NCBI RefSeq assembly: GCF_003148645.1
Contig: NZ_QGGP01000006.1
Coordinates: 1 to 64,000, forward strand
Length of the DNA stretch: 64,000 bases
From: Xanthomarina spongicola
GTDB lineage: Bacteria; Bacteroidota; Bacteroidia; Flavobacteriales; Flavobacteriaceae
Reading direction: 5' to 3'
Position 1 is the first letter of the stretch, and every line of letters starts with the position of its first letter. The notes under the pieces are model-generated. The model was not told the DNA's origin. It made no database searches and was given only the letters and a program-made list of their open reading frames with translations. A program made the position numbers and the translations under genes. This document shows positions 1 to 64,000 of the stretch, piece by piece.

Positions 1-217
1 AAGTCTAAATGCTTCACCGTGTATAGTAACCTTAATTCTCTCTTTTGTTCTTTCTGATTATTACTTAAATTTAGTGAATTACAAACTTAAGACGTATATA
101 ATCCATTGCTAGTGAGAGCCTACTTACGAAAATCCTCGCGGATTTTCTATTCGGTTTTTATTTGCTAAATTACGTGCTAAACCACGCAACGTATCATATA
201 CAAAACCGTTAGTGGCA
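1..217. other. Non-coding left edge with a small hairpin and repeat-like sequence
   Basis: I see no gene in this stretch. It holds a hairpin at 129-146 (arms AAAATCC and GGATTTT, 4-nt loop). From there to the start codon the sequence is unlike an ordinary promoter region, with phrases such as CACGCAACGTATCATATAC at about 183-201. From memory, similar phrases occur dispersed in flavobacterial genomes in front of orphan genes, but this cannot be verified here. No good TAnnTTTG promoter is visible. Confidence 0.35.
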
Positions 218-1033
218 ATGATGAAAAAAATCCTGCAAATCATTATAATATCTGTTTATACTTCGAGTTTTTCGCAAGTTCAAATTGACACATCTGTTGT
301 AAAATCAATAAGATATAAATGGTCGATAAGTAACAAAAAAAAAGATCCGGTACTTTTGACAATTTTAACGGAGTATAAAAGTGGATTTTACAAGAAAGAC
401 ATTGTCAGAAATAATAATATGTCATTTACGACTATTTCGAAAGGAAAAATTTGCGACAAAAGAGAAGATGGTAATTCAAAAATTTATATTCATAAATCAA
501 ATTTTGGGCTTACAAAATTTCACTATGATAATTACCAAAACCTTGACAGTATTATCCTTTTGAAATATAATCCTGAATTAAAAAAAACTAAATTTATTGT
601 AGAAAAGGAATACAAAAGAAAAGGCAAATTAAAATATATAATCGATAAATACAATGGTAAGAAAAATTACAAATACAATCAATTTGGGCAGTTAAAAACT
701 ATTGAACATTATAACACAGAATCAACTTTATATAAAATAAGTCATTACAAAAATGGCCTTTTAATTTCGGAAACAAAACCAAAATATAGGAGTGAGATTA
801 CATATGAATATAGTAAAGATAATAAGCTAATAAAAAAATCTGGTAGTTATACAGTAACACAATACGAATACAACGACTTCGGACTAAAAAAAATTGAAAG
901 AATTTCTAGGAAAAATAATGTTGTGATGAACTATACTCTATACTTTTATAATGAAAATGGAACTTTAGAACGGAAAAAATATTTTGGTAAAAATGATCAT
1001 TTAATTAATGATTTTATCTATGAATACAAATAA
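218..1033 (+). CDS. Secreted YD-repeat-like protein of unknown function
   Basis: The protein has about 271 residues. A signal peptide (Lys-rich start, hydrophobic core, then SFSQ) predicts export to the periplasm or cell surface. From about residue 130 onward it has degenerate repeats of the type Y-x-Y-N-x-x-G-x-L-x-x-I, resembling YD/RHS-like beta-strand repeats found in many Bacteroidota secreted proteins. No catalytic motif is visible. A GTG at 212 and an ATG at 221 are alternative starts; 218 or 221 gives the better signal peptide. It stands alone, is very A-rich, and has unusual flanks, so it may be horizontally acquired. The gene at 12920-14185 has similar repeats. Function unknown. Confidence 0.75.
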   Translation: MMKKILQIIIISVYTSSFSQVQIDTSVVKSIRYKWSISNKKKDPVLLTILTEYKSGFYKKDIVRNNNMSFTTISKGKICDKREDGNSKIYIHKSNFGLTKFHYDNYQNLDSIILLKYNPELKKTKFIVEKEYKRKGKLKYIIDKYNGKKNYKYNQFGQLKTIEHYNTESTLYKISHYKNGLLISETKPKYRSEITYEYSKDNKLIKKSGSYTVTQYEYNDFGLKKIERISRKNNVVMNYTLYFYNENGTLERKKYFGKNDHLINDFIYEYK

Positions 1034-1118
1034 CTGTACACAACAAAGAACTGAATTAAAATCAAGCTTCATTTTAGCAAGAACAAAACTTGTTTTACCA
1101 ACACAATTAGTATTATTC

Positions 1119-1820
1119 TTATTCGCAATCCATGTCGCCTTCAACCATTTCAACAACTGGAGCAGGAGAGAGGTAAGGAATTCCTAATCCCAATCCACGA
1201 ATAATAAATAGTAATCCTATAATAACAACAAAAACAGGAATAGCTTTTTGTATGCGTTGCTTGATAGTTGCATTTAAAAATTTACCTAAGTAAATAGCTG
1301 TTGTCATTAACGGAATGGTTCCTAAACCAAATAGAAACATATATAAACCACCTTGTATAGCACTTGCTGTAGCTAAAGAGCCAAATACTGCCATATATAC
1401 TAATCCACATGGCAAAAAGCCGTTTAAAAAGCCAATAGTTAAAAAGGTATCTGCAGTTTTCTTTTTTAAAGCTTGACCTAATGCAGATTTTACTTTAGAG
1501 ATAAGCTTATATATAGGTTTCGAGAAATTATATTTATTAAAAGTCTTTGTTGGAATTAATACAATTAAAATCATAATAACACCAATTACAATAGATAGTT
1601 GCTGTTGGATTCCAAAAATATATAAGCTTTTACCAACCAACCCAAATACAAGTCCAATCAAGCTATAAGCCAGTAGTCTCCCAAAGTGATACGTAAAAAT
1701 TTGTATGATTTTTTTAAAAGAATGTGTTCTGTCTACAGGTAACATAAAGGCTATAGGACCACACATGCCAACACAATGAAAACTACCAAGAAGACCTAAT
1801 AAAAGTGCAGACCAAAGCAT
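1119..1820 (-). CDS. TauE/SafE-like (DsbD_2-type) membrane protein of the cbb3 oxidase locus
   Basis: This polytopic inner-membrane protein has 233 residues and about six hydrophobic segments. The N-terminus carries HCVGMCGP at residues 15-22, and a second FLPCG motif lies near residue 136. Both are hallmarks of the 'sulfite exporter TauE/SafE' (UreH-like/DsbD_2) family. Proteins of this type are regularly encoded at the end of cco clusters in Bacteroidota, where a role in copper handling or oxidase maturation is suspected but not proven. It follows ccoH on the same strand, separated by a palindromic repeat (1844-1919). Sulfite export is not supported by the context. The acidic, Cys-ending C-terminus is unremarkable. 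Confidence 0.85.
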   Translation of the reverse strand: MLWSALLLGLLGSFHCVGMCGPIAFMLPVDRTHSFKKIIQIFTYHFGRLLAYSLIGLVFGLVGKSLYIFGIQQQLSIVIGVIMILIVLIPTKTFNKYNFSKPIYKLISKVKSALGQALKKKTADTFLTIGFLNGFLPCGLVYMAVFGSLATASAIQGGLYMFLFGLGTIPLMTTAIYLGKFLNATIKQRIQKAIPVFVVIIGLLFIIRGLGLGIPYLSPAPVVEMVEGDMDCE

Positions 1821-1843
1821 GTTTTAGAAATTATATATTTGTA

Positions 1844-1919
1844 TGTCAGGTCGAGCGCAGTCGAGACCTATTTTTTAATTAAATATTTAAATGACCTCTC
1901 GACTGCGCTCGAGAAGACA
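1844..1919. repeat. REP-like palindromic element, copy 1
   Basis: Two perfect 16-bp inverted arms, TCGAGCGCAGTCGAGA (1851-1866) and its complement (1897-1912), enclose an AT-rich loop. TGTC and GACA lie at the outer ends. The element lies between ccoH and the TauE-like gene, is far more GC-rich than its surroundings, and would form a stable RNA hairpin in the operon transcript. A second copy lies inside purL (23454-23512): its first 23 nt are identical and its last 26 nt match at 23 positions. Confidence 0.9.
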
Positions 1920-1924
1920 TTAAT

Positions 1925-2377
1925 TTAATACATAATCTCTTTTTTATATAAATAGGATGTTTCTTTATATTGCCAATCTACTTTCAAATTCCATCTGCCA
2001 TCTAACAATTTATTGTTTGGAATAAGCATTTGGTTGTTGGAAATTGAAATTGGCATATCGAAATCTAATTTTTTATTGGATGTTCTGTATAAAGATACCT
2101 TTCCAGTAATATCTTGAGAGTCTAAATTTTCAGGAAAAGTGATTATTAAGCCATCTTCAGTCTTTTTCCAACTAATGTTTTCTGTTAATTTATTAGAATT
2201 TTCTTCTTTGTCTATCTCATCTTGAAACCCTAATTCTGCTTGATAGTATTCCTCAATAACCAAATCATGATCGTACTTGCTATCTGTATTCATTTTAATA
2301 ATAAAATACATAATAAAGCTAATAAAGCATATAAAAGCAATAACAATTCCTGTTCCCCAATTTATTTTCATATTCAT
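1925..2377 (-). CDS. ccoH: CcoH/FixH-family cbb3 oxidase assembly protein
   Basis: The protein has 150 residues: a short cytoplasmic N-terminus, one transmembrane helix at about residues 9-28, and a beta-rich periplasmic domain. This matches FixH/CcoH in layout and size. CcoH is a single-span protein needed for assembly or stability of cbb3 oxidase. The gene follows ccoG by 39 nt on the same strand, the usual order. Identification rests on architecture and position more than on strong motifs, because FixH is weakly conserved. Confidence 0.85.
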   Translation of the reverse strand: MNMKINWGTGIVIAFICFISFIMYFIIKMNTDSKYDHDLVIEEYYQAELGFQDEIDKEENSNKLTENISWKKTEDGLIITFPENLDSQDITGKVSLYRTSNKKLDFDMPISISNNQMLIPNNKLLDGRWNLKVDWQYKETSYLYKKEIMY

Positions 2378-2416
2378 TTCCCACGAAAGTGGGAATCTTT
2401 TTAATTAAACTTTATT

Positions 2417-3841
2417 TTAATGATAACTTCTTGGTGCTAAAAAGTTAACTGTAGTGGTTTCAATTAATTCGTCTCCACTATAAACTTCAAGCATCAATTT
2501 GTTTTTATCTCCTTCAAGTTCTTTTTTATCAATTTCGATAAATAGTGTGCCTTCAGCTAAACCTTGCATTGGAACTTTAAATGTATTTGAATTAGATACC
2601 AGTTTTACTTCTCCTTTATATTTTCTAAGTTTAAAACTAACATCTTCAATTTCTCTACTAGTTTTATTTATTAATTTATAAGTAAATACATTACTAATAA
2701 TATCTCCTTCTTTATGTTCGTAAAGTTGTCCAGGCAGCCTTAAAACAGTAGCTTCAACATCATTTCTTAATAATAACATACCAAAAAGAACACCAGTTAA
2801 TATAACAAGAACAGCAATATAGCCTTTCATTCTTGGAGTAATACGGAACTTTTCTTTCTTTTCAATTTCGTCCTCACTGGCATATCTAATTAAACCTTTT
2901 GGAAGGTTAATACTTTCCATAATATGGTCACACTCATCAATACAAGCTGTACAGTTAACACATTCTAATTGTGTACCATTTCTAATATCAATTCCTGTAG
3001 GACATACATGTACACATTGTAAACAATCAATACAATCTCCATGACCTAGAGCTTCTCTATCTTCATTTTTTCTAAATTTCTTTCTACCACTTTCGCCTTC
3101 TCCTCTCTTATGGTCGTAGGCAACAATAATCGATTTGTTATCTAGAAGAACTCCTTGCAGTCTTCCATAAGGACATGCAATTATGCAAACTTGTTCTCTA
3201 AACCAAGCAAAAACAAAATAGAATACAGCAGTAAATATTAGTAGAGGAAATAGAGTTCCAGTATGTTCTAATGGACCATCTTTAATATATTGAATAAGTT
3301 TATCGCTACCTATCAAGTATGCTAAAAAGACATTAGCAATTATAAATGAAATAAGCAGAAATATAAACCACTTTAAGCTACGTTTCTTGATTTTTTCTGC
3401 ATTCCAATGTTGTCTATCTAGTTTTCGTTGTTTGTTTCTGTCTCCATCTATCCAATATTCTATTCTACGAAAAACCATTTCCATAAATATGGTTTGAGGA
3501 CAAATCCAACCACAGAATATACGCCCAAACCCAACAGTAAAAAGTGCAATAAAAATAACACCAATTATCATGGAAACTACAAACAGATGAAAATCTTGAG
3601 GCCAAAAAGGAAATCCGAATATATTAAAACGTCTTTCTAATATATTAAACATTAGAAATTGATTGCCATTAATTTTAATAAATGGTGAAGCTATAAAGAA
3701 AGCTAATAAGAAATAGCTAACTATTTTTCGGTATTCATAGAGTTTACCACTAGGTTTTTTTGGGTAGATCCAAGCACGTTTACCTTCCTCATTAATAGTG
3801 CCTATCGAGTCTCTAAACGACTCATTTTCTGGAATTTCCAT
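2417..3841 (-). CDS. ccoG: CcoG/FixG cytochrome c oxidase accessory protein
   Basis: This 474-residue polytopic iron-sulfur protein has a CGWICP motif near residue 110 and CIIACPYGRLQ near 220. A ferredoxin-like segment with two Cys clusters (CIDCLQCVHVCP, then CVNCTACIDEC) lies at about residues 268-305, followed by a TM helix and an IgG-like FixG C-terminal domain. CcoG is the membrane cupric reductase proposed to supply Cu(I) for the CuB centre of cbb3 oxidase. It sits between ccoP and ccoH. A strong hairpin (3854-3909) precedes the start codon and may set its expression relative to the oxidase subunits. Confidence 0.97.
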   Translation of the reverse strand: MEIPENESFRDSIGTINEEGKRAWIYPKKPSGKLYEYRKIVSYFLLAFFIASPFIKINGNQFLMFNILERRFNIFGFPFWPQDFHLFVVSMIIGVIFIALFTVGFGRIFCGWICPQTIFMEMVFRRIEYWIDGDRNKQRKLDRQHWNAEKIKKRSLKWFIFLLISFIIANVFLAYLIGSDKLIQYIKDGPLEHTGTLFPLLIFTAVFYFVFAWFREQVCIIACPYGRLQGVLLDNKSIIVAYDHKRGEGESGRKKFRKNEDREALGHGDCIDCLQCVHVCPTGIDIRNGTQLECVNCTACIDECDHIMESINLPKGLIRYASEDEIEKKEKFRITPRMKGYIAVLVILTGVLFGMLLLRNDVEATVLRLPGQLYEHKEGDIISNVFTYKLINKTSREIEDVSFKLRKYKGEVKLVSNSNTFKVPMQGLAEGTLFIEIDKKELEGDKNKLMLEVYSGDELIETTTVNFLAPRSYH

Positions 3842-3853
3842 AATACTAAATTA

Positions 3854-3909
3854 TAGATTCAAGAATTAAGACATTTGGTTGGAAGATATGGTCTTAATTC
3901 TTGAATCTA
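3854..3909. repeat. 19-bp inverted repeat between ccoP and ccoG
   Basis: TAGATTCAAGAATTAAGAC (3854-3872) is followed after 18 nt by its exact complement (3891-3909). It sits between the ccoP stop and the ccoG start. In RNA it forms a 19-bp stem without a U tail, so it looks more like a processing or mRNA-stability element or a REP-type repeat than a terminator. The arm resembles the repeats flanking the S23-type gene at 16210-16610, sharing TAGATTCAAGA and (T)YAAGAC. Confidence 0.85.
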
Positions 3910-3928
3910 GTTTTTAAAATCTTAAATT

Positions 3929-4804
3929 TTATTCTTTCCAAATCTCACCTTCTGCTTCTTTTGGTTTAGCAGGTGTGGTGCCTTTAAATTGTAAAAGATA
4001 ACTTGATACTTGTGCAATTTCTGAAGGTTTTAAACTTTGCTTCCAGGCAATCATCCCTTTACCATTTCTACCTCCTTCTGAAACTGTTTTAAAAATACCT
4101 TTAATGTCACCACCAAGAATCCAATATTCGTCTGTTAAGTTTGGTCCAATACCACCTCCACCATCTGCCATATGGCAAGCAACGCAGTTGGCTTCATAAA
4201 TAGCTTTACCATTACTTAAATCTGATGCACTAGTTAATAACTCTACAGTGTTAAAATCTACTAAATCTTTAGCCGTTTTTTTGTATTCTTCTATTGCAAT
4301 TTTTGCTTCAGCATATTCTGTTTCTAATTCATCGTATTGGTTTTCACCATTAAACACTTCGAATCTCACTAAATAAACAACAGCAAAAACTATAGATGCA
4401 TAAAAAGCATATAACCACCAAGGTGGTAAATCGTTATCAAGCTCACGAATACCATCATAGTTATGGTCTAATATAATTTCATGTTCTTCTTTAATAGGTT
4501 TTTGACCTAAGGATTTTTCATATAAAGATTTAATCCAAGTAATAAACTTTGGAGTTTTAGTTTCTTTTGCATCAAATCTTGCTTTACCTTTTTCATCTAA
4601 ACTTTGGTATAAAATATTTTCTAATGCATTTACTATGGCTTCAATGGCAATTAATAGAAAAAGTACAAAAACCAAAAATAATAGTACCATGGGATACTCT
4701 ATAAATGCAGGTTGTCTACCAGAATTGGCAAAGTATTCTACTAGTCCGAAAATGATAAAGAATACAACTGGTACTCTTACCCATGAAGGGATTAAATTTC
4801 TCAT
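3929..4804 (-). CDS. ccoP: cbb3 oxidase cytochrome c subunit CcoP (single CxxCH)
   Basis: The protein has 291 residues. Two hydrophobic segments lie near the N-terminus (about 7-25 and 37-60), a soluble loop follows, then another TM helix near residue 130. The C-terminal cytochrome c domain has one haem-binding motif, CVACH, near residue 205 and a possible axial Met in the GKGMIAW segment. CcoP passes electrons to CcoO/CcoN. Classical proteobacterial CcoP has two haem c motifs; only one is present here. Its ATG overlaps the ccoQ stop by 4 nt, indicating translational coupling. Confidence 0.95.
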   Translation of the reverse strand: MRNLIPSWVRVPVVFFIIFGLVEYFANSGRQPAFIEYPMVLLFLVFVLFLLIAIEAIVNALENILYQSLDEKGKARFDAKETKTPKFITWIKSLYEKSLGQKPIKEEHEIILDHNYDGIRELDNDLPPWWLYAFYASIVFAVVYLVRFEVFNGENQYDELETEYAEAKIAIEEYKKTAKDLVDFNTVELLTSASDLSNGKAIYEANCVACHMADGGGGIGPNLTDEYWILGGDIKGIFKTVSEGGRNGKGMIAWKQSLKPSEIAQVSSYLLQFKGTTPAKPKEAEGEIWKE

Positions 4805-4986
4805 AATGTTTGGTCTTTTTGGTTATCTAATGGTATGTTACTTACTTCATTAATATAGTCTTTTTTAGCAGTAAAAACCCACCAAAAAAGCACTACAAAG
4901 AAAATGAAAAATATTAGTAAGGAAATGATTGGGAATATCTCTATTCCTGCAATACTTTCCATATGATTTTTTACAAATTTTAGCAT
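4801..4986 (-). CDS. ccoQ: CcoQ/FixQ-like small subunit of cbb3 oxidase
   Basis: The protein has 61 residues with one central hydrophobic helix (about 19-41, rich in Phe and Trp) and a short charged tail, the size and topology of CcoQ. CcoQ is a non-catalytic subunit that stabilises the complex. The gene lies between ccoN/O (6-nt gap) and ccoP (ATGA overlap). Sequence conservation in the family is low, so the call rests mostly on position and topology. Confidence 0.85.
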   Translation of the reverse strand: MLKFVKNHMESIAGIEIFPIISLLIFFIFFVVLFWWVFTAKKDYINEVSNIPLDNQKDQTL

Positions 4987-4992
4987 GACTTG

Positions 4993-7182
4993 TTAGTTTT
5001 GAGTTGATGAAACTTCTACATCTTTAGCTTTAATATCTGTACCTAATCTTTGTAAATAAGCAATTAAAGCTACAATTTCGCGATTACGCATTTCAACAAA
5101 GTCTTCTCCTCCAGACTGCTTGTCTGCTTCATAAGTTTCAGCAAAATCTGGATCTGAATAAAGGTTTTTCTCAATTTGAGTCCCTTGATCTAACATATGT
5201 TGTTGTGCATTTGCTATATCTTCTTCAGTATATGGAACACCAAGTTTTACCATGACTTCCATTTTAGTTTCTGTATTAGATTTGTCGAGTTCGTCTCTAA
5301 CTAACCATTGATAGGCTGGCATGATAGAACCAGAAGACGTACTTTGTGGATCGTACATGTGATTTAAATGCCAATTGTCTGAATATTTTCCACCTATACG
5401 ATGTAAATCTGGTCCAGTACGTTTACTTCCCCAAAGAAATGGATGATCATAAACATATTCTCCTGCTTTAGAGTACTCTCCATAACGCTCTACTTCACTT
5501 CTAAATGGACGTATCATTTGCGAGTGACATCCAACACAACCTTCACGAATATAAATATCTCTACCTTCAAGTTCTAACGGAGTATAAGGTTTTACACTAG
5601 ATATTGTTGGAATATTAGATTTCACCATAATGGTAGGTACAATTTGAACAATACCTCCAACTAAAATTGCTAGTGTAGCGTATATAGTAAGTTTTATTGG
5701 CTTACGTTCTATCCAAGTATGCCATCCTTCACCTGCAACACGTCTTTTAGATACATTTTGTAATGCAGCAGCTTCAGCTAATTCGTCTGTTACAACACTT
5801 CCTTTTCTTATAGTTACAATTACATTGTAAACCATGATTAACATTCCTGTTAAGAATAAAGTTCCACCAATAGCACGCATCCAGTACATTGGCATAATTT
5901 CAGAAACAGTTTCTAAAAAGTTTCCATAAACTAAAGTACCATCTGGATTAAATTGTTTCCACATACTTGCTTGTGTAAAACCTGCAACATATAGTGGTAA
6001 CGCATACATAATAATACCTAAAGTTCCAATCCAGAAATGAAAGTTGGCTAATGCTAAAGAATGTAATTTAGTCTTAAATAGTTTTGGTATTAAGAAGTAA
6101 ATCATTCCAAAGGTTAAGAACCCATTCCAAGCTAAAGCGCCAACGTGAACGTGTGCAATAATCCAATCTGTAAAGTGACCAATAGCATTTACATTTTTAA
6201 GTGATAACATTGGTCCTTCAAAAGTTGCCATACCATAACCAGTAATAGCTACTACCATGAATTTTAAAACTGGATCTGTACGTACTTTATCCCAAGCACC
6301 ACGAAGGGTTAATAGTCCGTTTATCATTCCTCCCCAAGATGGCATTAATAACATAACAGAGAATGCAACTCCAAGGTTTTGAGCCCATTCTGGTAAAGCT
6401 GTATATAATAAATGGTGAGGTCCAGCCCAAATGTATATGAATATTAAAGACCAGAAGTGTATTATAGAAAGTCTATATGAATACACAGGTCTGTTCGCTG
6501 CTTTTGGAACAAAATAATACATTAAACCTAAGAAAGGAGTGGTTAGGAAAAATGCTACAGCATTATGTCCATACCACCATTGTACTAGAGCATCTTGAAC
6601 ACCTGCATAAACCGAATAACTTTTTAAACCACTTACTGGAAGCTCTAAACTGTTAAATATATGTAGTACTGCTACTGTTACAAACGTTGCAATGTAAAAC
6701 CAAATAGCAACATATAGATGTCGCTGTCTTCTTTTAATCATGGTACCAATTAAATTAGCACCAAAAACCACCCAAACAATTGCAATTGCAATATCGAAAG
6801 GCCATTCTAATTCGGCATATTCTTTAGATGTTGTATAACCTAAAGGAAGCGTAATTGCAGCTCCAACAATTATTAATTGCCAACCCCAGAAATTTATTTT
6901 ACTTAAAGTGTCGTTAAACATCCTAGCTTTTAATAATCGCTGAGTAGAGTAGTAAACACCTGCGAAAATAGCATTTCCTACAAAGGCGAAAATAACTGCA
7001 TTAGTATGTAATGGTCTTAAACGACCAAAACTTAACCATGAAATACCATCGGTTAGATTTGGGAATAAAAACATAAATGCTAGTAGTAGACCTACCAACA
7101 TTCCTACAACTCCCCAAAGCATCGTAGCATAAAGGAAATTTTTAACGATCTTGTTATCGTAATAAAACTGCTGTACTTCCAT
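4993..7182 (-). CDS. ccoN: Fused cbb3 oxidase subunits I and II (CcoN-CcoO)
   Basis: The 729-residue chain joins two classical subunits. Residues 1 to about 480 are a 12-helix haem-copper oxidase core with the His-rich segments expected for haem b, haem b3 and CuB (for example WWYGHNAV, GPHHLLY and HVHVGAL). Residues from about 500 are the membrane-anchored cytochrome c subunit CcoO, with one CVGCH near residue 549 and a downstream methionine region. The enzyme reduces O2 with high affinity and pumps protons. Such fusions are common in Bacteroidota. The gene follows ccoS by 6 nt in the operon driven from about 7400. Confidence 0.97.
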   Translation of the reverse strand: MEVQQFYYDNKIVKNFLYATMLWGVVGMLVGLLLAFMFLFPNLTDGISWLSFGRLRPLHTNAVIFAFVGNAIFAGVYYSTQRLLKARMFNDTLSKINFWGWQLIIVGAAITLPLGYTTSKEYAELEWPFDIAIAIVWVVFGANLIGTMIKRRQRHLYVAIWFYIATFVTVAVLHIFNSLELPVSGLKSYSVYAGVQDALVQWWYGHNAVAFFLTTPFLGLMYYFVPKAANRPVYSYRLSIIHFWSLIFIYIWAGPHHLLYTALPEWAQNLGVAFSVMLLMPSWGGMINGLLTLRGAWDKVRTDPVLKFMVVAITGYGMATFEGPMLSLKNVNAIGHFTDWIIAHVHVGALAWNGFLTFGMIYFLIPKLFKTKLHSLALANFHFWIGTLGIIMYALPLYVAGFTQASMWKQFNPDGTLVYGNFLETVSEIMPMYWMRAIGGTLFLTGMLIMVYNVIVTIRKGSVVTDELAEAAALQNVSKRRVAGEGWHTWIERKPIKLTIYATLAILVGGIVQIVPTIMVKSNIPTISSVKPYTPLELEGRDIYIREGCVGCHSQMIRPFRSEVERYGEYSKAGEYVYDHPFLWGSKRTGPDLHRIGGKYSDNWHLNHMYDPQSTSSGSIMPAYQWLVRDELDKSNTETKMEVMVKLGVPYTEEDIANAQQHMLDQGTQIEKNLYSDPDFAETYEADKQSGGEDFVEMRNREIVALIAYLQRLGTDIKAKDVEVSSTQN

Positions 7183-7188
7183 AATAGT

Positions 7189-7380
7189 TTAATTAGTCTT
7201 TTTTGGTTTTTTATTTGTTGTTTTAGTTTGTTCTTTTACAAGTTCATCATCAAAAAGCATTCTTACTGAAGGAGTATAACTATCATCAAACTGTCCACTT
7301 CTTACTGCAACAATAAATGCAATAAAAAACAGAACAGCGACTATAATACTGATACTTAATAAGATGTATATAACACTCAT
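7189..7380 (-). CDS. ccoS: CcoS cbb3 oxidase maturation protein
   Basis: The protein has 63 residues: one N-terminal TM helix (about 3-26), then the typical short SGQFDD segment and a charged tail. CcoS is needed for incorporation of haem b and copper into CcoN. It is the first gene of the ccoS-N/O-Q-P-G-H unit and has a well-placed promoter and Crp/Fnr-type operator upstream (7401-7446). Confidence 0.95.
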   Translation of the reverse strand: MSVIYILLSISIIVAVLFFIAFIVAVRSGQFDDSYTPSVRMLFDDELVKEQTKTTNKKPKKTN

Positions 7381-7400
7381 ACCTATTTGAAGTTATAGCT

Positions 7401-7408
7401 CAAAATTA
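7401..7408 (-). promoter_or_regulatory. -7 promoter box of the ccoS operon
   Basis: On the minus strand this reads TAATTTTG, a perfect match to the Bacteroidota TAnnTTTG box, 20 nt upstream of the ccoS ATG. There is no TTTG -33 box at the proper distance; the operator at 7429-7446 occupies that region instead. This is typical of activator-dependent promoters. Confidence 0.75.
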
Positions 7409-7428
7409 CATTCGAGACTGTTTAAAAA

Positions 7429-7446
7429 ACATGATTATTGTCATGT
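7429..7446 (-). promoter_or_regulatory. Crp/Fnr-type operator in front of ccoS
   Basis: ACATGATTATTGTCATGT has perfect 6-bp arms and a 6-nt spacer. It contains the TGA-N6-TCA arrangement of Crp/Fnr-family sites. Its centre is 36.5 nt from the last base of the ccoS -7 box, which puts it near -41 of the likely start, the class II activator position. A near-identical site lies at 9893-9910. Confidence 0.75.
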
Positions 7447-7460
7447 TTACCTATTTGTAA

Positions 7461-9836
7461 TCATTCTAATTTTCTGCCTAATAAGTTTGTAGCAATAGTA
7501 GTAAATACTACAATGCTAATAGAACTTAAAGGCATTAATATGGCAGCAATTACAGGTGCTAATTGTCCAGTAACTGCAAAATAGAGTCCTATAATATTAT
7601 AAATAAATGATAAAACAAAACTCCACTTAATTATTTTTATAGCACTTTTAGATGCTTTAATGTATTTATTTAATTTATTAAATTTTGAAGCATCTAAAAT
7701 GGCATCGCAAGCAGGAGAGAAAACATTAACATTTTCGGAAATTGAAATCCCTACATTGCTTTGTGCTAAAGCTCCAGCATCATTAAGGCCATCGCCAACC
7801 ATCAATACTTTGGCTCCTTCGGTTTGATGATATTTAATATACTCCAATTTATCGTCTGGTTTTTGATTAAATATGAGCTTAGTCTTCGAAGGTAATAATT
7901 TTTTTAGATTTTCTAGCTCTCCTTCATTATCTCCAGACAAAATTACTAAATCATAATCTTTTTTTAGTGTATTAAAGAGTTTAGAAATACCTTTTCTATA
8001 ATTGTTGTAAAATGTGTATTTTCCTTTATAATTATTATTTGTGCTAATATGGACTGTTGTGTTTAACACTTTTGTGTCTGAAGTGTTTCCAACAAAACTA
8101 GCTGAACCAATTTTAATTTGATTGTTGTTATGGGATGCTTCAATGCCTTTACCCAAATGCTCTTCAAAATGATTTAATGTAATAATGTTGTGCTCGTCTA
8201 AGATATTATAAAGAATTCTACTTAATGGATGATTTGAGCCACGAAGCGTATTTTTTAAAAGTATTTCTTCTGAATTAGATAATGCTTCACCTTCATATGT
8301 TGCTGTACTTCTTTTATTAGTTGTAATGGTGCCTGTTTTATCGAAAATAATGGTATTTATTTCTGCTAATTGTTCAACTACCGAAGCATTTTTTACATAA
8401 AACTTAAGCTTTCCAAATATTCGTAATAAATTTCCAAATGTGAATGGTGCCGAAAGTGCAATGGCACAAGGACAAGCAATAATAAGTACTGCTGTAAAGA
8501 CATTCATGGCTTTAGAAGCATCAAAATACAACCAATATGCTGTGGCTATAAATGCAATACTTAATACTGCAAAAGTAAATTTTTTACTTATAGAATTAGT
8601 TAATGTTGTAAAGCCATCTTCTTTGTTTTTACTAAACACATCGTTACTCCAAAGTTGTGTTAAATAACTTTGTTCAACTGTTTTTAGAACATCCATTTCT
8701 ATAACTCCAGATGTTTGCTTACCTCCAGCAAAAAGTTTATCTCCAGATGTTTTCGAAACAGTTTCAGATTCGCCTGTAACAAAACTATAATCTATAGAAG
8801 CCTTGCCACTTATTAAAATACCATCTACAGGAATTAATTCTTCATTTCGTATAAGTAGTCTATCTCCTTTTTTAATATCGTAAACCTGAATTGGAGTTTC
8901 TTTTCCATCAGGAGAAACTTTAGTAACAGCAATTGGGAAATAAGATTTGTAGTCTCTTTCAAAAGATAGAAAGGCATAGGTTTTCTGCTGAAAAAAGCGA
9001 CCTAATAATAAAAAGAATACTAATCCAGTTAAGCTGTCAAAAAAGCCAGACCCTAAATCGAAAATAATTTCAGCTGTACTTCTAATAAACAACACAGCGA
9101 CTCCTAATGCAATAGGAACATCTATATTCAATAAATTTGAACGAAGTCCTTTATATGCAGAAGTAAAATAATCTTGAGCTGAATAAAAAACCACAGGAAG
9201 TGAAAAAGCAAACATGAGCCAACGAAACAAATGTTTGTATTGTTCTAACCAGAATTCGCCAACTTCAAAATACTCTGGAAACGATAAAAACATCACATTC
9301 CCAAAAGCAAAACCTGCAATTCCTAATTTGTAAATTAAAGATCTGTTTATCTGTTCTTTTCCAGTCTTATAATCGTCTAAACTTATGTAAGGTTCATATC
9401 CAATAGAGCTTAACAATAAAACAACTTCTTTTAACGAACTATTTTTAGTGGAATAGGTAATGCGTACATTTTTCTTTCCAAAGTTAACTTGAGAAGAGGA
9501 TATGTTTGGGTTTAATTTATTGAGATTCTCTAGTATCCAGATACACGAACTACAATGTATATGAGGAATGTAAAGCGTTACAATTTGAATATAGTTATCG
9601 TTAAATTCAATTAATTTATCGATAATGTTTTGCTGATCTAGGAAGTCGTATTTGCCTTGAATTTCTTTTGGAATTGCTCCAGGTGAAGCTTGTAAATCGT
9701 AATAACATGTTAGGTCGTTTTCAGAGAAAATTTCATATACAGTTTTACAGCCATTACAGCAGAATGATTTCTCTTGAAAGATAATAGCTTGATTATTACA
9801 AGAATCGCCACAGTGGAAACACAAAGTATGTTCCAT
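7461..9836 (-). CDS. ccoI: CcoI/FixI copper-transporting P1B-type ATPase
   Basis: The protein has 791 residues. The N-terminus has a Cys-rich metal-binding segment (C6, C9, C13, C27, C28, C31) typical of FixI. An HMA-like domain with HCSSC near residue 95 follows. The P-type ATPase core has CPCAIAL near 455 (the metal-site CPC in the membrane), DKTGTIT near 499 (phosphorylated Asp) and GDGLNDAGAL near 682. CcoI delivers copper for the CuB centre of cbb3 oxidase. It has its own promoter and operator (9865-9910), and its stop lies 14 nt upstream of the operator of the ccoS operon. Confidence 0.97.
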   Translation of the reverse strand: MEHTLCFHCGDSCNNQAIIFQEKSFCCNGCKTVYEIFSENDLTCYYDLQASPGAIPKEIQGKYDFLDQQNIIDKLIEFNDNYIQIVTLYIPHIHCSSCIWILENLNKLNPNISSSQVNFGKKNVRITYSTKNSSLKEVVLLLSSIGYEPYISLDDYKTGKEQINRSLIYKLGIAGFAFGNVMFLSFPEYFEVGEFWLEQYKHLFRWLMFAFSLPVVFYSAQDYFTSAYKGLRSNLLNIDVPIALGVAVLFIRSTAEIIFDLGSGFFDSLTGLVFFLLLGRFFQQKTYAFLSFERDYKSYFPIAVTKVSPDGKETPIQVYDIKKGDRLLIRNEELIPVDGILISGKASIDYSFVTGESETVSKTSGDKLFAGGKQTSGVIEMDVLKTVEQSYLTQLWSNDVFSKNKEDGFTTLTNSISKKFTFAVLSIAFIATAYWLYFDASKAMNVFTAVLIIACPCAIALSAPFTFGNLLRIFGKLKFYVKNASVVEQLAEINTIIFDKTGTITTNKRSTATYEGEALSNSEEILLKNTLRGSNHPLSRILYNILDEHNIITLNHFEEHLGKGIEASHNNNQIKIGSASFVGNTSDTKVLNTTVHISTNNNYKGKYTFYNNYRKGISKLFNTLKKDYDLVILSGDNEGELENLKKLLPSKTKLIFNQKPDDKLEYIKYHQTEGAKVLMVGDGLNDAGALAQSNVGISISENVNVFSPACDAILDASKFNKLNKYIKASKSAIKIIKWSFVLSFIYNIIGLYFAVTGQLAPVIAAILMPLSSISIVVFTTIATNLLGRKLE

Positions 9837-9864
9837 AATATTATTTGCTCATTTATACCTTTTG

Positions 9865-9873
9865 CAAAGGTTA
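9865..9873 (-). promoter_or_regulatory. Probable -7 box of ccoI
   Basis: On the minus strand this reads TAACCTTTG, the TAnnTTTG box with one extra base, 28 nt upstream of the ccoI ATG. Its last G is 36.5 nt from the centre of the operator at 9893-9910, exactly the distance seen at ccoS. It departs from consensus and lacks a -33 box, as expected if an activator is needed. Confidence 0.5.
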
Positions 9874-9892
9874 AAAGATAGTAAGAATTTTG

Positions 9893-9910
9893 ATATGATA
9901 ATTGTCATGT
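9893..9910. promoter_or_regulatory. Crp/Fnr-type operator between ccoI and the regulator gene
   Basis: ATATGATAATTGTCATGT matches the ccoS operator (7429-7446) at 16 of 18 positions and keeps TGA-N6-TCA. For ccoI it lies at the class II activator position. For the divergent regulator gene it lies about 34 nt upstream of the ATG, overlapping the -33 region of a weak -7 box (TAATTTTA, 9917-9924), so it could also give autorepression. Confidence 0.7.
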
Positions 9911-9943
9911 TTTGATTAATTTTACAAAATATTCAAAACAGGT

Positions 9944-10621
9944 ATGAGTAAGTGCGAACAATGTATTATCAGACAATTTAATTCTTTAAAATCTTTAACT
10001 AAAGATGATTTGATTAGAATAGCTGGTTGCAAAACTTCAAGAATTATCAAAAAAGGGGAAACCATTTTTGAAGAAGGAGAAACTCTAAATGGTGTTTACT
10101 GTGTTAGAGATGGTATCTGTAAGCTTTCTAAATTAAGTGCTAATGGTAAAGACCAAATTGTAAAATTGGTTGTAAAAGGAGATTTATTAGGTCAACGATC
10201 TATAATAGGAGAAGAAGCAGTTAACTTAAGTGCAGTTGCTTTAAACGATATGGAAGTTTGTTTTATTCCAAAATCTGAAATTATGGGAAGTTTAAAAAGT
10301 AATTCAGATTTTTCTATGGATGTACTTAAACAAATGGCTCACGATTTAAAAGAATCGGACAATATTATTGTAAACATGGCTCAGAAATCTGTAAAACAAC
10401 GTTTAGCTGAAGCTCTATTATACATACATAAAAACTTTGGTGTTAATGAAGAAGGTATTTTAAATATAGTACTTTCTAGAGAAGATTACGCAAGCGTAGT
10501 TGGTACAGCTACAGAATCTGCCATAAGAGTTTTATCTCAGTTTAAAAAAGAAGGTTTAATTTCCACTTCAGGAAAACAAATTAAATTAGAAGATTTAGAA
10601 GGCTTAAATCGCGTAGAATAA
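9944..10621 (+). CDS. Crp/Fnr-family transcriptional regulator, likely controlling the cco genes
   Basis: The protein has 225 residues: a cyclic-nucleotide-binding-like beta barrel (about 30-130), a dimer helix and a C-terminal winged HTH (about 165-215, with SREDYASVVGTATESAIRVL). Cysteines occur at C4, C7, C29, C53, C59 and C106. C4-x2-C7 resembles the start of the FNR cluster motif, and C106 in MEVCFIP aligns with FNR C122. The residue matching FNR C29 is N13, so one classical ligand is missing. Divergent placement from ccoI and two matching operators support a role as an oxygen- or redox-responsive activator of the cbb3 genes. The signal sensed is not known. Confidence 0.92.
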   Translation: MSKCEQCIIRQFNSLKSLTKDDLIRIAGCKTSRIIKKGETIFEEGETLNGVYCVRDGICKLSKLSANGKDQIVKLVVKGDLLGQRSIIGEEAVNLSAVALNDMEVCFIPKSEIMGSLKSNSDFSMDVLKQMAHDLKESDNIIVNMAQKSVKQRLAEALLYIHKNFGVNEEGILNIVLSREDYASVVGTATESAIRVLSQFKKEGLISTSGKQIKLEDLEGLNRVE

Positions 10622-10622
10622 A

Positions 10623-11195
10623 TTACCAATTACCTCTACTTTTAATATTTGCTTCGCATAATTTTATTATTTCTACAATACGTTTTTGTCTAGTAGTTTC
10701 TCTCTTAGCTTGATTTAACCAATACAGATAGCTTTTTCTATACGAAGGTGCAAAATTTTGAAAATTTGTAAAAGCTTTAGGTGTTCTATTAAATGCTTTT
10801 TGTAATTCTAGAGGAATAATACCTTTTTCCACATCATCTAAAGCAGTCCAAGAGCCATTTTGTTTTGCTATTTTTATTTTTTCTAATCCACTTTCATGCA
10901 TTAAGTTTAAAATAATAAGCTCTTTAATGTATTTTTTGTTTAATGCACTCCAAACACTTTTCGGGTTTCTAGGAGTAAAATATTGACGTCTTTTTCCATT
11001 TCCTAAACTTTTAACTGTAGAATCTATCCAGCCAAAACAGAGAGCTACTCTAACAGCTTCTTCCCAACGCATACTGTCTTTTTCATGGTCTACTTTATAA
11101 AAAATTAGGTAAATGCCACTTGTTGTTTTATGGTTTTGTTGCAACCAATTGCGCCATTCTGTATCAGTTTTAAAATAAATTTCAGGAATAGACAA
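10623..11195 (-). CDS. YdeI/OmpD-associated family protein
   Basis: This 190-residue soluble protein has the signature of the YdeI/OmpD-associated ('bacteriocin-protection') family. The N-terminal half shows the W-L-x-x-N-H and CFGWIDS segments with a Lys/Arg-rich TPRNPKSVWS stretch. The C-terminal half has the FxxFAPSYRKSYLYW helix region near residues 145-160. The biochemical function is not established. It is convergent with the Crp/Fnr gene (1-nt gap) and lies 4 nt after the M1 peptidase on the same strand, suggesting co-transcription with it. Confidence 0.85.
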   Translation of the reverse strand: MSIPEIYFKTDTEWRNWLQQNHKTTSGIYLIFYKVDHEKDSMRWEEAVRVALCFGWIDSTVKSLGNGKRRQYFTPRNPKSVWSALNKKYIKELIILNLMHESGLEKIKIAKQNGSWTALDDVEKGIIPLELQKAFNRTPKAFTNFQNFAPSYRKSYLYWLNQAKRETTRQKRIVEIIKLCEANIKSRGNW

Positions 11196-11199
11196 ACTA

Positions 11200-12840
11200 C
11201 TAAAGTTTTAATGTATCAACATAAAAATCTGGATCTACTACAATATCTTCTCCTTCAATAGCCATGGTTTTCCATTCAGCATTTGGAAAAATCCATTGTT
11301 CTTTTTCATCAATGGTTACTTGAATTGGCATGTCGAATTTCTCAACAATGTTTATCCACCTATATTTTAATTCATTGTTTTCTATGGAATATTCTAATGT
11401 TGGAACTCGAGTATCTCTCAGATATTGATTGAAAAATTCGGTTAAATCAATTCCTGATTGTTGACTTATATAATCTTCAATTTGCTGTGTTGTAACCGTT
11501 TGATGATAAAAAGTTTTATTTAATCCACGTAAAATTTGTCGCCACTTTTCATCGTCTTCAATAAGCTGTCTTAAGGTGTGTAACATGTTTCCACCTTTAA
11601 TATACATATCTCCAGAACCTTCTTTGTTAACGTTGTAATATCCAATTATTGGTCTGTCGTTTCTAATGCCTTTACGTGTGCCAATAACATATTCTGCACC
11701 AGCTTCTTTCCCGTAATAATATTCTACAAATAAATTTTCAGAGTAGTTTGTAAAACTTTCATGAATCCACATGTCTGCAATGTCTTTATAGGTAATGTTA
11801 TTAGCAAACCACTCATGTCCAGATTCGTGAATAATAATGAAATCGAATTTTAAACCCCATCCTGTTCCTGATAAATCATTTCCTAAATAACCATTTTTAT
11901 ATTGGTTGCCATAAGTTACAGAACTTTGGTGTTCCATGCCTAAATAAGGTACTTCAACTAATTTAAAACCATCTTCGTAAAACGGGTAAGGTCCAAACCA
12001 ATGCTCAAAAGCTTTCATCATTCTTGGTGCATCTTTAAAGTGATTTTTTGCCCTAACAAGATTGTCTCTTAGTACATAATAATCCATATCTAAAGGACCA
12101 TTTTCACCTTCGTAGACTTCCGAAAAATGCACATAATCTCCAATATTTACATTCACACCATAATTATTAATTGGGTTGCTTACAAACCAATGGGAAGTAA
12201 CAGTATTGTCACTTTGTTTTTCAATACTTCTTAATCTCCCATTAGACACATTTGTTAGATTCTTAGGTACATTGACACTAATTAGCATACTGTCAACCTC
12301 GTCGTACATATGGTCTTTATTTGGCCACCAAACACTAGCTCCTAAACCTTGACAAGAAGTTGCAATAAATGGAATGCCATTTTTATCTTCTTTCCACGAA
12401 AAACCACCATCCCAAGGAGCACGTATAGCTTCTTTTGGTTTCCCTTCGTAATACACATCAACAGATTGGATACTTCCTTTTTCTTGTTCTGCAATTAAAG
12501 TGATAAAATGGGCATTTCCATCATGTCTAACTTGTAATTCTTCACCATTTTGAACCACTTTGGTTATAATTAAGGGTTCTTGCAAGTCAACTTGCATTAC
12601 AGAATAAGGCTTTAATACTGTATATTGAATGGTGTTTTTTCCAGAAATAGACTTTGTTTCAGGAGCAATTTTAACATCTAAGTGATAGTAAGTTAAATCC
12701 CACCATTCACGTTCTGGAGTAATGGTTCCTCTTAAAGTATCTTGATGTGTGAAATTATTTTTTTCAGTAAGTAGTTCTTGTCCTTTTATTGTGAATGAAA
12801 ATAAGAATATAAAGGCAAAAAGAGGAAACGCATTTTTCAT
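11200..12840 (-). CDS. Secreted M1-family zinc metallopeptidase
   Basis: The protein has 546 residues. An N-terminal signal peptide (ending near GQE) is followed by the beta-rich N-domain and a gluzincin catalytic domain. The zinc motif HESGHEWF lies near residue 338 and the third ligand Glu in WIHESFTNY follows about 18 residues later. The aminopeptidase exopeptidase segment is present around YLGMEHQSS. It is predicted to trim peptides in the periplasm or outside the cell. The length fits the short secreted M1 members of Bacteroidota. The ATG at 12840 follows the terminator of the upstream gene. Confidence 0.95.
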   Translation of the reverse strand: MKNAFPLFAFIFLFSFTIKGQELLTEKNNFTHQDTLRGTITPEREWWDLTYYHLDVKIAPETKSISGKNTIQYTVLKPYSVMQVDLQEPLIITKVVQNGEELQVRHDGNAHFITLIAEQEKGSIQSVDVYYEGKPKEAIRAPWDGGFSWKEDKNGIPFIATSCQGLGASVWWPNKDHMYDEVDSMLISVNVPKNLTNVSNGRLRSIEKQSDNTVTSHWFVSNPINNYGVNVNIGDYVHFSEVYEGENGPLDMDYYVLRDNLVRAKNHFKDAPRMMKAFEHWFGPYPFYEDGFKLVEVPYLGMEHQSSVTYGNQYKNGYLGNDLSGTGWGLKFDFIIIHESGHEWFANNITYKDIADMWIHESFTNYSENLFVEYYYGKEAGAEYVIGTRKGIRNDRPIIGYYNVNKEGSGDMYIKGGNMLHTLRQLIEDDEKWRQILRGLNKTFYHQTVTTQQIEDYISQQSGIDLTEFFNQYLRDTRVPTLEYSIENNELKYRWINIVEKFDMPIQVTIDEKEQWIFPNAEWKTMAIEGEDIVVDPDFYVDTLKL

Positions 12841-12870
12841 GTGAAATATTTTCCACTAAATTAATGAAAA

Positions 12871-12907
12871 TAAAAAAAGCCGTTTCAATTTGAAACGACT
12901 TTTTATT
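12871..12907 (-). terminator. Rho-independent terminator
   Basis: The hairpin CGTTTCAATTTGAAACG (12881-12897) is flanked by A and T runs. It lies after the stop of the gene at 12920-14185 and before the M1 peptidase start. Confidence 0.85.
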
Positions 12908-12919
12908 TTACTACAGTAA

Positions 12920-14185
12920 TTATTCTTTTGGATAACGGTTAATATCCTTATGTTGCCAAATAAGATTTACAACACTCCATTTCCCATCTAGTTTAATTAA
13001 ATGTAAATATTCTACCCAATTATCTGAAACCAATTTAACATTAGCAATACGATTATAGATATCGAGTATGGTAATGTTATTAGTTGGATTAAATGGAAAT
13101 TTTGTGTTTGATTTATTCCATGAAGTTGCAAATTCTATCATTTGAGCTTTAGTTGTTGCTTTAGCATATTCTTTTTTTGTAGATCTATCCCAACCAATAC
13201 TAATCTTATTTAAACTATCATTCATGACTTCTTTCATTAAATCTGGTTTTAAATCTTGAAGGGCTATTAAATAACCAGTTGCTATTCTTTTAATTTCTAG
13301 AGAATCTTTTTGCGATGCTTTTGATGCTAATTCAATTTTAGAATTGGTTGGAATCTCTCTAACTCGAATTCGTTCTTTGTTCACATCAAATTGTTCAAGC
13401 TCAATATAGTTTCCAATGCTGTCGTATTTTTTCTCTCCATAAGCAAAACCCCATTGATTAGTTACTAAATTATTGTTTGCATCATGGTAACTGTAAGTTA
13501 CATGGTTTCCATTGTCATCATATACATCTTGATAAGAAGCAGTTCCTTTATCATTATTTATAATATTTAATTTAGTATCTAAATTATAATGTGCTTTTGG
13601 TTGTCCTTTTTTATCTAATAAGATTCCAGTTGTTCCAAATTGAAAATATGGCGATAGAGGTACAGATTCGTTTTTTAAGTTAAATCTATTTTCTATTATT
13701 AACTTTTTGTGTTTTTCCCACTTATATTCTGCAATTCCCCAATTAGATTCCATAGGATTATTATCTACATCGTAAAATTGAAGCTTCGTTTTTAAACCTT
13801 TATTATTATATGTGTATACTTCTTTAAAGACATCTCTGTCGTTAGAGATACGTTTTCCATTTTTATCATAAAACACTCTAACTTCTTGCCCTTCTGGATA
13901 AGTTATTTCAACTTTATAAACGCCTAAGGAGGCTAAAGGATGTTGTCTTTCATAATAATAATGGTTATTTATAATCTCTGTGATTTTTCCAGAGTCATTA
14001 TATTTAAATGTATAATGAGAAGTTGACTTAGCAGTTTCCTTGTTAATAGAATATGTTCCAGCTAAATCTATATAAGGAGAAACATGATTATATTTTAAGT
14101 GTCTAAAATATTTGGTTGAAGAATCGTTTTGTGAGTATAAAGTTGAAGTAATGCATAGTACTAGACATAATTTTAATAATTTCAT
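12920..14185 (-). CDS. Exported YD-like repeat protein with C-terminal NTF2/lumazine-binding-like domain
   Basis: The protein has 421 residues with a signal peptide (cleavage near TLYSQN). Residues about 30-275 contain degenerate YD-type repeats of the kind Y-x-Y-N-x-x-G and Y-D-x-x-G-N. Residues about 295-415 look like the putative lumazine-binding (NTF2-like) domain common in Bacteroidota, ending in a strand rich in Trp and Val with DGKWSVVN. No catalytic residues are recognisable. It is predicted to act in the periplasm or at the surface. It has its own terminator at 12871. Its repeats resemble those of the gene at 218-1033. Confidence 0.8.
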   Translation of the reverse strand: MKLLKLCLVLCITSTLYSQNDSSTKYFRHLKYNHVSPYIDLAGTYSINKETAKSTSHYTFKYNDSGKITEIINNHYYYERQHPLASLGVYKVEITYPEGQEVRVFYDKNGKRISNDRDVFKEVYTYNNKGLKTKLQFYDVDNNPMESNWGIAEYKWEKHKKLIIENRFNLKNESVPLSPYFQFGTTGILLDKKGQPKAHYNLDTKLNIINNDKGTASYQDVYDDNGNHVTYSYHDANNNLVTNQWGFAYGEKKYDSIGNYIELEQFDVNKERIRVREIPTNSKIELASKASQKDSLEIKRIATGYLIALQDLKPDLMKEVMNDSLNKISIGWDRSTKKEYAKATTKAQMIEFATSWNKSNTKFPFNPTNNITILDIYNRIANVKLVSDNWVEYLHLIKLDGKWSVVNLIWQHKDINRYPKE

Positions 14186-14328
14186 GAGTGATTAATTTAA
14201 TGTAATAATGTTTTGATTAAGATGAATTTATTCTAGATAAAATTAATTCTTCCAGTTCTGCACAATAATGGTACCAAAAATATTAACCAGTTTTTATCAA
14301 CTTAATTTCTGAGTTTATTAAAAACAAA

Positions 14329-14356
14329 AAAACCGTTTCCCTAGAGAAACGGTTTT
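14329..14356 (-). terminator. Terminator of the beta-oxidation operon
   Basis: Perfect 11-bp arms (AAAACCGTTTC and its complement) with a 6-nt loop lie 22 nt past the acyl-CoA dehydrogenase stop, with a U-rich tail on the minus strand. Confidence 0.9.
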
Positions 14357-14377
14357 AACTTCTAACTAAACTTAATT

Positions 14378-16186
14378 TTAAAAGCAATATTTGTTTTCAG
14401 CTTTTACTTTCTCAGCAATAGCTTTACGTAAATCTACGATGTCTGGATAGTTTGCATATTTTACAAAACGTTTTAATCCCATAAGTAACATACGTTGTTC
14501 GTCTCCTTCAGCAAAAGAAATAATACTTTCTTTTCCATTTTTCTCTACGATTGAAACAGCATTATACAAGTATAATTTTGCCATTGCAATTTGTACAGCT
14601 TGAGCATCTTCTCCAAAACGCTTAGCATTTTTCTCAGTTCTTAGTATGGTTGATTCTGCCATATAGATTTCAATTAAGATATCTGATGCAGCAATCAACA
14701 ATTGTTGATGACCATCTAATTCTGGACCGAATTTTTGTACAGCAGATCCTGCAACCATTAAGAAAACTTTCTTAAGCTTGGCAATCATCTCTTTTTCTTC
14801 AGCAAATAATTCAGAATAATCTGGCGTATCAAATGATGGAATTCCCATTAATTCATCTTGAACTTTTTGAGCAGGACCTAATAAATCTACATGACCTTTC
14901 ATGGCTTTTTTAACAAGCATACCTACAGAAAGCATTCGGTTAATTTCGTTTGTTCCTTCGTAAATACGAGCAATTCTAGCATCTCTCCATGCAGCTTCCA
15001 TAGGAGTTTCTTCTGAGAATCCCATACCACCAAAAATTTGAATACCTTCATCTGCAGCATTTTGAACATCTTCAGAAACAGCTACTTTTAAGATAGAACA
15101 TTCAATAGCATATTCCTCTACACCTTTTAGTTCTGCTTCTTGATGTGTGTTTCCTGCAGCTTGACGCAATGCAATTCTATCTTCAATATTTTTTGCAGCT
15201 CTATATGTAGCCGATTCTCCTGCATAAGCACTTGCAGCCATTTCAGCTAATTTGTACTTGATAGCACCAAAATCTGCAATTGGCGTGTTAAATTGTTTAC
15301 GCTCGTTTGCATATTGAACAGCAGTTGTTAGAATACGTCTTTGAGAATCTAAACAAGCTCCTGCTAATTTAATACGTCCAATGTTAAGTGCATTCATGGC
15401 AATTTTAAAACCTTCACCACGACCAGCTAACATATTTTCTACAGGAACAACAGTGTCGTTATAAAATACTTGACGTGTAGATGAAGCACGAATACCTAAT
15501 TTGTGTTCTTCTTCTCCTAAAGTGATTCCGTTAGGATTTGCTTTATCGTATTCAACTATAAATCCTGTGATATTTTTATCGTTTTCAATACGAGCAAAAA
15601 CAATCATTAATTGACAGAATCCAGCATTAGAAATCCACATTTTCTGACCATTAATTTTATAAGATTTTCCATCTTCAGATAGCGTAGCAGTTGTTTTTCC
15701 AGAATTGGCATCACTACCTGCTCCTGGCTCTGTTAAGCAGTATGAACCAAACCACTCACCAGTAGCTAGTTTTGGTACATATTTTTGTTTTTGTTCTTCG
15801 GTTCCATAAAGTGTAATTGGCATAGTTCCAATTCCTGTATGAGCACCAAAAGCTGTGCTGAAAGAACCAGTACCACTAGAAATGTAATCGCAAACCAATA
15901 GAGTAGATACAAATCCCATGTCTAATCCACCATAAGCTTCTGGAACTGCAACACCTAAAAAGCCAAGTTCACCAGCTTTCCCCATCACTTCTTCAGTTAA
16001 GGCATAATCTTTTGCTTCAAAACGAGCTTTATGTGCAATAATTTCTCGTTCGTTGAATTCTTGAACGGCTTCCTTCATCATTTTTTGCTCTTCTGAAAAA
16101 TCTTCAGGAGTAAAAACGTCTTCGCATTTTGTTTCTTTAACTAAGAATTGACCTCCACGTAAGATGTCTTTTTCTGTTGCTTCCAT
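14378..16186 (-). CDS. Acyl-CoA dehydrogenase (long form)
   Basis: The 602-residue FAD enzyme catalyses the first step of fatty-acid beta-oxidation, acyl-CoA to trans-2-enoyl-CoA. The N-terminal and middle domains carry YCLTEPGAGSD near residue 150 and KMWISNA near 182. The C-terminal domain has the catalytic Glu in IYEGTNEINR near residue 411. An extra helical domain of about 150 residues follows, as in the long ACAD/VLCAD-like group. It is the last gene of the operon led by marR. An S23-type gene between inverted repeats separates it from the thiolase gene, and a terminator follows. Confidence 0.96.
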   Translation of the reverse strand: MEATEKDILRGGQFLVKETKCEDVFTPEDFSEEQKMMKEAVQEFNEREIIAHKARFEAKDYALTEEVMGKAGELGFLGVAVPEAYGGLDMGFVSTLLVCDYISSGTGSFSTAFGAHTGIGTMPITLYGTEEQKQKYVPKLATGEWFGSYCLTEPGAGSDANSGKTTATLSEDGKSYKINGQKMWISNAGFCQLMIVFARIENDKNITGFIVEYDKANPNGITLGEEEHKLGIRASSTRQVFYNDTVVPVENMLAGRGEGFKIAMNALNIGRIKLAGACLDSQRRILTTAVQYANERKQFNTPIADFGAIKYKLAEMAASAYAGESATYRAAKNIEDRIALRQAAGNTHQEAELKGVEEYAIECSILKVAVSEDVQNAADEGIQIFGGMGFSEETPMEAAWRDARIARIYEGTNEINRMLSVGMLVKKAMKGHVDLLGPAQKVQDELMGIPSFDTPDYSELFAEEKEMIAKLKKVFLMVAGSAVQKFGPELDGHQQLLIAASDILIEIYMAESTILRTEKNAKRFGEDAQAVQIAMAKLYLYNAVSIVEKNGKESIISFAEGDEQRMLLMGLKRFVKYANYPDIVDLRKAIAEKVKAENKYCF

Positions 16187-16209
16187 ATTGTTTTAAGATT
16201 TATAGATTC

Positions 16210-16228
16210 AAGAGTCAAGAATCAAGAC
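16210..16228. repeat. Left inverted repeat flanking the S23-type gene
   Basis: AAGAGTCAAGAATCAAGAC is complementary, with one mismatch, to 16592-16610. It overlaps the stop codon of the S23-type gene. It is built from heptamers of the form NTCAAGA and extends leftward through TAGATTCAAGA, also seen at 3854. Confidence 0.85.
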
Positions 16229-16539
16229 GATGTTAGTCCAGATTTAAAACTTGATATCATTTTTTGTATTTGTTTTATTTTTTGTTCTAATTCTTTAAAT
16301 TTTTCTTCAGAAATGTAACTTTCATTAAAAGCTACATTTAGTTGTGTTTCCCATTCGAATGCTGAACCTAAACTATGTTCTAAATAAGTAGCAAAATGTT
16401 TGTCTGAACTTTTACTTGTTCCTTCAGAAATATTAGAAGGAATTGATACTGCACATCTATTCATTTGACTCATTAACCCATAAGTTTCAAACTTTGGAAA
16501 ACATCGAGTTAGTTTGTACGACTCTGAAACCAATTGCAT
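16222..16539 (-). CDS. Four-helix bundle (23S rRNA IVS, S23-type) protein, probably frameshifted at its 5' end
   Basis: The 105-residue reading frame has the S23/IVS four-helix bundle signature (YGLMSQMNRCAVSIPSNISEG near residues 20-40 and a SLGSAFEWETQL segment). Such proteins are encoded by intervening sequences in Leptospira and Coxiella 23S rRNA, and as free genes in Bacteroidota; the function is unknown. The ATG at 16539 is internal to the family. The missing N-terminus is visible upstream from an ATG at 16576 but is out of frame by one base at a run of five A (16554-16558). Removing one A gives a 117-residue protein starting MQFQEIKIWTES. It is therefore a broken or truncated gene, or a sequencing error. 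It is flanked by inverted repeats inside a beta-oxidation operon. Confidence 0.8.
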   Translation of the reverse strand: MQLVSESYKLTRCFPKFETYGLMSQMNRCAVSIPSNISEGTSKSSDKHFATYLEHSLGSAFEWETQLNVAFNESYISEEKFKELEQKIKQIQKMISSFKSGLTSS

Positions 16540-16591
16540 ACTTTCTGTCCAAATTTTTAATTTCTTGAAATTGCATCGTCTTTTATTTTCA

Positions 16592-16610
16592 GTCTTGGTT
16601 CTTGACTCTT
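16592..16610. repeat. Right inverted repeat flanking the S23-type gene
   Basis: GTCTTGGTTCTTGACTCTT pairs with 16210-16228 at 18 of 19 positions. A further 9-bp pairing joins 16574-16582 (which includes the upstream ATG) with 16224-16232 (which includes the stop), so alternative stems are possible in the transcript. Confidence 0.85.
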
Positions 16611-16622
16611 TTCGTCTTGTTT

Positions 16623-17813
16623 CTACTTAAGGAATTCAAATATGCCACAAGCACCTTGACCAGTTCCTACGCACATAGTTACTGCACCATATTTACCTAC
16701 CATATTTTGTTTACGCATTTCATCAAATAATTGGACAGATAATTTTGCTCCAGTACAACCAAGTGGATGGCCAAGTGCAATAGCTCCACCATTGACATTA
16801 ATGATATCTGGATTTAAGTTTAATTCGCGAATAACAGCTAAGGATTGTGAAGCAAAGGCTTCGTTTAACTCAATAAGCGCTAAATCTTCTTGTTTTAAAC
16901 CTGCTAATTTCAATGCTTTTGGAATAGCTTTTACAGGTCCAATTCCCATGATACGAGGTTCAACTCCAGCTGCTGCATAATTTACTAATCGCGCAATAGG
17001 TTCCAAACCTAATTCTTTAACCATATCCTCACTCATAATCATTACGAATGCAGCTCCATCACTCATTTGTGATGAGTTTCCTGCAGTTACACTTCCACCA
17101 GCAGCAAATACAGCTCTTAGTTTAGCTAAAGCTTCTTTGCTTGTTCCAGCTCTTGGACCTTCGTCTTTTGTTACAGTATAAGATTTTGTTGCTTTTTTAC
17201 CGTTTTCATCAATATAAGTTTGTTCCACTTCAATAGGAACTATTTGATCTTGAAAACGATTTTCAGCTTGAGCCCTTAACGCTTTCATATGTGAATTATA
17301 AGCAAACTCATCTTGATCCTCACGCGATACATTAAACTGATTTGCAACAGCTTCTGCTGTATTTCCCATTCCCCAATAATAATCTTCATGACCAGCTTTA
17401 ACTGTGTCGTAATTTAATTCTGGTTTGAAGCCTGTCATTGGAACAGCACTCATGCTTTCTGCTCCTCCTGCAATAATGCAATCTGCCATTCCAGCTTGAA
17501 TTTTTGCTGATGCCATGGCAATTGTTTCAATTCCTGAAGCACAAAAACGATTGACAGTAACACCAGGAACATCCACGCTTTCTAGACCAATTAATGAAAT
17601 AAAACGTGCCATGTTCAATCCTTGTGAGCCTTCAGGCATTGCGTTACCAACAATAACGTCATCAATGCGCTTCTTGTCTAAATTTGGCAATTCTTTCATC
17701 ATGTGTTTGATGGTTTCTGCTGCCAATTCATCAGTTCTTTTAAAACGGAACACGCCTTTTGGTGCTTTACCTACGGCCGTTCTGTATGCTTTTACTATAT
17801 ATGCTTGTTTCAT
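16623..17813 (-). CDS. Acetyl-CoA C-acyltransferase (3-ketoacyl-CoA thiolase)
   Basis: This 396-residue thiolase carries out the last step of beta-oxidation. The nucleophilic Cys lies in NRFCASG near residue 90. The His of GHPLGCTGA lies near 349 and the second Cys of CVGTGQGACG near 381, all three conserved. The gene lies 3 nt after the 3-hydroxyacyl-CoA dehydrogenase/enoyl-CoA hydratase gene, the usual FadA-FadB type pairing, so the two products probably form a complex in the cytoplasm. Confidence 0.97.
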   Translation of the reverse strand: MKQAYIVKAYRTAVGKAPKGVFRFKRTDELAAETIKHMMKELPNLDKKRIDDVIVGNAMPEGSQGLNMARFISLIGLESVDVPGVTVNRFCASGIETIAMASAKIQAGMADCIIAGGAESMSAVPMTGFKPELNYDTVKAGHEDYYWGMGNTAEAVANQFNVSREDQDEFAYNSHMKALRAQAENRFQDQIVPIEVEQTYIDENGKKATKSYTVTKDEGPRAGTSKEALAKLRAVFAAGGSVTAGNSSQMSDGAAFVMIMSEDMVKELGLEPIARLVNYAAAGVEPRIMGIGPVKAIPKALKLAGLKQEDLALIELNEAFASQSLAVIRELNLNPDIINVNGGAIALGHPLGCTGAKLSVQLFDEMRKQNMVGKYGAVTMCVGTGQGACGIFEFLK

Positions 17814-17816
17814 TTT

Positions 17817-20210
17817 TTAGTTTCTTAAAGGTTTACCTGTTTTCAACATGTGCTGAATTCTTTCTAATGTTTTTCTTTCAGTACAAAGTGATAAGAATGC
17901 TTCTCGTTCTAAATCCAATAAATATTGTTCACTTACTAAAGTTGGTTCCGATAAATCTCCTCCAGCCATGACGTAAGCTAATTTATTAGCTATTTTTTGA
18001 TCGTGTTCGCTAATGTAATTACTGTCTTCCATAGAATCTGTTCCTACTAAAAACATTCCTAAGGCTTGCTTACCAAGTACTTTAACGTCTGTACGTTTTA
18101 CAGGTTGCGTATAACCAGCTTCTGCCATAATTTTTGCGTAGGCTTTTGCCGTTGCAATTTGTCTGTCTTTATTAACGACTACCACATCTTTTCCTTTTTG
18201 AAGAATGCCTAAATCGAAAGCTTCGTATGCCGAAGTGGCTACTTTAGCCATTCCGATTGTTAAGAAATATTCTTGCAAAACATTTAATTTAACGTCACCT
18301 TTCTTGAAAGTATCAGAAGCTCTTAATGCCATTTCTTTAGAACCTCCACCTCCAGGAATCACACCAACACCAAATTCTACAAGTCCAATGTAAGTTTCGG
18401 CAGCTGCAACTACTTTATCTGCATGCATAGAAAGTTCACAACCTCCACCAAGTGACATGCCATGAGGCGCAGCAACTGTTGGAATAGACGAATAACGCAT
18501 ACGCATCATAGTATCTTGGAAATATTTTATGGCCATGTTAAGCTCGTCGTATTCTTGTTCGGCAGCCATCATGAAAATCATTCCAATGTTAGCTCCAACA
18601 GAGAAGTTGGCAGCTTGATTACCAATAACCAAACCTTGGAAATCTTTTTCAGCTAAATCCACAGCTTTATTTAAACCTGCAAGAACGTCTCCTCCAATGG
18701 TATTCATTTTAGATTGGAATTCGCAATTCAAAATACCATCTCCTAAATCTTCGATTACAACACCAGAGTTCTTAAATACTTCTTTAGATTTTCTAATGTT
18801 ATCTAAAATGATGAATGCATCTTGACCTGGAATTTTTTCTTGAGACTTAGAAGGAATGTTGTAGAAATATGTTGCTCCATCTTTAACTGTGTAGAACGAT
18901 TTATTTCCTGCAGCAATCATCTCATTAACCCAAGTATTAGGTTCTAAACCTTCAGCTTTCATTAATTCAATACCTTTTTCAACTCCAATGGCATCCCAAA
19001 TTTGGAAAGGACCATGTTCCCAACCAAATCCAGCTTTCATAGCATCGTCAATTTTATAAAGTTCATCTGAAATTTCTGGAATTCTGTTGGCAACATAAGC
19101 AAACATAGCAGCGAAATTCTTTCTGTAAAATTCACCAGCTTTATCTTTTCCTGAAACCAGAATTGGAAAACGGTCAACAACCTTGTCAACTGTTTTGGTT
19201 AATTCTAGAGTTGCAAATCTTGCCGATTTTTTATCTCTATATTGAAGGGTATTTAAATCTAAGGTTTTAATAATTTTTCCTTCTTTCTTGTAGAATCCTT
19301 GACCAGTTTTACTTCCCAACCATTTGTTCTCCATCATTGTATTGATGAATCCAGGAAGTTTAAAAAGATCATGAGCCTCATCATTTGGGCAGTTGTCGTA
19401 AATCCCGTTAGCAACATGTACTAAGGTGTCTAGACCAACGACATCAACTGTTCTGAAGGTTGCCGATTTTGGACGACCGATTACTGGACCAGTCAATTTG
19501 TCGACTTCTTCAACCGTTAAATCCATTTCTTTTACTTGATGAAATAAACTTTGAATTCCAAAAATCCCAATTCTATTTCCAATAAAAGCAGGTGTGTCTT
19601 TAGCTATTACAGAAGTTTTTCCAAGGAATTTTTCACCATATTCATTTAAGAAGTCTAAAACATCTTGAGATGTTTTAGGTCCTGGAATAATTTCGAACAA
19701 TTTTAGGTAACGAGCCGGATTAAAAAAGTGTGTTCCACAGAAATGTTTTTGGAAATCTTCACTTCTGCCTTCACTCATAAACTTAATAGGAATACCAGAT
19801 GTATTTGATGTAATTAATGTACCTGGAGTTCTGTATTTTTCAAGTTTTTCGAAAACTTGTTTTTTAATATCAAGTCTTTCAACTACAACTTCCATGATCC
19901 AATCTACATCTTTTACTTTCGAAATATCATCATCTAAATTCCCAGTTGTAATTCTACTTGCAAAAGAAGTATGATAAATAGGAGCCGGTTTCGATTTTAA
20001 AGAAGCAGTTAAAGAATCGTTTACAATTCTATTTCTAACTACTTTATCTTCTAAAGTTAGACCTTTAGCTTTTTCTACATCGTTAAGTTCTCTTGGAACA
20101 ATGTCTAGCAATAGCACATCTACACCAATATTGGCGAAATGACATGCAATACCACTTCCCATAATTCCGGAACCAATAATTGCTATTTTTTTTATGCGTC
20201 TTTTACTCAT
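17817..20210 (-). CDS. Bifunctional 3-hydroxyacyl-CoA dehydrogenase / enoyl-CoA hydratase
   Basis: The protein has 797 residues. The N-terminal NAD-binding 3-hydroxyacyl-CoA dehydrogenase domain carries GSGIMGSGIA near residues 13-22. Its C-terminal dehydrogenase domain extends to about residue 420. A crotonase-fold enoyl-CoA hydratase domain fills the C-terminal third (about 490-700), with oxyanion-hole glycines in GMSLGGGCEL and an acidic GLVEFGVGVIPGGGG region. The domain order (dehydrogenase first) is that of Bacillus FadN rather than E. coli FadB. It is the second gene of the operon, 22 nt after marR. Confidence 0.96.
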   Translation of the reverse strand: MSKRRIKKIAIIGSGIMGSGIACHFANIGVDVLLLDIVPRELNDVEKAKGLTLEDKVVRNRIVNDSLTASLKSKPAPIYHTSFASRITTGNLDDDISKVKDVDWIMEVVVERLDIKKQVFEKLEKYRTPGTLITSNTSGIPIKFMSEGRSEDFQKHFCGTHFFNPARYLKLFEIIPGPKTSQDVLDFLNEYGEKFLGKTSVIAKDTPAFIGNRIGIFGIQSLFHQVKEMDLTVEEVDKLTGPVIGRPKSATFRTVDVVGLDTLVHVANGIYDNCPNDEAHDLFKLPGFINTMMENKWLGSKTGQGFYKKEGKIIKTLDLNTLQYRDKKSARFATLELTKTVDKVVDRFPILVSGKDKAGEFYRKNFAAMFAYVANRIPEISDELYKIDDAMKAGFGWEHGPFQIWDAIGVEKGIELMKAEGLEPNTWVNEMIAAGNKSFYTVKDGATYFYNIPSKSQEKIPGQDAFIILDNIRKSKEVFKNSGVVIEDLGDGILNCEFQSKMNTIGGDVLAGLNKAVDLAEKDFQGLVIGNQAANFSVGANIGMIFMMAAEQEYDELNMAIKYFQDTMMRMRYSSIPTVAAPHGMSLGGGCELSMHADKVVAAAETYIGLVEFGVGVIPGGGGSKEMALRASDTFKKGDVKLNVLQEYFLTIGMAKVATSAYEAFDLGILQKGKDVVVVNKDRQIATAKAYAKIMAEAGYTQPVKRTDVKVLGKQALGMFLVGTDSMEDSNYISEHDQKIANKLAYVMAGGDLSEPTLVSEQYLLDLEREAFLSLCTERKTLERIQHMLKTGKPLRN

Positions 20211-20232
20211 TTTATTCTAAATGATTTATCTA

Positions 20233-20691
20233 TTAATAATTTGTGTTGTTTACTTCGTTGGTATAGATTTTTTTGTTAGTAACCAGATCGTTTATAGTGT
20301 CTGCTACTTCGTAAAATGTGTTTAATTTATCTAACGGAATATTTTTTCTAATAGCTTCGTTAAATTTTAAAACACGATCTCTAGAGTATCCTCTTTTCTC
20401 TTTTCCAAATTCAGTTAAATAAATTAATACACCTCGACCATCTTCTGGATTCGGTTTTCTTTCAATTAAACCACGCGTTTCCATGGTTTTTAATATTCTA
20501 GAAAGACTAGTGGCTTCCATGCCCATTTTTGGTCCAAGAGAGGTTGAAGGCGTTCCTTTTTCTGGATCTATACTTAATAAAGTAAATCCAGTTGCCATAG
20601 TACTTTCGAACTTTGAAGCTTCTTCATTGTACATTTTTTGAACTGCTAACCAGGTAGTTCGTAATACATAGTCTATGGTTTTTTCTTTCAT
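20233..20691 (-). CDS. MarR-family transcriptional regulator of the beta-oxidation operon
   Basis: The protein has 152 residues with a winged HTH at about 50-110 (MGMEATSLSRILKTMETRGLIERKPNPEDGR-type core with the Asp/Arg wing), flanked by dimerisation helices. It is the first gene of the operon, so it probably controls its own expression and that of the beta-oxidation enzymes, perhaps with acyl-CoA as ligand (inference by analogy with FadR-like MarR regulators). A 12-bp palindrome, TATGCACGCATA, lies upstream at 20731-20742. Confidence 0.93.
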   Translation of the reverse strand: MKEKTIDYVLRTTWLAVQKMYNEEASKFESTMATGFTLLSIDPEKGTPSTSLGPKMGMEATSLSRILKTMETRGLIERKPNPEDGRGVLIYLTEFGKEKRGYSRDRVLKFNEAIRKNIPLDKLNTFYEVADTINDLVTNKKIYTNEVNNTNY

Positions 20692-20710
20692 ATTTAGTGT
20701 TTATGAATTC

Positions 20711-20742
20711 CAAAGATAAGTAAAATTTACTATGCACGCATA
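20711..20742 (-). promoter_or_regulatory. Promoter and candidate operator of the marR-led operon
   Basis: On the minus strand 20718-20711 reads TATCTTTG, a perfect -7 box 19 nt before the ATG. The palindrome TATGCACGCATA (20731-20742) sits where the -33 box would be, a plausible repressor site for the MarR protein. A looser AT-rich dyad lies at 20743-20761. Confidence 0.5.
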
Positions 20743-20780
20743 ATAAATTGTAAAAATTTATCATGGTAATGAGCAAAAAA

Positions 20781-20806
20781 AAACTCCTTAATAGAATAAG
20801 GAGTTT
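20781..20806 (-). terminator. Terminator of the acyl-CoA synthetase gene
   Basis: Perfect 10-bp arms (AAACTCCTTA and its complement) with a 6-nt loop. It lies just past the acyl-CoA synthetase stop and is followed on the minus strand by a U tract. Confidence 0.9.
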
Positions 20807-20811
20807 GAAGA

Positions 20812-22581
20812 TTAAGGACGATATATTTTTTCTATAAGGTCTTTGTAAATTTCTTTAATAACCTTTCGTTTCATTTTCATCGTAGGAGTAAGATGACCAT
20901 CTTCTATTGTCCAAGCATTAGGAGTTATTTCGAATTTTTTAATTTGTTCCCAATGACCAAACTTTTCGTTGGCTTCGTCTATTTCTTCTTGAATTCTGTC
21001 TCTTAATTTTTGGTTAGAAGCTATATCTTTATTAGAACTGAAGGATAGATTATGTCTTTTAGCCCATTCTTCTATAAACTCATAATTAACTTGAATTAAT
21101 GCAGCAGGCATTTTCTCTCCTTCACCAATAACCATAATCTGCTCAATAAATCGAGATTGCTTGAATTGGTTTTCTAGAAGGGCAGGAGCAACATATTTAC
21201 CTCCAGAAGTTTTAAACATTTCTTTTTTTCTATCAGTAATTTTCAGGAAACCATCTTTATCTATTTCTCCAATATCTCCTGTATGGAAATAATTATCTGT
21301 AAATACTTCGGCTGTTTTTTCTGAATCTTTATAATAACCTTTCATGACGTTTGGACCTTTTACTAAAATCTCACCATCATTAGCTATTTTTACTTCCACA
21401 TTATCAATAACTCTTCCTACAGTTCCTATTCTAAAGCCACCATTACGCATATCGTTTACCGAAATCACTGGAGATGTTTCGGTTAAACCATAACCTTCCA
21501 TAATTGGCATTTCGGCTGCAGCAAAAATTCTAGTAAGTCTTGGTTGTAAGGCTGCACTACCTGAAACCATTAAATCTAATTGACCACCTAATCCTTCTTT
21601 CCATTTACTAAAAATAAGCTTCCTAGCTAGTTTAAGTTGTTTTTCGTACCACCAACCATTGGCTCCATAAGGTTCATATTTTAAACCTAAATTTACAGCC
21701 CAAAAGAAGAGTCCTTTTTTAATAGTAGAAAGTTCACTTCCTTTTGCAACAATCTTATCGAAAACCTTTTCATATAATCTAGGAACAGCTGTCATTACAT
21801 TTGGCTGTATCTCTTTTAAGTTATCACTCATTTTCTCAATTGACTCTGCAAAATAAACTTCTACACCACAATATTGATATAGATAAAGTATCATGCGTTC
21901 AAAAACGTGACAAACTGGAAGAAAACTTAAGGATTTTGAATTGCCATAATCAAAAGGTACACGTTTTTCACTATCTAAAACATTTGACACTAAATTATTG
22001 TGTGTTAACATAACACCTTTTGGTTTTCCAGTAGTTCCAGAGGTGTATATTAAAGTTGCTAGATCGTCTTTAGTGACAACAGCTTTTCTCTCTTCAACAT
22101 CATTTTGATTACTAGTATCTTTTCCTAATTCTAAAACCTCTTTCCAGCTTTTTTCGTTTTTAACGTCATCAAAGGTGAAAATGCCTTTTAATTTCGTTTT
22201 GTCTTTTACCTTATTTAATTTTTCTAATATTTCAGCATCAGATACAAAACAATAAATTGCTTCAGAGTGATTTAAAATATATTCGTAGTCTTCTTTACAG
22301 ATGGTAGGATAAATAGGGACATTTTGTGCTCCTGTCTGTAACACTCCAATATCGAGTACATTCCATTCGGTTCTATTTGTGGATGAAATGACTGCTATTT
22401 TATCGTTAGGCTTTATACCTAAGCGCAATAATCCTCTACTAATCGCATTTGCCTGATCAATATAGTCTTGAGTTGAAATGGATTGCCACTCACCTTGATA
22501 TTTAGAAGTGAATGCTTTTTTTAGGTTATATGTTTCTAATTGGTATTGTGGTATATCAAAAAGTCGAGAGATTTCAGTCAT
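20812..22581 (-). CDS. Long-chain acyl-CoA synthetase (AMP-forming)
   Basis: From the ATG at 22581 the protein has 589 residues. It activates fatty acids to acyl-CoA, feeding the neighbouring beta-oxidation enzymes. Visible motifs are YTSGTTGKPKG (AMP-binding), GYGLTETSP and the TGDIGEID...DRKKEMFKTSGGK region. The frame is open back to 22668, but that start would lie inside the purL terminator hairpin (22649-22675) and add a non-family sequence. The start MTEISRLFD at 22581 is therefore preferred. It has its own terminator and is not part of the marR-led operon, though it may share its regulator. Confidence 0.94.
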   Translation of the reverse strand: MTEISRLFDIPQYQLETYNLKKAFTSKYQGEWQSISTQDYIDQANAISRGLLRLGIKPNDKIAVISSTNRTEWNVLDIGVLQTGAQNVPIYPTICKEDYEYILNHSEAIYCFVSDAEILEKLNKVKDKTKLKGIFTFDDVKNEKSWKEVLELGKDTSNQNDVEERKAVVTKDDLATLIYTSGTTGKPKGVMLTHNNLVSNVLDSEKRVPFDYGNSKSLSFLPVCHVFERMILYLYQYCGVEVYFAESIEKMSDNLKEIQPNVMTAVPRLYEKVFDKIVAKGSELSTIKKGLFFWAVNLGLKYEPYGANGWWYEKQLKLARKLIFSKWKEGLGGQLDLMVSGSAALQPRLTRIFAAAEMPIMEGYGLTETSPVISVNDMRNGGFRIGTVGRVIDNVEVKIANDGEILVKGPNVMKGYYKDSEKTAEVFTDNYFHTGDIGEIDKDGFLKITDRKKEMFKTSGGKYVAPALLENQFKQSRFIEQIMVIGEGEKMPAALIQVNYEFIEEWAKRHNLSFSSNKDIASNQKLRDRIQEEIDEANEKFGHWEQIKKFEITPNAWTIEDGHLTPTMKMKRKVIKEIYKDLIEKIYRP

Positions 22582-22648
22582 CTTTATATGCGGTTTGAAG
22601 ACTTGCAAATTATGAAAAAAAACTGATATTAAAATGACTCTACAAAAA

Positions 22649-22675
22649 AAGGAGCTTGAAATATCCAAGCTCCTT
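22649..22675 (-). terminator. Terminator of purL
   Basis: Perfect 10-bp arms (AAGGAGCTTG and complement) with a 7-nt loop lie 26 nt past the purL stop, with a U tract on the minus strand. Confidence 0.9.
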
Positions 22676-22700
22676 GATTAGTAATTAATTATGTTTTAAT

Positions 22701-25700
22701 TTATTTGTTCTCAATCCATTTTCTAGCATTCACAAAAGCTTCTAACCAAGGCGAAACTTCGTCTTTTCTATTTTCAGGATAGTTAGCCCAATTCCATTGG
22801 AAGGTGGAACGTTCAATATGTGGCATGGTTACTAAATGTCTTCCTGTTTTATCGCACATCATAGCAGTATTGAAATCTGAACCATTTGGATTATTTGGAT
22901 ATCCTTCATAGCCATATTTTGCAACAATGTTGTAGTTTTCTTCAGACTCAGGTAAACTAAATTTACCTTCTCCATGAGAAATCCATACGCCTAATTCTGT
23001 TCCTGATAAAGTAGATAACATGATGGAGTTATTTTCTTGAATTTTTACAGAAGTAAATGAACTTTCGTGTTTTTTAGAATTGTTATGAACTAATTTCCCA
23101 TGAACTTTATGTTCTGGATTTACCAATTCCAATTCCATCCAAAGTTGCGCACCATTACAGATACCAACAGAAAGGGTGTCTTCTCTTTTGAAGAAATTCT
23201 TTAAGGCTGTATTTGCTTTTTCGTTATATAAAAAGGCTCCAGCCCAACCTTTTGCAGAACCTAAAACATCTGAATTTGAAAATCCTCCAACAGCTCCAAT
23301 AAACTGTATGTCTTCTAGAGTTTCACGACCAGAAATTAAATCGGTCATGTGTACGTCTTTGACATCGAAACCTGCTAAATACATGGCGTTTGCCATTTCA
23401 CGTTCAGAGTTTGAGCCTTTTTCACGTAAAATGGCTGCTTTAGGTTTTACTCTTATCTCCTCGAGCGTAGTCGAGAGGTTATCAAGAGATCTCGACTGCG
23501 CTCGACCTGACAACACATCTTCTATTTTTCCTGTAAAATGTTTAGGAAAAATATATTGTAAAGGTTGCTTTTTATAATTATCAAAACGGTTTTGAGCTAA
23601 ACCGTTAGCCGTTTGTTTTTGATCGAGTAGGAAGGATGTTTTGTACCAAACATCACGTAAACGTGAAACTGTTAAAGTGAAAACTTCATTGTTATTAATG
23701 AAGCTTAATACGTCGCTTTCTTGAACTTTTCCTATGTTGAAGAATTCAATATGAGCATCAGTTAATACTTGTTCAATAGAATCATCTTTTGATTGAAAAA
23801 CAATACCAGCATTTTCAGAGAATAAGAGTTTTATAGAATCTTCTTCACCTAAATTGGTTAGGTCTAATTCAGCACCTAAATTAACATCAGCAAAACACAT
23901 TTCCAGCAGTGTAGTAATTAAACCACCTGAAGCTACATCATGTCCAGCAACAATTTTATCTGTTTTAATTAAATCTTGGATGGTATTAAAAACTTTTTTT
24001 ACAAAATTAGTATTTGTAATATCTGGAGTTTCATTACCAATAGCATTTAAAGATTGATTGAATGAACTTCCTCCTAGTTTAAAGTTGTCTTGAGATACAT
24101 TTATATAATAGATATTACCTGCGTTTTTTTGAAAAACAGGCTCTACAACTTTGGAAATATCGTTACAGTTGCCAGCAGCAGAAATAATAACTGTTCCGGG
24201 AGAAATAACATCTTCATTAGGATATTTTTGTTTCATGGAAAGCGAATCTTTACCAGTTGGAACATTAATCCCTAAATCGATAGCAAATTCTGAAACTGCT
24301 TCAACTGCTTCATAAAGTCGTGCATCTTCACCTTCATTTTTACAAGGCCACATCCAGTTTGCAGATAGCGATATACTTTGTAAACCATCTTTTAAAGGTG
24401 CCCAAATAATGTTGGTTAACGATTCTGTAATAGCATTTCTACTTCCAGCTTTGGGTGATATTAATCCAGAAATTGGTGCATGACCAACAGAAGTAGCAAT
24501 ACCTTCTTTTCCTTTATAATCTAAAGCCATAACACCACAATTATTTAATGGTAATTGTAAAGGTCCAGCACATTGTTGTTTAGCAACTTTCCCACCAACA
24601 CAACGGTCTACTTTGTTAGTTAGCCAGTCTTTACAAGCCACAGCTTCTAACTGTAAAACTTGCTCTAAATAAATATGGAAATTCTTAGATTTATAACGAG
24701 GGTTCTTATATTTTCTTACAACTGTTTTGTCTGTCATGATGGTTTTAGGAGAGCTACCAAACATATCTTCAAGAGCTAAATCCATTGGTTTTTCGCCAGT
24801 AGCTTTAGATTCAAAAGTAAATCTGTTATCACCTGTAACATCACCAACAGTGTACATTGGTGAACGCTCACGTTCTGCAATTTTATTTAGTGTATCAATA
24901 TGTTTTTCGGCAATAACTAATCCCATTCTTTCTTGAGATTCGTTGCCAATAATTTCTTTTGCTGAAAGAGTTGGGTCTCCAACTGGCAATTTGTCTAAGT
25001 CGATTTTACCTCCAGTATCTTCAACTAATTCCGATAAACAATTTAAATGACCACCAGCTCCATGATCGTGAATAGAAACAATAAAATTTTCATCACTTTC
25101 TACCATGCCACGAACAGCATTTGCTGCACGTTTTTGCATTTCTGGGTTTGAACGTTGTACAGCGTTTAGTTCAATTCCTGAGGCAAATTCTCCTGTATCT
25201 GCAGAAGAAACAGCAGCGCCTCCCATTCCAATTCTGTAGTTTTCACCACCAAGTATGACTATTTTATCGCCTACTTTTGGAGTATCTTTTATTGCTTGTT
25301 CCGCTTTTCCGTAGCCAATACCACCAGCTTGCATGATGACTTTATCGTATCCTAATTTTCTGGCTTCAGATATGCTTGAAGATGAGTTTTCTTCGTGTTC
25401 AAAAGTTAAAACGGAACCACAAATAAGTGGTTGTCCAAATTTATTTCCAAAGTCTGATGCGCCATTACTCGCTTTTATTAAAATATCCATTGGTGTTTGG
25501 TACAACCAAGGTCGTGCTTTCATTTTTTCTTCCCAAGGACGTGTTTCTTCTAATCTGGAATAAGACGTCATGTACACAGCTGTTCCAGCTAGTGGTAAAG
25601 ATCCTTTTCCTCCAGCCAATCTATCGCGTATTTCACCACCAGAACCTGTTGCAGCTCCATTAAAAGGTTCAACTGTTGTTGGGAAATTATGAGTTTCTGC

Positions 25701-26435
25701 TTTAAGAGAAATAACAGAGTCAAATTCTTTTATTTGATAATAGTCTGGTTTATCTGCTGTTTTTGGAGCAAATTGCTCTACCCTTGGACCTTTTACAAAA
25801 GCAACATTGTCTTTGTATGCTGAAACAATATCGTTAGGATGCTGTTTAGAGGTTTCTTTTATTAATTTAAAAAGTGATGAAGGTTTTTCTACACCATCTA
25901 TTACAAAAGTTCCATTAAAGATTTTATGACGACAGTGTTCTGAATTTACTTGTGAAAAACCAAACACCTCAGAATCTGTTAATGGTCTCCCTATTTTTTT
26001 TGAAACATCTTCTAGATACGTTACTTCTTCGTCACTTAATGATAATCCTTCTGCTTGATTGTAAGCTGAAATATCTTCAATATTAAGGATTGCTTCAGGT
26101 TGTATGTTTATAGTAAATGATTCTTGATTCAATCCATCATATTTTTCAGAAATCATTGGATCAAAATCTTTGAAGTCTTCAGAAATTGCTTTAAATTCTT
26201 CAATTCTGATGATGCCTTCGATTCCCATATTTTGGGTAATTTCAACAGCATTCGTACTCCAAGGAGTAATCATGGCTGCACGAGGACCAACAAAAAAAGC
26301 ATCCAGAGATGCTTGTTCTATTTTTGGCTGATTGCCAAATAACCACACTAATTTAGAGGTAGTTTCAGTTGATAATTCTTTTGTTGCTTGAACAGCAAAA
26401 ATTTTACTGTTTTGGTTTCCGAAGAAATGAATCAT
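22701..26435 (-). CDS. purL: Phosphoribosylformylglycinamidine synthase (large, glutaminase-fused) with an in-frame palindromic insert
   Basis: The 1244-residue enzyme converts FGAR, glutamine and ATP to FGAM in purine synthesis. It contains the FGAM-synthase core with duplicated AIRS domains (the GGxGYGKAEQA and KAETHNFPTTVEPFNGA segments) and a C-terminal class I glutaminase from about residue 1000. Its nucleophile is in GICNGAQLW near 1094 and its His in MPHIERS near 1204. Residues about 975-994, in the linker before the glutaminase, are encoded by a REP-like palindrome (23454-23512) matching the one at 1844. A -7 box (TAAATTTG on the minus strand, 26480-26473) lies 37 nt before the ATG. 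Confidence 0.97.
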   Translation of the reverse strand: MIHFFGNQNSKIFAVQATKELSTETTSKLVWLFGNQPKIEQASLDAFFVGPRAAMITPWSTNAVEITQNMGIEGIIRIEEFKAISEDFKDFDPMISEKYDGLNQESFTINIQPEAILNIEDISAYNQAEGLSLSDEEVTYLEDVSKKIGRPLTDSEVFGFSQVNSEHCRHKIFNGTFVIDGVEKPSSLFKLIKETSKQHPNDIVSAYKDNVAFVKGPRVEQFAPKTADKPDYYQIKEFDSVISLKAETHNFPTTVEPFNGAATGSGGEIRDRLAGGKGSLPLAGTAVYMTSYSRLEETRPWEEKMKARPWLYQTPMDILIKASNGASDFGNKFGQPLICGSVLTFEHEENSSSSISEARKLGYDKVIMQAGGIGYGKAEQAIKDTPKVGDKIVILGGENYRIGMGGAAVSSADTGEFASGIELNAVQRSNPEMQKRAANAVRGMVESDENFIVSIHDHGAGGHLNCLSELVEDTGGKIDLDKLPVGDPTLSAKEIIGNESQERMGLVIAEKHIDTLNKIAERERSPMYTVGDVTGDNRFTFESKATGEKPMDLALEDMFGSSPKTIMTDKTVVRKYKNPRYKSKNFHIYLEQVLQLEAVACKDWLTNKVDRCVGGKVAKQQCAGPLQLPLNNCGVMALDYKGKEGIATSVGHAPISGLISPKAGSRNAITESLTNIIWAPLKDGLQSISLSANWMWPCKNEGEDARLYEAVEAVSEFAIDLGINVPTGKDSLSMKQKYPNEDVISPGTVIISAAGNCNDISKVVEPVFQKNAGNIYYINVSQDNFKLGGSSFNQSLNAIGNETPDITNTNFVKKVFNTIQDLIKTDKIVAGHDVASGGLITTLLEMCFADVNLGAELDLTNLGEEDSIKLLFSENAGIVFQSKDDSIEQVLTDAHIEFFNIGKVQESDVLSFINNNEVFTLTVSRLRDVWYKTSFLLDQKQTANGLAQNRFDNYKKQPLQYIFPKHFTGKIEDVLSGRAQSRSLDNLSTTLEEIRVKPKAAILREKGSNSEREMANAMYLAGFDVKDVHMTDLISGRETLEDIQFIGAVGGFSNSDVLGSAKGWAGAFLYNEKANTALKNFFKREDTLSVGICNGAQLWMELELVNPEHKVHGKLVHNNSKKHESSFTSVKIQENNSIMLSTLSGTELGVWISHGEGKFSLPESEENYNIVAKYGYEGYPNNPNGSDFNTAMMCDKTGRHLVTMPHIERSTFQWNWANYPENRKDEVSPWLEAFVNARKWIENK
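23454..23512 (-). repeat. REP-like palindromic element, copy 2, inside purL
   Basis: On the coding (minus) strand the first 23 nt equal the start of the element at 1844-1919. The last 26 nt match its end at 23 positions. The loop is 10 nt instead of 27. Inverted cores are at 23490-23505 and 23461-23476 (one mismatch). It is translated in frame without a stop and adds about 20 residues to PurL. Confidence 0.9.
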
Positions 26436-26472
26436 TATGTATAAGTTAGATTATGTTGTTTTTTATAAAGTG

Positions 26473-26480
26473 CAAATTTA
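26473..26480 (-). promoter_or_regulatory. -7 box of purL
   Basis: TAAATTTG on the minus strand, 37 nt upstream of the purL ATG, fits TAnnTTTG exactly. No clear -33 box is seen. Confidence 0.55.
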
Positions 26481-26555
26481 CTTTTTTTCAATGTAATTAT
26501 TACTATTTAAATTATTGAAAATTTTGAGTTATTCACGCTGTTATTAACTAAAAAA

Positions 26556-26579
26556 AAAGCGACTCGTTAAAGTCGCTTT
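26556..26579 (-). terminator. Terminator of the endonuclease gene
   Basis: Arms AAAGCGACT and AGTCGCTTT with a 6-nt loop lie just past the endonuclease stop, followed by a U tract on the minus strand. Confidence 0.9.
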
Positions 26580-26584
26580 CATAT

Positions 26585-28432
26585 TTATCTTTTTATAAGT
26601 TTCTTACTTATAGTTGAATTATCTTGAGTTAGTTTCAGAATATACACACCAGAGTTGAGGTTGTCTAACTGAATGCTTTGAGACTGCTGTATAGTTTTAG
26701 TAAAAACTCTTTTTCCTAAAATATTGTAAATCTCAACCTGAGTTTCTTTAGAATCATTAAACTGAATGTTCAAGATGTTAGAAACTGGATTTGGATAAAT
26801 TGTAATGTTATTTAAATGGTAATCGTTTACGTTTAAGTCTGTATAACACGTCCAAGATAAATCGTCAAAAACGACTCTATTACTTGTTACACTATTGCCA
26901 TCGATTACAATAGTAACATTATCTTCAATATTTATATTTGGAATAGTTGTAGTTTGAATAACATCTTGGTCTCCATAAATTATAGTGCCAACTACATTGC
27001 CGTTTACTTTTAAATTGAAAGTACCACCTGAACCTCCAAACACACGTTTTGTAGTTACGGTAAGACTACCAATACCTCCAGAAGTAGTTGGAGCAGTAAG
27101 GCTTCCGTTTCTAATTGTAATGGCTCTATTAGTTAAAGTCTGGTCTGTTCTTGCATCTGTTGCTATCCAGTTTCCACCTTCATCACCAGTCCAATTTCTT
27201 GTTTGATAGCCACCATCATTTGCTGGAATATTTTCAAAAGTTTCTGCTAAACAATTAACACCTACGCCATTGTTAGTGGTAGTTTCACAAGCTTGATTAC
27301 TAAATCCAGATTCATTTCCAGTGGCATCTTTTGCTTTAATTGTAAAGCAATATTCGGTATCTGGATCTAGACCTGTTACAGTAAATGTATTTGTAGTTGA
27401 ATTATAGCTATTTGTTCCATCTATATAAATATCATAAGAAGCTACTGCTATATTATCTGTAGAGGCAGTCCATGTTAAATCTATAGATATATCTGTTGGG
27501 TTAGAAGCGACAAGGTTTGTTGGGTCTGTAGGAGCTTCTGTGTCTGGAGTTGGGTTCCAAATTAGTGCTACCCAGTCTTGATGATCTACAAATGGGTTTC
27601 TATTACCTTGGTGATTGTAGTAAATGTTATTGTTTCTATCTTGTTCTTTTTGAGAAACAGGATCCATTTCATGCCAAGTCATTAAAATACTTAAAAAGGT
27701 ATCGTCAAGTACTTTGTCTGAACTACCATCAAACATGTCATATGCTCCCCAATTATCAATTTGATTTTCATAACGGGTTGCAAAATAAAAATAGATACGA
27801 GCTATGTCTCCTTTAAATTCATCTATAGGTTCGAAAACAGTTCCTGTATAACCAGAAGAATAACCAGAATTTAAGTTTCCACCTAGTTTAGATCCATTTG
27901 AGGTTGGATTTGTAATACCACTTTGAGATGCTAAATTGTTATCATCAACTCTTCCAAAAGGGTAACTTCCTCTAAAGCCATTGACACGACCATCTGTTGG
28001 CATAAGAATATGCGCATCACTTTTCATTGGTGGTGCCTCACTAAAAACTGATTGTGGAATAACATGTTCCTTATTATAGCAATCTCCTTCATTGGTATAA
28101 TTCCCACACTCATCTGATGTTGGGGAGAAATTATAAGGGTCATTAGGCGTATTATCGCCATCGTTAGGAATTTCAGAATATATATCTAAAATTGTATAAC
28201 TACCAGAAGGTGGATTTATTATAGATTGATCATAATACAAATCAAGATCATAATTAGAAATAAAACCATCCATGGCATTGTAACCTTGATCGTTATGATT
28301 ATTAATAATATTATATAATTGTGTTTTTAATGTGTAACCAGTTCCAGTTGCAGTATCGTAATAACCAGTTGGAATTTGAGCAAATGTTGTAGCTGAAATT
28401 AATAATAATAGTAAGGTGTAAAATTGCTTCAT
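26585..28432 (-). CDS. Secreted endonuclease I with fibronectin type III domain and T9SS tail
   Basis: The protein has 615 residues. A signal peptide (to about residue 18) is followed by an endonuclease I (EndA/NucM-type) domain to about residue 290, with the catalytic His region KEHVIPQSVF near 119. An FN3 domain occupies about 297-387. A beta-rich domain (about 395-530) precedes a Por secretion-tail domain (YPNPVSNIL to the terminal KLIKR). It is predicted to be exported by the type IX system and to degrade extracellular DNA, for nutrient or phosphate supply. It lies 6 nt after the RNA methyltransferase gene. Confidence 0.95.
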   Translation of the reverse strand: MKQFYTLLLLLISATTFAQIPTGYYDTATGTGYTLKTQLYNIINNHNDQGYNAMDGFISNYDLDLYYDQSIINPPSGSYTILDIYSEIPNDGDNTPNDPYNFSPTSDECGNYTNEGDCYNKEHVIPQSVFSEAPPMKSDAHILMPTDGRVNGFRGSYPFGRVDDNNLASQSGITNPTSNGSKLGGNLNSGYSSGYTGTVFEPIDEFKGDIARIYFYFATRYENQIDNWGAYDMFDGSSDKVLDDTFLSILMTWHEMDPVSQKEQDRNNNIYYNHQGNRNPFVDHQDWVALIWNPTPDTEAPTDPTNLVASNPTDISIDLTWTASTDNIAVASYDIYIDGTNSYNSTTNTFTVTGLDPDTEYCFTIKAKDATGNESGFSNQACETTTNNGVGVNCLAETFENIPANDGGYQTRNWTGDEGGNWIATDARTDQTLTNRAITIRNGSLTAPTTSGGIGSLTVTTKRVFGGSGGTFNLKVNGNVVGTIIYGDQDVIQTTTIPNINIEDNVTIVIDGNSVTSNRVVFDDLSWTCYTDLNVNDYHLNNITIYPNPVSNILNIQFNDSKETQVEIYNILGKRVFTKTIQQSQSIQLDNLNSGVYILKLTQDNSTISKKLIKR

Positions 28433-28438
28433 TTGTTT

Positions 28439-29653
28439 TTATTTTTTCTTTTCTAATAAGGCCATGTAAAATCCGTCAAATCCTGATTTGTGAGAAAAGA
28501 CACTTTTATCTTTTACAAAAGTAAAATCTTTTCCCATTTCTGATGTTAAAAAAGCATCCACTTGATTTTTGTTTTCTGAAGGTAATATAGAACATGTAGC
28601 ATAAACCATTTGTCCACCTGTTTTTACCATTCTCGAATATTGTTGAAGGATTTCTTGTTGTGTTTTTTTAATATTTTCTATAAATTCTGGTTGCAATTTC
28701 CATTTTGCATCTGGATTTCTACGTAATACTCCTAATCCTGAGCATGGAGCATCTATAAGCACACGATCTGCTTTATCGTATAATTTTTTAATGACTTTAG
28801 TTGAATCTATATGTCTTGGTTCTATATTATGAGCACCATTTCTTTTAGCTCTTCGTTTTAATTCTTTTAATTTATTGTCATAGATGTCTAAAGCGATAAT
28901 CTGGCCCTTATTCTCCATAAGAGAAGCCAAGTGCAATGCTTTTCCTCCAGCTCCAGCACATGCATCAACCACACGCATTCCAGGTTCTACATTTAGGAAT
29001 TCTGCTACTAATTGAGATGAGGCATCTTGTACTTCAAAATGACCATTCTGAAAAGCTTCTGTAGAGAAAACATTTGCACGTTCTTTTAGTTTTAAGGCAT
29101 TTGGATAGTCTTTTAAAAATTCGGTTTCAATGTCTAAATCGAATAATTCTGATTGTAGTTTTTCTTTAGTTGTTTTAAGAGTGTTTACTCTTAAAACAAC
29201 ATCTGCCTGCTCGTTTAAAGCAGCTATTTCTTTAGTCCAAACGGCTTTGCCTAGTTCTTTTTCTCCTAATTTGTCTAACCAATCTGGAATGGATTCTTTG
29301 AATTTTCTAATCTTTGAAAGTTCGTCAAAACGTCCTTTAATTTTTCGTGTTGGTGTGTTTTCAAAATATTTCCAATCTGGTAATTTAATACCTCTTAAAG
29401 TAGCCCAAACTGCAAAAATACGCCATAAGTCTTCCCGACTGTAAGGTTCCTTAACTTCCGCAATTTCAGCGTACAGACGTTTCCATCTAACTATTTCGTA
29501 GGTTGTTTCTGCAACAAAAGCTCTATCTCTAGCTCCCCAACGTTTATCGCGTTTTAATAACTGCTGGATAACTTTATCTGCATATTTTTCTTCATTGAAG
29601 ATTAAAGTTAAACCATCAATAGTTGCAAAACATAAATTCCTGTGTAATCTCAT
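28439..29653 (-). CDS. RsmB/NOP-family RNA cytosine-C5 methyltransferase
   Basis: From the ATG at 29653 the protein has 404 residues. It is SAM-dependent, with the GAGGKALHLA SAM loop and two cysteines typical of RNA m5C methyltransferases: DAPCSGLG near 304 (nucleophile side) and ATCSILP near 352 (product release). An N-terminal NusB-like helical part is likely. The frame is open to 29743, but the -7 box TAACTTTG (minus strand 29679-29672) lies inside that extension, so the later ATG is chosen. It modifies rRNA or tRNA; the exact site cannot be read from sequence. Confidence 0.93.
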   Translation of the reverse strand: MRLHRNLCFATIDGLTLIFNEEKYADKVIQQLLKRDKRWGARDRAFVAETTYEIVRWKRLYAEIAEVKEPYSREDLWRIFAVWATLRGIKLPDWKYFENTPTRKIKGRFDELSKIRKFKESIPDWLDKLGEKELGKAVWTKEIAALNEQADVVLRVNTLKTTKEKLQSELFDLDIETEFLKDYPNALKLKERANVFSTEAFQNGHFEVQDASSQLVAEFLNVEPGMRVVDACAGAGGKALHLASLMENKGQIIALDIYDNKLKELKRRAKRNGAHNIEPRHIDSTKVIKKLYDKADRVLIDAPCSGLGVLRRNPDAKWKLQPEFIENIKKTQQEILQQYSRMVKTGGQMVYATCSILPSENKNQVDAFLTSEMGKDFTFVKDKSVFSHKSGFDGFYMALLEKKK

Positions 29654-29671
29654 TTTAATTTTATAAGCCTG

Positions 29672-29679
29672 CAAAGTTA
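29672..29679 (-). promoter_or_regulatory. -7 box of the RNA methyltransferase gene
   Basis: TAACTTTG on the minus strand, 18 nt upstream of the chosen ATG (29653). It decides the start in favour of the shorter protein. Confidence 0.55.
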
Positions 29680-29754
29680 CGTTAATTGCCTCGAATTCAC
29701 GAATGTTTTTATTATTTAGATGAATAGACTTATCTTTCCTCAAAAATTTATAAA

Positions 29755-30798
29755 ATGAGATACTTTATTTGTTTTGTTATATGTAGTGGATTATTGATTT
29801 CTTGTGAAGAAAAGCAGTCTTTTATTCCTAGAGATTTTAATTCAATAGAAATGGAAACTATTTTAGAAGATTCTTTGTTAAGTATTCGAGCTATTGATAT
29901 TTTAGATGATGAAAGTTTGTCTTTTGCTGCTAATTACGGAACTTATGGGTTATATAATCCATCTAAAAAAAGCTGGCAAGTATCTAAACAAGAATATGAT
30001 TCGTTGCAACTTGAATTTAGATCTGTTGCCCATAACTCATCTGATTTTTTTATGTTGAGTGTTGGCAGCCCTTCTATGCTGTTTAAGACAGGGAATCAAG
30101 GCAGTATGGATTTGGTTTATTTTGAAGAACACCCAAAAGCTTTTTATGATTCGATGGCTTTTTGGAATGACCAAGAAGGAATTGCTATTGGTGATACTAC
30201 AGATAATTGTTTGAGCATAATAATTACAAGAGATGGTGGAAACACCTGGAAGAAACTATCTTGTAATGAATTACCTTCAGGTAAAGCTGACGAAGGTGCT
30301 TTTGCAGCTAGTAATACAAATATTGCTATTATAGGTGATAATACTTGGATAGCAACAACTGCAGGAAGAATTTATTATTCTAAAGATAGAGGCTTGAATT
30401 GGGAAGTATTTGAAACTCCAATAGTTAAGGATAAAGAGACAGAAGGTATCTATTCAATCCATTTTTATGATGACATGAATGGTTTTGCAATAGGAGGAGA
30501 TTATACCAATCCTGATGACAATTTAGCTAATAAAATGAAGACTGTAGATGGAGGGAAAACATGGCAATTAGTTGCAGAAGGACATACTCCTAGTTATAGA
30601 AGTTGTGTGCAATATATTCCAAATAGAGAAGGGAAGGAGCTTGTATCTGTTGGTTTTAATGGTATTGATTTTAGTAATGATGGTGGTAATTCTTGGAAAA
30701 GTTTAAGTAAGGAAGGCTTTTATACCATTCGATTTTTAAACGATAGCGTGGCTTATGCTGCAGGACAAAGAAGGATAAGTAAATTAACTTTCAAATAA
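29755..30798 (+). CDS. YCF48-like/BNR-repeat lipoprotein
   Basis: The protein has 347 residues. The N-terminus has a lipoprotein signal with lipobox LISC (Cys at about residue 17). The rest is a beta-propeller with BNR/YCF48-type motifs such as DGGNTWKK, DRGLNWEV, DGGKTWQL and DGGNSWKS at intervals of about 50 residues. In Bacteroidota these are often called oxidoreductase or photosystem assembly (YCF48-like), but no enzymatic motif is present and the function is unknown. It is divergent from the methyltransferase gene, with a near-consensus -7 box (TATCTTTC) at 29731. Confidence 0.88.
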   Translation: MRYFICFVICSGLLISCEEKQSFIPRDFNSIEMETILEDSLLSIRAIDILDDESLSFAANYGTYGLYNPSKKSWQVSKQEYDSLQLEFRSVAHNSSDFFMLSVGSPSMLFKTGNQGSMDLVYFEEHPKAFYDSMAFWNDQEGIAIGDTTDNCLSIIITRDGGNTWKKLSCNELPSGKADEGAFAASNTNIAIIGDNTWIATTAGRIYYSKDRGLNWEVFETPIVKDKETEGIYSIHFYDDMNGFAIGGDYTNPDDNLANKMKTVDGGKTWQLVAEGHTPSYRSCVQYIPNREGKELVSVGFNGIDFSNDGGNSWKSLSKEGFYTIRFLNDSVAYAAGQRRISKLTFK

Positions 30799-30826
30799 AA
30801 AAAAGGAGCCAATTGGCTCCTTTTTT
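30797..30826. terminator. Bidirectional terminator
   Basis: AAGGAGCCAATTGGCTCCTT lies between an A run and a T run. It serves the convergent genes ending at 30798 and 30825. Confidence 0.92.
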
Positions 30827-31271
30827 ATGGTTTTGATTTTCCTTCAGGACGATGTCTTTTTCTATACTCTTCAAACATTTTACGTTTAAAACTTTCTTCG
30901 GCTTCCCGTAATTTAATTATTTTTTTAGAGGTTAACACGCTCTTTAATTCAGACATATAGTTTCTGTTAAGTTCGTAGCGTGTTTTAGCTAATGCTTCCA
31001 TGTCGTCAATTATTTTTTTAGCGTCACTCTCTGTTAAGGTCTCAAAATCGATGTTTTTTCTTTTTTCATGAATTTCACTACGAAGTTTATCTTGCTCGTT
31101 TTCATAAGTGTTGTAGATAGGCCAGAATTTTTCAGCTTCAGGAGTAGTTAAATCTAATGCTTCAGTTATGTAAGCAATTTTAAGGGTTTTTATTTTTTCG
31201 TGTTTATCATTTTGCGAATATGTTGTTAGAGATACAACTAATGCAAAAAGAGTTATAAGTATGTTTTTCAT
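30825..31271 (-). CDS. Periplasmic Spy/LTxxQ-like protein linked to an ECF sigma factor
   Basis: The protein has 148 residues: a signal peptide (cleavage near TYSQN) followed by an almost entirely helical, charged protein. It has a conserved L-T-x-x-E-A-E-K-F-W-P-I-Y-N segment near residues 40-53, as in 'sensor of ECF-type sigma factor' proteins of Flavobacteriia and distantly like Spy/CpxP. It is the third gene of an operon with the sigma factor at 31812 and a putative anti-sigma factor at 31282. A sensing or chaperone role in the periplasm is inferred from that context only. Confidence 0.8.
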   Translation of the reverse strand: MKNILITLFALVVSLTTYSQNDKHEKIKTLKIAYITEALDLTTPEAEKFWPIYNTYENEQDKLRSEIHEKRKNIDFETLTESDAKKIIDDMEALAKTRYELNRNYMSELKSVLTSKKIIKLREAEESFKRKMFEEYRKRHRPEGKSKP

Positions 31272-31281
31272 AGCTTTATTA

Positions 31282-31779
31282 TTAGTCTGTATATAAGTCG
31301 TTAAGTTCTAAATTATCGTTTATATAATCTTGTATGGTTTCATCAGAAAAGTCAATGTCATAAAAGCTTTCATCAATAAAATCTGTATTATTAAATAAGG
31401 AAGCTAATTCTTCATCATCAAGATTTTCATTTAAAATATAATTTTCTACAGCTTCTATGTCAAGTGAGTCGTAACTAGATTTACTTTCGAAAACAGATAA
31501 GTTAAACATTAATACTATTGCTGCTGCTACACTTGTTACTGTAACTATTGTGCGTTTTGAGAATAATGAAAAAACTTTACTTTTCTTGTTTTCTTGTAAT
31601 TTATTTAAAAGTGTGTTTTCTAAAGTATCAAAGTAAGTGTCGGGAACTTTAAACCCAGTTTCTTTTATTTTTTCCTTCAGTAAAGTATTACTTATTATAC
31701 TGTCTTCTAAATTAGAAAAATAGTTATCAGGAGTCTTAAATCCTGAATTTGTTATGTTATGTATTTTGCTTTTTTTCAT
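31282..31779 (-). CDS. Putative anti-sigma factor (single-span membrane protein)
   Basis: The protein has 165 residues. The N-terminal 80 residues are cytoplasmic, with a duplicated motif (GFKTPDNYFSNLEDSI and GFKVPDTYFDTLENTL). One TM helix lies at about 87-106, and the periplasmic tail is highly acidic. This layout and its position between the sigma factor gene and a Spy-like gene suggest an anti-sigma factor. No known zinc-binding anti-sigma motif is present. Function is inferred from context. Confidence 0.7.
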   Translation of the reverse strand: MKKSKIHNITNSGFKTPDNYFSNLEDSIISNTLLKEKIKETGFKVPDTYFDTLENTLLNKLQENKKSKVFSLFSKRTIVTVTSVAAAIVLMFNLSVFESKSSYDSLDIEAVENYILNENLDDEELASLFNNTDFIDESFYDIDFSDETIQDYINDNLELNDLYTD

Positions 31780-31811
31780 CTATTATATAGACTCTTTTAA
31801 TTTTTAAAGGT

Positions 31812-32360
31812 TTAATTATTACTTAAGTAGGCTTCTATTTTTTTTACTGCTATGTGGTAAGAAGCTTTTAAAGCTCCTTCGCTAGTTTCTAATATTTGTG
31901 ACATGTCTTTATATTTAATATCCTGAAAATATTTCATATTGAATACTAATTGTTGTTTCTCTGGTAAAGTTGTAATAGCTTGCTGTAATTTATACTGAAT
32001 TTGGTCTCCTTCAAAATATACATCTGCTTTTAGATTATCTATGGCAAATTGTTGAAATTCTTCGTTTGTAATTTGTAATTGTTTAGCTCTTTTTTTTATA
32101 AAGGTTAAAGATTCGTTAGTTGCAATTCGATACATCCAGGAATAGAGTTTGCTATCTCCATTAAAGTTATGAATATTTTTATAAACTTTAATAAAAGTGT
32201 TTTGGAGGACATCGTCTGTATCGTCATGAGATTTAACAATATTACGAATATGCCAATATAAACGTTCTTTATATAGAGACACTAACTCTCTAAACGCAGT
32301 TTCTTTATTGCTGTTTGATTTTAGTTGTTCTAAAAGATTTGATTCCTCAGTCACATACAT
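31812..32360 (-). CDS. ECF-type RNA polymerase sigma factor
   Basis: The protein has 182 residues with sigma-70 region 2 (about 25-95, with DDVLQNTFIKVYKN and KLYSWMYRIATNESL) and region 4 (about 125-180, with LPEKQQLVF and the HTH YKDMSQILETSEGALKASYHIAVKKI). It directs RNA polymerase to envelope- or stress-type promoters. It is first in an operon with a putative anti-sigma factor and a periplasmic Spy-like protein, so it probably responds to an envelope signal. Confidence 0.95.
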   Translation of the reverse strand: MYVTEESNLLEQLKSNSNKETAFRELVSLYKERLYWHIRNIVKSHDDTDDVLQNTFIKVYKNIHNFNGDSKLYSWMYRIATNESLTFIKKRAKQLQITNEEFQQFAIDNLKADVYFEGDQIQYKLQQAITTLPEKQQLVFNMKYFQDIKYKDMSQILETSEGALKASYHIAVKKIEAYLSNN

Positions 32361-32633
32361 ATTTTAATGTTAGACACTTCAAAATACTAAAAGTTTAATG
32401 TAAAAAAATGTTAAAAAGTTAAATAGTTGTAAATCAACACAATAAATTATAAAACATCGATAAACTGCATGAATAAAGCGATGAGTAACATTTTTTATTT
32501 GGTTTATCTAAATATTTGTTTTATGTTTACATCAACCAACCTACTTATTTGTTAGTTTTCCCCAAGTCTAACAATAGCAAAAAAGGACAATACGTAAGTG
32601 TTGTCCTTTTTTAATTTATATAATTTAATGTTT
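32361..32633. other. Intergenic region between ECF operon and ABC exporter operon
   Basis: The region holds the upstream side of the sigma gene, the exporter-operon terminator at its left-transcribed end, and a hairpin with arms TTGTTAG (32549-32555) and CTAACAA (32568-32574). A 28-codon hydrophobic frame (32469-32555, plus strand) has no ribosome-binding or promoter support. I see no clear gene here. Confidence 0.4.
32580..32611 (-). terminator. Terminator of the phosphohexomutase-ABC exporter operon
   Basis: Perfect arms AAAAGGACAA (32581-32590) and TTGTCCTTTT (32601-32610) enclose a 10-nt loop, 23 nt past the exporter stop. Confidence 0.88.
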
Positions 32634-34484
32634 TTATGAGTCAAAGCTTTGCATATCCACAAGCTTTTTATAGATTCCATTTTTAGCAATAAGCTCGTTG
32701 TGTTTGCCTTGTTCGGCAATTTCACCTTTTTGCATCACGACTATTGTGTCTGCATTTTGAATGGTAGATAATCTATGTGCTATTACAACAGATGTTCTGT
32801 TTTTCATCATGTTTTCTAAAGCTACTTGCACTAAGCGTTCGCTTTCAGTGTCTAATGCTGAGGTTGCTTCGTCTAGAACCATTATTGGTGGATTTTTTAA
32901 TACAGCTCTAGCAATACTTAATCGCTGTTTTTGTCCTCCAGATAGTTTGTTTCCCGAATCTCCAATATTAGTTTCAATTCCTTTTGGTAAGTCTTTTACA
33001 AATTCCCAAGCATTAGCAATTTTTAAGGCTTCAATAACTTCTTCGTCTGTAGCATCTTCTTTTCCTAATAGAATGTTATTCTTAACTGTGTCGTTAAATA
33101 GAATGGAATCTTGAGTAACCAATCCCATTAAGCCACGAAGCGAATGGATGTTCATATCCTTGATGTCAATACCATCTATTTCTATATTTCCTTCGTTTAC
33201 ATCATAAAAACGAGTTAACAAATTGGCTATGGTGCTTTTTCCGGAACCAGATTGTCCAACAAGAGCAACAGTTTTTCCTTTAGGAACTTCAATTGAAAAG
33301 TTCTTTAAGACGTTATCATCTTCGTATCTAAAATCGATATTTTTTATAGATATACTTTCGTTAAAGTCCTCTTTTATAATGGCATTTTCTTTAGAATCTA
33401 TGGTGTTTTCTTGTTCTAGAACTTCAAAGACACGTTCGGCTGCTGCCAATCCATTTTTAACTGAATATGACGCTTTAGAAATAGCTTTTGCTGGAGTAAG
33501 AATATTATATGCTAATCCCATATAAGCCAAAAATGCAGCACCAATTAATACAGGTTCTCCATTTGGTAGTTTTTCTATTAATACCATTTGTCCTCCATAC
33601 CATAACAAAGTTGCAATAGTAATAATCCCTAAAAATTCACTTAAAGGTGAAGCCAAAATATTTTTGTTTCCAATATTATTTGCTAATGCTAAAATTCTAT
33701 TTACAGATCCTTGAAATTTCTTTATAAACGTATTTTCGCCATTGTAACTTTTAATAACTTTTAAACCACCAAGAGTTTCTTCAACTAAAGAAATAAAATA
33801 ACCAGATTCTCTTTGTGCTTCCGTAGATTTTGCTTTTAATGATTTTCCAATTTTAGAAATAATAAACCCAGAAATAGGAATAAAAATAAAGACAAATAAA
33901 GTTAGCTGAACACTAATCTTAAACATGAAAAAGATGGTGAAAATAATAGTTAAAGGCTCTCTTACTATTAATTCTAATATGGCAAAGAAGGAATGTTGTA
34001 CTTCTCCCATATCTCCAAGTATTCTAGCCATAATATCTCCTTTTCTTTTTTCTGAATAAAAACCAACAGGAAGAGAGATAATTTTTTTAAACATCTTTAG
34101 GCGTAAATCTTTAAGAACACCATTTTTTAAAATCATTAAATTATAAGAAGCTAAGTAGCCAAAAAGATTTTTAAATAAGAAGGTTGAAATAACTAAGCAA
34201 ATAACAAGTAAAAGGGCATATTTTGGACCTTCTGTTTTTGTTAGTTCTGAAATGTAAAAATACAGGAGGTCTTTTCCATAGCTAGTAATTTCGAAGATAG
34301 TAGTATATTGAGGTTTACTTGGTATATCTTCAGTTTCACCAAAAAGCACCTGCATCATAGGAATAAGTGCTATAAAAGAAAGAGAGCTAAATAATGCGTA
34401 AAGAATATTAAATACAATGTTCCATATAATGTTGCCTTTATATGGTTTTGTAAATGGGATTATTTTCTTTAAATTCTGATCCAT
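32634..34484 (-). CDS. MsbA-like ABC exporter (fused membrane and ATPase domains)
   Basis: The protein has 616 residues. A six-helix ABC transmembrane domain (to about residue 340) is fused to an ATPase domain with Walker A GQSGSGKST near 411, signature LSGGQKQR near 516 and Walker B IMVLDEATS near 540, followed by an H-loop in IAHRLST. It is a homodimeric exporter of the MsbA/lipid type; the substrate (lipid A, other lipid or peptide) cannot be told from sequence. Its start overlaps the stop of the phosphohexomutase gene by one base. Confidence 0.94.
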   Translation of the reverse strand: MDQNLKKIIPFTKPYKGNIIWNIVFNILYALFSSLSFIALIPMMQVLFGETEDIPSKPQYTTIFEITSYGKDLLYFYISELTKTEGPKYALLLVICLVISTFLFKNLFGYLASYNLMILKNGVLKDLRLKMFKKIISLPVGFYSEKRKGDIMARILGDMGEVQHSFFAILELIVREPLTIIFTIFFMFKISVQLTLFVFIFIPISGFIISKIGKSLKAKSTEAQRESGYFISLVEETLGGLKVIKSYNGENTFIKKFQGSVNRILALANNIGNKNILASPLSEFLGIITIATLLWYGGQMVLIEKLPNGEPVLIGAAFLAYMGLAYNILTPAKAISKASYSVKNGLAAAERVFEVLEQENTIDSKENAIIKEDFNESISIKNIDFRYEDDNVLKNFSIEVPKGKTVALVGQSGSGKSTIANLLTRFYDVNEGNIEIDGIDIKDMNIHSLRGLMGLVTQDSILFNDTVKNNILLGKEDATDEEVIEALKIANAWEFVKDLPKGIETNIGDSGNKLSGGQKQRLSIARAVLKNPPIMVLDEATSALDTESERLVQVALENMMKNRTSVVIAHRLSTIQNADTIVVMQKGEIAEQGKHNELIAKNGIYKKLVDMQSFDS

Positions 34485-36214
34485 TAGTTTAGTTTCATGT
34501 CATTTATAATGGCATCGATTTTAGTTTCTAGTTGTTTTTCGGTTTCAATAAATGCCGAAACAGATTCTAATTTTGTATTTGCACTAATATAGAACTTAAT
34601 TTTTGGTTCTGTACCACTTGGACGTAGTGCTATCTGGCTTCCATCTTCAGTATAATAAATTAACACATTAGATTTTGGAATAGCAATATGCTCTTCAGTT
34701 CCAGTAATTGGATTTTTAGCTATAGAACTTTGATAATCTTCAATTTTAACAACTTTCGAATTATTAATGACTGAAAGTGGTTTTTTTCTGAAATCAATCA
34801 TCATTTGCTTAATTTCTTGAGCACCTTCAATTCCTTTTTTTGTTATAGAAATTAGGCGTTCTTTATATAGTCCATGAGATACATAAAGTTTGATTAACTC
34901 ATTATAAAACGAACTTCCGTTAGCTTTAGCTTGAGCTGCAATTTCGCAAGCTAGTAAAGTAGCTGTAACAGCATCTTTATCTCTAACAAAATCGCCAACC
35001 ATAAATCCGAAACTTTCTTCGCCACCACCAACAAAGTCTAGTTCTGGGAAGTCTTTAATCATTTTAGCAATCCATTTAAAACCAGTTAAACCAATTTTGC
35101 ACTCCACACCATAAGCATTGGCAAGAACTTTCATCATAGGAGTTGAAACTATGGTAGAACCAATAAACTCTTTCCCTTTAATTTTTCCGTGAGATTGCCA
35201 TTGTTTTAACAAGAAATCAGTCATCATTAACATGGCTTGATTTCCATTTAGCAAAGTCAATTCTCCATTAAAATCTCTAACAGCCACACCAACACGATCG
35301 CTGTCTGGATCTGTGCCAATTACAATGTCTCCTTGAACTTTATTTGCTAAATCTATAGCCATTTTAAGCGCTTCTGGTTCTTCAGGATTAGGTGAAGCTA
35401 CAGTTGGGAAATCGCCATTTGGTTCTGCTTGTTCTTTAACTATATGAAGATTGTTGTAACCTGCTTGTTTTAATGTTTCAGGAATAATGGTAATAGAGGT
35501 TCCGTGTAACGAGGTAAACACAACGTTTAAATTATCTTTAGCTTGTTGAGGTGTATTAAAACTTCCGTTTTTAATAGAAGCTTTTATAAATACATCGTCT
35601 ACTTCCTTTCCTATATAATGGATTAAAGTTTCGTTTGCTTCGAATTTAATTTCAGAATAATCTAAGTTATTTATTTCGTTTATTATTTCTGCATCTTGAG
35701 GTGGCACTAATTGACCACCATCTTGCCAATATACTTTATAACCATTGTATTCAGGTGGATTGTGTGATGCTGTTAAAACAATGCCACAATGGCAATCTAA
35801 ATGTTTTAAAGCAAAGGATAATTCTGGAGTTGGGCGTAAATCTTCAAATAAATATACTTGAATGTTATTGGCTGAAAAAACATTGGCAACAAGTTTAGCA
35901 AGCGATTTACTATTGTGTCTGCAATCGTAAGCAATAGCAACTTTTAGTTTTTTGTTAGGGAATGATTGATACAAGTAATTGCTTAAACCTTGTGTGTTCT
36001 TACCTAAGGTGTATTTATTAATTCTATTAGTGCCAATTCCCATGACGCCTCTCATGCCACCAGTACCAAATTCCAAATTTTTATAAAAACTTTCTTTAAG
36101 CTCTTTTGGGTTGGTAGCAATTAATTTTTTTATATGTGCTTGTGTATCATTATCAAAAGCTGGTGTTAACCACGTATTTACTCTTTCTAATAATTCAGGT
36201 TCTATGTATATCAT
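34484..36214 (-). CDS. Phosphoglucomutase/phosphomannomutase-family phospho-sugar mutase
   Basis: The protein has 576 residues with the alpha-D-phosphohexomutase fold. The phospho-Ser is in [11 protein letters not shown] near residue 150, the metal loop is [10 protein letters not shown] near 298, the sugar loop is GGGEESFG near 397, and the phosphate loop [12 protein letters not shown] is near the C-terminus. It interconverts hexose-1- and hexose-6-phosphates, supplying sugar nucleotides for glycogen or envelope polysaccharide. The size matches the PgcA-like group. It is the first gene of a two-gene operon with the ABC exporter. Confidence 0.95.
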
Positions 36215-36290
36215 GTTTAAAAAAAATGTGATGCAAAAATAAGTAATTCAAAAAAGATAAGATGAAATTACCACTAATTAGTTTAAGGTT

Positions 36291-37238
36291 TTACAAATTC
36301 AATTCGTCTTTAATTAAATAGCGTTTTTTGTCTTGTTTGGTTCTTAAAATAATTTCACCTAAAAATCCAGCTACAAAAAATTGCGTTCCAATTATCATGG
36401 TTACTAAAGCGATGTAAAATTGTGGACGTTGTGTTATTAATCTTCCAAAAGGATTTAAAAATAATTTATCTATACCAAGATATATAGCAAATGCAAAACC
36501 AATGGCGAACATTAAAACACCAAGTGCGCCAAATAAATGCATAGGTCTCTTGCCAAAACGTGATAAAAACCAAATGGTGATTAGGTCTAAAAAGCCATGT
36601 ATAAATCTATCCATTCCAAATTTAGTAACTCCATATTTTCTAGCTTGATGTTGTACTATTTTCTCTCCAATATTAGAAAAGCCTGCATTTTTAGCTAAAA
36701 CAGGAATGTATCTGTGCATTTCTCCATTTACATCTATGTTTTTAATTACATCTTTGTGGTAAGATTTTAAGCCACAATTAAAGTCATGAAGCTTAACACC
36801 AGAAGTTTTACGAGCTGCGTAATTAAATAATTTTGAAGGAAGGTTTTTAGAAATTACAGAATCGTAGCGTTTCTTTTTCCAGCCAGAAACCATGTCATAT
36901 TTGTCTGAAACAATCATATTGTATAGCTCTGGAATCTCTTCTGGATTATCTTGAAGATCTGCATCCATTGTTATTACAACGTCTCCTTGGGCTTTTTCGA
37001 ACCCTGCATGTAAAGCCTGAGATTTGCCAAAATTTTTAAGAAACCGAATCCCTTTAACATTAGTGTCTTTCTTTGCTAAATGCTTTATTGTTTTCCAAGA
37101 ATTATCTGTACTACCATCATCGATAAAAATGATTTCATAAGAAAAAAGATTGGATTGCATAACATTTGCAATCCAATCATGTAATTCGTTTAATGAGTCT
37201 TGTTCATTAAGTAGTGGTATAACTACTGATATATTCAT
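36291..37238 (-). CDS. Family 2 glycosyltransferase with two C-terminal TM helices
   Basis: The protein has 315 residues. The GT-A fold N-terminus has VVIPLLNEQDS, the IIFIDDGSTDNS segment and the metal-binding DADLQD near residue 91. Two TM helices lie at about 232-255 and 275-300. It belongs to the DPM1/GtrB/ArnC group that uses polyprenyl phosphate as acceptor at the inner membrane. The likely role is sugar transfer for lipopolysaccharide or protein glycosylation. It lies 39 nt after the DUF4199 gene on the same strand. Confidence 0.94.
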   Translation of the reverse strand: MNISVVIPLLNEQDSLNELHDWIANVMQSNLFSYEIIFIDDGSTDNSWKTIKHLAKKDTNVKGIRFLKNFGKSQALHAGFEKAQGDVVITMDADLQDNPEEIPELYNMIVSDKYDMVSGWKKKRYDSVISKNLPSKLFNYAARKTSGVKLHDFNCGLKSYHKDVIKNIDVNGEMHRYIPVLAKNAGFSNIGEKIVQHQARKYGVTKFGMDRFIHGFLDLITIWFLSRFGKRPMHLFGALGVLMFAIGFAFAIYLGIDKLFLNPFGRLITQRPQFYIALVTMIIGTQFFVAGFLGEIILRTKQDKKRYLIKDELNL

Positions 37239-37277
37239 GAAATTGTTTTAAAATCGCTTTTAGCAAAAATAGAGAAT

Positions 37278-37805
37278 TTATTCAGTTTCAGGATTATTTT
37301 TCTTAACTATTAAAGCAACAATAAGCCCAAAAATACTATAAAATAATAGTCTCCAAACATAAGCTTTTAATTGTTCAACTAGAGCAAAATTGTTTTTCTT
37401 TTCGGCTTCCAAAAGTGCTTCTTGAATAACTTCCTGAGGTGCGCCAAAGCCTTCCATAGCTTCTTTAGTCATGATAAGAATTTCTTCATTTAAAAATTGA
37501 GCTGCATCTGGATCAACAAATGTAAAAATCACAATTCCTATAATAGTAGCAATAAAACTCCCTACAGCTACAGTAATAAAATAAGCGCTAAAAGCTTGTT
37601 TAAAACTTAGAAACCCTTGTTGTTGTTTAAATTTTATAGCTGAATAAGCACCAAGGCCTAATGCTAATAAAAATAAAGGAATACCAACCCACCATTTAGT
37701 AAAAAGCTCTAAATTTAGTGCGTACATTAAAACTGTAATTACAGATAATATAAGACCTAAAATAAGACCGTTATTAATTGATAACGTTTTTAAAGATTTT
37801 TCCAT
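37278..37805 (-). CDS. DUF4199 membrane protein
   Basis: The protein has 175 residues with four hydrophobic helices (about 14-32, 36-55, 72-95 and 150-168) and a soluble loop with acidic helices between the third and fourth. This is the layout of DUF4199, a Bacteroidota inner-membrane family of unknown function often found next to glycosyltransferases of the type at 36291. It may be co-transcribed with that gene. Confidence 0.85.
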   Translation of the reverse strand: MEKSLKTLSINNGLILGLILSVITVLMYALNLELFTKWWVGIPLFLLALGLGAYSAIKFKQQQGFLSFKQAFSAYFITVAVGSFIATIIGIVIFTFVDPDAAQFLNEEILIMTKEAMEGFGAPQEVIQEALLEAEKKNNFALVEQLKAYVWRLLFYSIFGLIVALIVKKNNPETE

Positions 37806-37938
37806 TTTTTATGTTTTGTTTAGTTAAATTTATAGAAAGTTAGTAAACAAATATAGGAAAACGTTACAGCTTTTTTTGGAAAATTTATAAATCTTAAAAA
37901 AATAAAAACAAAAGTATTGCTCATTTGTAAAAATTCCT

Positions 37939-37946
37939 TAAATTTG
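37939..37946 (+). promoter_or_regulatory. -7 box of the L31 gene
   Basis: TAAATTTG fits TAnnTTTG, with ATTG 19 nt upstream (37916-37919) as a weak -33 box. It lies 36 nt before the rpmE2 start. Confidence 0.6.
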
Positions 37947-37979
37947 CACCTCGAAAATAGTATACAATAAAAGCAATTA

Positions 37980-38234
37980 GTGATGAAAAAAGATATACAT
38001 CCAGAAAATTATAGAATAGTAGCCTTTAAAGATATGTCTAACGACGATGTATTTTTAACTAAATCTACTGCTAATACAAATGAAACTTTAGAGGTTGATG
38101 GTGTAGAATATCCATTAGTAAAAATGGAGATTTCTAGAACATCTCATCCATTTTATACTGGTAAATCTAAATTAGTAGATACTGCTGGTCGTATTGATAA
38201 ATTCAAAAACAAATACGCTAAATTCAAAAAATAA
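37980..38234 (+). CDS. rpmE2: 50S ribosomal protein L31, type B
   Basis: The protein has 84 residues, with the ending [20 protein letters not shown] and a Lys-rich tail diagnostic of L31. The zinc-binding Cys pairs of type A L31 are absent, so it is the zinc-independent type B form. It is a single gene with its own promoter and a strong terminator. ATG codons at 37983 or 37986 are not separate choices of consequence. Confidence 0.97.
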
Positions 38235-38255
38235 TTTAGTTCAACAATATATATT

Positions 38256-38289
38256 AAAGCCTTCGGATTTTTTTCGAAGGCTTTTTTTG
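38256..38289 (+). terminator. Terminator of the L31 gene
   Basis: Arms AAAGCCTTCG and CGAAGGCTTT with a 9-nt loop, followed by a T run. Confidence 0.92.
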
Positions 38290-38368
38290 TTTCTTTAATT
38301 ACCTTACTTTTGATTATATAATTTTTTGTTTAAGAAAAAACCTTAAACATCTAACTTTAATCATTCTC

Positions 38369-39544
38369 ATGAACTATATACTTTTCGATGGTCCTTCACG
38401 TAATAATTTACTGCCATTTACATATACACGTCCAGTTGCAGATATAAGAATAGGTATTTTAACCATTAGAGAAAAATGGGAAACATATTTAGAGTTTACA
38501 ACCACAACAGTAACAGAAGAATATTTGTCAGACAAGTATCCAATGGTTGAAATGGAAGAGAATGTTATGATTAATGCTTCATTTTTACCAAATCAGGAAT
38601 TAGTAGAAATGATAAAAAACCTGGAGACTAACCAGGCTATTTTTAAGGACGAAGATGTTATTGCTTTTTTTACAAAAAACACACAGGAAGATATAGATTT
38701 GGATAGTTATGAAGCTATTGAGTATCATGAAAATGTTTTGAAAATTGAACACACTTGGGATATTTTTTCTAAAAATGGTGAAGCCATTCTGGAAGATTTC
38801 GAATTACTAACTAATAACAGAAAATCTCAACCAATTCCTGCAACTGTTAACACTATAAAGGCAGAATCTATTTTTATTGAAGAAGGCGCCAAATTGAATT
38901 TTGTAACTCTTAATGCTACAAATGGCCCAATTTATATTGGAAAGGATTCAGAAATTATGGAAGGCAGTTTGATTCGTGGGCCTTTTGCATTATGTGAAGG
39001 TGCAACAGTGAAAATGGCTGCTAAAATTTATGGACCTACAACTGTTGGTCCATTTAGTAAAGTTGGAGGAGAAGTAACCAATTCAGTCATTTTTGGGTAT
39101 TCAAATAAAGGACATGATGGATATTTAGGGAATTCTGTAATAGGTGAATGGTGTAATCTTGGTGCAGACACTAATAATTCTAATTTAAAAAATAATTATG
39201 CAGAAGTAAGACTTTGGGATTATCAAACGGAAAGTTTTGCTAAAACAGGATTGCAATTTTGTGGACTTATGATGGGAGACCATAGTAAATGTGGTATCAA
39301 CACTATGTTTAATACAGGAACTGTTGTTGGTGTAAGCGCCAATATTTTTGGAAGTGGTTTTCCTAGAAACTTTGTTCCAAGCTTTTCTTGGGGAGGAAGT
39401 AATGGTTTTACAACATACTTAACTAAAAAAGCTTTTGAAGTTGCCCAAGTAGTTATGTCTAGAAGAGATATTGAATTCTCAGAACAAGATGCAGCAATTA
39501 TGGAACATATTTTTGAGGAGACAAAAAAGTTTAGAAGAAACTAA
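38369..39544 (+). CDS. GlmU-like sugar-phosphate nucleotidyltransferase/acyltransferase family protein
   Basis: The protein has 391 residues. The N-terminus (NYILFDGPSRNNLLPFTYTRP) is that of the Bacteroidota 'GlmU family' group, a degenerate nucleotidyltransferase-like domain without the usual G-G-x-G-T-R signature. From about residue 180 a left-handed beta-helix of hexapeptide repeats runs to about 340 (for example GPIYIGKDSEI and GAKLNFV), the fold of GlmU acyltransferases. The exact substrate is unknown; cell-envelope sugar metabolism is likely. It is convergent with the gene at 39548, with only 3 nt between. Confidence 0.88.
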   Translation: MNYILFDGPSRNNLLPFTYTRPVADIRIGILTIREKWETYLEFTTTTVTEEYLSDKYPMVEMEENVMINASFLPNQELVEMIKNLETNQAIFKDEDVIAFFTKNTQEDIDLDSYEAIEYHENVLKIEHTWDIFSKNGEAILEDFELLTNNRKSQPIPATVNTIKAESIFIEEGAKLNFVTLNATNGPIYIGKDSEIMEGSLIRGPFALCEGATVKMAAKIYGPTTVGPFSKVGGEVTNSVIFGYSNKGHDGYLGNSVIGEWCNLGADTNNSNLKNNYAEVRLWDYQTESFAKTGLQFCGLMMGDHSKCGINTMFNTGTVVGVSANIFGSGFPRNFVPSFSWGGSNGFTTYLTKKAFEVAQVVMSRRDIEFSEQDAAIMEHIFEETKKFRRN

Positions 39545-39547
39545 TCT

Positions 39548-41128
39548 CTAATTTTTTTTAACGTATTTCAATTCCAATAAATTAATTGGATTAATACCAA
39601 GACCCTCAATGTTTTTTCTTGTAAATCTTACTACTTCATCATAGAATAAAGGTACAATTGGAGCTTCTTGCATGATTAGGCTATCCATTTTTGTATATAA
39701 AGATTCTCTTTGTAATGTATTTGTTTCTGTAAATGCTTGTTGGTACCATTCATCGAATACATTGTTTTTAAAATGCGTATAATTTGGTCCATTTGGCGCA
39801 AAATTATTACTGTAATAAAGTGATAAATAGTTTTCAGCATCAGGATAATCAGCAACCCAACTAGCTCTAAACATATCTAGTTTCCCATTGGCTTTGGCAT
39901 CTTTTAAGGTAGCTGCAGGAATAACATCAACATTTACTTGGAGTCCAATTTTCTGTAATTCACGCTGAATATATTCACAAAAACTTAAGTAGTTACTAGT
40001 AGTAGTAATTGTTATTTCAGGATTTTGAATGCCAGATTCAGTTTTAAATTGCTCAATTAATTGCTTTGCTTTTTCAGGATGATAAGTAAATCCAATAGAT
40101 TCACTATAACCTGGTAACCCTTTAGGAATAAAACCTCCATTTGCAGGAATACCTATACCATTTCTGAGGTAAATCATCATTTTTTCTCTATCAAAACCAT
40201 AATTTATAGCTTTTCGGATTAATGAAGATTGAATTTCAGGAATACTGGAATCCATAAAAAAAGCAAGGTATTCTGTGTTTAAGTATGGACTTCTTAACAT
40301 ATTTACATCTTTTAAATATGATTCTTTAAGGTTTCCATTAGCTGTTAAAATTTCATCTTTATAAGAAGCGTCTAAACCTGAAACATAATCAATATTGCCT
40401 TGAGCAAATTGTAGAAATTCACTTTGTTTATCTGGTAGAAAAGTAATGGAAACAGCTTCTAAAAAAGGTAATTTATTTCCATTCTTGTCTTTTTCGAAGT
40501 AATTATTGTTTTTTCTAAATACTAATTTAATATTTTCTTCCCATCTTTTAAATTTAAAGGGACCAGTTCCAATAGGATTAGAACGAAAATCACTTTTATA
40601 ATGTTCCACAATTTCTTTAGGAACAACAGAACAATATTTCATAGTAAGTAGTCCTAAAAATGCTGGAAATGGTTGTTTTAATTGAAATTGAAAAATGGTG
40701 TCATTTATTGCCTCAAATTTTTCAACTTTATTTAAAACCCAACTACCTGGAGAAGCAATTTGTTTATCTAGTAAACGGTCGAAACTATATTCAAAATCTG
40801 ATGCAATTACAGTTCTGGTTGAATCTTTTCCAAATAAAGCATGTTTATGAAAAAGAACATCGTTTCTTAATGTAAATGTATAAGTAAGAGCATCATCAGA
40901 GAGATTCCATTTTTTCGCGATGCATGGTTTAACATTTAATTTATTGTCCATTTGAACCAACCCATTAAAAATCTGATTAACTGCCCAAATATCTGCATTG
41001 TCTTTAGCAAAAGCAGGATCTAGGGAACCTATATTCTTGTGTTCATTATATTTAAATACGGATTCAAAGTCTTCATTTTTATTGGTACAAGCTACAAGAA
41101 GTAAGAAAAACAGATATTTAAATTTCAT
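39548..41128 (-). CDS. OppA/DppA-type ABC substrate-binding lipoprotein
   Basis: The protein has 526 residues. It has a lipoprotein signal with lipobox LVAC (Cys near residue 14), then a type 5 solute-binding domain with the family segments WAVNQIFNGLVQMD, YTFTLRNDVLFH and NPIGTGPFKFKRWE. It binds peptides or similar solutes at the outer face of the inner membrane. No permease or ATPase genes are adjacent, so the transporter partner is elsewhere in the genome. Confidence 0.93.
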   Translation of the reverse strand: MKFKYLFFLLLVACTNKNEDFESVFKYNEHKNIGSLDPAFAKDNADIWAVNQIFNGLVQMDNKLNVKPCIAKKWNLSDDALTYTFTLRNDVLFHKHALFGKDSTRTVIASDFEYSFDRLLDKQIASPGSWVLNKVEKFEAINDTIFQFQLKQPFPAFLGLLTMKYCSVVPKEIVEHYKSDFRSNPIGTGPFKFKRWEENIKLVFRKNNNYFEKDKNGNKLPFLEAVSITFLPDKQSEFLQFAQGNIDYVSGLDASYKDEILTANGNLKESYLKDVNMLRSPYLNTEYLAFFMDSSIPEIQSSLIRKAINYGFDREKMMIYLRNGIGIPANGGFIPKGLPGYSESIGFTYHPEKAKQLIEQFKTESGIQNPEITITTTSNYLSFCEYIQRELQKIGLQVNVDVIPAATLKDAKANGKLDMFRASWVADYPDAENYLSLYYSNNFAPNGPNYTHFKNNVFDEWYQQAFTETNTLQRESLYTKMDSLIMQEAPIVPLFYDEVVRFTRKNIEGLGINPINLLELKYVKKN

Positions 41129-41182
41129 TTATTAGTAAAATAGTTTATATTTATTCGTTTTTAACACAAAATTTTTAAAATT

Positions 41183-42031
41183 ATGAAAAAAAATTACATT
41201 CTTTTTTTATTTATGGTATTATTTGTTTGGGTTGGTCAAGCTCAAATAGTTTTAACACAATCTAATGACCCTGTAGGCGTCACAGATGGAGGTGTGGCTT
41301 GTTGGTCTTCAGGTTCTGGAGAGTATAGAGAAAACTCTTTTTATAGAGCATATAATTTAGCGGACTTTTCTGTTACTGAAGATTTTCAAATTAGTTCAGT
41401 AGAATATGGACAAGGTGCTGCAGACGATGGTAAAGTAATTACGGTTAATATTTATACTGCAAGTTCAGATGATTTAACTACAGCTACTTTAACTCTTATT
41501 GAAACTGCAACACATACGTCTAGTTCAGCAGATGATTTAACATTGATTTCTGTACCTATTTCAGCAACCATTCCTGCAGGATCAACAATAGCATTCGAAG
41601 TAATGGCTGGAGATAGTGGAACCAATATTGGAGAAACTTTCTTTCCTGGTATTAATGCAGGAGGAGAGAACGATGATAGTTATATCAAATCTGAAGGTTG
41701 TAGTATAAATACTCCTTCAACATTATCATCAATTGGTTTTGGAGACAACCAATATGTCATGAATGTTGTTGGTGATGTTTTAGGTGTTGAAGAATTTTCT
41801 TTAGAGAATAGTGTTTCTATTTTCCCAAACCCTACTAGTAATATTATTACAATTGATACTTCAAATAAAATTACTGTTAATAGTTTAGAGTTATATAATA
41901 TTGTTGGCAAGCAAGTTATTAAAACAAACAATGTTAGCACTTTAGATTTATCAGAACTAAGTTCTGGAGTATATATGCTAAGAGTAATAACTGATTCTGG
42001 AACATTAACTAAAAAAATTATTAGAAACTAA
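41183..42031 (+). CDS. Secreted protein with T9SS C-terminal sorting domain
   Basis: The protein has 282 residues. A signal peptide (cleavage near GQAQ) is followed by a beta-sandwich domain of about 170 residues with no catalytic motif that I recognise. The Por secretion tail starts near residue 208 (FPNPTSNIITID) and ends in KKIIRN. The middle domain resembles adhesin or carbohydrate-binding-like modules described in T9SS substrates but cannot be assigned. A strong terminator follows. Confidence 0.85.
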   Translation: MKKNYILFLFMVLFVWVGQAQIVLTQSNDPVGVTDGGVACWSSGSGEYRENSFYRAYNLADFSVTEDFQISSVEYGQGAADDGKVITVNIYTASSDDLTTATLTLIETATHTSSSADDLTLISVPISATIPAGSTIAFEVMAGDSGTNIGETFFPGINAGGENDDSYIKSEGCSINTPSTLSSIGFGDNQYVMNVVGDVLGVEEFSLENSVSIFPNPTSNIITIDTSNKITVNSLELYNIVGKQVIKTNNVSTLDLSELSSGVYMLRVITDSGTLTKKIIRN

Positions 42032-42058
42032 TTTAGATAATACCGAATATATAAAAAA

Positions 42059-42089
42059 GAGCGCTTTATTTAAATAAAGCGCTCTTTTT
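42059..42089 (+). terminator. Terminator after the T9SS protein gene
   Basis: A perfect 26-bp palindrome with GAGCGCTTTATTT arms, followed by a T run. It lies just upstream of the mtaB promoter. Confidence 0.92.
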
Positions 42090-42092
42090 GTT

Positions 42093-42100
42093 TAATTTTG
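42093..42100 (+). promoter_or_regulatory. -7 box of mtaB
   Basis: TAATTTTG, an exact TAnnTTTG match, 21 nt before the ATG at 42122. A TTG at 42098 overlaps the box and so is unlikely to be the start codon. Confidence 0.65.
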
Positions 42101-42121
42101 CAGCGTTTTATAATTCAAATT

Positions 42122-43450
42122 ATGCTTAAAAAAAGGGTCGCATTTTACACACTAGGTTGTAAGCTCAATTTTTCGGAAACATCAACAATAGCTAGAAATT
42201 TTCAAAACGAAGGGTTTGATCGCGTTGATTTTAAAGAAGTTGCAGATGTTTATGTTATTAATACCTGTTCTGTTACTGATAATGCCGATAAACGCTTTAA
42301 AACCATTGTAAAGCAAGCTCAAAAATTAAATCCAGAAGCTTTTGTTGCAGCTGTGGGTTGTTATGCCCAATTAAAACCTCATGAATTAGCTGATGTAGAT
42401 GGCGTAGATTTGGTTTTAGGAGCTACTGAGAAATTTAAAATTACCGACTATTTAAATGATTTAACGAAGAACGATTTAGGAGAAGTACATTCTTGCGAAA
42501 TTGAAGAAGCAGATTTTTATGTTGGGAGTTATTCCTTTGGAGATAGAACAAGAGCTTTTTTAAAAGTACAGGATGGTTGTGATTACAAATGCACCTATTG
42601 TACAATTCCTCTTGCAAGAGGGATTTCTAGAAGCGATACATTAGGCAATGTTTTAAAAAATGCAGAAGAAATTTCTAAAAAGAATATAAAAGAAATTGTA
42701 CTTACTGGAGTTAATATTGGCGATTATGGTAAAGGCGAATTTGGCAATAAAAAACATGAACATACATTTTACCAATTAGTTAAAGAATTAGATAATGTGG
42801 ATGGAATAGAAAGATTGCGTATTTCTTCTATTGAACCAAATCTTCTAAAAAACGAAACGATAGAGTTTGTTTCAAAAAGTAATTCATTTGTACCTCATTT
42901 TCACATTCCTTTACAAAGTGGTAGCAACCAGATATTAAAGTTAATGCGTCGTAGATACTTAAAAGAATTGTATGTAGATCGTGTAGATAAAATAAAAGAA
43001 GTCATGCCTCATGCATGTATAGGTGTTGATGTTATAGTTGGTTTTCCAGGTGAAACAGACGAATTGTTTTTAGAGACCTATAACTTTTTAAACGATTTAG
43101 ATATTTCCTATTTACATGTATTCACTTATTCTGAAAGAGATAACACCTTAGCTGCTAGTATGAATGACGTTGTGCCAAAAAACATAAGAACCAAAAGAAG
43201 TAAAATGCTAAGAGGTTTATCAGCAAAAAAGCGTCGTGCATTTTACGAAAGTCAGCTAAATACTAAAAGAAAAGTCTTATTTGAAAGCGAGAATAAAGAA
43301 GGGTATATTCAAGGTTTTACTGGAAATTATGTAAAAGTAAAAGCGCCTTGGAATCCAAGGTTAGTAAATACCTTACATGAAGTAGAGCTTACTAAGATAG
43401 ACGAAGATGGCTTGGTAAGGTTAGAATTTATAAAAGAACTAGCAGTATAA
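42122..43450 (+). CDS. mtaB: tRNA t6A37 methylthiotransferase MtaB
   Basis: The protein has 442 residues from the ATG at 42122. The N-terminal UPF0004 domain has TLGCKLNFSE, the INTCSVT and VGCYAQ cysteines for one [4Fe-4S] cluster. The radical SAM motif CDYKCTYC lies near residue 153, with GVNIGDYG further on. A C-terminal TRAM-like domain follows. MtaB converts t6A37 to ms2t6A37 in ANN-decoding tRNAs. The three Cys of the first domain and the GCKLN start separate it from MiaB and RimO. Confidence 0.95.
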   Translation: MLKKRVAFYTLGCKLNFSETSTIARNFQNEGFDRVDFKEVADVYVINTCSVTDNADKRFKTIVKQAQKLNPEAFVAAVGCYAQLKPHELADVDGVDLVLGATEKFKITDYLNDLTKNDLGEVHSCEIEEADFYVGSYSFGDRTRAFLKVQDGCDYKCTYCTIPLARGISRSDTLGNVLKNAEEISKKNIKEIVLTGVNIGDYGKGEFGNKKHEHTFYQLVKELDNVDGIERLRISSIEPNLLKNETIEFVSKSNSFVPHFHIPLQSGSNQILKLMRRRYLKELYVDRVDKIKEVMPHACIGVDVIVGFPGETDELFLETYNFLNDLDISYLHVFTYSERDNTLAASMNDVVPKNIRTKRSKMLRGLSAKKRRAFYESQLNTKRKVLFESENKEGYIQGFTGNYVKVKAPWNPRLVNTLHEVELTKIDEDGLVRLEFIKELAV

Positions 43451-43482
43451 AAAAAATCCGAAGTTTTAGCTTCGGATTTTTT
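43451..43482. terminator. Bidirectional terminator
   Basis: Arms AAATCCGAAG (43454-43463) and CTTCGGATTT (43470-43479) with a 6-nt loop and A/T runs on both sides. It serves mtaB and the convergent gene at 43488. Confidence 0.92.
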
Positions 43483-43487
43483 ATGAT

Positions 43488-43784
43488 TTATATTCTTACA
43501 CCTACTGGAAGCATACGTTTATATTTTCTATTCTTTCGAACAAATTTTGCAATTTCAGGACTAGTAGGAACAACGCTTAAATTACGTTCTTCAATATCCT
43601 TAAAAACGATTACTAAAAATTCATTTTGAAATTCTTCAGAATTAATTTCATCTGGAATAATAAGTTTGGTTAAAAAAATCTTTCGTTCTTGTAATGAATA
43701 TTCAATCTTAGCTAAAGAATCGTCAATTTTTAATTCATACTGGCGTAAAAAGTCATTATCCACAAGTTCAGATGCTTCAATCAT
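43488..43784 (-). CDS. Small GNAT-like (YidJ-type) N-acetyltransferase family protein
   Basis: This 98-residue cytoplasmic protein has strands rich in YELKIDDSLAKIEY and the typical C-terminal segment VVPTSPEIAKFVRKN followed by LPVGVRI. This resembles the compact Gcn5-related (Acetyltransf_CG/YidJ-like) family. The acetyl-CoA loop is short in this family, so activity is uncertain. It is a single gene, convergent with mtaB and sharing its terminator. The assignment is by recognition and is moderately certain. Confidence 0.65.
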   Translation of the reverse strand: MIEASELVDNDFLRQYELKIDDSLAKIEYSLQERKIFLTKLIIPDEINSEEFQNEFLVIVFKDIEERNLSVVPTSPEIAKFVRKNRKYKRMLPVGVRI

Positions 43785-43904
43785 AATAAGAATGTTTTTT
43801 ATTTAAAAGGAATTTTAGGAGTCAGCACTATTTTTCAATAGTTTTGTAACGCAAATTTACGAAAAAATATTGTAAAAAATCATTATTTGCCTACTTAAAA
43901 GCTT

Positions 43905-44579
43905 ATGAGTCAAGATATCATACACGTTTATTTTATGCCAGGAATGGCTGCAAGTTCTTTGATTTTTGAAAACATAAAATTACCAGAGAATCAATTTCAG
44001 ATGCATATGTTAGAATGGATAATGCCTTCTGAGAATGAGACCATTGAGCATTATTCAAAGCGAATGACAGAACATATTAAGCATGAAAATGTGGTGTTAA
44101 TTGGTGTGTCTTTTGGAGGAATTATAGTTCAAGAAATGAGTAAGCTAATTAAATTAAGAAAGCTCATTGTTGTTTCAAGTATTAAAACAAAGCATGAATT
44201 ACCAAAAAGAATGAAACTAGCCAGAATAACTAAGGCATATAAAATAATGCCTACAAGTCTAGTAAATAATATAGATGCTTTGGCAAAATATACTTTTGGA
44301 AAAACTATAAAAAAAAGAATTGCTTTATATAGAAAATATCTTTCTGTTACTAATAAACAATACATAGATTGGGCATTGAAGCAAGTTATTTGCTGGAATC
44401 AAGATAAAAGTATTCCTGAAGCCATACACATTCATGGAGAAAAAGATGCTGTTTTTCCTCATCGTTGTTTAGGAGACTGTATCACTGTTAAAGGAGGTAC
44501 ACATGTTATGATTATCAATAAATATAAGTGGTTTAACGAAAATTTGCCAAAGTTAATTTTAGATGAAGATTTGGCTTAA
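43905..44579 (+). CDS. Alpha/beta-hydrolase family protein
   Basis: The protein has 224 residues. The nucleophile elbow GVSFGG has its Ser near residue 69. A GEKDAVFP segment near 180 could hold the acid, and the His of GGTHVMI lies near 202, so the catalytic triad appears complete. No signal peptide is present, so it is cytoplasmic. The substrate is unknown. It lies 42 nt upstream of the lytic transglycosylase gene on the same strand. Confidence 0.85.
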   Translation: MSQDIIHVYFMPGMAASSLIFENIKLPENQFQMHMLEWIMPSENETIEHYSKRMTEHIKHENVVLIGVSFGGIIVQEMSKLIKLRKLIVVSSIKTKHELPKRMKLARITKAYKIMPTSLVNNIDALAKYTFGKTIKKRIALYRKYLSVTNKQYIDWALKQVICWNQDKSIPEAIHIHGEKDAVFPHRCLGDCITVKGGTHVMIINKYKWFNENLPKLILDEDLA

Positions 44580-44621
44580 AATTTGCTGTAAATTTCATAA
44601 ATTTATAAAAACAATTTAAAG

Positions 44622-45548
44622 ATGAAATGGGTTAAGAATGTATTCGCTTTTTTTGGGTTACTAAGCATAACAATGCTATTTGTATATGCATTGCAAGATG
44701 CACCTACAGACGAGAATTTTGAAAAAAAATTAATTAACGACTATAACGTCTATGCACTTCAAATTCCAGACCATCTTGACTTTGCTGGAGAAGCATTGCC
44801 TTTAGATAATCCAGACATTTATGAGCGTATGGATAGAGAATTATTGGTAAATACCTATTGGCAATCTAACGGGTTGTTAATGTTTAAACGAGCACATAAA
44901 TATTTTCCTATAATAGAACCAATTCTAGAAAAAAATGGAATTCCAGAAGATTTTAAATATTTGGCAGTTATAGAAAGTGGATTAATGAACGTAGTCTCTC
45001 CTGCTGGTGCAAGAGGCGTTTGGCAAATAATGCCAAGTACAGGAAGAGAATATGGCTTGGAAATAAATGATAATGTAGATGAACGTTACCATTTAGAAAA
45101 ATCTACTGAAGTAGCTTGCGAATATTTAAAAAAATCTAAAGAACAACTAGGTTCTTGGACTTTAGCTGCTGCTGCTTATAATGCTGGAAACGCTGGTGTT
45201 TCTAGAAGACTAGAAGAACAAGATGTTAAAGATTATTACGATTTGCTTTTAGGAGAAGAAACAGGTAGGTATTTATTTAGAATTGTTGCGTTAAAAGAAA
45301 TTTTAAAGCATCCAGATAAGTATGGTTTCAATTTTAGAGAGAAAGATTTATATACTGAAGTACCAACTTATAAAGTTGAAGTAGATACTGCTGTAACAGA
45401 TTTTGCTGCTTTTGCAAAAGGATTTGATATTAATTACAAGATTTTGAAAATTCATAACCCTTGGTTAAGGGAACCAAATTTGAATAATAAATCAAGAAAA
45501 CAGTATTTTATAGAAATTCCAAAGGAAGGATATTATAAAGAGAATTAA
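44622..45548 (+). CDS. Membrane-anchored lytic transglycosylase (SLT/MltD-like)
   Basis: The protein has 308 residues. An N-terminal hydrophobic segment (about 5-22) acts as signal or anchor. The goose-lysozyme-like SLT domain spans about 100-230, with catalytic Glu in AVIESG near residue 117, then GARGVWQIMPSTGREYGL and AAAAYNAG. It cleaves peptidoglycan glycan strands in the periplasm. The C-terminal part after 260 resembles the spacer before LysM domains in MltD but no LysM domain is present, so this is a short form. Confidence 0.94.
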   Translation: MKWVKNVFAFFGLLSITMLFVYALQDAPTDENFEKKLINDYNVYALQIPDHLDFAGEALPLDNPDIYERMDRELLVNTYWQSNGLLMFKRAHKYFPIIEPILEKNGIPEDFKYLAVIESGLMNVVSPAGARGVWQIMPSTGREYGLEINDNVDERYHLEKSTEVACEYLKKSKEQLGSWTLAAAAYNAGNAGVSRRLEEQDVKDYYDLLLGEETGRYLFRIVALKEILKHPDKYGFNFREKDLYTEVPTYKVEVDTAVTDFAAFAKGFDINYKILKIHNPWLREPNLNNKSRKQYFIEIPKEGYYKEN

Positions 45549-45550
45549 AA

Positions 45551-45586
45551 AAGAAAGCCTTAACAAATTTGTTAAGGCTTTCTTTT
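45551..45586. terminator. Bidirectional terminator
   Basis: A perfect 36-bp palindrome (arms of 18 bp beginning AAAGAAAGCC) between two convergent genes. Confidence 0.93.
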
Positions 45587-45602
45587 TATAAATAGATATT
45601 TA

Positions 45603-46172
45603 TTAACGGCGTCTTCCACCTCTTTGCTGGTGTCCACCAAAATGTTGATTAGGCATTTGAGCTTTTTTCATATTGTCCTTCATCATTTTTATCTGCTCAT
45701 CTAGCATGTTTCTTTTGTCAAGTTTCTGGGCTTCTTTAAGAAGGATATTTGCTTCGTTTTTTCTACGTTTACTAAATGCAATTCCTGCTAAATTTAATTT
45801 TGCCATAGCCATATCATGATCCATAGATAAACCTAAAGTTACTGCTTTCTTAAAGTATCTCTCAGCTTCATTCATGTTTTCTTGCGAAACCATAATACCA
45901 TGTAAATAATAAAAATAACCTTGTTGTTTTTTTACAAGCGCACTTTCAGGATGTTTTATTTTATCCAACCATTTTTTAGCTCCTACAAAATCTTGTTTTC
46001 GTAAACGCATAAAGGCAAGTAAGATAAATTCATTCTTAAAATAAAGAAAAATAAATATGGTAGACAAAAGAAGAAACATAATACCATTTCCTATATAACT
46101 TTCAGTAAAAAGATAGATAGCATAAGCAATTATTAGTCCAGCAATTATTAATTTAAATACTTTATTGTACAT
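45603..46172 (-). CDS. Inner-membrane TPR-like protein
   Basis: The protein has 189 residues: two TM helices at about 5-22 and 27-48, then TPR-like helical repeats (for example the GYFYYLHGIMVSQENMNEAERYF and AKLNLAGIAFSK regions). The tail is rich in His, Gly and Arg. It is probably a scaffold or interaction protein facing the cytoplasm; no partner is known. It is separated by 1 nt from the DUF6263-type gene upstream and is likely translated from the same mRNA. Confidence 0.8.
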   Translation of the reverse strand: MYNKVFKLIIAGLIIAYAIYLFTESYIGNGIMFLLLSTIFIFLYFKNEFILLAFMRLRKQDFVGAKKWLDKIKHPESALVKKQQGYFYYLHGIMVSQENMNEAERYFKKAVTLGLSMDHDMAMAKLNLAGIAFSKRRKNEANILLKEAQKLDKRNMLDEQIKMMKDNMKKAQMPNQHFGGHQQRGGRRR

Positions 46173-46173
46173 A

Positions 46174-47058
46174 TTATTTAATTTTAAATGTTGTTTTAGA
46201 TGTTATTTTTGTTGGTATTTCTACGTTGCTCATTTGTTTCATAACAGTTACTCCTTCTGTATTAGAAGTTACTGTTATAAGTTGAGCAAAACCAGTTTTT
46301 TTATTTGCAATAATGCTTGTGTCTTGAGTCCCTTTTAATGTCATGATATGGGAATCTTCTTCTGCAATCAAAGACACATTGCTTTTTGCAGATAATTCAA
46401 TGTTTTTACTCCAGTCTTTTAATGTCCAGTTATTTTCTGCAATTAAGTCTCCAGTATATTTATTTGTCCAATGGTCACCTACAATTACTTTTTTTGTAGG
46501 ATAGAAGTATGTCATTTGTTCAAAGCTTCTAGAAAGGCTTTCGCTACCAAATTCTTTCTTCATGGCTTCAACCATAAGTTCTTTAGTAAATTCATCGGTA
46601 ATTCCAGCATCAGAAATCATTTTATTAATCATGGCTTCTGTTCCAGTTATTTTTTTTATTTCACCAGTTTTCAGCATTTCCATTTTTAAGGTCGATTTTG
46701 TTAATCCTGAAAATATTTTTGCTTCTAAATCGTCTTCTTTTATGTCGTTATTGGTGTCAATATTCATTAATTCTCCATAAATATTTGATGTAGACTTTAA
46801 TTTAAACCTATTAAATTTGAAATTTATTATATAAGAACTATCTGTAATTGCCTTAACAATAAATGTAAAATCACCTTCTAAATGATTAGTCATTTCATGT
46901 TTAGAGTCTTCCATGTTTTGAACTATATCTTGTGCAGAAGTTTGTGTAACTGTCATGTTATCACCTATATTAAGATTGTATTCTAGAGTATTTTGGCTAT
47001 AAAGAATACTAGATAATAGCAAAAAGGAGTAAGATATTTTTAGAACTAATTGGTTCAT
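46174..47058 (-). CDS. Exported DUF6263-like protein
   Basis: From the ATG at 47058 the protein has 294 residues; an earlier ATG at 47085 would place charged residues before the signal peptide. The signal peptide (cleavage near ILYSQN) is followed by a beta-rich protein with alternating strands typical of the DUF6263 family of Bacteroidota. No catalytic motif is seen; function unknown. It is followed after 1 nt by the TPR-like gene. Confidence 0.75.
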   Translation of the reverse strand: MNQLVLKISYSFLLLSSILYSQNTLEYNLNIGDNMTVTQTSAQDIVQNMEDSKHEMTNHLEGDFTFIVKAITDSSYIINFKFNRFKLKSTSNIYGELMNIDTNNDIKEDDLEAKIFSGLTKSTLKMEMLKTGEIKKITGTEAMINKMISDAGITDEFTKELMVEAMKKEFGSESLSRSFEQMTYFYPTKKVIVGDHWTNKYTGDLIAENNWTLKDWSKNIELSAKSNVSLIAEEDSHIMTLKGTQDTSIIANKKTGFAQLITVTSNTEGVTVMKQMSNVEIPTKITSKTTFKIK

Positions 47059-47126
47059 TAAACAAGGTTTGATTTTGGAGTACAAAGAAACTAAATTTTT
47101 ATTGAAAAAATATTTTTAAAATAAGG

Positions 47127-47157
47127 TTTGTCAAATAAAAAAGGGTTTGTATATTTG
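47127..47157 (+). promoter_or_regulatory. Consensus Bacteroidota promoter of rpmH
   Basis: TTTG (47127-47130) and TATATTTG (47150-47157) are separated by exactly 19 nt, a perfect match to the -33/-7 consensus of the phylum. It lies 72 nt before the rpmH start and is the best promoter in the window. Confidence 0.8.
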
Positions 47158-47229
47158 CGCTCAGTTTTAGACAAAGTGTTAAAACAGATTGTTTAGATAT
47201 AATAAAGAAGATTTTAAAAACATAAGACA

Positions 47230-47391
47230 ATGCCAAAAAGAACATTTCAGCCATCAAAAAGAAAGAGAAAGAATAAACATGGCTTTAGAGAAAGAATGGC
47301 TTCTGCCAATGGTAGAAAAGTACTTGCTCGTAGAAGAGCTAAAGGAAGAAAGAAAATATCTGTATCTTCTGAAGCTAGACATAAAAAATAA
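47230..47391 (+). CDS. rpmH: 50S ribosomal protein L34
   Basis: The protein has 53 residues beginning [19 protein letters not shown], with the highly conserved [19 protein letters not shown] segment, unmistakably L34. The gene is embedded under a longer out-of-frame reading frame (47189-47398) that is spurious and easily mistaken for the real gene. It has a consensus promoter upstream and a terminator at 47415. L34 is an early-assembly protein of the large ribosomal subunit. Confidence 0.98.
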
Positions 47392-47414
47392 TGATTAACA
47401 ATTGTTGATATATA

Positions 47415-47446
47415 AAAGGTGTTACTTAACGGTAACGCCTTTTTTT
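47415..47446 (+). terminator. Terminator of rpmH
   Basis: Arms AAAGGTGTTAC and GTAACGCCTTT (one G-U pair) with a 6-nt loop and a T run. Confidence 0.9.
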
Positions 47447-47461
47447 ATATCTAGTATTTTT

Positions 47462-47469
47462 TAATTTTG
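47462..47469 (+). promoter_or_regulatory. -7 box of carB
   Basis: TAATTTTG, an exact TAnnTTTG match 32 nt before the carB ATG, directly after the rpmH terminator. Confidence 0.6.
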
Positions 47470-47501
47470 CAAACACAACTATAACCATATAATATTTAAA
47501 A

Positions 47502-50354
47502 ATGCCTAAAAATTCAAACCTTAAATCTATATTAATTATTGGTTCTGGCCCAATAGTCATTGGTCAAGCATGTGAATTTGATTATTCAGGAACTCAAGCA
47601 TTAAGATCCTTAAGAGAAGATGGAATTGAAACTGTTTTAATAAATTCAAATCCAGCAACTATTATGACTGATCCTTCTATGGCAGATCATGTGTATTTGT
47701 TGCCTTTAACTACAAAATCTCTGGTTCAAATATTAAAAGAACATCCACAAATTGATGCTGTTTTACCAACTATGGGAGGACAAACTGCTTTAAATTTATG
47801 TATTGAAGCAGATGAAAAAGGCATTTGGGAAGATTTTGGTGTTGAAATTATTGGTGTTGATATTGATGCTATTAATATAACAGAAGATAGAGAACAGTTT
47901 AGAGAATTAATGCTAAAAATAGGCATTCCAATGGCACCTCAAGCCACTGCAACATCTTATTTAAAAGGTAAAGAAATTGCTCAGGAATTTGGTTTTCCTT
48001 TAGTTATTAGAGCTTCGTTTACTTTGGGTGGAGCAGGAGCATCCTTTGTCTATAAAGAAGAAGATTTTGATGAATTATTAACTCGTGGATTAGAAATTTC
48101 TCCTATTCATGAAGTTATGATTGATAAGGCCTTGATTGGTTGGAAAGAATATGAACTTGAGCTATTACGTGATGCTAACGATAATGTAGTTATTATCTGT
48201 TCTATTGAAAATATGGATCCAATGGGAATCCATACAGGAGACTCTATAACAGTTGCTCCTGCAATGACTTTGAGTGATAGAACCTATCAAAAGATGCGTG
48301 ATATGGCAATTCATATGATGCGAAGTATTGGAGATTTTGCAGGTGGTTGTAATGTGCAATTTGCTGTTAGTCCAGATGAAAATGAAGATATTATTGCAAT
48401 TGAAATTAATCCACGTGTATCTCGTTCTTCAGCTTTAGCAAGTAAAGCTACTGGTTATCCTATTGCAAAAATAGCAGCTAAATTAGCTATTGGTTATCAT
48501 TTAGATGAGTTAGATAATCAAATTACAAAATCTACTTCAGCTTTATTTGAGCCAACATTAGATTATGTAATTGTAAAAATACCACGTTGGAATTTCGATA
48601 AATTCGAAGGAAGTGATAGAACTCTTGGGCTTCAAATGAAATCTGTTGGTGAGGTTATGGGAATTGGACGTTCGTTTCAAGAAGCGCTTCATAAAGCTAC
48701 ACAATCTCTTGAAATTAAGCGAAATGGTTTAGGAGCAGATGGAAAAGGTTATAAAGATTACGACCAAATTATCAGTAAATTAACTTATGCAAGTTGGGAC
48801 AGAGTTTTTGTAATTTATGATGCCATCCAAATGGGAATTCCTTTAAGCAGAATTCATGAAATTACTAAAATAGATATGTGGTTCTTAAAGCAATATGAAG
48901 AATTATACTTGCTTGAAAAAGAGATATCCACTTTCAAAATAGATACTATTCAAAAAGATTTGTTGTTGGAAGCTAAACAAAAAGGCTATGGTGACAGGCA
49001 AATTGCACACATGCTAAATTGTTTAGAAAGTCAAGTGTATAACAAACGTGAAGAATTAGGTGTTAATCGTGTTTATAAATTAGTAGACACGTGTGCAGCT
49101 GAGTTTAAAGCGCAAACACCTTATTATTATTCAACGTTTGAAAGTGATGTAGAGACTACAGATGGAAAGCGTTTTGCAGATAATGAAAGCGTAGTTCCAG
49201 ATAAGAAGAAAATTATTGTACTTGGTTCTGGTCCAAATAGAATTGGTCAGGGAATCGAGTTTGATTACTGTTGTGTACATGGTGTTTTAGCAGCTGCTGA
49301 ATGTGGTTACGAAACAATAATGATTAACTGTAACCCTGAAACGGTTTCAACCGATTTCGATACAGCTGATAAATTGTATTTTGAACCAGTTTTCTGGGAA
49401 CATATCTACGATATTATTAAACATGAAAAACCTGAAGGTGTTATTGTACAGCTTGGAGGTCAAACAGCATTAAAACTAGCCGAAAAGCTAGATAGATACG
49501 GAATTAAAATTATTGGAACAACTTATCAATCTCTTGATTTAGCAGAAGATAGAGGTTTGTTTTCAAATTTACTTAAGGAAAATAATATTCCTTACCCTCA
49601 ATTTGACATAGCAACAACAGCAGACGAAGCAGCTGCAATTGCTGATGTTTTAGATTTTCCTATTTTAGTTAGACCATCTTATGTTTTGGGAGGTCAAGGC
49701 ATGAAAATTGTAATTAATAAGCAAGAATTGGAAGAGCATGTTGTCGATTTGTTAAGACAAATGCCAGGAAATCAATTGTTATTAGACCATTATTTAGATG
49801 GAGCAATAGAAGCAGAAGCAGATGCTATCTGCGATGGTGAAAATGTTTATATCATTGGTATAATGGAGCATATTGAACCATGTGGAATCCACTCTGGTGA
49901 TAGTAATGCTACTTTACCACCTTTTAATTTAGGTGAATTTGTGATGCAACAAATTAAAGATCATACAAAAAAGATAGCTCTAGCTTTAAATACTGTTGGT
50001 CTAATTAACATTCAGTTTGCTATAAAAGACGATATTGTATATATAATAGAAGCCAATCCAAGAGCTTCTAGAACAGTGCCTTTTATTTCTAAGGCATATG
50101 GTGAGCCTTATGTTAATTATGCTACAAAAGTTATGTTAGGAGAGAAGAAAGTAACCGACTTTAACTTTAATCCTCAATTAAAAGGCTATGCTATTAAGCA
50201 ACCTGTTTTCTCTTTTAATAAATTTCATAATGTGAATAAAAAGCTAGGTCCAGAGATGAAAAGTACTGGAGAAAGCATTTTATTTATTGAAAGTTTAAAA
50301 GACGACGAATTTTATAATTTATACTCTAGACGTAAGATGTATTTGAGCAAATAA
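47502..50354 (+). CDS. carB: Carbamoyl-phosphate synthase large subunit, short form
   Basis: The protein has 950 residues with two homologous ATP-grasp halves. The first opens with IIGSGPIVIGQACEFDYSG; the second, near residue 575, with VLGSGPNRIGQGIEFDYC. It makes carbamoyl phosphate for pyrimidine and arginine synthesis from glutamine-derived ammonia, bicarbonate and 2 ATP. Canonical CarB is about 1070 residues; here the C-terminal MGS-like allosteric domain is absent, as in related Bacteroidota. The small subunit gene carA is not in the window. Confidence 0.97.
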   Translation: MPKNSNLKSILIIGSGPIVIGQACEFDYSGTQALRSLREDGIETVLINSNPATIMTDPSMADHVYLLPLTTKSLVQILKEHPQIDAVLPTMGGQTALNLCIEADEKGIWEDFGVEIIGVDIDAINITEDREQFRELMLKIGIPMAPQATATSYLKGKEIAQEFGFPLVIRASFTLGGAGASFVYKEEDFDELLTRGLEISPIHEVMIDKALIGWKEYELELLRDANDNVVIICSIENMDPMGIHTGDSITVAPAMTLSDRTYQKMRDMAIHMMRSIGDFAGGCNVQFAVSPDENEDIIAIEINPRVSRSSALASKATGYPIAKIAAKLAIGYHLDELDNQITKSTSALFEPTLDYVIVKIPRWNFDKFEGSDRTLGLQMKSVGEVMGIGRSFQEALHKATQSLEIKRNGLGADGKGYKDYDQIISKLTYASWDRVFVIYDAIQMGIPLSRIHEITKIDMWFLKQYEELYLLEKEISTFKIDTIQKDLLLEAKQKGYGDRQIAHMLNCLESQVYNKREELGVNRVYKLVDTCAAEFKAQTPYYYSTFESDVETTDGKRFADNESVVPDKKKIIVLGSGPNRIGQGIEFDYCCVHGVLAAAECGYETIMINCNPETVSTDFDTADKLYFEPVFWEHIYDIIKHEKPEGVIVQLGGQTALKLAEKLDRYGIKIIGTTYQSLDLAEDRGLFSNLLKENNIPYPQFDIATTADEAAAIADVLDFPILVRPSYVLGGQGMKIVINKQELEEHVVDLLRQMPGNQLLLDHYLDGAIEAEADAICDGENVYIIGIMEHIEPCGIHSGDSNATLPPFNLGEFVMQQIKDHTKKIALALNTVGLINIQFAIKDDIVYIIEANPRASRTVPFISKAYGEPYVNYATKVMLGEKKVTDFNFNPQLKGYAIKQPVFSFNKFHNVNKKLGPEMKSTGESILFIESLKDDEFYNLYSRRKMYLSK

Positions 50355-50428
50355 TGGTTTATTCGACAAAACGTATCTTATAATTTGTTAATAATTATTA
50401 CTTTAGCATAAGAAATCGAATCTATTAC

Positions 50429-50953
50429 ATGAACCGAAAACTTGTTTTATTGATTGGTTGTTTTTTAGCAACGGTTTTTGTTTTTGCTCAAGATAATATT
50501 TTTGATGTTGCTCGTTCTGGAACAGTTGAAGAAATTAAACAATTAATGTCTATCAATCCTGACACTATTAATGTTATTAATGATAGAGGTTTTTTTCCTT
50601 TAACGCTATCCTGTTATAATGGAAATGAAGCTGTTGGATTATTTTTAATAAATCACGTTAAAAATATTAATGGAGATAGTAAATATGGCACACCATTAAT
50701 GGCAGCTGTATTTAAAGGACAAGTTACTTTGTCTCAGGCCTTGTTAGAAAAAGGTGCAAACCCAAATATTGCTGATGTTAATAAAACAACACCTTTGCAT
50801 TATGCCGTTTTATTGAATAATGAATCGTTGATTTATCTTTTAATGGATTTTAACGCTGATGCAACATTAAAGGACAGTAGAGGAAAAACAGCTTTAGATT
50901 ATGCTTTAATGGACAATAATAAAAAGATTATAGAATTATTAGAAAATAAATAA
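50429..50953 (+). CDS. Exported ankyrin-repeat protein
   Basis: The protein has 174 residues. A signal peptide (cleavage near VFAQD) is followed by four to five ankyrin repeats (for example GTPLMAAVFKGQVTLSQALL and TPLHYAVLLNNESLIYLL). It is a periplasmic or surface protein-binding module with unknown partner. The DOMON/T9SS protein gene follows after 2 nt, so the two are almost certainly co-translated and may act together. Confidence 0.9.
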   Translation: MNRKLVLLIGCFLATVFVFAQDNIFDVARSGTVEEIKQLMSINPDTINVINDRGFFPLTLSCYNGNEAVGLFLINHVKNINGDSKYGTPLMAAVFKGQVTLSQALLEKGANPNIADVNKTTPLHYAVLLNNESLIYLLMDFNADATLKDSRGKTALDYALMDNNKKIIELLENK

Positions 50954-50955
50954 TT

Positions 50956-51738
50956 ATGAAAAAAATTACTTTATCCTTTATTGGAATTTTTACACTAATA
51001 ACCTCACTTACTTTCAGTCAGACGTATTCTACAGGTGTTATCGAATTGCTCAATGATGGTAATAATTTATATACAGCACAAATAGAAGTTACAACTAGCT
51101 TGGTAACATTAACCTTAAGTGGTCCTGATAATAAATATTTAGGATTGGGTTTTGATGCTATGAGTATGACAGCTGGAAAAGATGTTGTTATTTGGTTAAA
51201 CGATGGCACTTTTAAACTTACAGACAGATCTTTTTTAGGTGTTGGAGCAGAACCTGCGTTAGATGTGGAACAAGATTGGACTATTATCTCTAATACTAGC
51301 TCTGGTGGACAAAGAAATGTGGTAGCTACAAGATTACCAGATACAGGAAATTCAGATGATTTTGTATTTTCAACTTCAGCTTCTTCAATAGATTTAGTTT
51401 GGTCGTTTGAGGATACGTCTTCTTATACTTTAGGTTGGCATGGTATATTAAATAGAGGAATGACTAGAGAATCATTTACACTAAGTGCTCCAAGTTTAAC
51501 TAAAACAGATTTTAAAATTTATCCAAATCCAGGAAAAACGTATCTAAATATTCATTTACCTGAATTTAATGCTGATGCTTACCTTGAAGTTTTCGATATC
51601 TTAGGTAAAAAAATATATGCAAATACACTTGGTGCTATAAATAATAGAATTTCAGTCTCTAAATGGCCTACAGGAGTGTATATAGTTAGGGTAACTTTAG
51701 GAGAACAATCTATTACCAAACGGTTTATAAAACAGTAG
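50956..51738 (+). CDS. Secreted DOMON-like protein with T9SS sorting tail
   Basis: The protein has 260 residues. The signal peptide ends near TFSQT. A beta-sandwich domain (about 25-170) has the YLGLGFDAMSM and DVVIWLNDG segments expected of a DOMON (haem- or sugar-binding) domain. The Por tail begins near residue 189 (YPNPGKTYLNIHL) and ends in KRFIKQ. It is predicted to be exported through the type IX system. Partner of the ankyrin-repeat protein by gene arrangement. Confidence 0.85.
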   Translation: MKKITLSFIGIFTLITSLTFSQTYSTGVIELLNDGNNLYTAQIEVTTSLVTLTLSGPDNKYLGLGFDAMSMTAGKDVVIWLNDGTFKLTDRSFLGVGAEPALDVEQDWTIISNTSSGGQRNVVATRLPDTGNSDDFVFSTSASSIDLVWSFEDTSSYTLGWHGILNRGMTRESFTLSAPSLTKTDFKIYPNPGKTYLNIHLPEFNADAYLEVFDILGKKIYANTLGAINNRISVSKWPTGVYIVRVTLGEQSITKRFIKQ

Positions 51739-51760
51739 TTTTATTTTATATATTATATTT

Positions 51761-51788
51761 AAACCATCAGATTTCTGATGGTTTTTTT
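51761..51788. terminator. Bidirectional terminator
   Basis: AAACCATCAG, a 4-nt loop and CTGATGGTTT followed by a T run. It lies between convergent genes. Confidence 0.9.
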
Positions 51789-51789
51789 A

Positions 51790-52494
51790 TTAGATTAAAT
51801 AGAGGTAGCCTATTCCTGTAAGTATAGCAATACCAAAACTAATTAGTGTTCCTATTAAAATATATTCGGTTAGTTTTCGGTGTTTACTTTCTTTTAAATC
51901 ACCAAATCTAAATACAGATTTAGCAGTTATTAAAAAACCAACAGCTTCCCAATGATTTGTAATAATAAATATGAAGACGAGCAAACGCTCTAACATGCCA
52001 ATATATCTTCCAGCATCTTCTAATGATTCGTTTCCACTTGTTAGCTTTTCAATATTCCATTTACTAAAAATAGTCATCATGAGTATGGAAACTGGTTGGG
52101 TTAGAAAGAGCACACAAGTAATAAGCAATAAGGTGCTTTCTGTAAAAAAAGATTCAGAAGTAAATTGATTATCTGTAAAGAGATAATAAGCTGTAAAAAT
52201 AACTATAATATGAAGGATTTGATCTAGAAAGAACCATAAACGTCTTGTTTTTTTCTTTTGAAATATCAATTTGCTTGCATCTATTATATAATGAGTTATT
52301 CCTATGGTAAGTATTATTGGCCAAAGAGTTACATCCCAGAGTATTAAAAACAGTAAGGCAATATGTATGGCTATATGTGCATAAAGTATGGGTGATTTTA
52401 ATTTCTTTTTTTCTTTTTCTTTTACAGTTTTTTTAGATTGAAAAACAAAATCACCAATTAAATGAGCCAAAAAAAGTTTGATTAAGAGTATCAT
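51790..52494 (-). CDS. DUF3307 membrane protein, partner of SatD
   Basis: This 234-residue polytopic inner-membrane protein has about six to seven hydrophobic helices and the DUF3307 signature near the N-terminus (LLAHLIGDFVFQ) with a conserved HYIIDASKL segment. Its function is unknown. Its start overlaps the satD stop by 4 nt, so the two proteins are made together. Acidic and His residues in the membrane segments could bind metal or a ligand, but that is inference. Confidence 0.88.
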   Translation of the reverse strand: MILLIKLFLAHLIGDFVFQSKKTVKEKEKKKLKSPILYAHIAIHIALLFLILWDVTLWPIILTIGITHYIIDASKLIFQKKKTRRLWFFLDQILHIIVIFTAYYLFTDNQFTSESFFTESTLLLITCVLFLTQPVSILMMTIFSKWNIEKLTSGNESLEDAGRYIGMLERLLVFIFIITNHWEAVGFLITAKSVFRFGDLKESKHRKLTEYILIGTLISFGIAILTGIGYLYLI

Positions 52495-53105
52495 AATGTC
52501 AATTTAGCTAGTTTACTTTTATACATTTGGTTTAACTCCAAGATTTCATCTAGATTAGCACGTTTCATTCGTTTACTTACAGCATCTTGACTAATACCAA
52601 TTATTTCTGCAATTTCTTGTTGAATTTTACTTGGATGATTTAAATGAACTTTTACAATTTCGGCAGAATTCGATGTCCAATTATCCATTCCAATTAAAGC
52701 TAATTTAAAGTATAAATTTAATTCGTTGTCTAAATTATGATTATTAGTTTTAATTTTTAGGTTTAGCTTTTCTCTTTTCAAGAATTCTATTAACGTTCCT
52801 GAGTTTTGAAATGCCGTTCCGTTGGATTCGGTAACATTATTGCCTTCAAAAGTCTTGTTCCCAATGCCTATTGCCATCCGTACATCCAGACCTTTAATTG
52901 TTTTAATACATGCTTTTATATAAACTGCACTTATAAAACTCTGTAGATAATCTCTAACTTCTATTTGAAAACTATCTCCTCTATAGATATCCCAATAGTG
53001 TGAGTCTGGTTCTAATTTGGATAGAGCTTGTTTTAAGGTTTCTAACCATATATCAGGCTGCGTATCTCTAGATTTAATAATATCTCCTGTTATAACACTA
53101 GTCAT
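52491..53105 (-). CDS. SatD-family protein with HTH and possible cyclase-like N-domain
   Basis: The protein has 204 residues. The N-terminus VITGDIIKSRD (D8), the hairpin YRGDSFQIEV (G43-D44) and VRMAIGIG (76-82) follow the order of metal- and nucleotide-binding strands in class III cyclases and GGDEF-type enzymes (my inference; not an established annotation). The C-terminus has an HTH (about 158-185, QQEIAEIIGISQDAVSKRMKR). SatD was first named in a streptococcal secretion/acid-tolerance operon. The gene overlaps DUF3307 and is preceded by three operator-like palindromes (53113-53190), suggesting autoregulation by its HTH. Confidence 0.88.
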   Translation of the reverse strand: MTSVITGDIIKSRDTQPDIWLETLKQALSKLEPDSHYWDIYRGDSFQIEVRDYLQSFISAVYIKACIKTIKGLDVRMAIGIGNKTFEGNNVTESNGTAFQNSGTLIEFLKREKLNLKIKTNNHNLDNELNLYFKLALIGMDNWTSNSAEIVKVHLNHPSKIQQEIAEIIGISQDAVSKRMKRANLDEILELNQMYKSKLAKLTL

Positions 53106-53112
53106 AATTGTT

Positions 53113-53190
53113 TTATTCCTTTTAAGTGGAATAAGTAAATATATGCCATTTATATGGAATAAACAATTATATTCCTTTAAAAAGGCATAT
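53113..53190 (-). promoter_or_regulatory. Three tandem palindromic operators in front of satD, 28-bp period
   Basis: Three dyads of the form ATkCC-N8-GGmAT lie at 53115-53132, 53143-53160 and 53171-53188; the starts are exactly 28 bp apart. Copy 1, TTATTCC-N8-GGAATAA, is perfect. A -7-like box (TATATTTA on the minus strand, 53143-53136) lies between copies 1 and 2, and an ATTG -33-like box between copies 2 and 3. The arrangement suits cooperative repression of satD-DUF3307. Confidence 0.8.
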
Positions 53191-53197
53191 TTTTAAA

Positions 53198-53566
53198 TTA
53201 TAAGCGTCTGTTGCTTCTTTCTAGGTCTTCTTCGACTTTGGTGATAAAGTACTTGGTGTCACCTAACCAGAAAAACGTTTTATAACGCTCAAAATAATGG
53301 AGTTTTACATATTTTCCTTGTAAGCGTTGTAAATCGGAAATAACTTCTTTTTTACTATTTTCAACAGAGAACATGAACATCTGTCCTTCTGATACTCCTT
53401 GGCTTATTTCACCTTCCCAAGTTTTAATAAGCACACCTTTATTACTAAATTTAACTAATTCGCCAGCACGAATTCCTTCACTATAAGTTGCAAAATAAAT
53501 GAATGCAAAATATCCAGATAAAGCTAGGACAATAATAACTAAGAATTTTATTAGAAATTTTTTCAT
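53198..53566 (-). CDS. Conserved membrane-anchored protein of unknown function
   Basis: The protein has 122 residues: an N-terminal TM helix (about 5-27) and a periplasmic beta-rich domain with GELVKFSNKGVLIKTWEGEI and a Tyr/Phe-rich YERYKTFFWLGDTKYF stretch. Proteins like it in Bacteroidota are sometimes labelled '6-phosphogluconate dehydrogenase', which the sequence does not support. It follows rmuC by 9 nt and is probably co-transcribed with it. Confidence 0.82.
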   Translation of the reverse strand: MKKFLIKFLVIIVLALSGYFAFIYFATYSEGIRAGELVKFSNKGVLIKTWEGEISQGVSEGQMFMFSVENSKKEVISDLQRLQGKYVKLHYFERYKTFFWLGDTKYFITKVEEDLERSNRRL

Positions 53567-53575
53567 AATATAATT

Positions 53576-54898
53576 TTATTCTTCATCATCTTCAGCACGT
53601 TTTAAAATGCTTTCCGGAAGAGATTTTTTTGCTTTTGCTCCTAATTTTTTCAATTTTTGAACACTAGTAATTAGGTTTCCTTTTCCTTCAACTAACTTAT
53701 TCATTGCCGAAGAATAATCTTTTTTTGCATCGTCTATTTTTTTGCCAACTCCAGTTAAATCTTTGACTAGTCCTTCAAATTTGTCGTAAAGCGCTCCTGC
53801 TTGTCTTGCAATTTCAATAGCATTTTGTTGTTGTTTTTCATTATTCCACATCGTGTCTATAGTTCGAAGCGTAGCTAAAAGTGTAGAAGGTGTAACAATA
53901 ACAATGTTTTTTTCGAATGCTTTATTATATAAAGAGTTATCTTCATTAATTGCAATGGCAAAAGCAGGTTCAATAGGAACAAACATAAGCACAAAATCTG
54001 GTGATTCTATATCATATAAATCTTCATATTTCTTCTCAGATAGTTGATCAACATGTTTTCTTATAGAGTTTACATGTGCTTTTAAAAATTGAGGTCTATT
54101 TTCTTCATCAGCATTAACATAACGTTCATAATCTGTTAAAGATACTTTACTATCAATAATCATTCGTTTATTGTCAGGAAGGTGCAATACCACATCTGGA
54201 AGCACACGAGAACCATCTGAAGTTGTAAAACTTTGCTGTACAAAATATTCTCTGTCTTTTTCTAATCCAGATTTTTCTAAGACTCTTTCAAGCACTAATT
54301 CTCCCCAATTCCCTTGCATTTTACTATCGCCTTTTAAGGCTTTGGTTAGGTTTGTGGTTTCTTTTGTCATTTGAAGATTTAGGTCTTTTAATCCTAACAA
54401 TTGTTCTTTTAAAGCCGAATGCATGCTAATGCTTTCTTTTTGTGAGTCTTCTACTTTTTTCTCAAAAACCTGTATTTTCTCTTGTAATGGGTTTAATATT
54501 TGCTTGATATTTTCTTTATTCTGAAGTGTAAACTTTTCAGATTTTTCATCAAGAATTTTAGTAGCTAAAAGTTCGAAGTCTTTACGTAATTGTTCTTGTT
54601 GTTTTGCAAGTTCTTCATCACGTTTTAAGTTTTGTTGCTGTAGGTTTTCGTATTCGGTATTTCTTCTTGTTAATTCTGAATTTAGAAACTCTTTTTCACG
54701 ACGAATCTCATCACGTTCACCTTCAATTTTAGACACATTTTGTTTAAGCTCGTCAATAGTTGAATTTAACTGATTTTGACGTTCTTCTAGAGTGCTTTGC
54801 TCGCCTTTGCTTTTAAGCTTAGTTATGGTTATGCCAAGATAAGTACCAATACCACCAGAAATTATTATAGCTAGAATGAGAATAAGACTGTCGTTCAT
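53576..54898 (-). CDS. rmuC: RmuC-family protein (DNA recombination/nuclease-like)
   Basis: The protein has 440 residues. An N-terminal TM helix (about 3-24) is followed by a long coiled coil (about 30-180) and a PD-(D/E)xK-like nuclease domain (about 195-330, with NWGELVLERVLE, DVVLHLPD and MIIDSKVSLTDY carrying the conserved acidic and Lys residues). RmuC limits inversions at short repeats in E. coli and is a predicted nuclease. A Lys-rich C-terminal helix ends the protein. Confidence 0.95.
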   Translation of the reverse strand: MNDSLILILAIIISGGIGTYLGITITKLKSKGEQSTLEERQNQLNSTIDELKQNVSKIEGERDEIRREKEFLNSELTRRNTEYENLQQQNLKRDEELAKQQEQLRKDFELLATKILDEKSEKFTLQNKENIKQILNPLQEKIQVFEKKVEDSQKESISMHSALKEQLLGLKDLNLQMTKETTNLTKALKGDSKMQGNWGELVLERVLEKSGLEKDREYFVQQSFTTSDGSRVLPDVVLHLPDNKRMIIDSKVSLTDYERYVNADEENRPQFLKAHVNSIRKHVDQLSEKKYEDLYDIESPDFVLMFVPIEPAFAIAINEDNSLYNKAFEKNIVIVTPSTLLATLRTIDTMWNNEKQQQNAIEIARQAGALYDKFEGLVKDLTGVGKKIDDAKKDYSSAMNKLVEGKGNLITSVQKLKKLGAKAKKSLPESILKRAEDDEE

Positions 54899-54959
54899 TT
54901 AAATATAGTTGATTCTCAAAGATACATTACTTGTCCTGTAAGTCAAAGCAAAAAATCGC

Positions 54960-55754
54960 TTACTTTTTAACTCTAAAACTCCCAGTTTGCTCATCAAAAA
55001 TTATTAAATCTTGAGGAAAAAGCGCATTAAAAGTCCCGTTTGAAATGAGGTTGCAAGGTTGATCTGTAATAACATCATTTTTGGTCATAACTATCATTTT
55101 GTCACAAAGTTGAATAGCTAAATCTATTTCGTGTGAGGAAAATAGGATGGTTTTATTAGTTTCTTTAACTAGTTTTTGAAGGAGTTTTAGAATATAAGCT
55201 TTGTGATACATGTCTAAATGTGTGGTTGGTTCATCTAGAATAATCAAATCAGTATCTTGTGCTAATGCACGAGCAATTAATACTTTTTGAAGTTGTCCGT
55301 CGCTTAATTCAAAACACTTCTTGTGTTTTAAGATTTCAATATTTGTTAGCTCTAAAGATTGATTAACAGTTTCTATATCTTCCGTAGATAAATTACCAAC
55401 CCAATTGGTATAAGGATGTCTTCCTAAAGCCACCAATTCGAAAACTGATAGATTTTTTGAGGCAATAGGGTCTGTTAAAACAAGGCTCATGGTTTTTGCC
55501 AGTTCACCAGAAGTGTATTCAGAAAGTAATTTACTATTTATAAAAATCTTGCCATTTAAACCGTTCTGGACATTTGTTAACGTGCGTAACAAAGTAGATT
55601 TCCCAATACCATTAGCTCCAACCAAACCAATAAGTTCACCTTTGTGCAATTCAATATTAATGTTTGAAGCAATAACAGAATCAGTTTTTTTAGATTTGTA
55701 ACCTATAGAAAGATTCTGTGTTTTTAATATGTTATGTTGGTTAGCTTTATCCAT
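54960..55754 (-). CDS. btuD: ABC transporter ATPase, vitamin B12/iron-complex type (BtuD-like)
   Basis: The protein has 264 residues with Walker A GANGIGKST near residue 41, signature LSDGQLQKV near 150, Walker B LIILDEPTTHLD near 171 and an H-loop in LFSSHEIDLA. It belongs to the FecE/BtuD group that powers import of siderophores or cobalamin. It is the third gene after the binding protein and permease, with a coding gap of 0 nt. The B12 riboswitch and BtuB-like receptor next door favour cobalamin, but iron-complex import is not excluded. Confidence 0.9.
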   Translation of the reverse strand: MDKANQHNILKTQNLSIGYKSKKTDSVIASNINIELHKGELIGLVGANGIGKSTLLRTLTNVQNGLNGKIFINSKLLSEYTSGELAKTMSLVLTDPIASKNLSVFELVALGRHPYTNWVGNLSTEDIETVNQSLELTNIEILKHKKCFELSDGQLQKVLIARALAQDTDLIILDEPTTHLDMYHKAYILKLLQKLVKETNKTILFSSHEIDLAIQLCDKMIVMTKNDVITDQPCNLISNGTFNALFPQDLIIFDEQTGSFRVKK

Positions 55755-56783
55755 TTAAAATATCATTTTACGTTTTCTAACTAATAGCCAGATAACCACT
55801 GGAGCTCCAATTAATGATGTTATGGCATTAATTGGCAAGGTATAATCACTTGTTGGTAATTGAGCAATACTATCGCAAATTAGCATGATAATAGATCCAA
55901 ATAAAAAGACTGCTGGCAATAATATCTTATGGTTTGATGTATTAAAAACCTGTCTGGTAATATGAGGAATTGCCAAGCCTATAAAAGCAATTGGACCTGC
56001 AAAAGCTGTTATGGTTCCAGCCAATAAGCTGGTAGCAATAATAATAATGAAACGACTTTGTTTGATATTTAGGCCTAAGCTTTTTGCATAATTTTCACCT
56101 AATAATAAAGTGTTTAACCCTTTAATAGAAATAATACTTAGTAATAGACCTAAACAATAGATAATAAAAAAGATAAAAACCTCATTCCAAGATAAATTTC
56201 CCAAACTACCAAATCCCCAAAAAATGTATTGTTGTAATTGTTCAGCAGAACTAAAGTAGGAAAGAACACTTACCACAGCTGCTGTAATGCTACCAAACAT
56301 CAAACCTATAATAAGAATGGCCATGGTGTCTCTTACTTTTGATGAAACAACCAAAACTGCTAAAAGCACTAAAAAACTCCCCAAACTTGCAGCTATTACT
56401 ATAGTCCATTTAGAAACTAAAAGTGTTGCAAAAACACCTCCAAAAATTCCAGATCCTAAAATAACTAAGGCAACACCTAAACTAGCTCCAGAACTAATAC
56501 CTAGAACAAATGGTCCAGCTAATGGATTCCTAAATAGCGTTTGCATTAATAATCCAGAAATGCCTAATCCAGAACCAACCAGAATAGCAGTTATTGCTTT
56601 TGGTAATCTGTAATCCTGAATGATGTATTGCCAATTATCATTCTCAATGGTACCCAAGAAGCTATTAAAAATTTCTTTTGTTGGAATTGAAACTGAGCCC
56701 AAACTAATATTCAGAAAAAAACAAATAATCAATAGGAAGATTAATGCTATGAATGAAAGTGTATATGTGTTTGTTTTAGGCAA
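55755..56783 (-). CDS. btuC: ABC transporter permease, FecCD/BtuC family
   Basis: The protein has 342 residues and about ten TM helices. The conserved RLPKAITAILVGSGLGISG segment near residue 59 and PLAGPFVLGISSGASLG near 90 mark the FecCD family. The cytoplasmic coupling loop lies around AFAGPIAFIGLAIPHI. It forms a homodimeric channel for cobalamin or iron complexes. It is directly adjacent to the genes on both sides (0-nt gaps). Confidence 0.92.
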   Translation of the reverse strand: MPKTNTYTLSFIALIFLLIICFFLNISLGSVSIPTKEIFNSFLGTIENDNWQYIIQDYRLPKAITAILVGSGLGISGLLMQTLFRNPLAGPFVLGISSGASLGVALVILGSGIFGGVFATLLVSKWTIVIAASLGSFLVLLAVLVVSSKVRDTMAILIIGLMFGSITAAVVSVLSYFSSAEQLQQYIFWGFGSLGNLSWNEVFIFFIIYCLGLLLSIISIKGLNTLLLGENYAKSLGLNIKQSRFIIIIATSLLAGTITAFAGPIAFIGLAIPHITRQVFNTSNHKILLPAVFLFGSIIMLICDSIAQLPTSDYTLPINAITSLIGAPVVIWLLVRKRKMIF

Positions 56784-57926
56784 TTAATCTAGGGGTTTAA
56801 AAAAGTAAGGTTTATAATTATTTAAAAGTTCTGGATGGCAGATTTTAATGATATCTTTCAAGACTAAATCTGGTCTTGCAATACCTAATTCGTAATATAA
56901 AACACCACCAGTTTTTCCTGTTGTATTTGCAATCGTATAAATTGTTTTATTTTTAAAAGCATCAAATTTTGTGTAATGCTGATTTGCTTTTTCTAATGCT
57001 TCATAAGATGTGTAATACGAAGGATTAATCCAAATTTCAGCATTTTTAGCTCTTTCAAAAACAACTTCAAAATTTAGTGAGATACTACCAGTTCCTTCTG
57101 TTTCATTCCAAAGATAATTTACATTTGCATCTTTTAAAATTTGTGCTTCTGTACTAGTGCCATTAGGTAAATACCAAATGTCTTTGTGCATAGCTCCACT
57201 TAAAACGCTTGGTTTGTTTAGAGCATTTGAAGCTAAAGATTTTGCTTCTAAATAATTTTTTTCAATCGATTTAAAAATGGAATCAGCCTTTTGTGCTCTA
57301 TTATAGAGCACACCAAAAAACTTAATCCATTCGGCTTTTGCTAAAGGCGAATGTTCCACCCAATCGCCATTATAAATTACTGGAATACCAGATTTTTTAA
57401 TGGTTTCAAACGTTTTGTTATTGCCATCAATTCCAAAACCAACTACAACATCTGGTTGTATTTCAAGTAAAACTTCAGTATTAATGCCTTCATTTTTACC
57501 CAATTCTCTAATGTTTCCATTATCAATTCTTGTTCTTGTTTTTTCAGATGAAATATAATCTGTTCCAGGAAAACCTACTAAGGTTTCTTCAACTTCTAAA
57601 AGTTCTAAAGCAGGAATGTGAGTGGTTGAAGTCACAACCATTTTTTCTATAGGAATAGTAATAACACCATCAAAATCATCCTTATTTAATGTGATTTTCG
57701 AAGCCATGTTTTTTTGTACTAAAGCATAACGATATGTTTTATCAGATTTTGGCCAAGGACTTTTTATAGTTAATGTGCTGAAATTTTCATGATGAGTTAT
57801 ATCAAATCCTTCAGAATAAGATAAATTACTCGTAGCTACATCTAATTTTACAGGATGCTGTATTTCCTTGTCCTTGCAATTAAATAGTAGAATGAAAACA
57901 CTAATAAAAATAAATCTAGAAATCAT
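56784..57926 (-). CDS. btuF: ABC substrate-binding lipoprotein, BtuF/FecB type
   Basis: The protein has 380 residues. The N-terminus has a lipoprotein signal with lipobox LFNC (Cys near residue 17). A cluster A-2 (class III) binding fold follows, with VSSTTHIPALELL, GFPGTDYISS and VLLEIQPDVVVGFG. It captures the substrate in the periplasm and feeds BtuC. The unusually long N-terminal region before the fold (to about 90) is seen in Bacteroidota members. It is first in the btuFCD-type operon, divergent from the 35-residue peptide gene. Confidence 0.88.
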   Translation of the reverse strand: MISRFIFISVFILLFNCKDKEIQHPVKLDVATSNLSYSEGFDITHHENFSTLTIKSPWPKSDKTYRYALVQKNMASKITLNKDDFDGVITIPIEKMVVTSTTHIPALELLEVEETLVGFPGTDYISSEKTRTRIDNGNIRELGKNEGINTEVLLEIQPDVVVGFGIDGNNKTFETIKKSGIPVIYNGDWVEHSPLAKAEWIKFFGVLYNRAQKADSIFKSIEKNYLEAKSLASNALNKPSVLSGAMHKDIWYLPNGTSTEAQILKDANVNYLWNETEGTGSISLNFEVVFERAKNAEIWINPSYYTSYEALEKANQHYTKFDAFKNKTIYTIANTTGKTGGVLYYELGIARPDLVLKDIIKICHPELLNNYKPYFFKPLD

Positions 57927-57969
57927 AAATTATGTAACATTTGTAACTGTCTAAATATACTTGAGGTTT

Positions 57970-57977
57970 TAATTTTG
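57970..57977 (+). promoter_or_regulatory. -7 box upstream of the 35-residue peptide
   Basis: TAATTTTG, an exact match to TAnnTTTG, 14 nt before the ATG at 57992. A TTTG at 57940-57943 is 26 nt upstream, farther than the usual 19. Confidence 0.5.
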
Positions 57978-57991
57978 TAAAAAACGTAACC

Positions 57992-58099
57992 ATGAGAGAC
58001 GGTTCAAATTTAACAATATATATAGTAGCAGGAATTATAATATTCCATTTTTTAATTGGTTTTATTTATCTTATTTATAAACTGAATAAGAAAAAGTAA
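57992..58099 (+). CDS. Small single-span membrane peptide (35 residues)
   Basis: The frame ATG...TAA encodes 35 residues: MRDGSNLTIYIVAGIIIFHF, then a continuing hydrophobic stretch and the tail KLNKKK. One TM helix (about 9-30) and a positive C-terminus are clear. It has its own -7 box and lies upstream of the cobalamin riboswitch. No family is recognised with certainty. It may be a small subunit or accessory of the B12 uptake system, but this is only by position. Confidence 0.6.
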   Translation: MRDGSNLTIYIVAGIIIFHFLIGFIYLIYKLNKKK

Positions 58100-58129
58100 A
58101 TTTTCCTCAGATATGCTTTTAATTTCAAT

Positions 58130-58137
58130 TACTTTTG
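58130..58137 (+). promoter_or_regulatory. -7 box of the riboswitch-btuB transcript
   Basis: TACTTTTG, an exact TAnnTTTG match, about 12-15 nt upstream of the first conserved riboswitch nucleotides, so the transcript would start with the aptamer. Confidence 0.6.
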
Positions 58138-58149
58138 TAGAGAATTTTG

Positions 58150-58322
58150 GTTCTTATCAAATTTATTTGATGGATTAAAAGGGAATCTGGTGCGATTTTT
58201 ATAATCAATTCCAGAACTGTTCCCGCAACTGTAGGCTATAAAGCTTCATGTAAAACTTCAAGTCACTGGATTATTTCTGGGAAGACATAACATGAAGACG
58301 CAAGTCAGGAGACCTGCCATTT
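58150..58322 (+). ncRNA. Cobalamin (vitamin B12) riboswitch
   Basis: Diagnostic conserved blocks appear in order: GGGAATCTGGTGCGAT at 58181-58196, CCCGCAACTGT near 58222-58232, and the B12 box AAGTCAGGAGACCTGCC at 58302-58318. It lies about 80 nt before the TonB-dependent receptor gene. By known behaviour of this class it should lower receptor expression when adenosylcobalamin is abundant. It supports the assignment of the receptor as BtuB-like. Confidence 0.95.
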
Positions 58323-58402
58323 TCAACAAAAAATAAGTCAAACTTTCGGGACAAAAGTTAGGTGTGATTTTCATGCTATTCTCGAGTAATTATTAGTTAA
58401 AA

Positions 58403-60331
58403 ATGAACAAAAAAAACTATTTTTTTGGTGTACTTTGTAGTATGTCATTATTTTCTGTTGCACAGCAACAAGTAGATTCTACTCCTGTAGAAAAATTAGA
58501 AGAAGTGGTAATAACAGATTCTAAATTTGATTTAAATCGAGAAGATTCTGGAAAGGTTATTACCAAAATCACACAGAAAGAGTTGGAACAATTACAAGGA
58601 AAATCGATTGCTGAAATTATTAATACCACAGCAGGTATTGAAATTAATGGTGCTAACAGTAATGCTGGTCAAAATTTGAATTACTATGTTAGAGGAGGAA
58701 AAAACAGACAGGTATTAATTTTAATCGATGGTATAGCTGTTTCTGACCCTTCACAGATAGCAAACGATTACGATTTGCGTTTATTGAATGCCAATCAGGT
58801 TGAATCTATAGAAATATTAAAAGGAGCTTCAAGCACATTGTATGGTTCTGGTGCAGCAACTGCTGTTATAAATATAAAATTAAAGGAGGCCTCTAAAAAG
58901 GCTATATCTGCAAACTTTAGAAGTATTTTTGGAACCAATCAATCTCAAGAAGATAACAACTATAACATCAATAATTTTCAAAATAATGTTTCTGTAAATG
59001 GAACTATTAATAAGTTTAGCTATTTAGCGAGTTTTGGAAATCAATATACCGATGGATTATCTGCTCTTGCAAGTGGAACAGAACCAGATGCTTTTAATTC
59101 TATCAATGGAAACCTGAAGTTGGGTTACATCTTTTCTGATGCTTTTAAAATAAACATATACGGAAGCATGGATAAATTTAAAGCCGATTTTGACGATGGT
59201 TTTTCTGGAGTAGATACAGACGATCTTTCAACTACAAAACAACAACGCTACGGACTTTCGCCTGAATACACATATAATAATGGAAGTGTTACATTAAACG
59301 CTGCTTATAACAAAGTGGAACGAGACATAGAATCCAGTTATCCTGCGATGTTTAATGCAGAAAGCTTTAATGGAGATTTATATAATAAATACAATTTTAG
59401 CGATAAATTTTACACTGTTTTAGGAGTCAACTTTCAACAAAACAATATGGAGAGTTTTTCTATTCCTTATGGTGGAACAGATTTCGAACAAGGTATTAAT
59501 CCAGACAATGCCGAATATACCAATATCGATCCTTATGCGAATGTGGTTTATGTTTCAGATTTTGGTTTGCATGTTAATGCTGGAGCTCGTTTAAATAATC
59601 ATAGTGAATACGGAAATCATCTAGTTTATAGCTTAAATCCTTCATTTACAAAGAACTTCAGTTTTGGTTATTTAAAAGGTCTAGCAAGTTACAGCACAGC
59701 TTATATTACGCCTTCATTGTATCAGCTTTTTGATCCTTTATATGGAAACACCAATTTAAAACCTGAAGAAAATGCTACGTTTGAAGTTGGAGCAGAAATT
59801 CAATTGAAAGATAAAGCAACTATAAGTGTGGTATATTTTAATAGGGAAGAGGAGAATTTTATCGATTTTGTATACTTAGGTAGTTGGACTTATCAATATC
59901 AAAATGTGGATGAAAAATTTACGGCAAGTGGAATTGAATTTGTTGCAGATTACAATATAACAAAAACGTTGAAGCTAACGGCTAATGCTACTTATACGCA
60001 GGTAGATGAAGATTTAAGCTTAAGAATTCCTGAGTTTAAAGTGAATGGTTTATTAGGATATCAAGTATGTGAAAACACCTTTATGAGTTTATCATATCAG
60101 TTTACAGACGATAGAACAGATTCGTTTTATAACGATTTAACCTATATGAATGAAGAAGTGAATTTAAAAAGTTACAATCTGTTAGATTTTTACATCAGTC
60201 ATAACATTTTAGATAATAAAATGAAACTTTTTGCGAATCTCACCAACATTTTTAATGAGGGTTATCAAGAATTGTATGGCTATTCTACAAAAGGTAGAAA
60301 TGTGAATATTGGATTTAGTTTAACTTTATAG
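58403..60331 (+). CDS. btuB: TonB-dependent receptor, BtuB-like (cobalamin uptake)
   Basis: The protein has 642 residues: signal peptide (to about residue 21), plug domain (about 30-150 with the VLILIDGIAVSDPS and ILKGASSTLYGSGA segments) and a 22-strand barrel ending in an aromatic-poor but typical VNIGFSLTL. The length is close to E. coli BtuB (about 600). The upstream B12 riboswitch makes cobalamin the likely substrate. It imports the substrate across the outer membrane, energised by TonB-ExbBD, and hands it to the BtuFCD-type transporter next door. Confidence 0.93.
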   Translation: MNKKNYFFGVLCSMSLFSVAQQQVDSTPVEKLEEVVITDSKFDLNREDSGKVITKITQKELEQLQGKSIAEIINTTAGIEINGANSNAGQNLNYYVRGGKNRQVLILIDGIAVSDPSQIANDYDLRLLNANQVESIEILKGASSTLYGSGAATAVINIKLKEASKKAISANFRSIFGTNQSQEDNNYNINNFQNNVSVNGTINKFSYLASFGNQYTDGLSALASGTEPDAFNSINGNLKLGYIFSDAFKINIYGSMDKFKADFDDGFSGVDTDDLSTTKQQRYGLSPEYTYNNGSVTLNAAYNKVERDIESSYPAMFNAESFNGDLYNKYNFSDKFYTVLGVNFQQNNMESFSIPYGGTDFEQGINPDNAEYTNIDPYANVVYVSDFGLHVNAGARLNNHSEYGNHLVYSLNPSFTKNFSFGYLKGLASYSTAYITPSLYQLFDPLYGNTNLKPEENATFEVGAEIQLKDKATISVVYFNREEENFIDFVYLGSWTYQYQNVDEKFTASGIEFVADYNITKTLKLTANATYTQVDEDLSLRIPEFKVNGLLGYQVCENTFMSLSYQFTDDRTDSFYNDLTYMNEEVNLKSYNLLDFYISHNILDNKMKLFANLTNIFNEGYQELYGYSTKGRNVNIGFSLTL

Positions 60332-60338
60332 AATATAA

Positions 60339-60364
60339 AAAAAGCCACTTACTAGTGGCTTTTT
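60339..60364. terminator. Terminator between btuB and the S41 peptidase gene
   Basis: AAAAAGCCACT, a 4-nt loop and AGTGGCTTTTT. It serves the convergent genes. Confidence 0.92.
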
Positions 60365-60369
60365 TATTA

Positions 60370-61791
60370 TCAATCAACATACATTTGATTTTTTGTTAAA
60401 GTAAAATCCTTACTGTCGCCAACAACTTCCATGTTGCTATACGGTTGCAAGGAAATCCGACCAGTATCAATAATATGCTGTAAAGCAATGGCTAATAAAG
60501 TTTCATCTGGATTACCTAGAACACCTAAGTTTCCATAGTTTTCTGAAGCTATAATGTCTGGATCTAATCCATTGTTATAATCTGTATAACCAACAGTATT
60601 TAAAGTTTTTAATACCAATGGCTGCATGGCATAGGTATGAATTGGATTTATATCACTATTACTAAAATCTGGTGAATCGTAAAGAGTTATAGAAGCTTGA
60701 TATTTCCCAGTTGTTGTTCCACCAATTTGCACCACGTCTATATAAGGATTTAAACAGTTTATTACCAATTCGCTAGCAGAAGCTGTGCTTTTTGTTGTTA
60801 AAACATAGACTTTTGCTAATTGCAAACTGTTTAAAGAGATTCCATCGTCATTATCTGTAAAATTATATATTAAATCATTTGGATCTATTTGACTTTGAAT
60901 CTCGCTATTCCATTGTTGTGTAGCAAAAGTCTGTCCAGTAAACTGTCCAGTTATCATACTAGACAATAAAATAGCTGTATTTACCGAGCCTCCAGAGTTA
61001 TACCTTAAGTCCAAAACTAAATTCTGAATGTTTTGAGATTGAAAATAATTAAAGGTTTCGTTTAATTGCGAATCGAAATCTCTTGTAAAACCATTATACA
61101 TTAAATAGCCTACATTTTGGTTGTCAACTTCTAAAATCTGTTTTATAAAAATAGGATTTTCAGTATATGGTGTTTTTGTTAGGTTGATACTTTGGTTGGT
61201 TGGTTCAATAGAGTCATCGTCGGTTTCTGGAGTCCCATTATCGTTATAGGTTGCTAGGTTTATAGTATAATTATTCGGACTTAATAAGGTTCTGTAATTA
61301 TCTAAATTTAATGAAGTTCCGTTTACAGCATGAAAGATTAATCCTCTTTGCAACCCTTTGTTTTCAGCGTCTGTGTTTGGTAACACATAACGTACATAAC
61401 CAAAAACTTCAGAACTTGTGCTTGAAAAACGAACCAAGCCAAACTCCATTCCGTTGTTATAAGTAGTTCCGTTAAGCTGCTGTTGCAATTCAATATAATT
61501 ATCTGTTATCCAACTAAACCTATCAATGGTTGGTCTTTGGTAGATTAGGCTTTCAAATAAATCTTCAGGAGAAGAAAAACTGTTTAAAAAACTTTCATAT
61601 TCAGAATCATTAAATCTATCATTAGCTAAATCAGGCACGTTATCTTTATATAGATAATAGGTATTTAAGCCCTTCCAGACAAAATCGTTTAAATCTCTAG
61701 TAGAAACAGGATTGTCGTCCAAGTCTTCAAAACATCCAATAGTAACAAAAGATAATATAAATAATATGAATAATAATTTTATAGATTTCAT
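60370..61791 (-). CDS. S41-family (C-terminal processing-like) peptidase lipoprotein
   Basis: The protein has 473 residues with a lipoprotein signal (lipobox IGCFED, Cys near residue 20). A helical N-domain is followed by a PDZ-like region (about 115-200) and the S41 catalytic domain. NLVLDLRYNSGGSVNTAI lies near 250-270, and the Ser is in TKSTASASELV near 337. The catalytic Lys should follow 20-30 residues later in GGTTTGKYQA. It degrades or processes proteins in the periplasm or at the outer membrane; the substrate is unknown. Such lipoprotein S41 peptidases are common in Bacteroidota. Confidence 0.93.
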   Translation of the reverse strand: MKSIKLLFILFILSFVTIGCFEDLDDNPVSTRDLNDFVWKGLNTYYLYKDNVPDLANDRFNDSEYESFLNSFSSPEDLFESLIYQRPTIDRFSWITDNYIELQQQLNGTTYNNGMEFGLVRFSSTSSEVFGYVRYVLPNTDAENKGLQRGLIFHAVNGTSLNLDNYRTLLSPNNYTINLATYNDNGTPETDDDSIEPTNQSINLTKTPYTENPIFIKQILEVDNQNVGYLMYNGFTRDFDSQLNETFNYFQSQNIQNLVLDLRYNSGGSVNTAILLSSMITGQFTGQTFATQQWNSEIQSQIDPNDLIYNFTDNDDGISLNSLQLAKVYVLTTKSTASASELVINCLNPYIDVVQIGGTTTGKYQASITLYDSPDFSNSDINPIHTYAMQPLVLKTLNTVGYTDYNNGLDPDIIASENYGNLGVLGNPDETLLAIALQHIIDTGRISLQPYSNMEVVGDSKDFTLTKNQMYVD

Positions 61792-61846
61792 AGTGGTTTA
61801 GCAACTTTTTCAGTTTAAAAATACTTACTTTATCTTAGATTAAAAA

Positions 61847-61854
61847 TATTTTTG
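61847..61854 (+). promoter_or_regulatory. Possible -7 box of the ECF sigma operon
   Basis: TATTTTTG fits TAnnTTTG, 71 nt upstream of the sigma factor start. No -33 box is evident. Confidence 0.4.
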
Positions 61855-61925
61855 TAACAAATCAATAAATGTATCGTCGTAATAATAAGCAGGCATAAAC
61901 CAACTGTAGAAAACCAAACAAAACT

Positions 61926-62435
61926 ATGACACAGGCAGAATTTTTAAATATTGTCATGCCATTTAAAGATAAAGTCTTTCGCTTAGCGAAACGCTTATTA
62001 GTTTCGAAAGAAGAAGCTGAAGATGCTACGCAAGAAATTTTGTTAAAACTGTGGAATAATAAAACAAAAATTGAAGAATATAAAAATGTGGAAGCATTTT
62101 CTATGACGATGACTAAGAATTTTTGTTTGGATAAATTAAAATCTAAACACGCACAAAATTTAAAAATTGTACATAGTAATTATCAAGACAATAACACGTC
62201 TTTGCAGAAGCAGATTGAATTAAACGATAGTGTTAATTGGGTAGCAAAAATAATAGAGGATTTACCTGAACAGCAAAAAATGGTTATTCAATTACGAGAT
62301 ATAGAACAATACGATTTAGATGAGATTGCACAAATGTTAGACATGAACAATACAGCAGTAAGAGTAGCCTTATCTAGAGCAAGAAAATCAATAAGAGAAA
62401 AATTAACTAATACGCATAGTTATGGTACTAAATAA
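61926..62435 (+). CDS. ECF-type RNA polymerase sigma factor
   Basis: The protein has 169 residues with region 2 (about 10-75, with [18 protein letters not shown]) and region 4 (about 110-160, with [13 protein letters not shown] and the [29 protein letters not shown]). It overlaps the next gene by 14 nt, indicating translational coupling with its probable anti-sigma factor. It leads a cluster with two DUF4252 genes, the well-known flavobacterial arrangement, and probably controls it. Confidence 0.95.
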
Positions 62436-62898
62436 TATAGAAAAATTACTTGAAAAGTACGAAAACGGTGAAACAACCCTAAAAGAAGAGCAGCAGTTAA
62501 AAAGCTATTTTTCTCAAGAAACTGTAGAGCCTCATTTAGAAATGTACAAACCTATGTTTGCCTACTTTTCAGTAAATCAGAAAGAAACGTTTACCAAAGC
62601 CGTTCCATTAAAAACTAAGAGAAGCTTTAATTACAAATGGATTTCGGTTGCAGCAGTAGCAGTTCTTATGTTAGGTTTCTATTTTAGTATGCCTATGTTT
62701 CAACAAGAAGAAGATTTAGGAACTTACGATGATCCAATGTTGGCTTATAACGAAGTAGTTAAATCTTTAGAGTTAATTTCAAGCAGTTTAAATAAAGGAA
62801 CTGAAAAAGTGGGTTATTTAAATGGCTTAAATAACGGTGTTTCTAAGGTTGGTTACCTTAATGAAATGGAAAATTCAACCAAAATAATTTTTAAATAA
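62422..62898 (+). CDS. Putative anti-sigma factor (membrane)
   Basis: The protein has 158 residues. An N-terminal cytoplasmic helical part (about 1-68, with [22 protein letters not shown] typical of Bacteroidota anti-sigma N-domains) is followed by one TM helix (about 72-90) and a periplasmic tail with a repeated sequence ([18 protein letters not shown]). The 14-nt overlap with the sigma gene supports the role. Sensing mechanism unknown. Confidence 0.8.
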
Positions 62899-62954
62899 AA
62901 CAATATCAAAAAACGAACAAAATGAAAACAACAAATAAATTAAAAACAAGTAAA

Positions 62955-63521
62955 ATGAAGAATAAAGCAATCCTTTTCTTAATGGCAATCATGTTATTTC
63001 CATTAACATCTATGGCACAAGATATTTTCTCTAAGTACAGCGAAAATCCAGATGTAACGTATGTGTCTATTAAACCAAAAATGTTTCAAATGTTAGCTAA
63101 AATGGATATCAATTCAGACGATCCTGAAGCTCAAGAGTACATTAATATGGTAAACAGTATAACAAGTTTTAAAGTTATAACTACAGATAACAAAGCTATT
63201 TCAGCTGATGTTTCTAAATGGGTTCAATCTCGTAAAAGTTCACTTGAGGAATTAATGGAAGTTAAAGATGATGGTGTTAATATGACTTTTTATGTAAAAC
63301 AAGGCAGAGATGAAGATCATGTAAGCGAATTTCTAATGTTTGTAGATGGTTTAAGTGCCATTACTAAAGATGCAAATATTAATATGAATGGTGAAAAACG
63401 TGAGTTTGAAACGGTTGTGGTATCCTTAACTGGAGACATCGATTTAAATCAAATCTCTAAGCTTACACAGAAAATGAACATTCAAGGAAGTGAGCATTTA
63501 GATAAAAAAGGTAAAAAATAA
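62955..63521 (+). CDS. DUF4252 protein, first copy
   Basis: From the ATG at 62955 the protein has 188 residues; the frame is open to 62922, but that adds a charged, non-signal N-terminus. The signal peptide (cleavage near SMAQD) has no lipobox. The rest is a helical/beta DUF4252 domain with VSIKPKMFQML and the LMFVDGLSAI segment. The function is unknown; members are typically encoded with an ECF sigma factor and a second copy, as here. Confidence 0.88.
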   Translation: MKNKAILFLMAIMLFPLTSMAQDIFSKYSENPDVTYVSIKPKMFQMLAKMDINSDDPEAQEYINMVNSITSFKVITTDNKAISADVSKWVQSRKSSLEELMEVKDDGVNMTFYVKQGRDEDHVSEFLMFVDGLSAITKDANINMNGEKREFETVVVSLTGDIDLNQISKLTQKMNIQGSEHLDKKGKK

Positions 63522-63526
63522 GAACT

Positions 63527-64000
63527 ATGAACTCATCAATCAAAAAGTTATTATTCAGCTTACTAGCATGTATTGTGCTAGTAAGCTGTAATAATGGCGA
63601 ATCTCTACAAACTTATTTTGTAGATAACCAGGAGATGCCAGATTTTCTATCGGCAGATCTACCTACTACAATTGTGAAAATAGATGAATCTACTTTATCT
63701 AAAGATCAAATAGAAGCTTATAATTCTGTAAAGAGATTAAACTTTTTAGGTTATAAGATTAAAGAAAACAATCTAGAGGACTATACTTTAGAACTTTCTA
63801 AAGTGAAATCTATTTTGAACAATAAAAAGTATAACGACCTTATAGAATTCAACGATAAAGCAGCTAAAGTGGTTGTTAAATATATTGGAGATGACGATAC
63901 AGCCGATGAGTTTGTTGTTTTTGCAAGCTCGAAAGATATGGGTTTTGGAATAGTAAGAATTTTAGGAGACAACATGCGTCCTGAAAAAATGGCAACTCTT
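63527..64000 (+). CDS. DUF4252 lipoprotein, second copy (truncated by the window end)
   Basis: The ATG at 63527 begins MNSSIKKLLFSLLACIVLVS followed by Cys-Asn-Asn: a lipoprotein signal with the lipid-bearing Cys at residue 21. The remaining visible 137 residues form a DUF4252-type domain (YSVKRLNFLGYKI and FVVFASSKDMGFGIVRILG regions). The frame is open to the last base, so the gene continues beyond the window. It lies 5 nt after the first DUF4252 gene. Confidence 0.88.
   Translation, partial: MNSSIKKLLFSLLACIVLVSCNNGESLQTYFVDNQEMPDFLSADLPTTIVKIDESTLSKDQIEAYNSVKRLNFLGYKIKENNLEDYTLELSKVKSILNNKKYNDLIEFNDKAAKVVVKYIGDDDTADEFVVFASSKDMGFGIVRILGDNMRPEKMATL

Follow-up and report, generated by a model that had tools for sequence, protein, structure and literature searches.

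The 64,000-nt stretch of Xanthomarina spongicola DNA analysed here (the window) contains a complete purL gene for phosphoribosylformylglycinamidine synthase (positions 22701–26435, minus strand), identified from its open reading frame, its translation and its Pfam matches. The frame is open for 1244 codons, the 1244-residue product matches five PurL-type Pfam families (GATase_5, FGAR-AT_PurM_N-like, AIRS_C, FGAR-AT_linker and FGAR-AT_N), and a search of the genome for PurL returned this one match. Ahead of the glutaminase domain, which begins at residue 997, lies a linker (residues 966–998; 23442–23540, minus strand) that varies in length among 156 PurL genes and is a recurrent insertion site. 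Within this linker, just before the domain, a 59-bp element at 23454–23512 is read in frame as residues 975–994, as the earlier note on this DNA had proposed. On the purL strand it consists of a 26-nt unit, TGTCAGGTCGAGCGCAGTCGAGATCT (23512–23487), followed by 7 nt and by an inverted 26-nt unit (23479–23454). The first unit (23487–23512, minus strand) belongs to family A, is read as LSGRAQSRS and has an alignment score of 24 out of a possible 26 against the A1 consensus; the second (23454–23479, plus strand) belongs to family A2, with which it scores 20, and its minus-strand reading is NLSTTLEEI. The 7-nt spacer (23480–23486, no strand assigned) is the hairpin apex, as judged from sequence and fold.

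The mRNA of the purL element folds at −28.8 kcal/mol (z = −3.3), lower than any of 200 shuffles. The second arm carries a mismatch to the first, from which we infer that the hairpin need not be strictly constrained within the gene. That the insert is translated, adding about 20 residues to a flexible linker, is inferred from the open frame of a single-copy gene alone, without protein data. In an AlphaFold2 model of residues 575–1244, of mediocre to poor quality overall (mean pLDDT 68.6), residues 957–994 have pLDDT under 50 and form mainly coil, with a helix on one side and the first strand of the glutaminase domain on the other.

The same inverted pair occurs at 1844–1919 (no strand assigned), between open reading frames at 1119–1820 and 1925–2377. 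The first 23 nt of the first purL unit are those of this intergenic copy, and the purL element agrees with 1844–1872 at 93% of 29 positions and with 1891–1917 at 89% of 27, in line with the counts given previously. The element had been described as a palindrome; it is a genuine REP-like repeat, built as a pair of inverted REP-like units rather than as one palindrome. Allowing up to three mismatches, a 16-nt arm pattern occurs at four sites in the window, compared with a mean of 0.08 and a maximum of 1 in 100 shuffles; with one free position, it occurs at 11 sites in the 3.16-Mb genome, versus none for a control pattern read backwards. Both copies in the window (1844–1919 and 23454–23512) are head-out pairs. 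Single units are common in a scan of this genome for the unit core, and the genome-wide share of dimers was not counted. Elsewhere in the window, an inverted repeat at 3847–3916 (26-nt arms, 88% complementary, 18 nt apart) lies between open reading frames at 2417–3841 and 3929–4804 and is possibly a terminator or another palindromic element.

The units are 26–28 nt long, with a YGTC head, a common core near GAGCGNAGTCGA or GAGCGAAGCGAAG, and a stem that we read by eye as 5 outer and 2 inner base pairs, the outer stem differing among families A to H. Their consensuses were fixed partly after the linkers had been seen, and families F, G and H rest on few copies. The head is TGTC in the first unit of the purL pair, TATC in the second, and CGTC or TGTC in B units; after the head, B and C units begin with AT, and those of A and D to F do not. 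Of 72 units parsed from 88 B/C-type matches in the genus, 62 have a complementary inner 2-bp stem, where shuffling gives 33.7 on average and 46 at most; the pairs are mostly GC/GC, AC/GT, GT/AC and AT/AT. This covariation indicates that the hairpin was retained while its letters changed, with the reservation that the units are related and hence are not independent events. Four to five of the six reading frames are open in each unit (mean 4.56 over nine consensuses); shuffled units have 4.24, and random 27-mers drawn from the window have 3.47. A special coding design of the units was rejected, as the number of open frames is little above that of shuffled units and is mostly a matter of base composition; the openness itself eases the survival of units in genes.

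To survey the linker, measured from HFTGK to RP, we used 156 PurL genes: that of X. spongicola, seven from the same genus, the best 80 of 587 relatives, and 28 plus 40 from a search of the family. That family search matched 212 of 219 genomes and only its 70 top matches were used, which favours close relatives. By inference from its relatives, X. spongicola falls within Flavobacteriaceae near Bizionia. A class-wide search matched 118 of 119 genomes, mostly partially and to a shorter PurL type, and its full-length genes (L168–L180) remained outside the linker analysis. Linkers are 14–16 residues long in 93 genes, 17–24 in 44 and 31–49 in 19. With eight consensuses scored, units of five families reach a score of at least 14 in 29 of the 156 linkers (27 of 154 distinct proteins), comprising all 19 linkers of 31 or more residues but only one of the 93 short ones, and not one of 6,240 length-matched windows, drawn from these genes as controls, reaches 14 (maximum 13). 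Scanning 573,186 nt of purL sequence with six arm consensuses gave 23 matches within linkers (16 genes) and 2 elsewhere at three mismatches, 37 and 6 at four, and 53 and 10 at five; reversed consensuses gave 0, 0 and 1, the single match lying outside the linker.

As peptides, the long linkers are not random: A-type linkers read as LSGRAxSRxLDNLSTxL, B-type as DVIAxxxKQS followed mostly by APRND or TPRND, and C-type as DVIQSASEES. Several mid-length linkers below the threshold resemble decayed units and were not counted (for example L020, L022, L041, L043, L100, L101, L109 and L111), and two counted carriers, L066 and L081, are themselves degenerate. A recurrent peptide resembling TSSDS...NRIEKP (DNA TTCGAGTGATTC...CGTATCGA) was observed in the linkers of L101, L109, L111 and L067, and less clearly in L100, L129 and L045; it probably represents a D-type unit whose apex is unusual, and it was left uncounted as it stays under the threshold. 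The linker of L155 (G116:C31:41583-45245) reads LTPSPSPKERGA (DNA CCCCAGCCCCTCTCCAAAGGAAAGGGGA) and looks like an unrelated G+C-rich palindromic repeat. The insertion reading would have been undermined had the same linker been conserved at the protein level in the PurL of distant relatives, and this was not seen: the linker is variable, 93 of the 156 genes having 14–16 residues there, and different units occupy it in other species. That the similarity is fortuitous, or an assembly error, can be practically dismissed, as no shuffle out of 100 reaches the count in the window, no control window out of 6,240 reaches the threshold, and the 27 distinct carrier genes come from separate assemblies; we found no point in support of it.

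The recency of the units was judged from synonymous sites. Among codons for the same residue, the identical fraction in B units is 0.917 for the left unit and 0.868 for the right end, and the remainder of the gene gives 0.548 (10 of 12 distinct carriers); in A units it is 0.900 versus 0.573 (4 of 7 carriers), and in C units 0.833 versus 0.594 (5 of 5 carriers). Units are therefore much younger than the common ancestors of the genes that carry them, or have been homogenised with other copies. A FastTree phylogeny of the 154 distinct PurL genes, from which the two insertion loops (the linker and a second loop, described below) were left out, requires at least 25 state changes for the 27 carriers, compared with a mean of 26.5 and a minimum of 24 in 200 label shuffles; shuffles were as low as the tree count in 15 of 200 cases for families and in 47 of 200 for presence. 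Parsimony on this tree cannot distinguish gain from loss. Phylogenetic inheritance of the carrier state was considered and found to be slight, the tree count being near that of shuffled labels.

Close relatives differ in what their linkers contain. The A pair of X. spongicola contrasts with a C unit in L019 (91.7% identity), a left-C and right-B linker in L055 (Tamlana nanhaiensis) contrasts with a short linker in L154 (94.3%), and L041 and L155 have unlike linkers at 96.6% identity. None of the PurL genes examined comes from a very close relative whose linker is empty; in the nearest ones, other units or unclassified linkers are present. Different families occupy the linker in species of a single genus, those genus genomes with B or C units in purL hold further B or C copies elsewhere, and the A core is present in six of eight genus genomes. 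The codon identities, together with the tree changes, point to recent and repeated acquisition rather than to one old insertion, and the reading of the element as an in-frame repeat, given in the earlier note, is supported. A single old insertion, made in the ancestor of the family, passed down vertically and lost independently many times, could account for the one left junction shared by B units across genera. This junction has GA ahead of YGTC, read as D-V, and is present in 13 of 13 B rows, as well as in 3 of 5 C rows and 1 of 2 D rows. A single old insertion is strongly disfavoured by synonymous codon identities far above those of the rest of the gene, and also by the different families at the same place within one genus and by the 93 short linkers, and we regard it as very improbable.

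The shared junction also bears on how units come to replace one another. If gene conversion predominated, units from elsewhere in the genome would recombine into a resident unit via the shared core, with few true new insertions, and units would be replaced, made chimaeric or nested at one fixed point. Such traits are present: the left junction is common to all B rows and to some C and D rows, the L055 linker is a left-C, right-B chimaera, and nested units were judged by eye in L107, L034, a 2-oxoacid dehydrogenase E2 gene of X. spongicola and an RND pump gene of genome G002. That junction is nonetheless missing from two C rows, from one D row and from the A rows, some linkers contain units although those of near relatives do not (L116 versus L127, L039 versus L053), unit junctions in genes other than purL come after T, A or C, and ordinary insertion can also nest. 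Gene conversion as the main process remains possible, and we consider it less likely than not.

PurL contains a second landing loop at residues 343–363 (25347–25409, minus strand), where X. spongicola has no unit (LTFEHEENSSSSISEARKLGY) and some relatives do; the start of this loop, FEHEEN, aligns opposite a gap in the solved relative 9n9w. The arm matches listed outside the linker all lie at gene nt 1056–1177 (about residues 347–360 of the reference), and seven genes score at least 14 in this loop, a stretch that the null windows left out. L111 and L114 have units read as VTLSAVEGS and SMSAVEGS, L107 has a D unit, and L081 has several E arms; relatives of note at this loop are L026, L041, L067, L081, L111 and L114. 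Throughout the PurL alignment, internal insertions of more than seven residues were found at the two loops only (one gene has a 9-residue N-terminal extension), a confinement that fits a filter by tolerance.

Beyond PurL, the core scan of the X. spongicola genome gave 29 matches versus 3 for the control. By reading, 26 of these are units at 22 loci, and L209, L210 and L211 have no flanking stems. Five of the 22 loci are in frame in conserved genes: purL, a beta-ketoacyl synthase with an in-frame A pair, MetH with a single A2 unit in the activation domain (read SPRAQSRG), an AcrB-family RND pump (VTLSAVERS), and a 2-oxoacid dehydrogenase E2 whose linker contains a D unit with an E arm inside. 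Of seven B/C-pattern sites, one falls within a second E2-like gene and is read as NVIQSDSEES, bringing the genes with in-frame units to six; another, L352, is in an open frame but ahead of its first Met, and we treated it as intergenic. The earlier note had proposed a search for copies in other genes, and with the five found here and the second PurL loop the finding is larger than it had described.

The corresponding loops of relatives were judged by eye, without scoring, in the five genes other than purL. The ketoacyl synthase loop (18 rows) has C units in G002, G003 and G005 and an A pair plus a C unit in G004, with a base length of 21–22 residues in 10 rows and three rows of intermediate length. 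For the E2 loop (27 rows), a clean D unit was seen in G004 and a decayed one in G005, with none evident in 24 rows, and the second E2 (8 rows) has a C unit in X. spongicola, G001, G004 and G005. In the RND loop (16 rows, 4 of them unread), G002 has a nested unit and G012 a pair, B-like units are present in G005, G006 and G007, and G001 and G003 have composites; none is evident in G009 and G010. The composite loops, L326 (G001) and L331 (G003), span 69 and 80 residues between RYK and NWR compared with 50 in X. spongicola, and have the look of several palindromic units, nested or side by side, at a single place. In MetH (22 rows), another unit is present in G003 and G005, and the loops of G001 and G002 (L263 and L264) contain short tandem repeats (ITNNQQPTTNNQ; IQNSEFRIQN), which indicates that this loop accepts microsatellites too.

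This distribution also bears on whether the insert is selected for a function, such as a ribosome-pausing mRNA hairpin between PurL domains or a usefully longer linker. The X. spongicola element does fold well (z = −3.3) and lies directly before the glutaminase domain. A function of this kind is nevertheless hard to reconcile with the 127 of 154 distinct genes that have no unit at threshold, with the occurrence of half units and decayed units, with simple repeats taking the place of units in the MetH loops of G001 and G002, and with units of the same families in unrelated proteins, and we consider it improbable.

Among described systems, the closest are the CGTC-tagged REPs, which the available portions of one study (BMC Genomics 2013; PMC3733652) describe as short stem-loops with a CGTC or often TGTC head, a stem of 8–9 bp almost always with A-T at positions 1 and 2, a loop of 4–5 nt and a tail that is mostly CCA. 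According to the same portions, these REPs are mostly head-to-head dimers without an associated transposase and occur in Bacteroidetes, G. forsetii included; intragenic REPs are found in several species, with flexible linkers or loops suggested as sites, and different REPs lie near the same recB site in two Xanthomonas species (PMC3733652). The head criterion is met here by the first unit of the purL pair and by B units, the second unit of the pair having TATC. As far as those portions allow comparison, the present units differ in that many families turn over at the same loops, in six genes across the genus and with nesting and a chimaera; in that turnover at the PurL loop spans many genera; and in stem and loop sizes that, as read, depart from 8–9 bp and 4–5 nt. 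The supposition that such insertions had not been described is only partly upheld: intragenic REPs of several species and CGTC REPs of Bacteroidetes are on record in PMC3733652. Literature available mostly as abstracts yielded no report of recurrent in-frame units in Flavobacteriaceae genes, and, as far as these searches show, many-family turnover at the same loops of several core genes, nesting and synonymous-site recency are new.

Rickettsia palindromic elements (RPEs) are about 100–150 bp long and are located at protein surfaces. They lie in frame within genes that likely stay functional, as summarised in the available portions of PMC3733652. The likeness to them drawn in the earlier note holds as an analogy: in-frame palindromic insertion within open reading frames is met in six X. 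spongicola genes, the units here are shorter and from another phylum, and the resemblance is one of mode of working, not of compared sequences. X. spongicola, unlike Rickettsia, is not known to be obligate intracellular.

REPINs are inverted pairs of REP units dispersed in genomes, a trait shared by the elements described here. The REPIN/RAYT requirement of a cognate Y1 transposase flanked by repeats is not met: Y1_Tnp (PF01797) had no match in the X. spongicola genome at an E-value of 0.001, one or more were found in four of eight genus genomes, and no units flanked the Y1_Tnp genes at the five loci fetched from the genus. Movement driven by RAYTs is therefore unsupported. The absence of a link to a Y1 transposase, the only transposase class looked at, agrees with what is reported for CGTC REPs in the portions of PMC3733652 available.

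We consider it very probable that the purL element is an inserted, in-frame, head-out REP-like pair, and one case of a wide insertion of units that are kept only in frame in permissive loops. Under this explanation, REP-like units, which normally lie between genes, would spread through the genomes of Flavobacteriaceae and land in many places, moved by an enzyme or process that is unidentified. Insertions into genes would last only where the frame is kept, no stop arises in frame and the loop tolerates extra residues; that the inserts are neutral for the enzyme and that other insertions are selected against are inferences. The sequence and frame of the element, the recurrence, recency and number of families of the units, and their in-frame presence in six genes of X. 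spongicola are directly shown. Tolerant loops would be struck repeatedly, with units of other families replacing, joining or nesting inside earlier ones and old units decaying.

A unit already in place may draw in others through homology, as the shared left junction in PurL, the chimaera and the nested cases suggest. Loops of core enzymes that tolerate insertions might then serve as standing landing pads, with units of other families being copied into a resident unit through homology of the common core. We put this proposal forward only tentatively; if it is true, selfish DNA would keep replacing the protein sequence of interdomain linkers in this family, over times no longer than those between sister species. 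On the explanation we prefer, core enzymes keep receiving new peptide sequence from mobile palindromic DNA. The events are plentiful (at least 25 changes among 154 PurL genes), which opens a quantitative study of accepting loops, frames and the speed of turnover. They offer naturally occurring insertions from which the permissive sites of enzymes can be mapped, as well as a handle on the movement of REPs without a known transposase.
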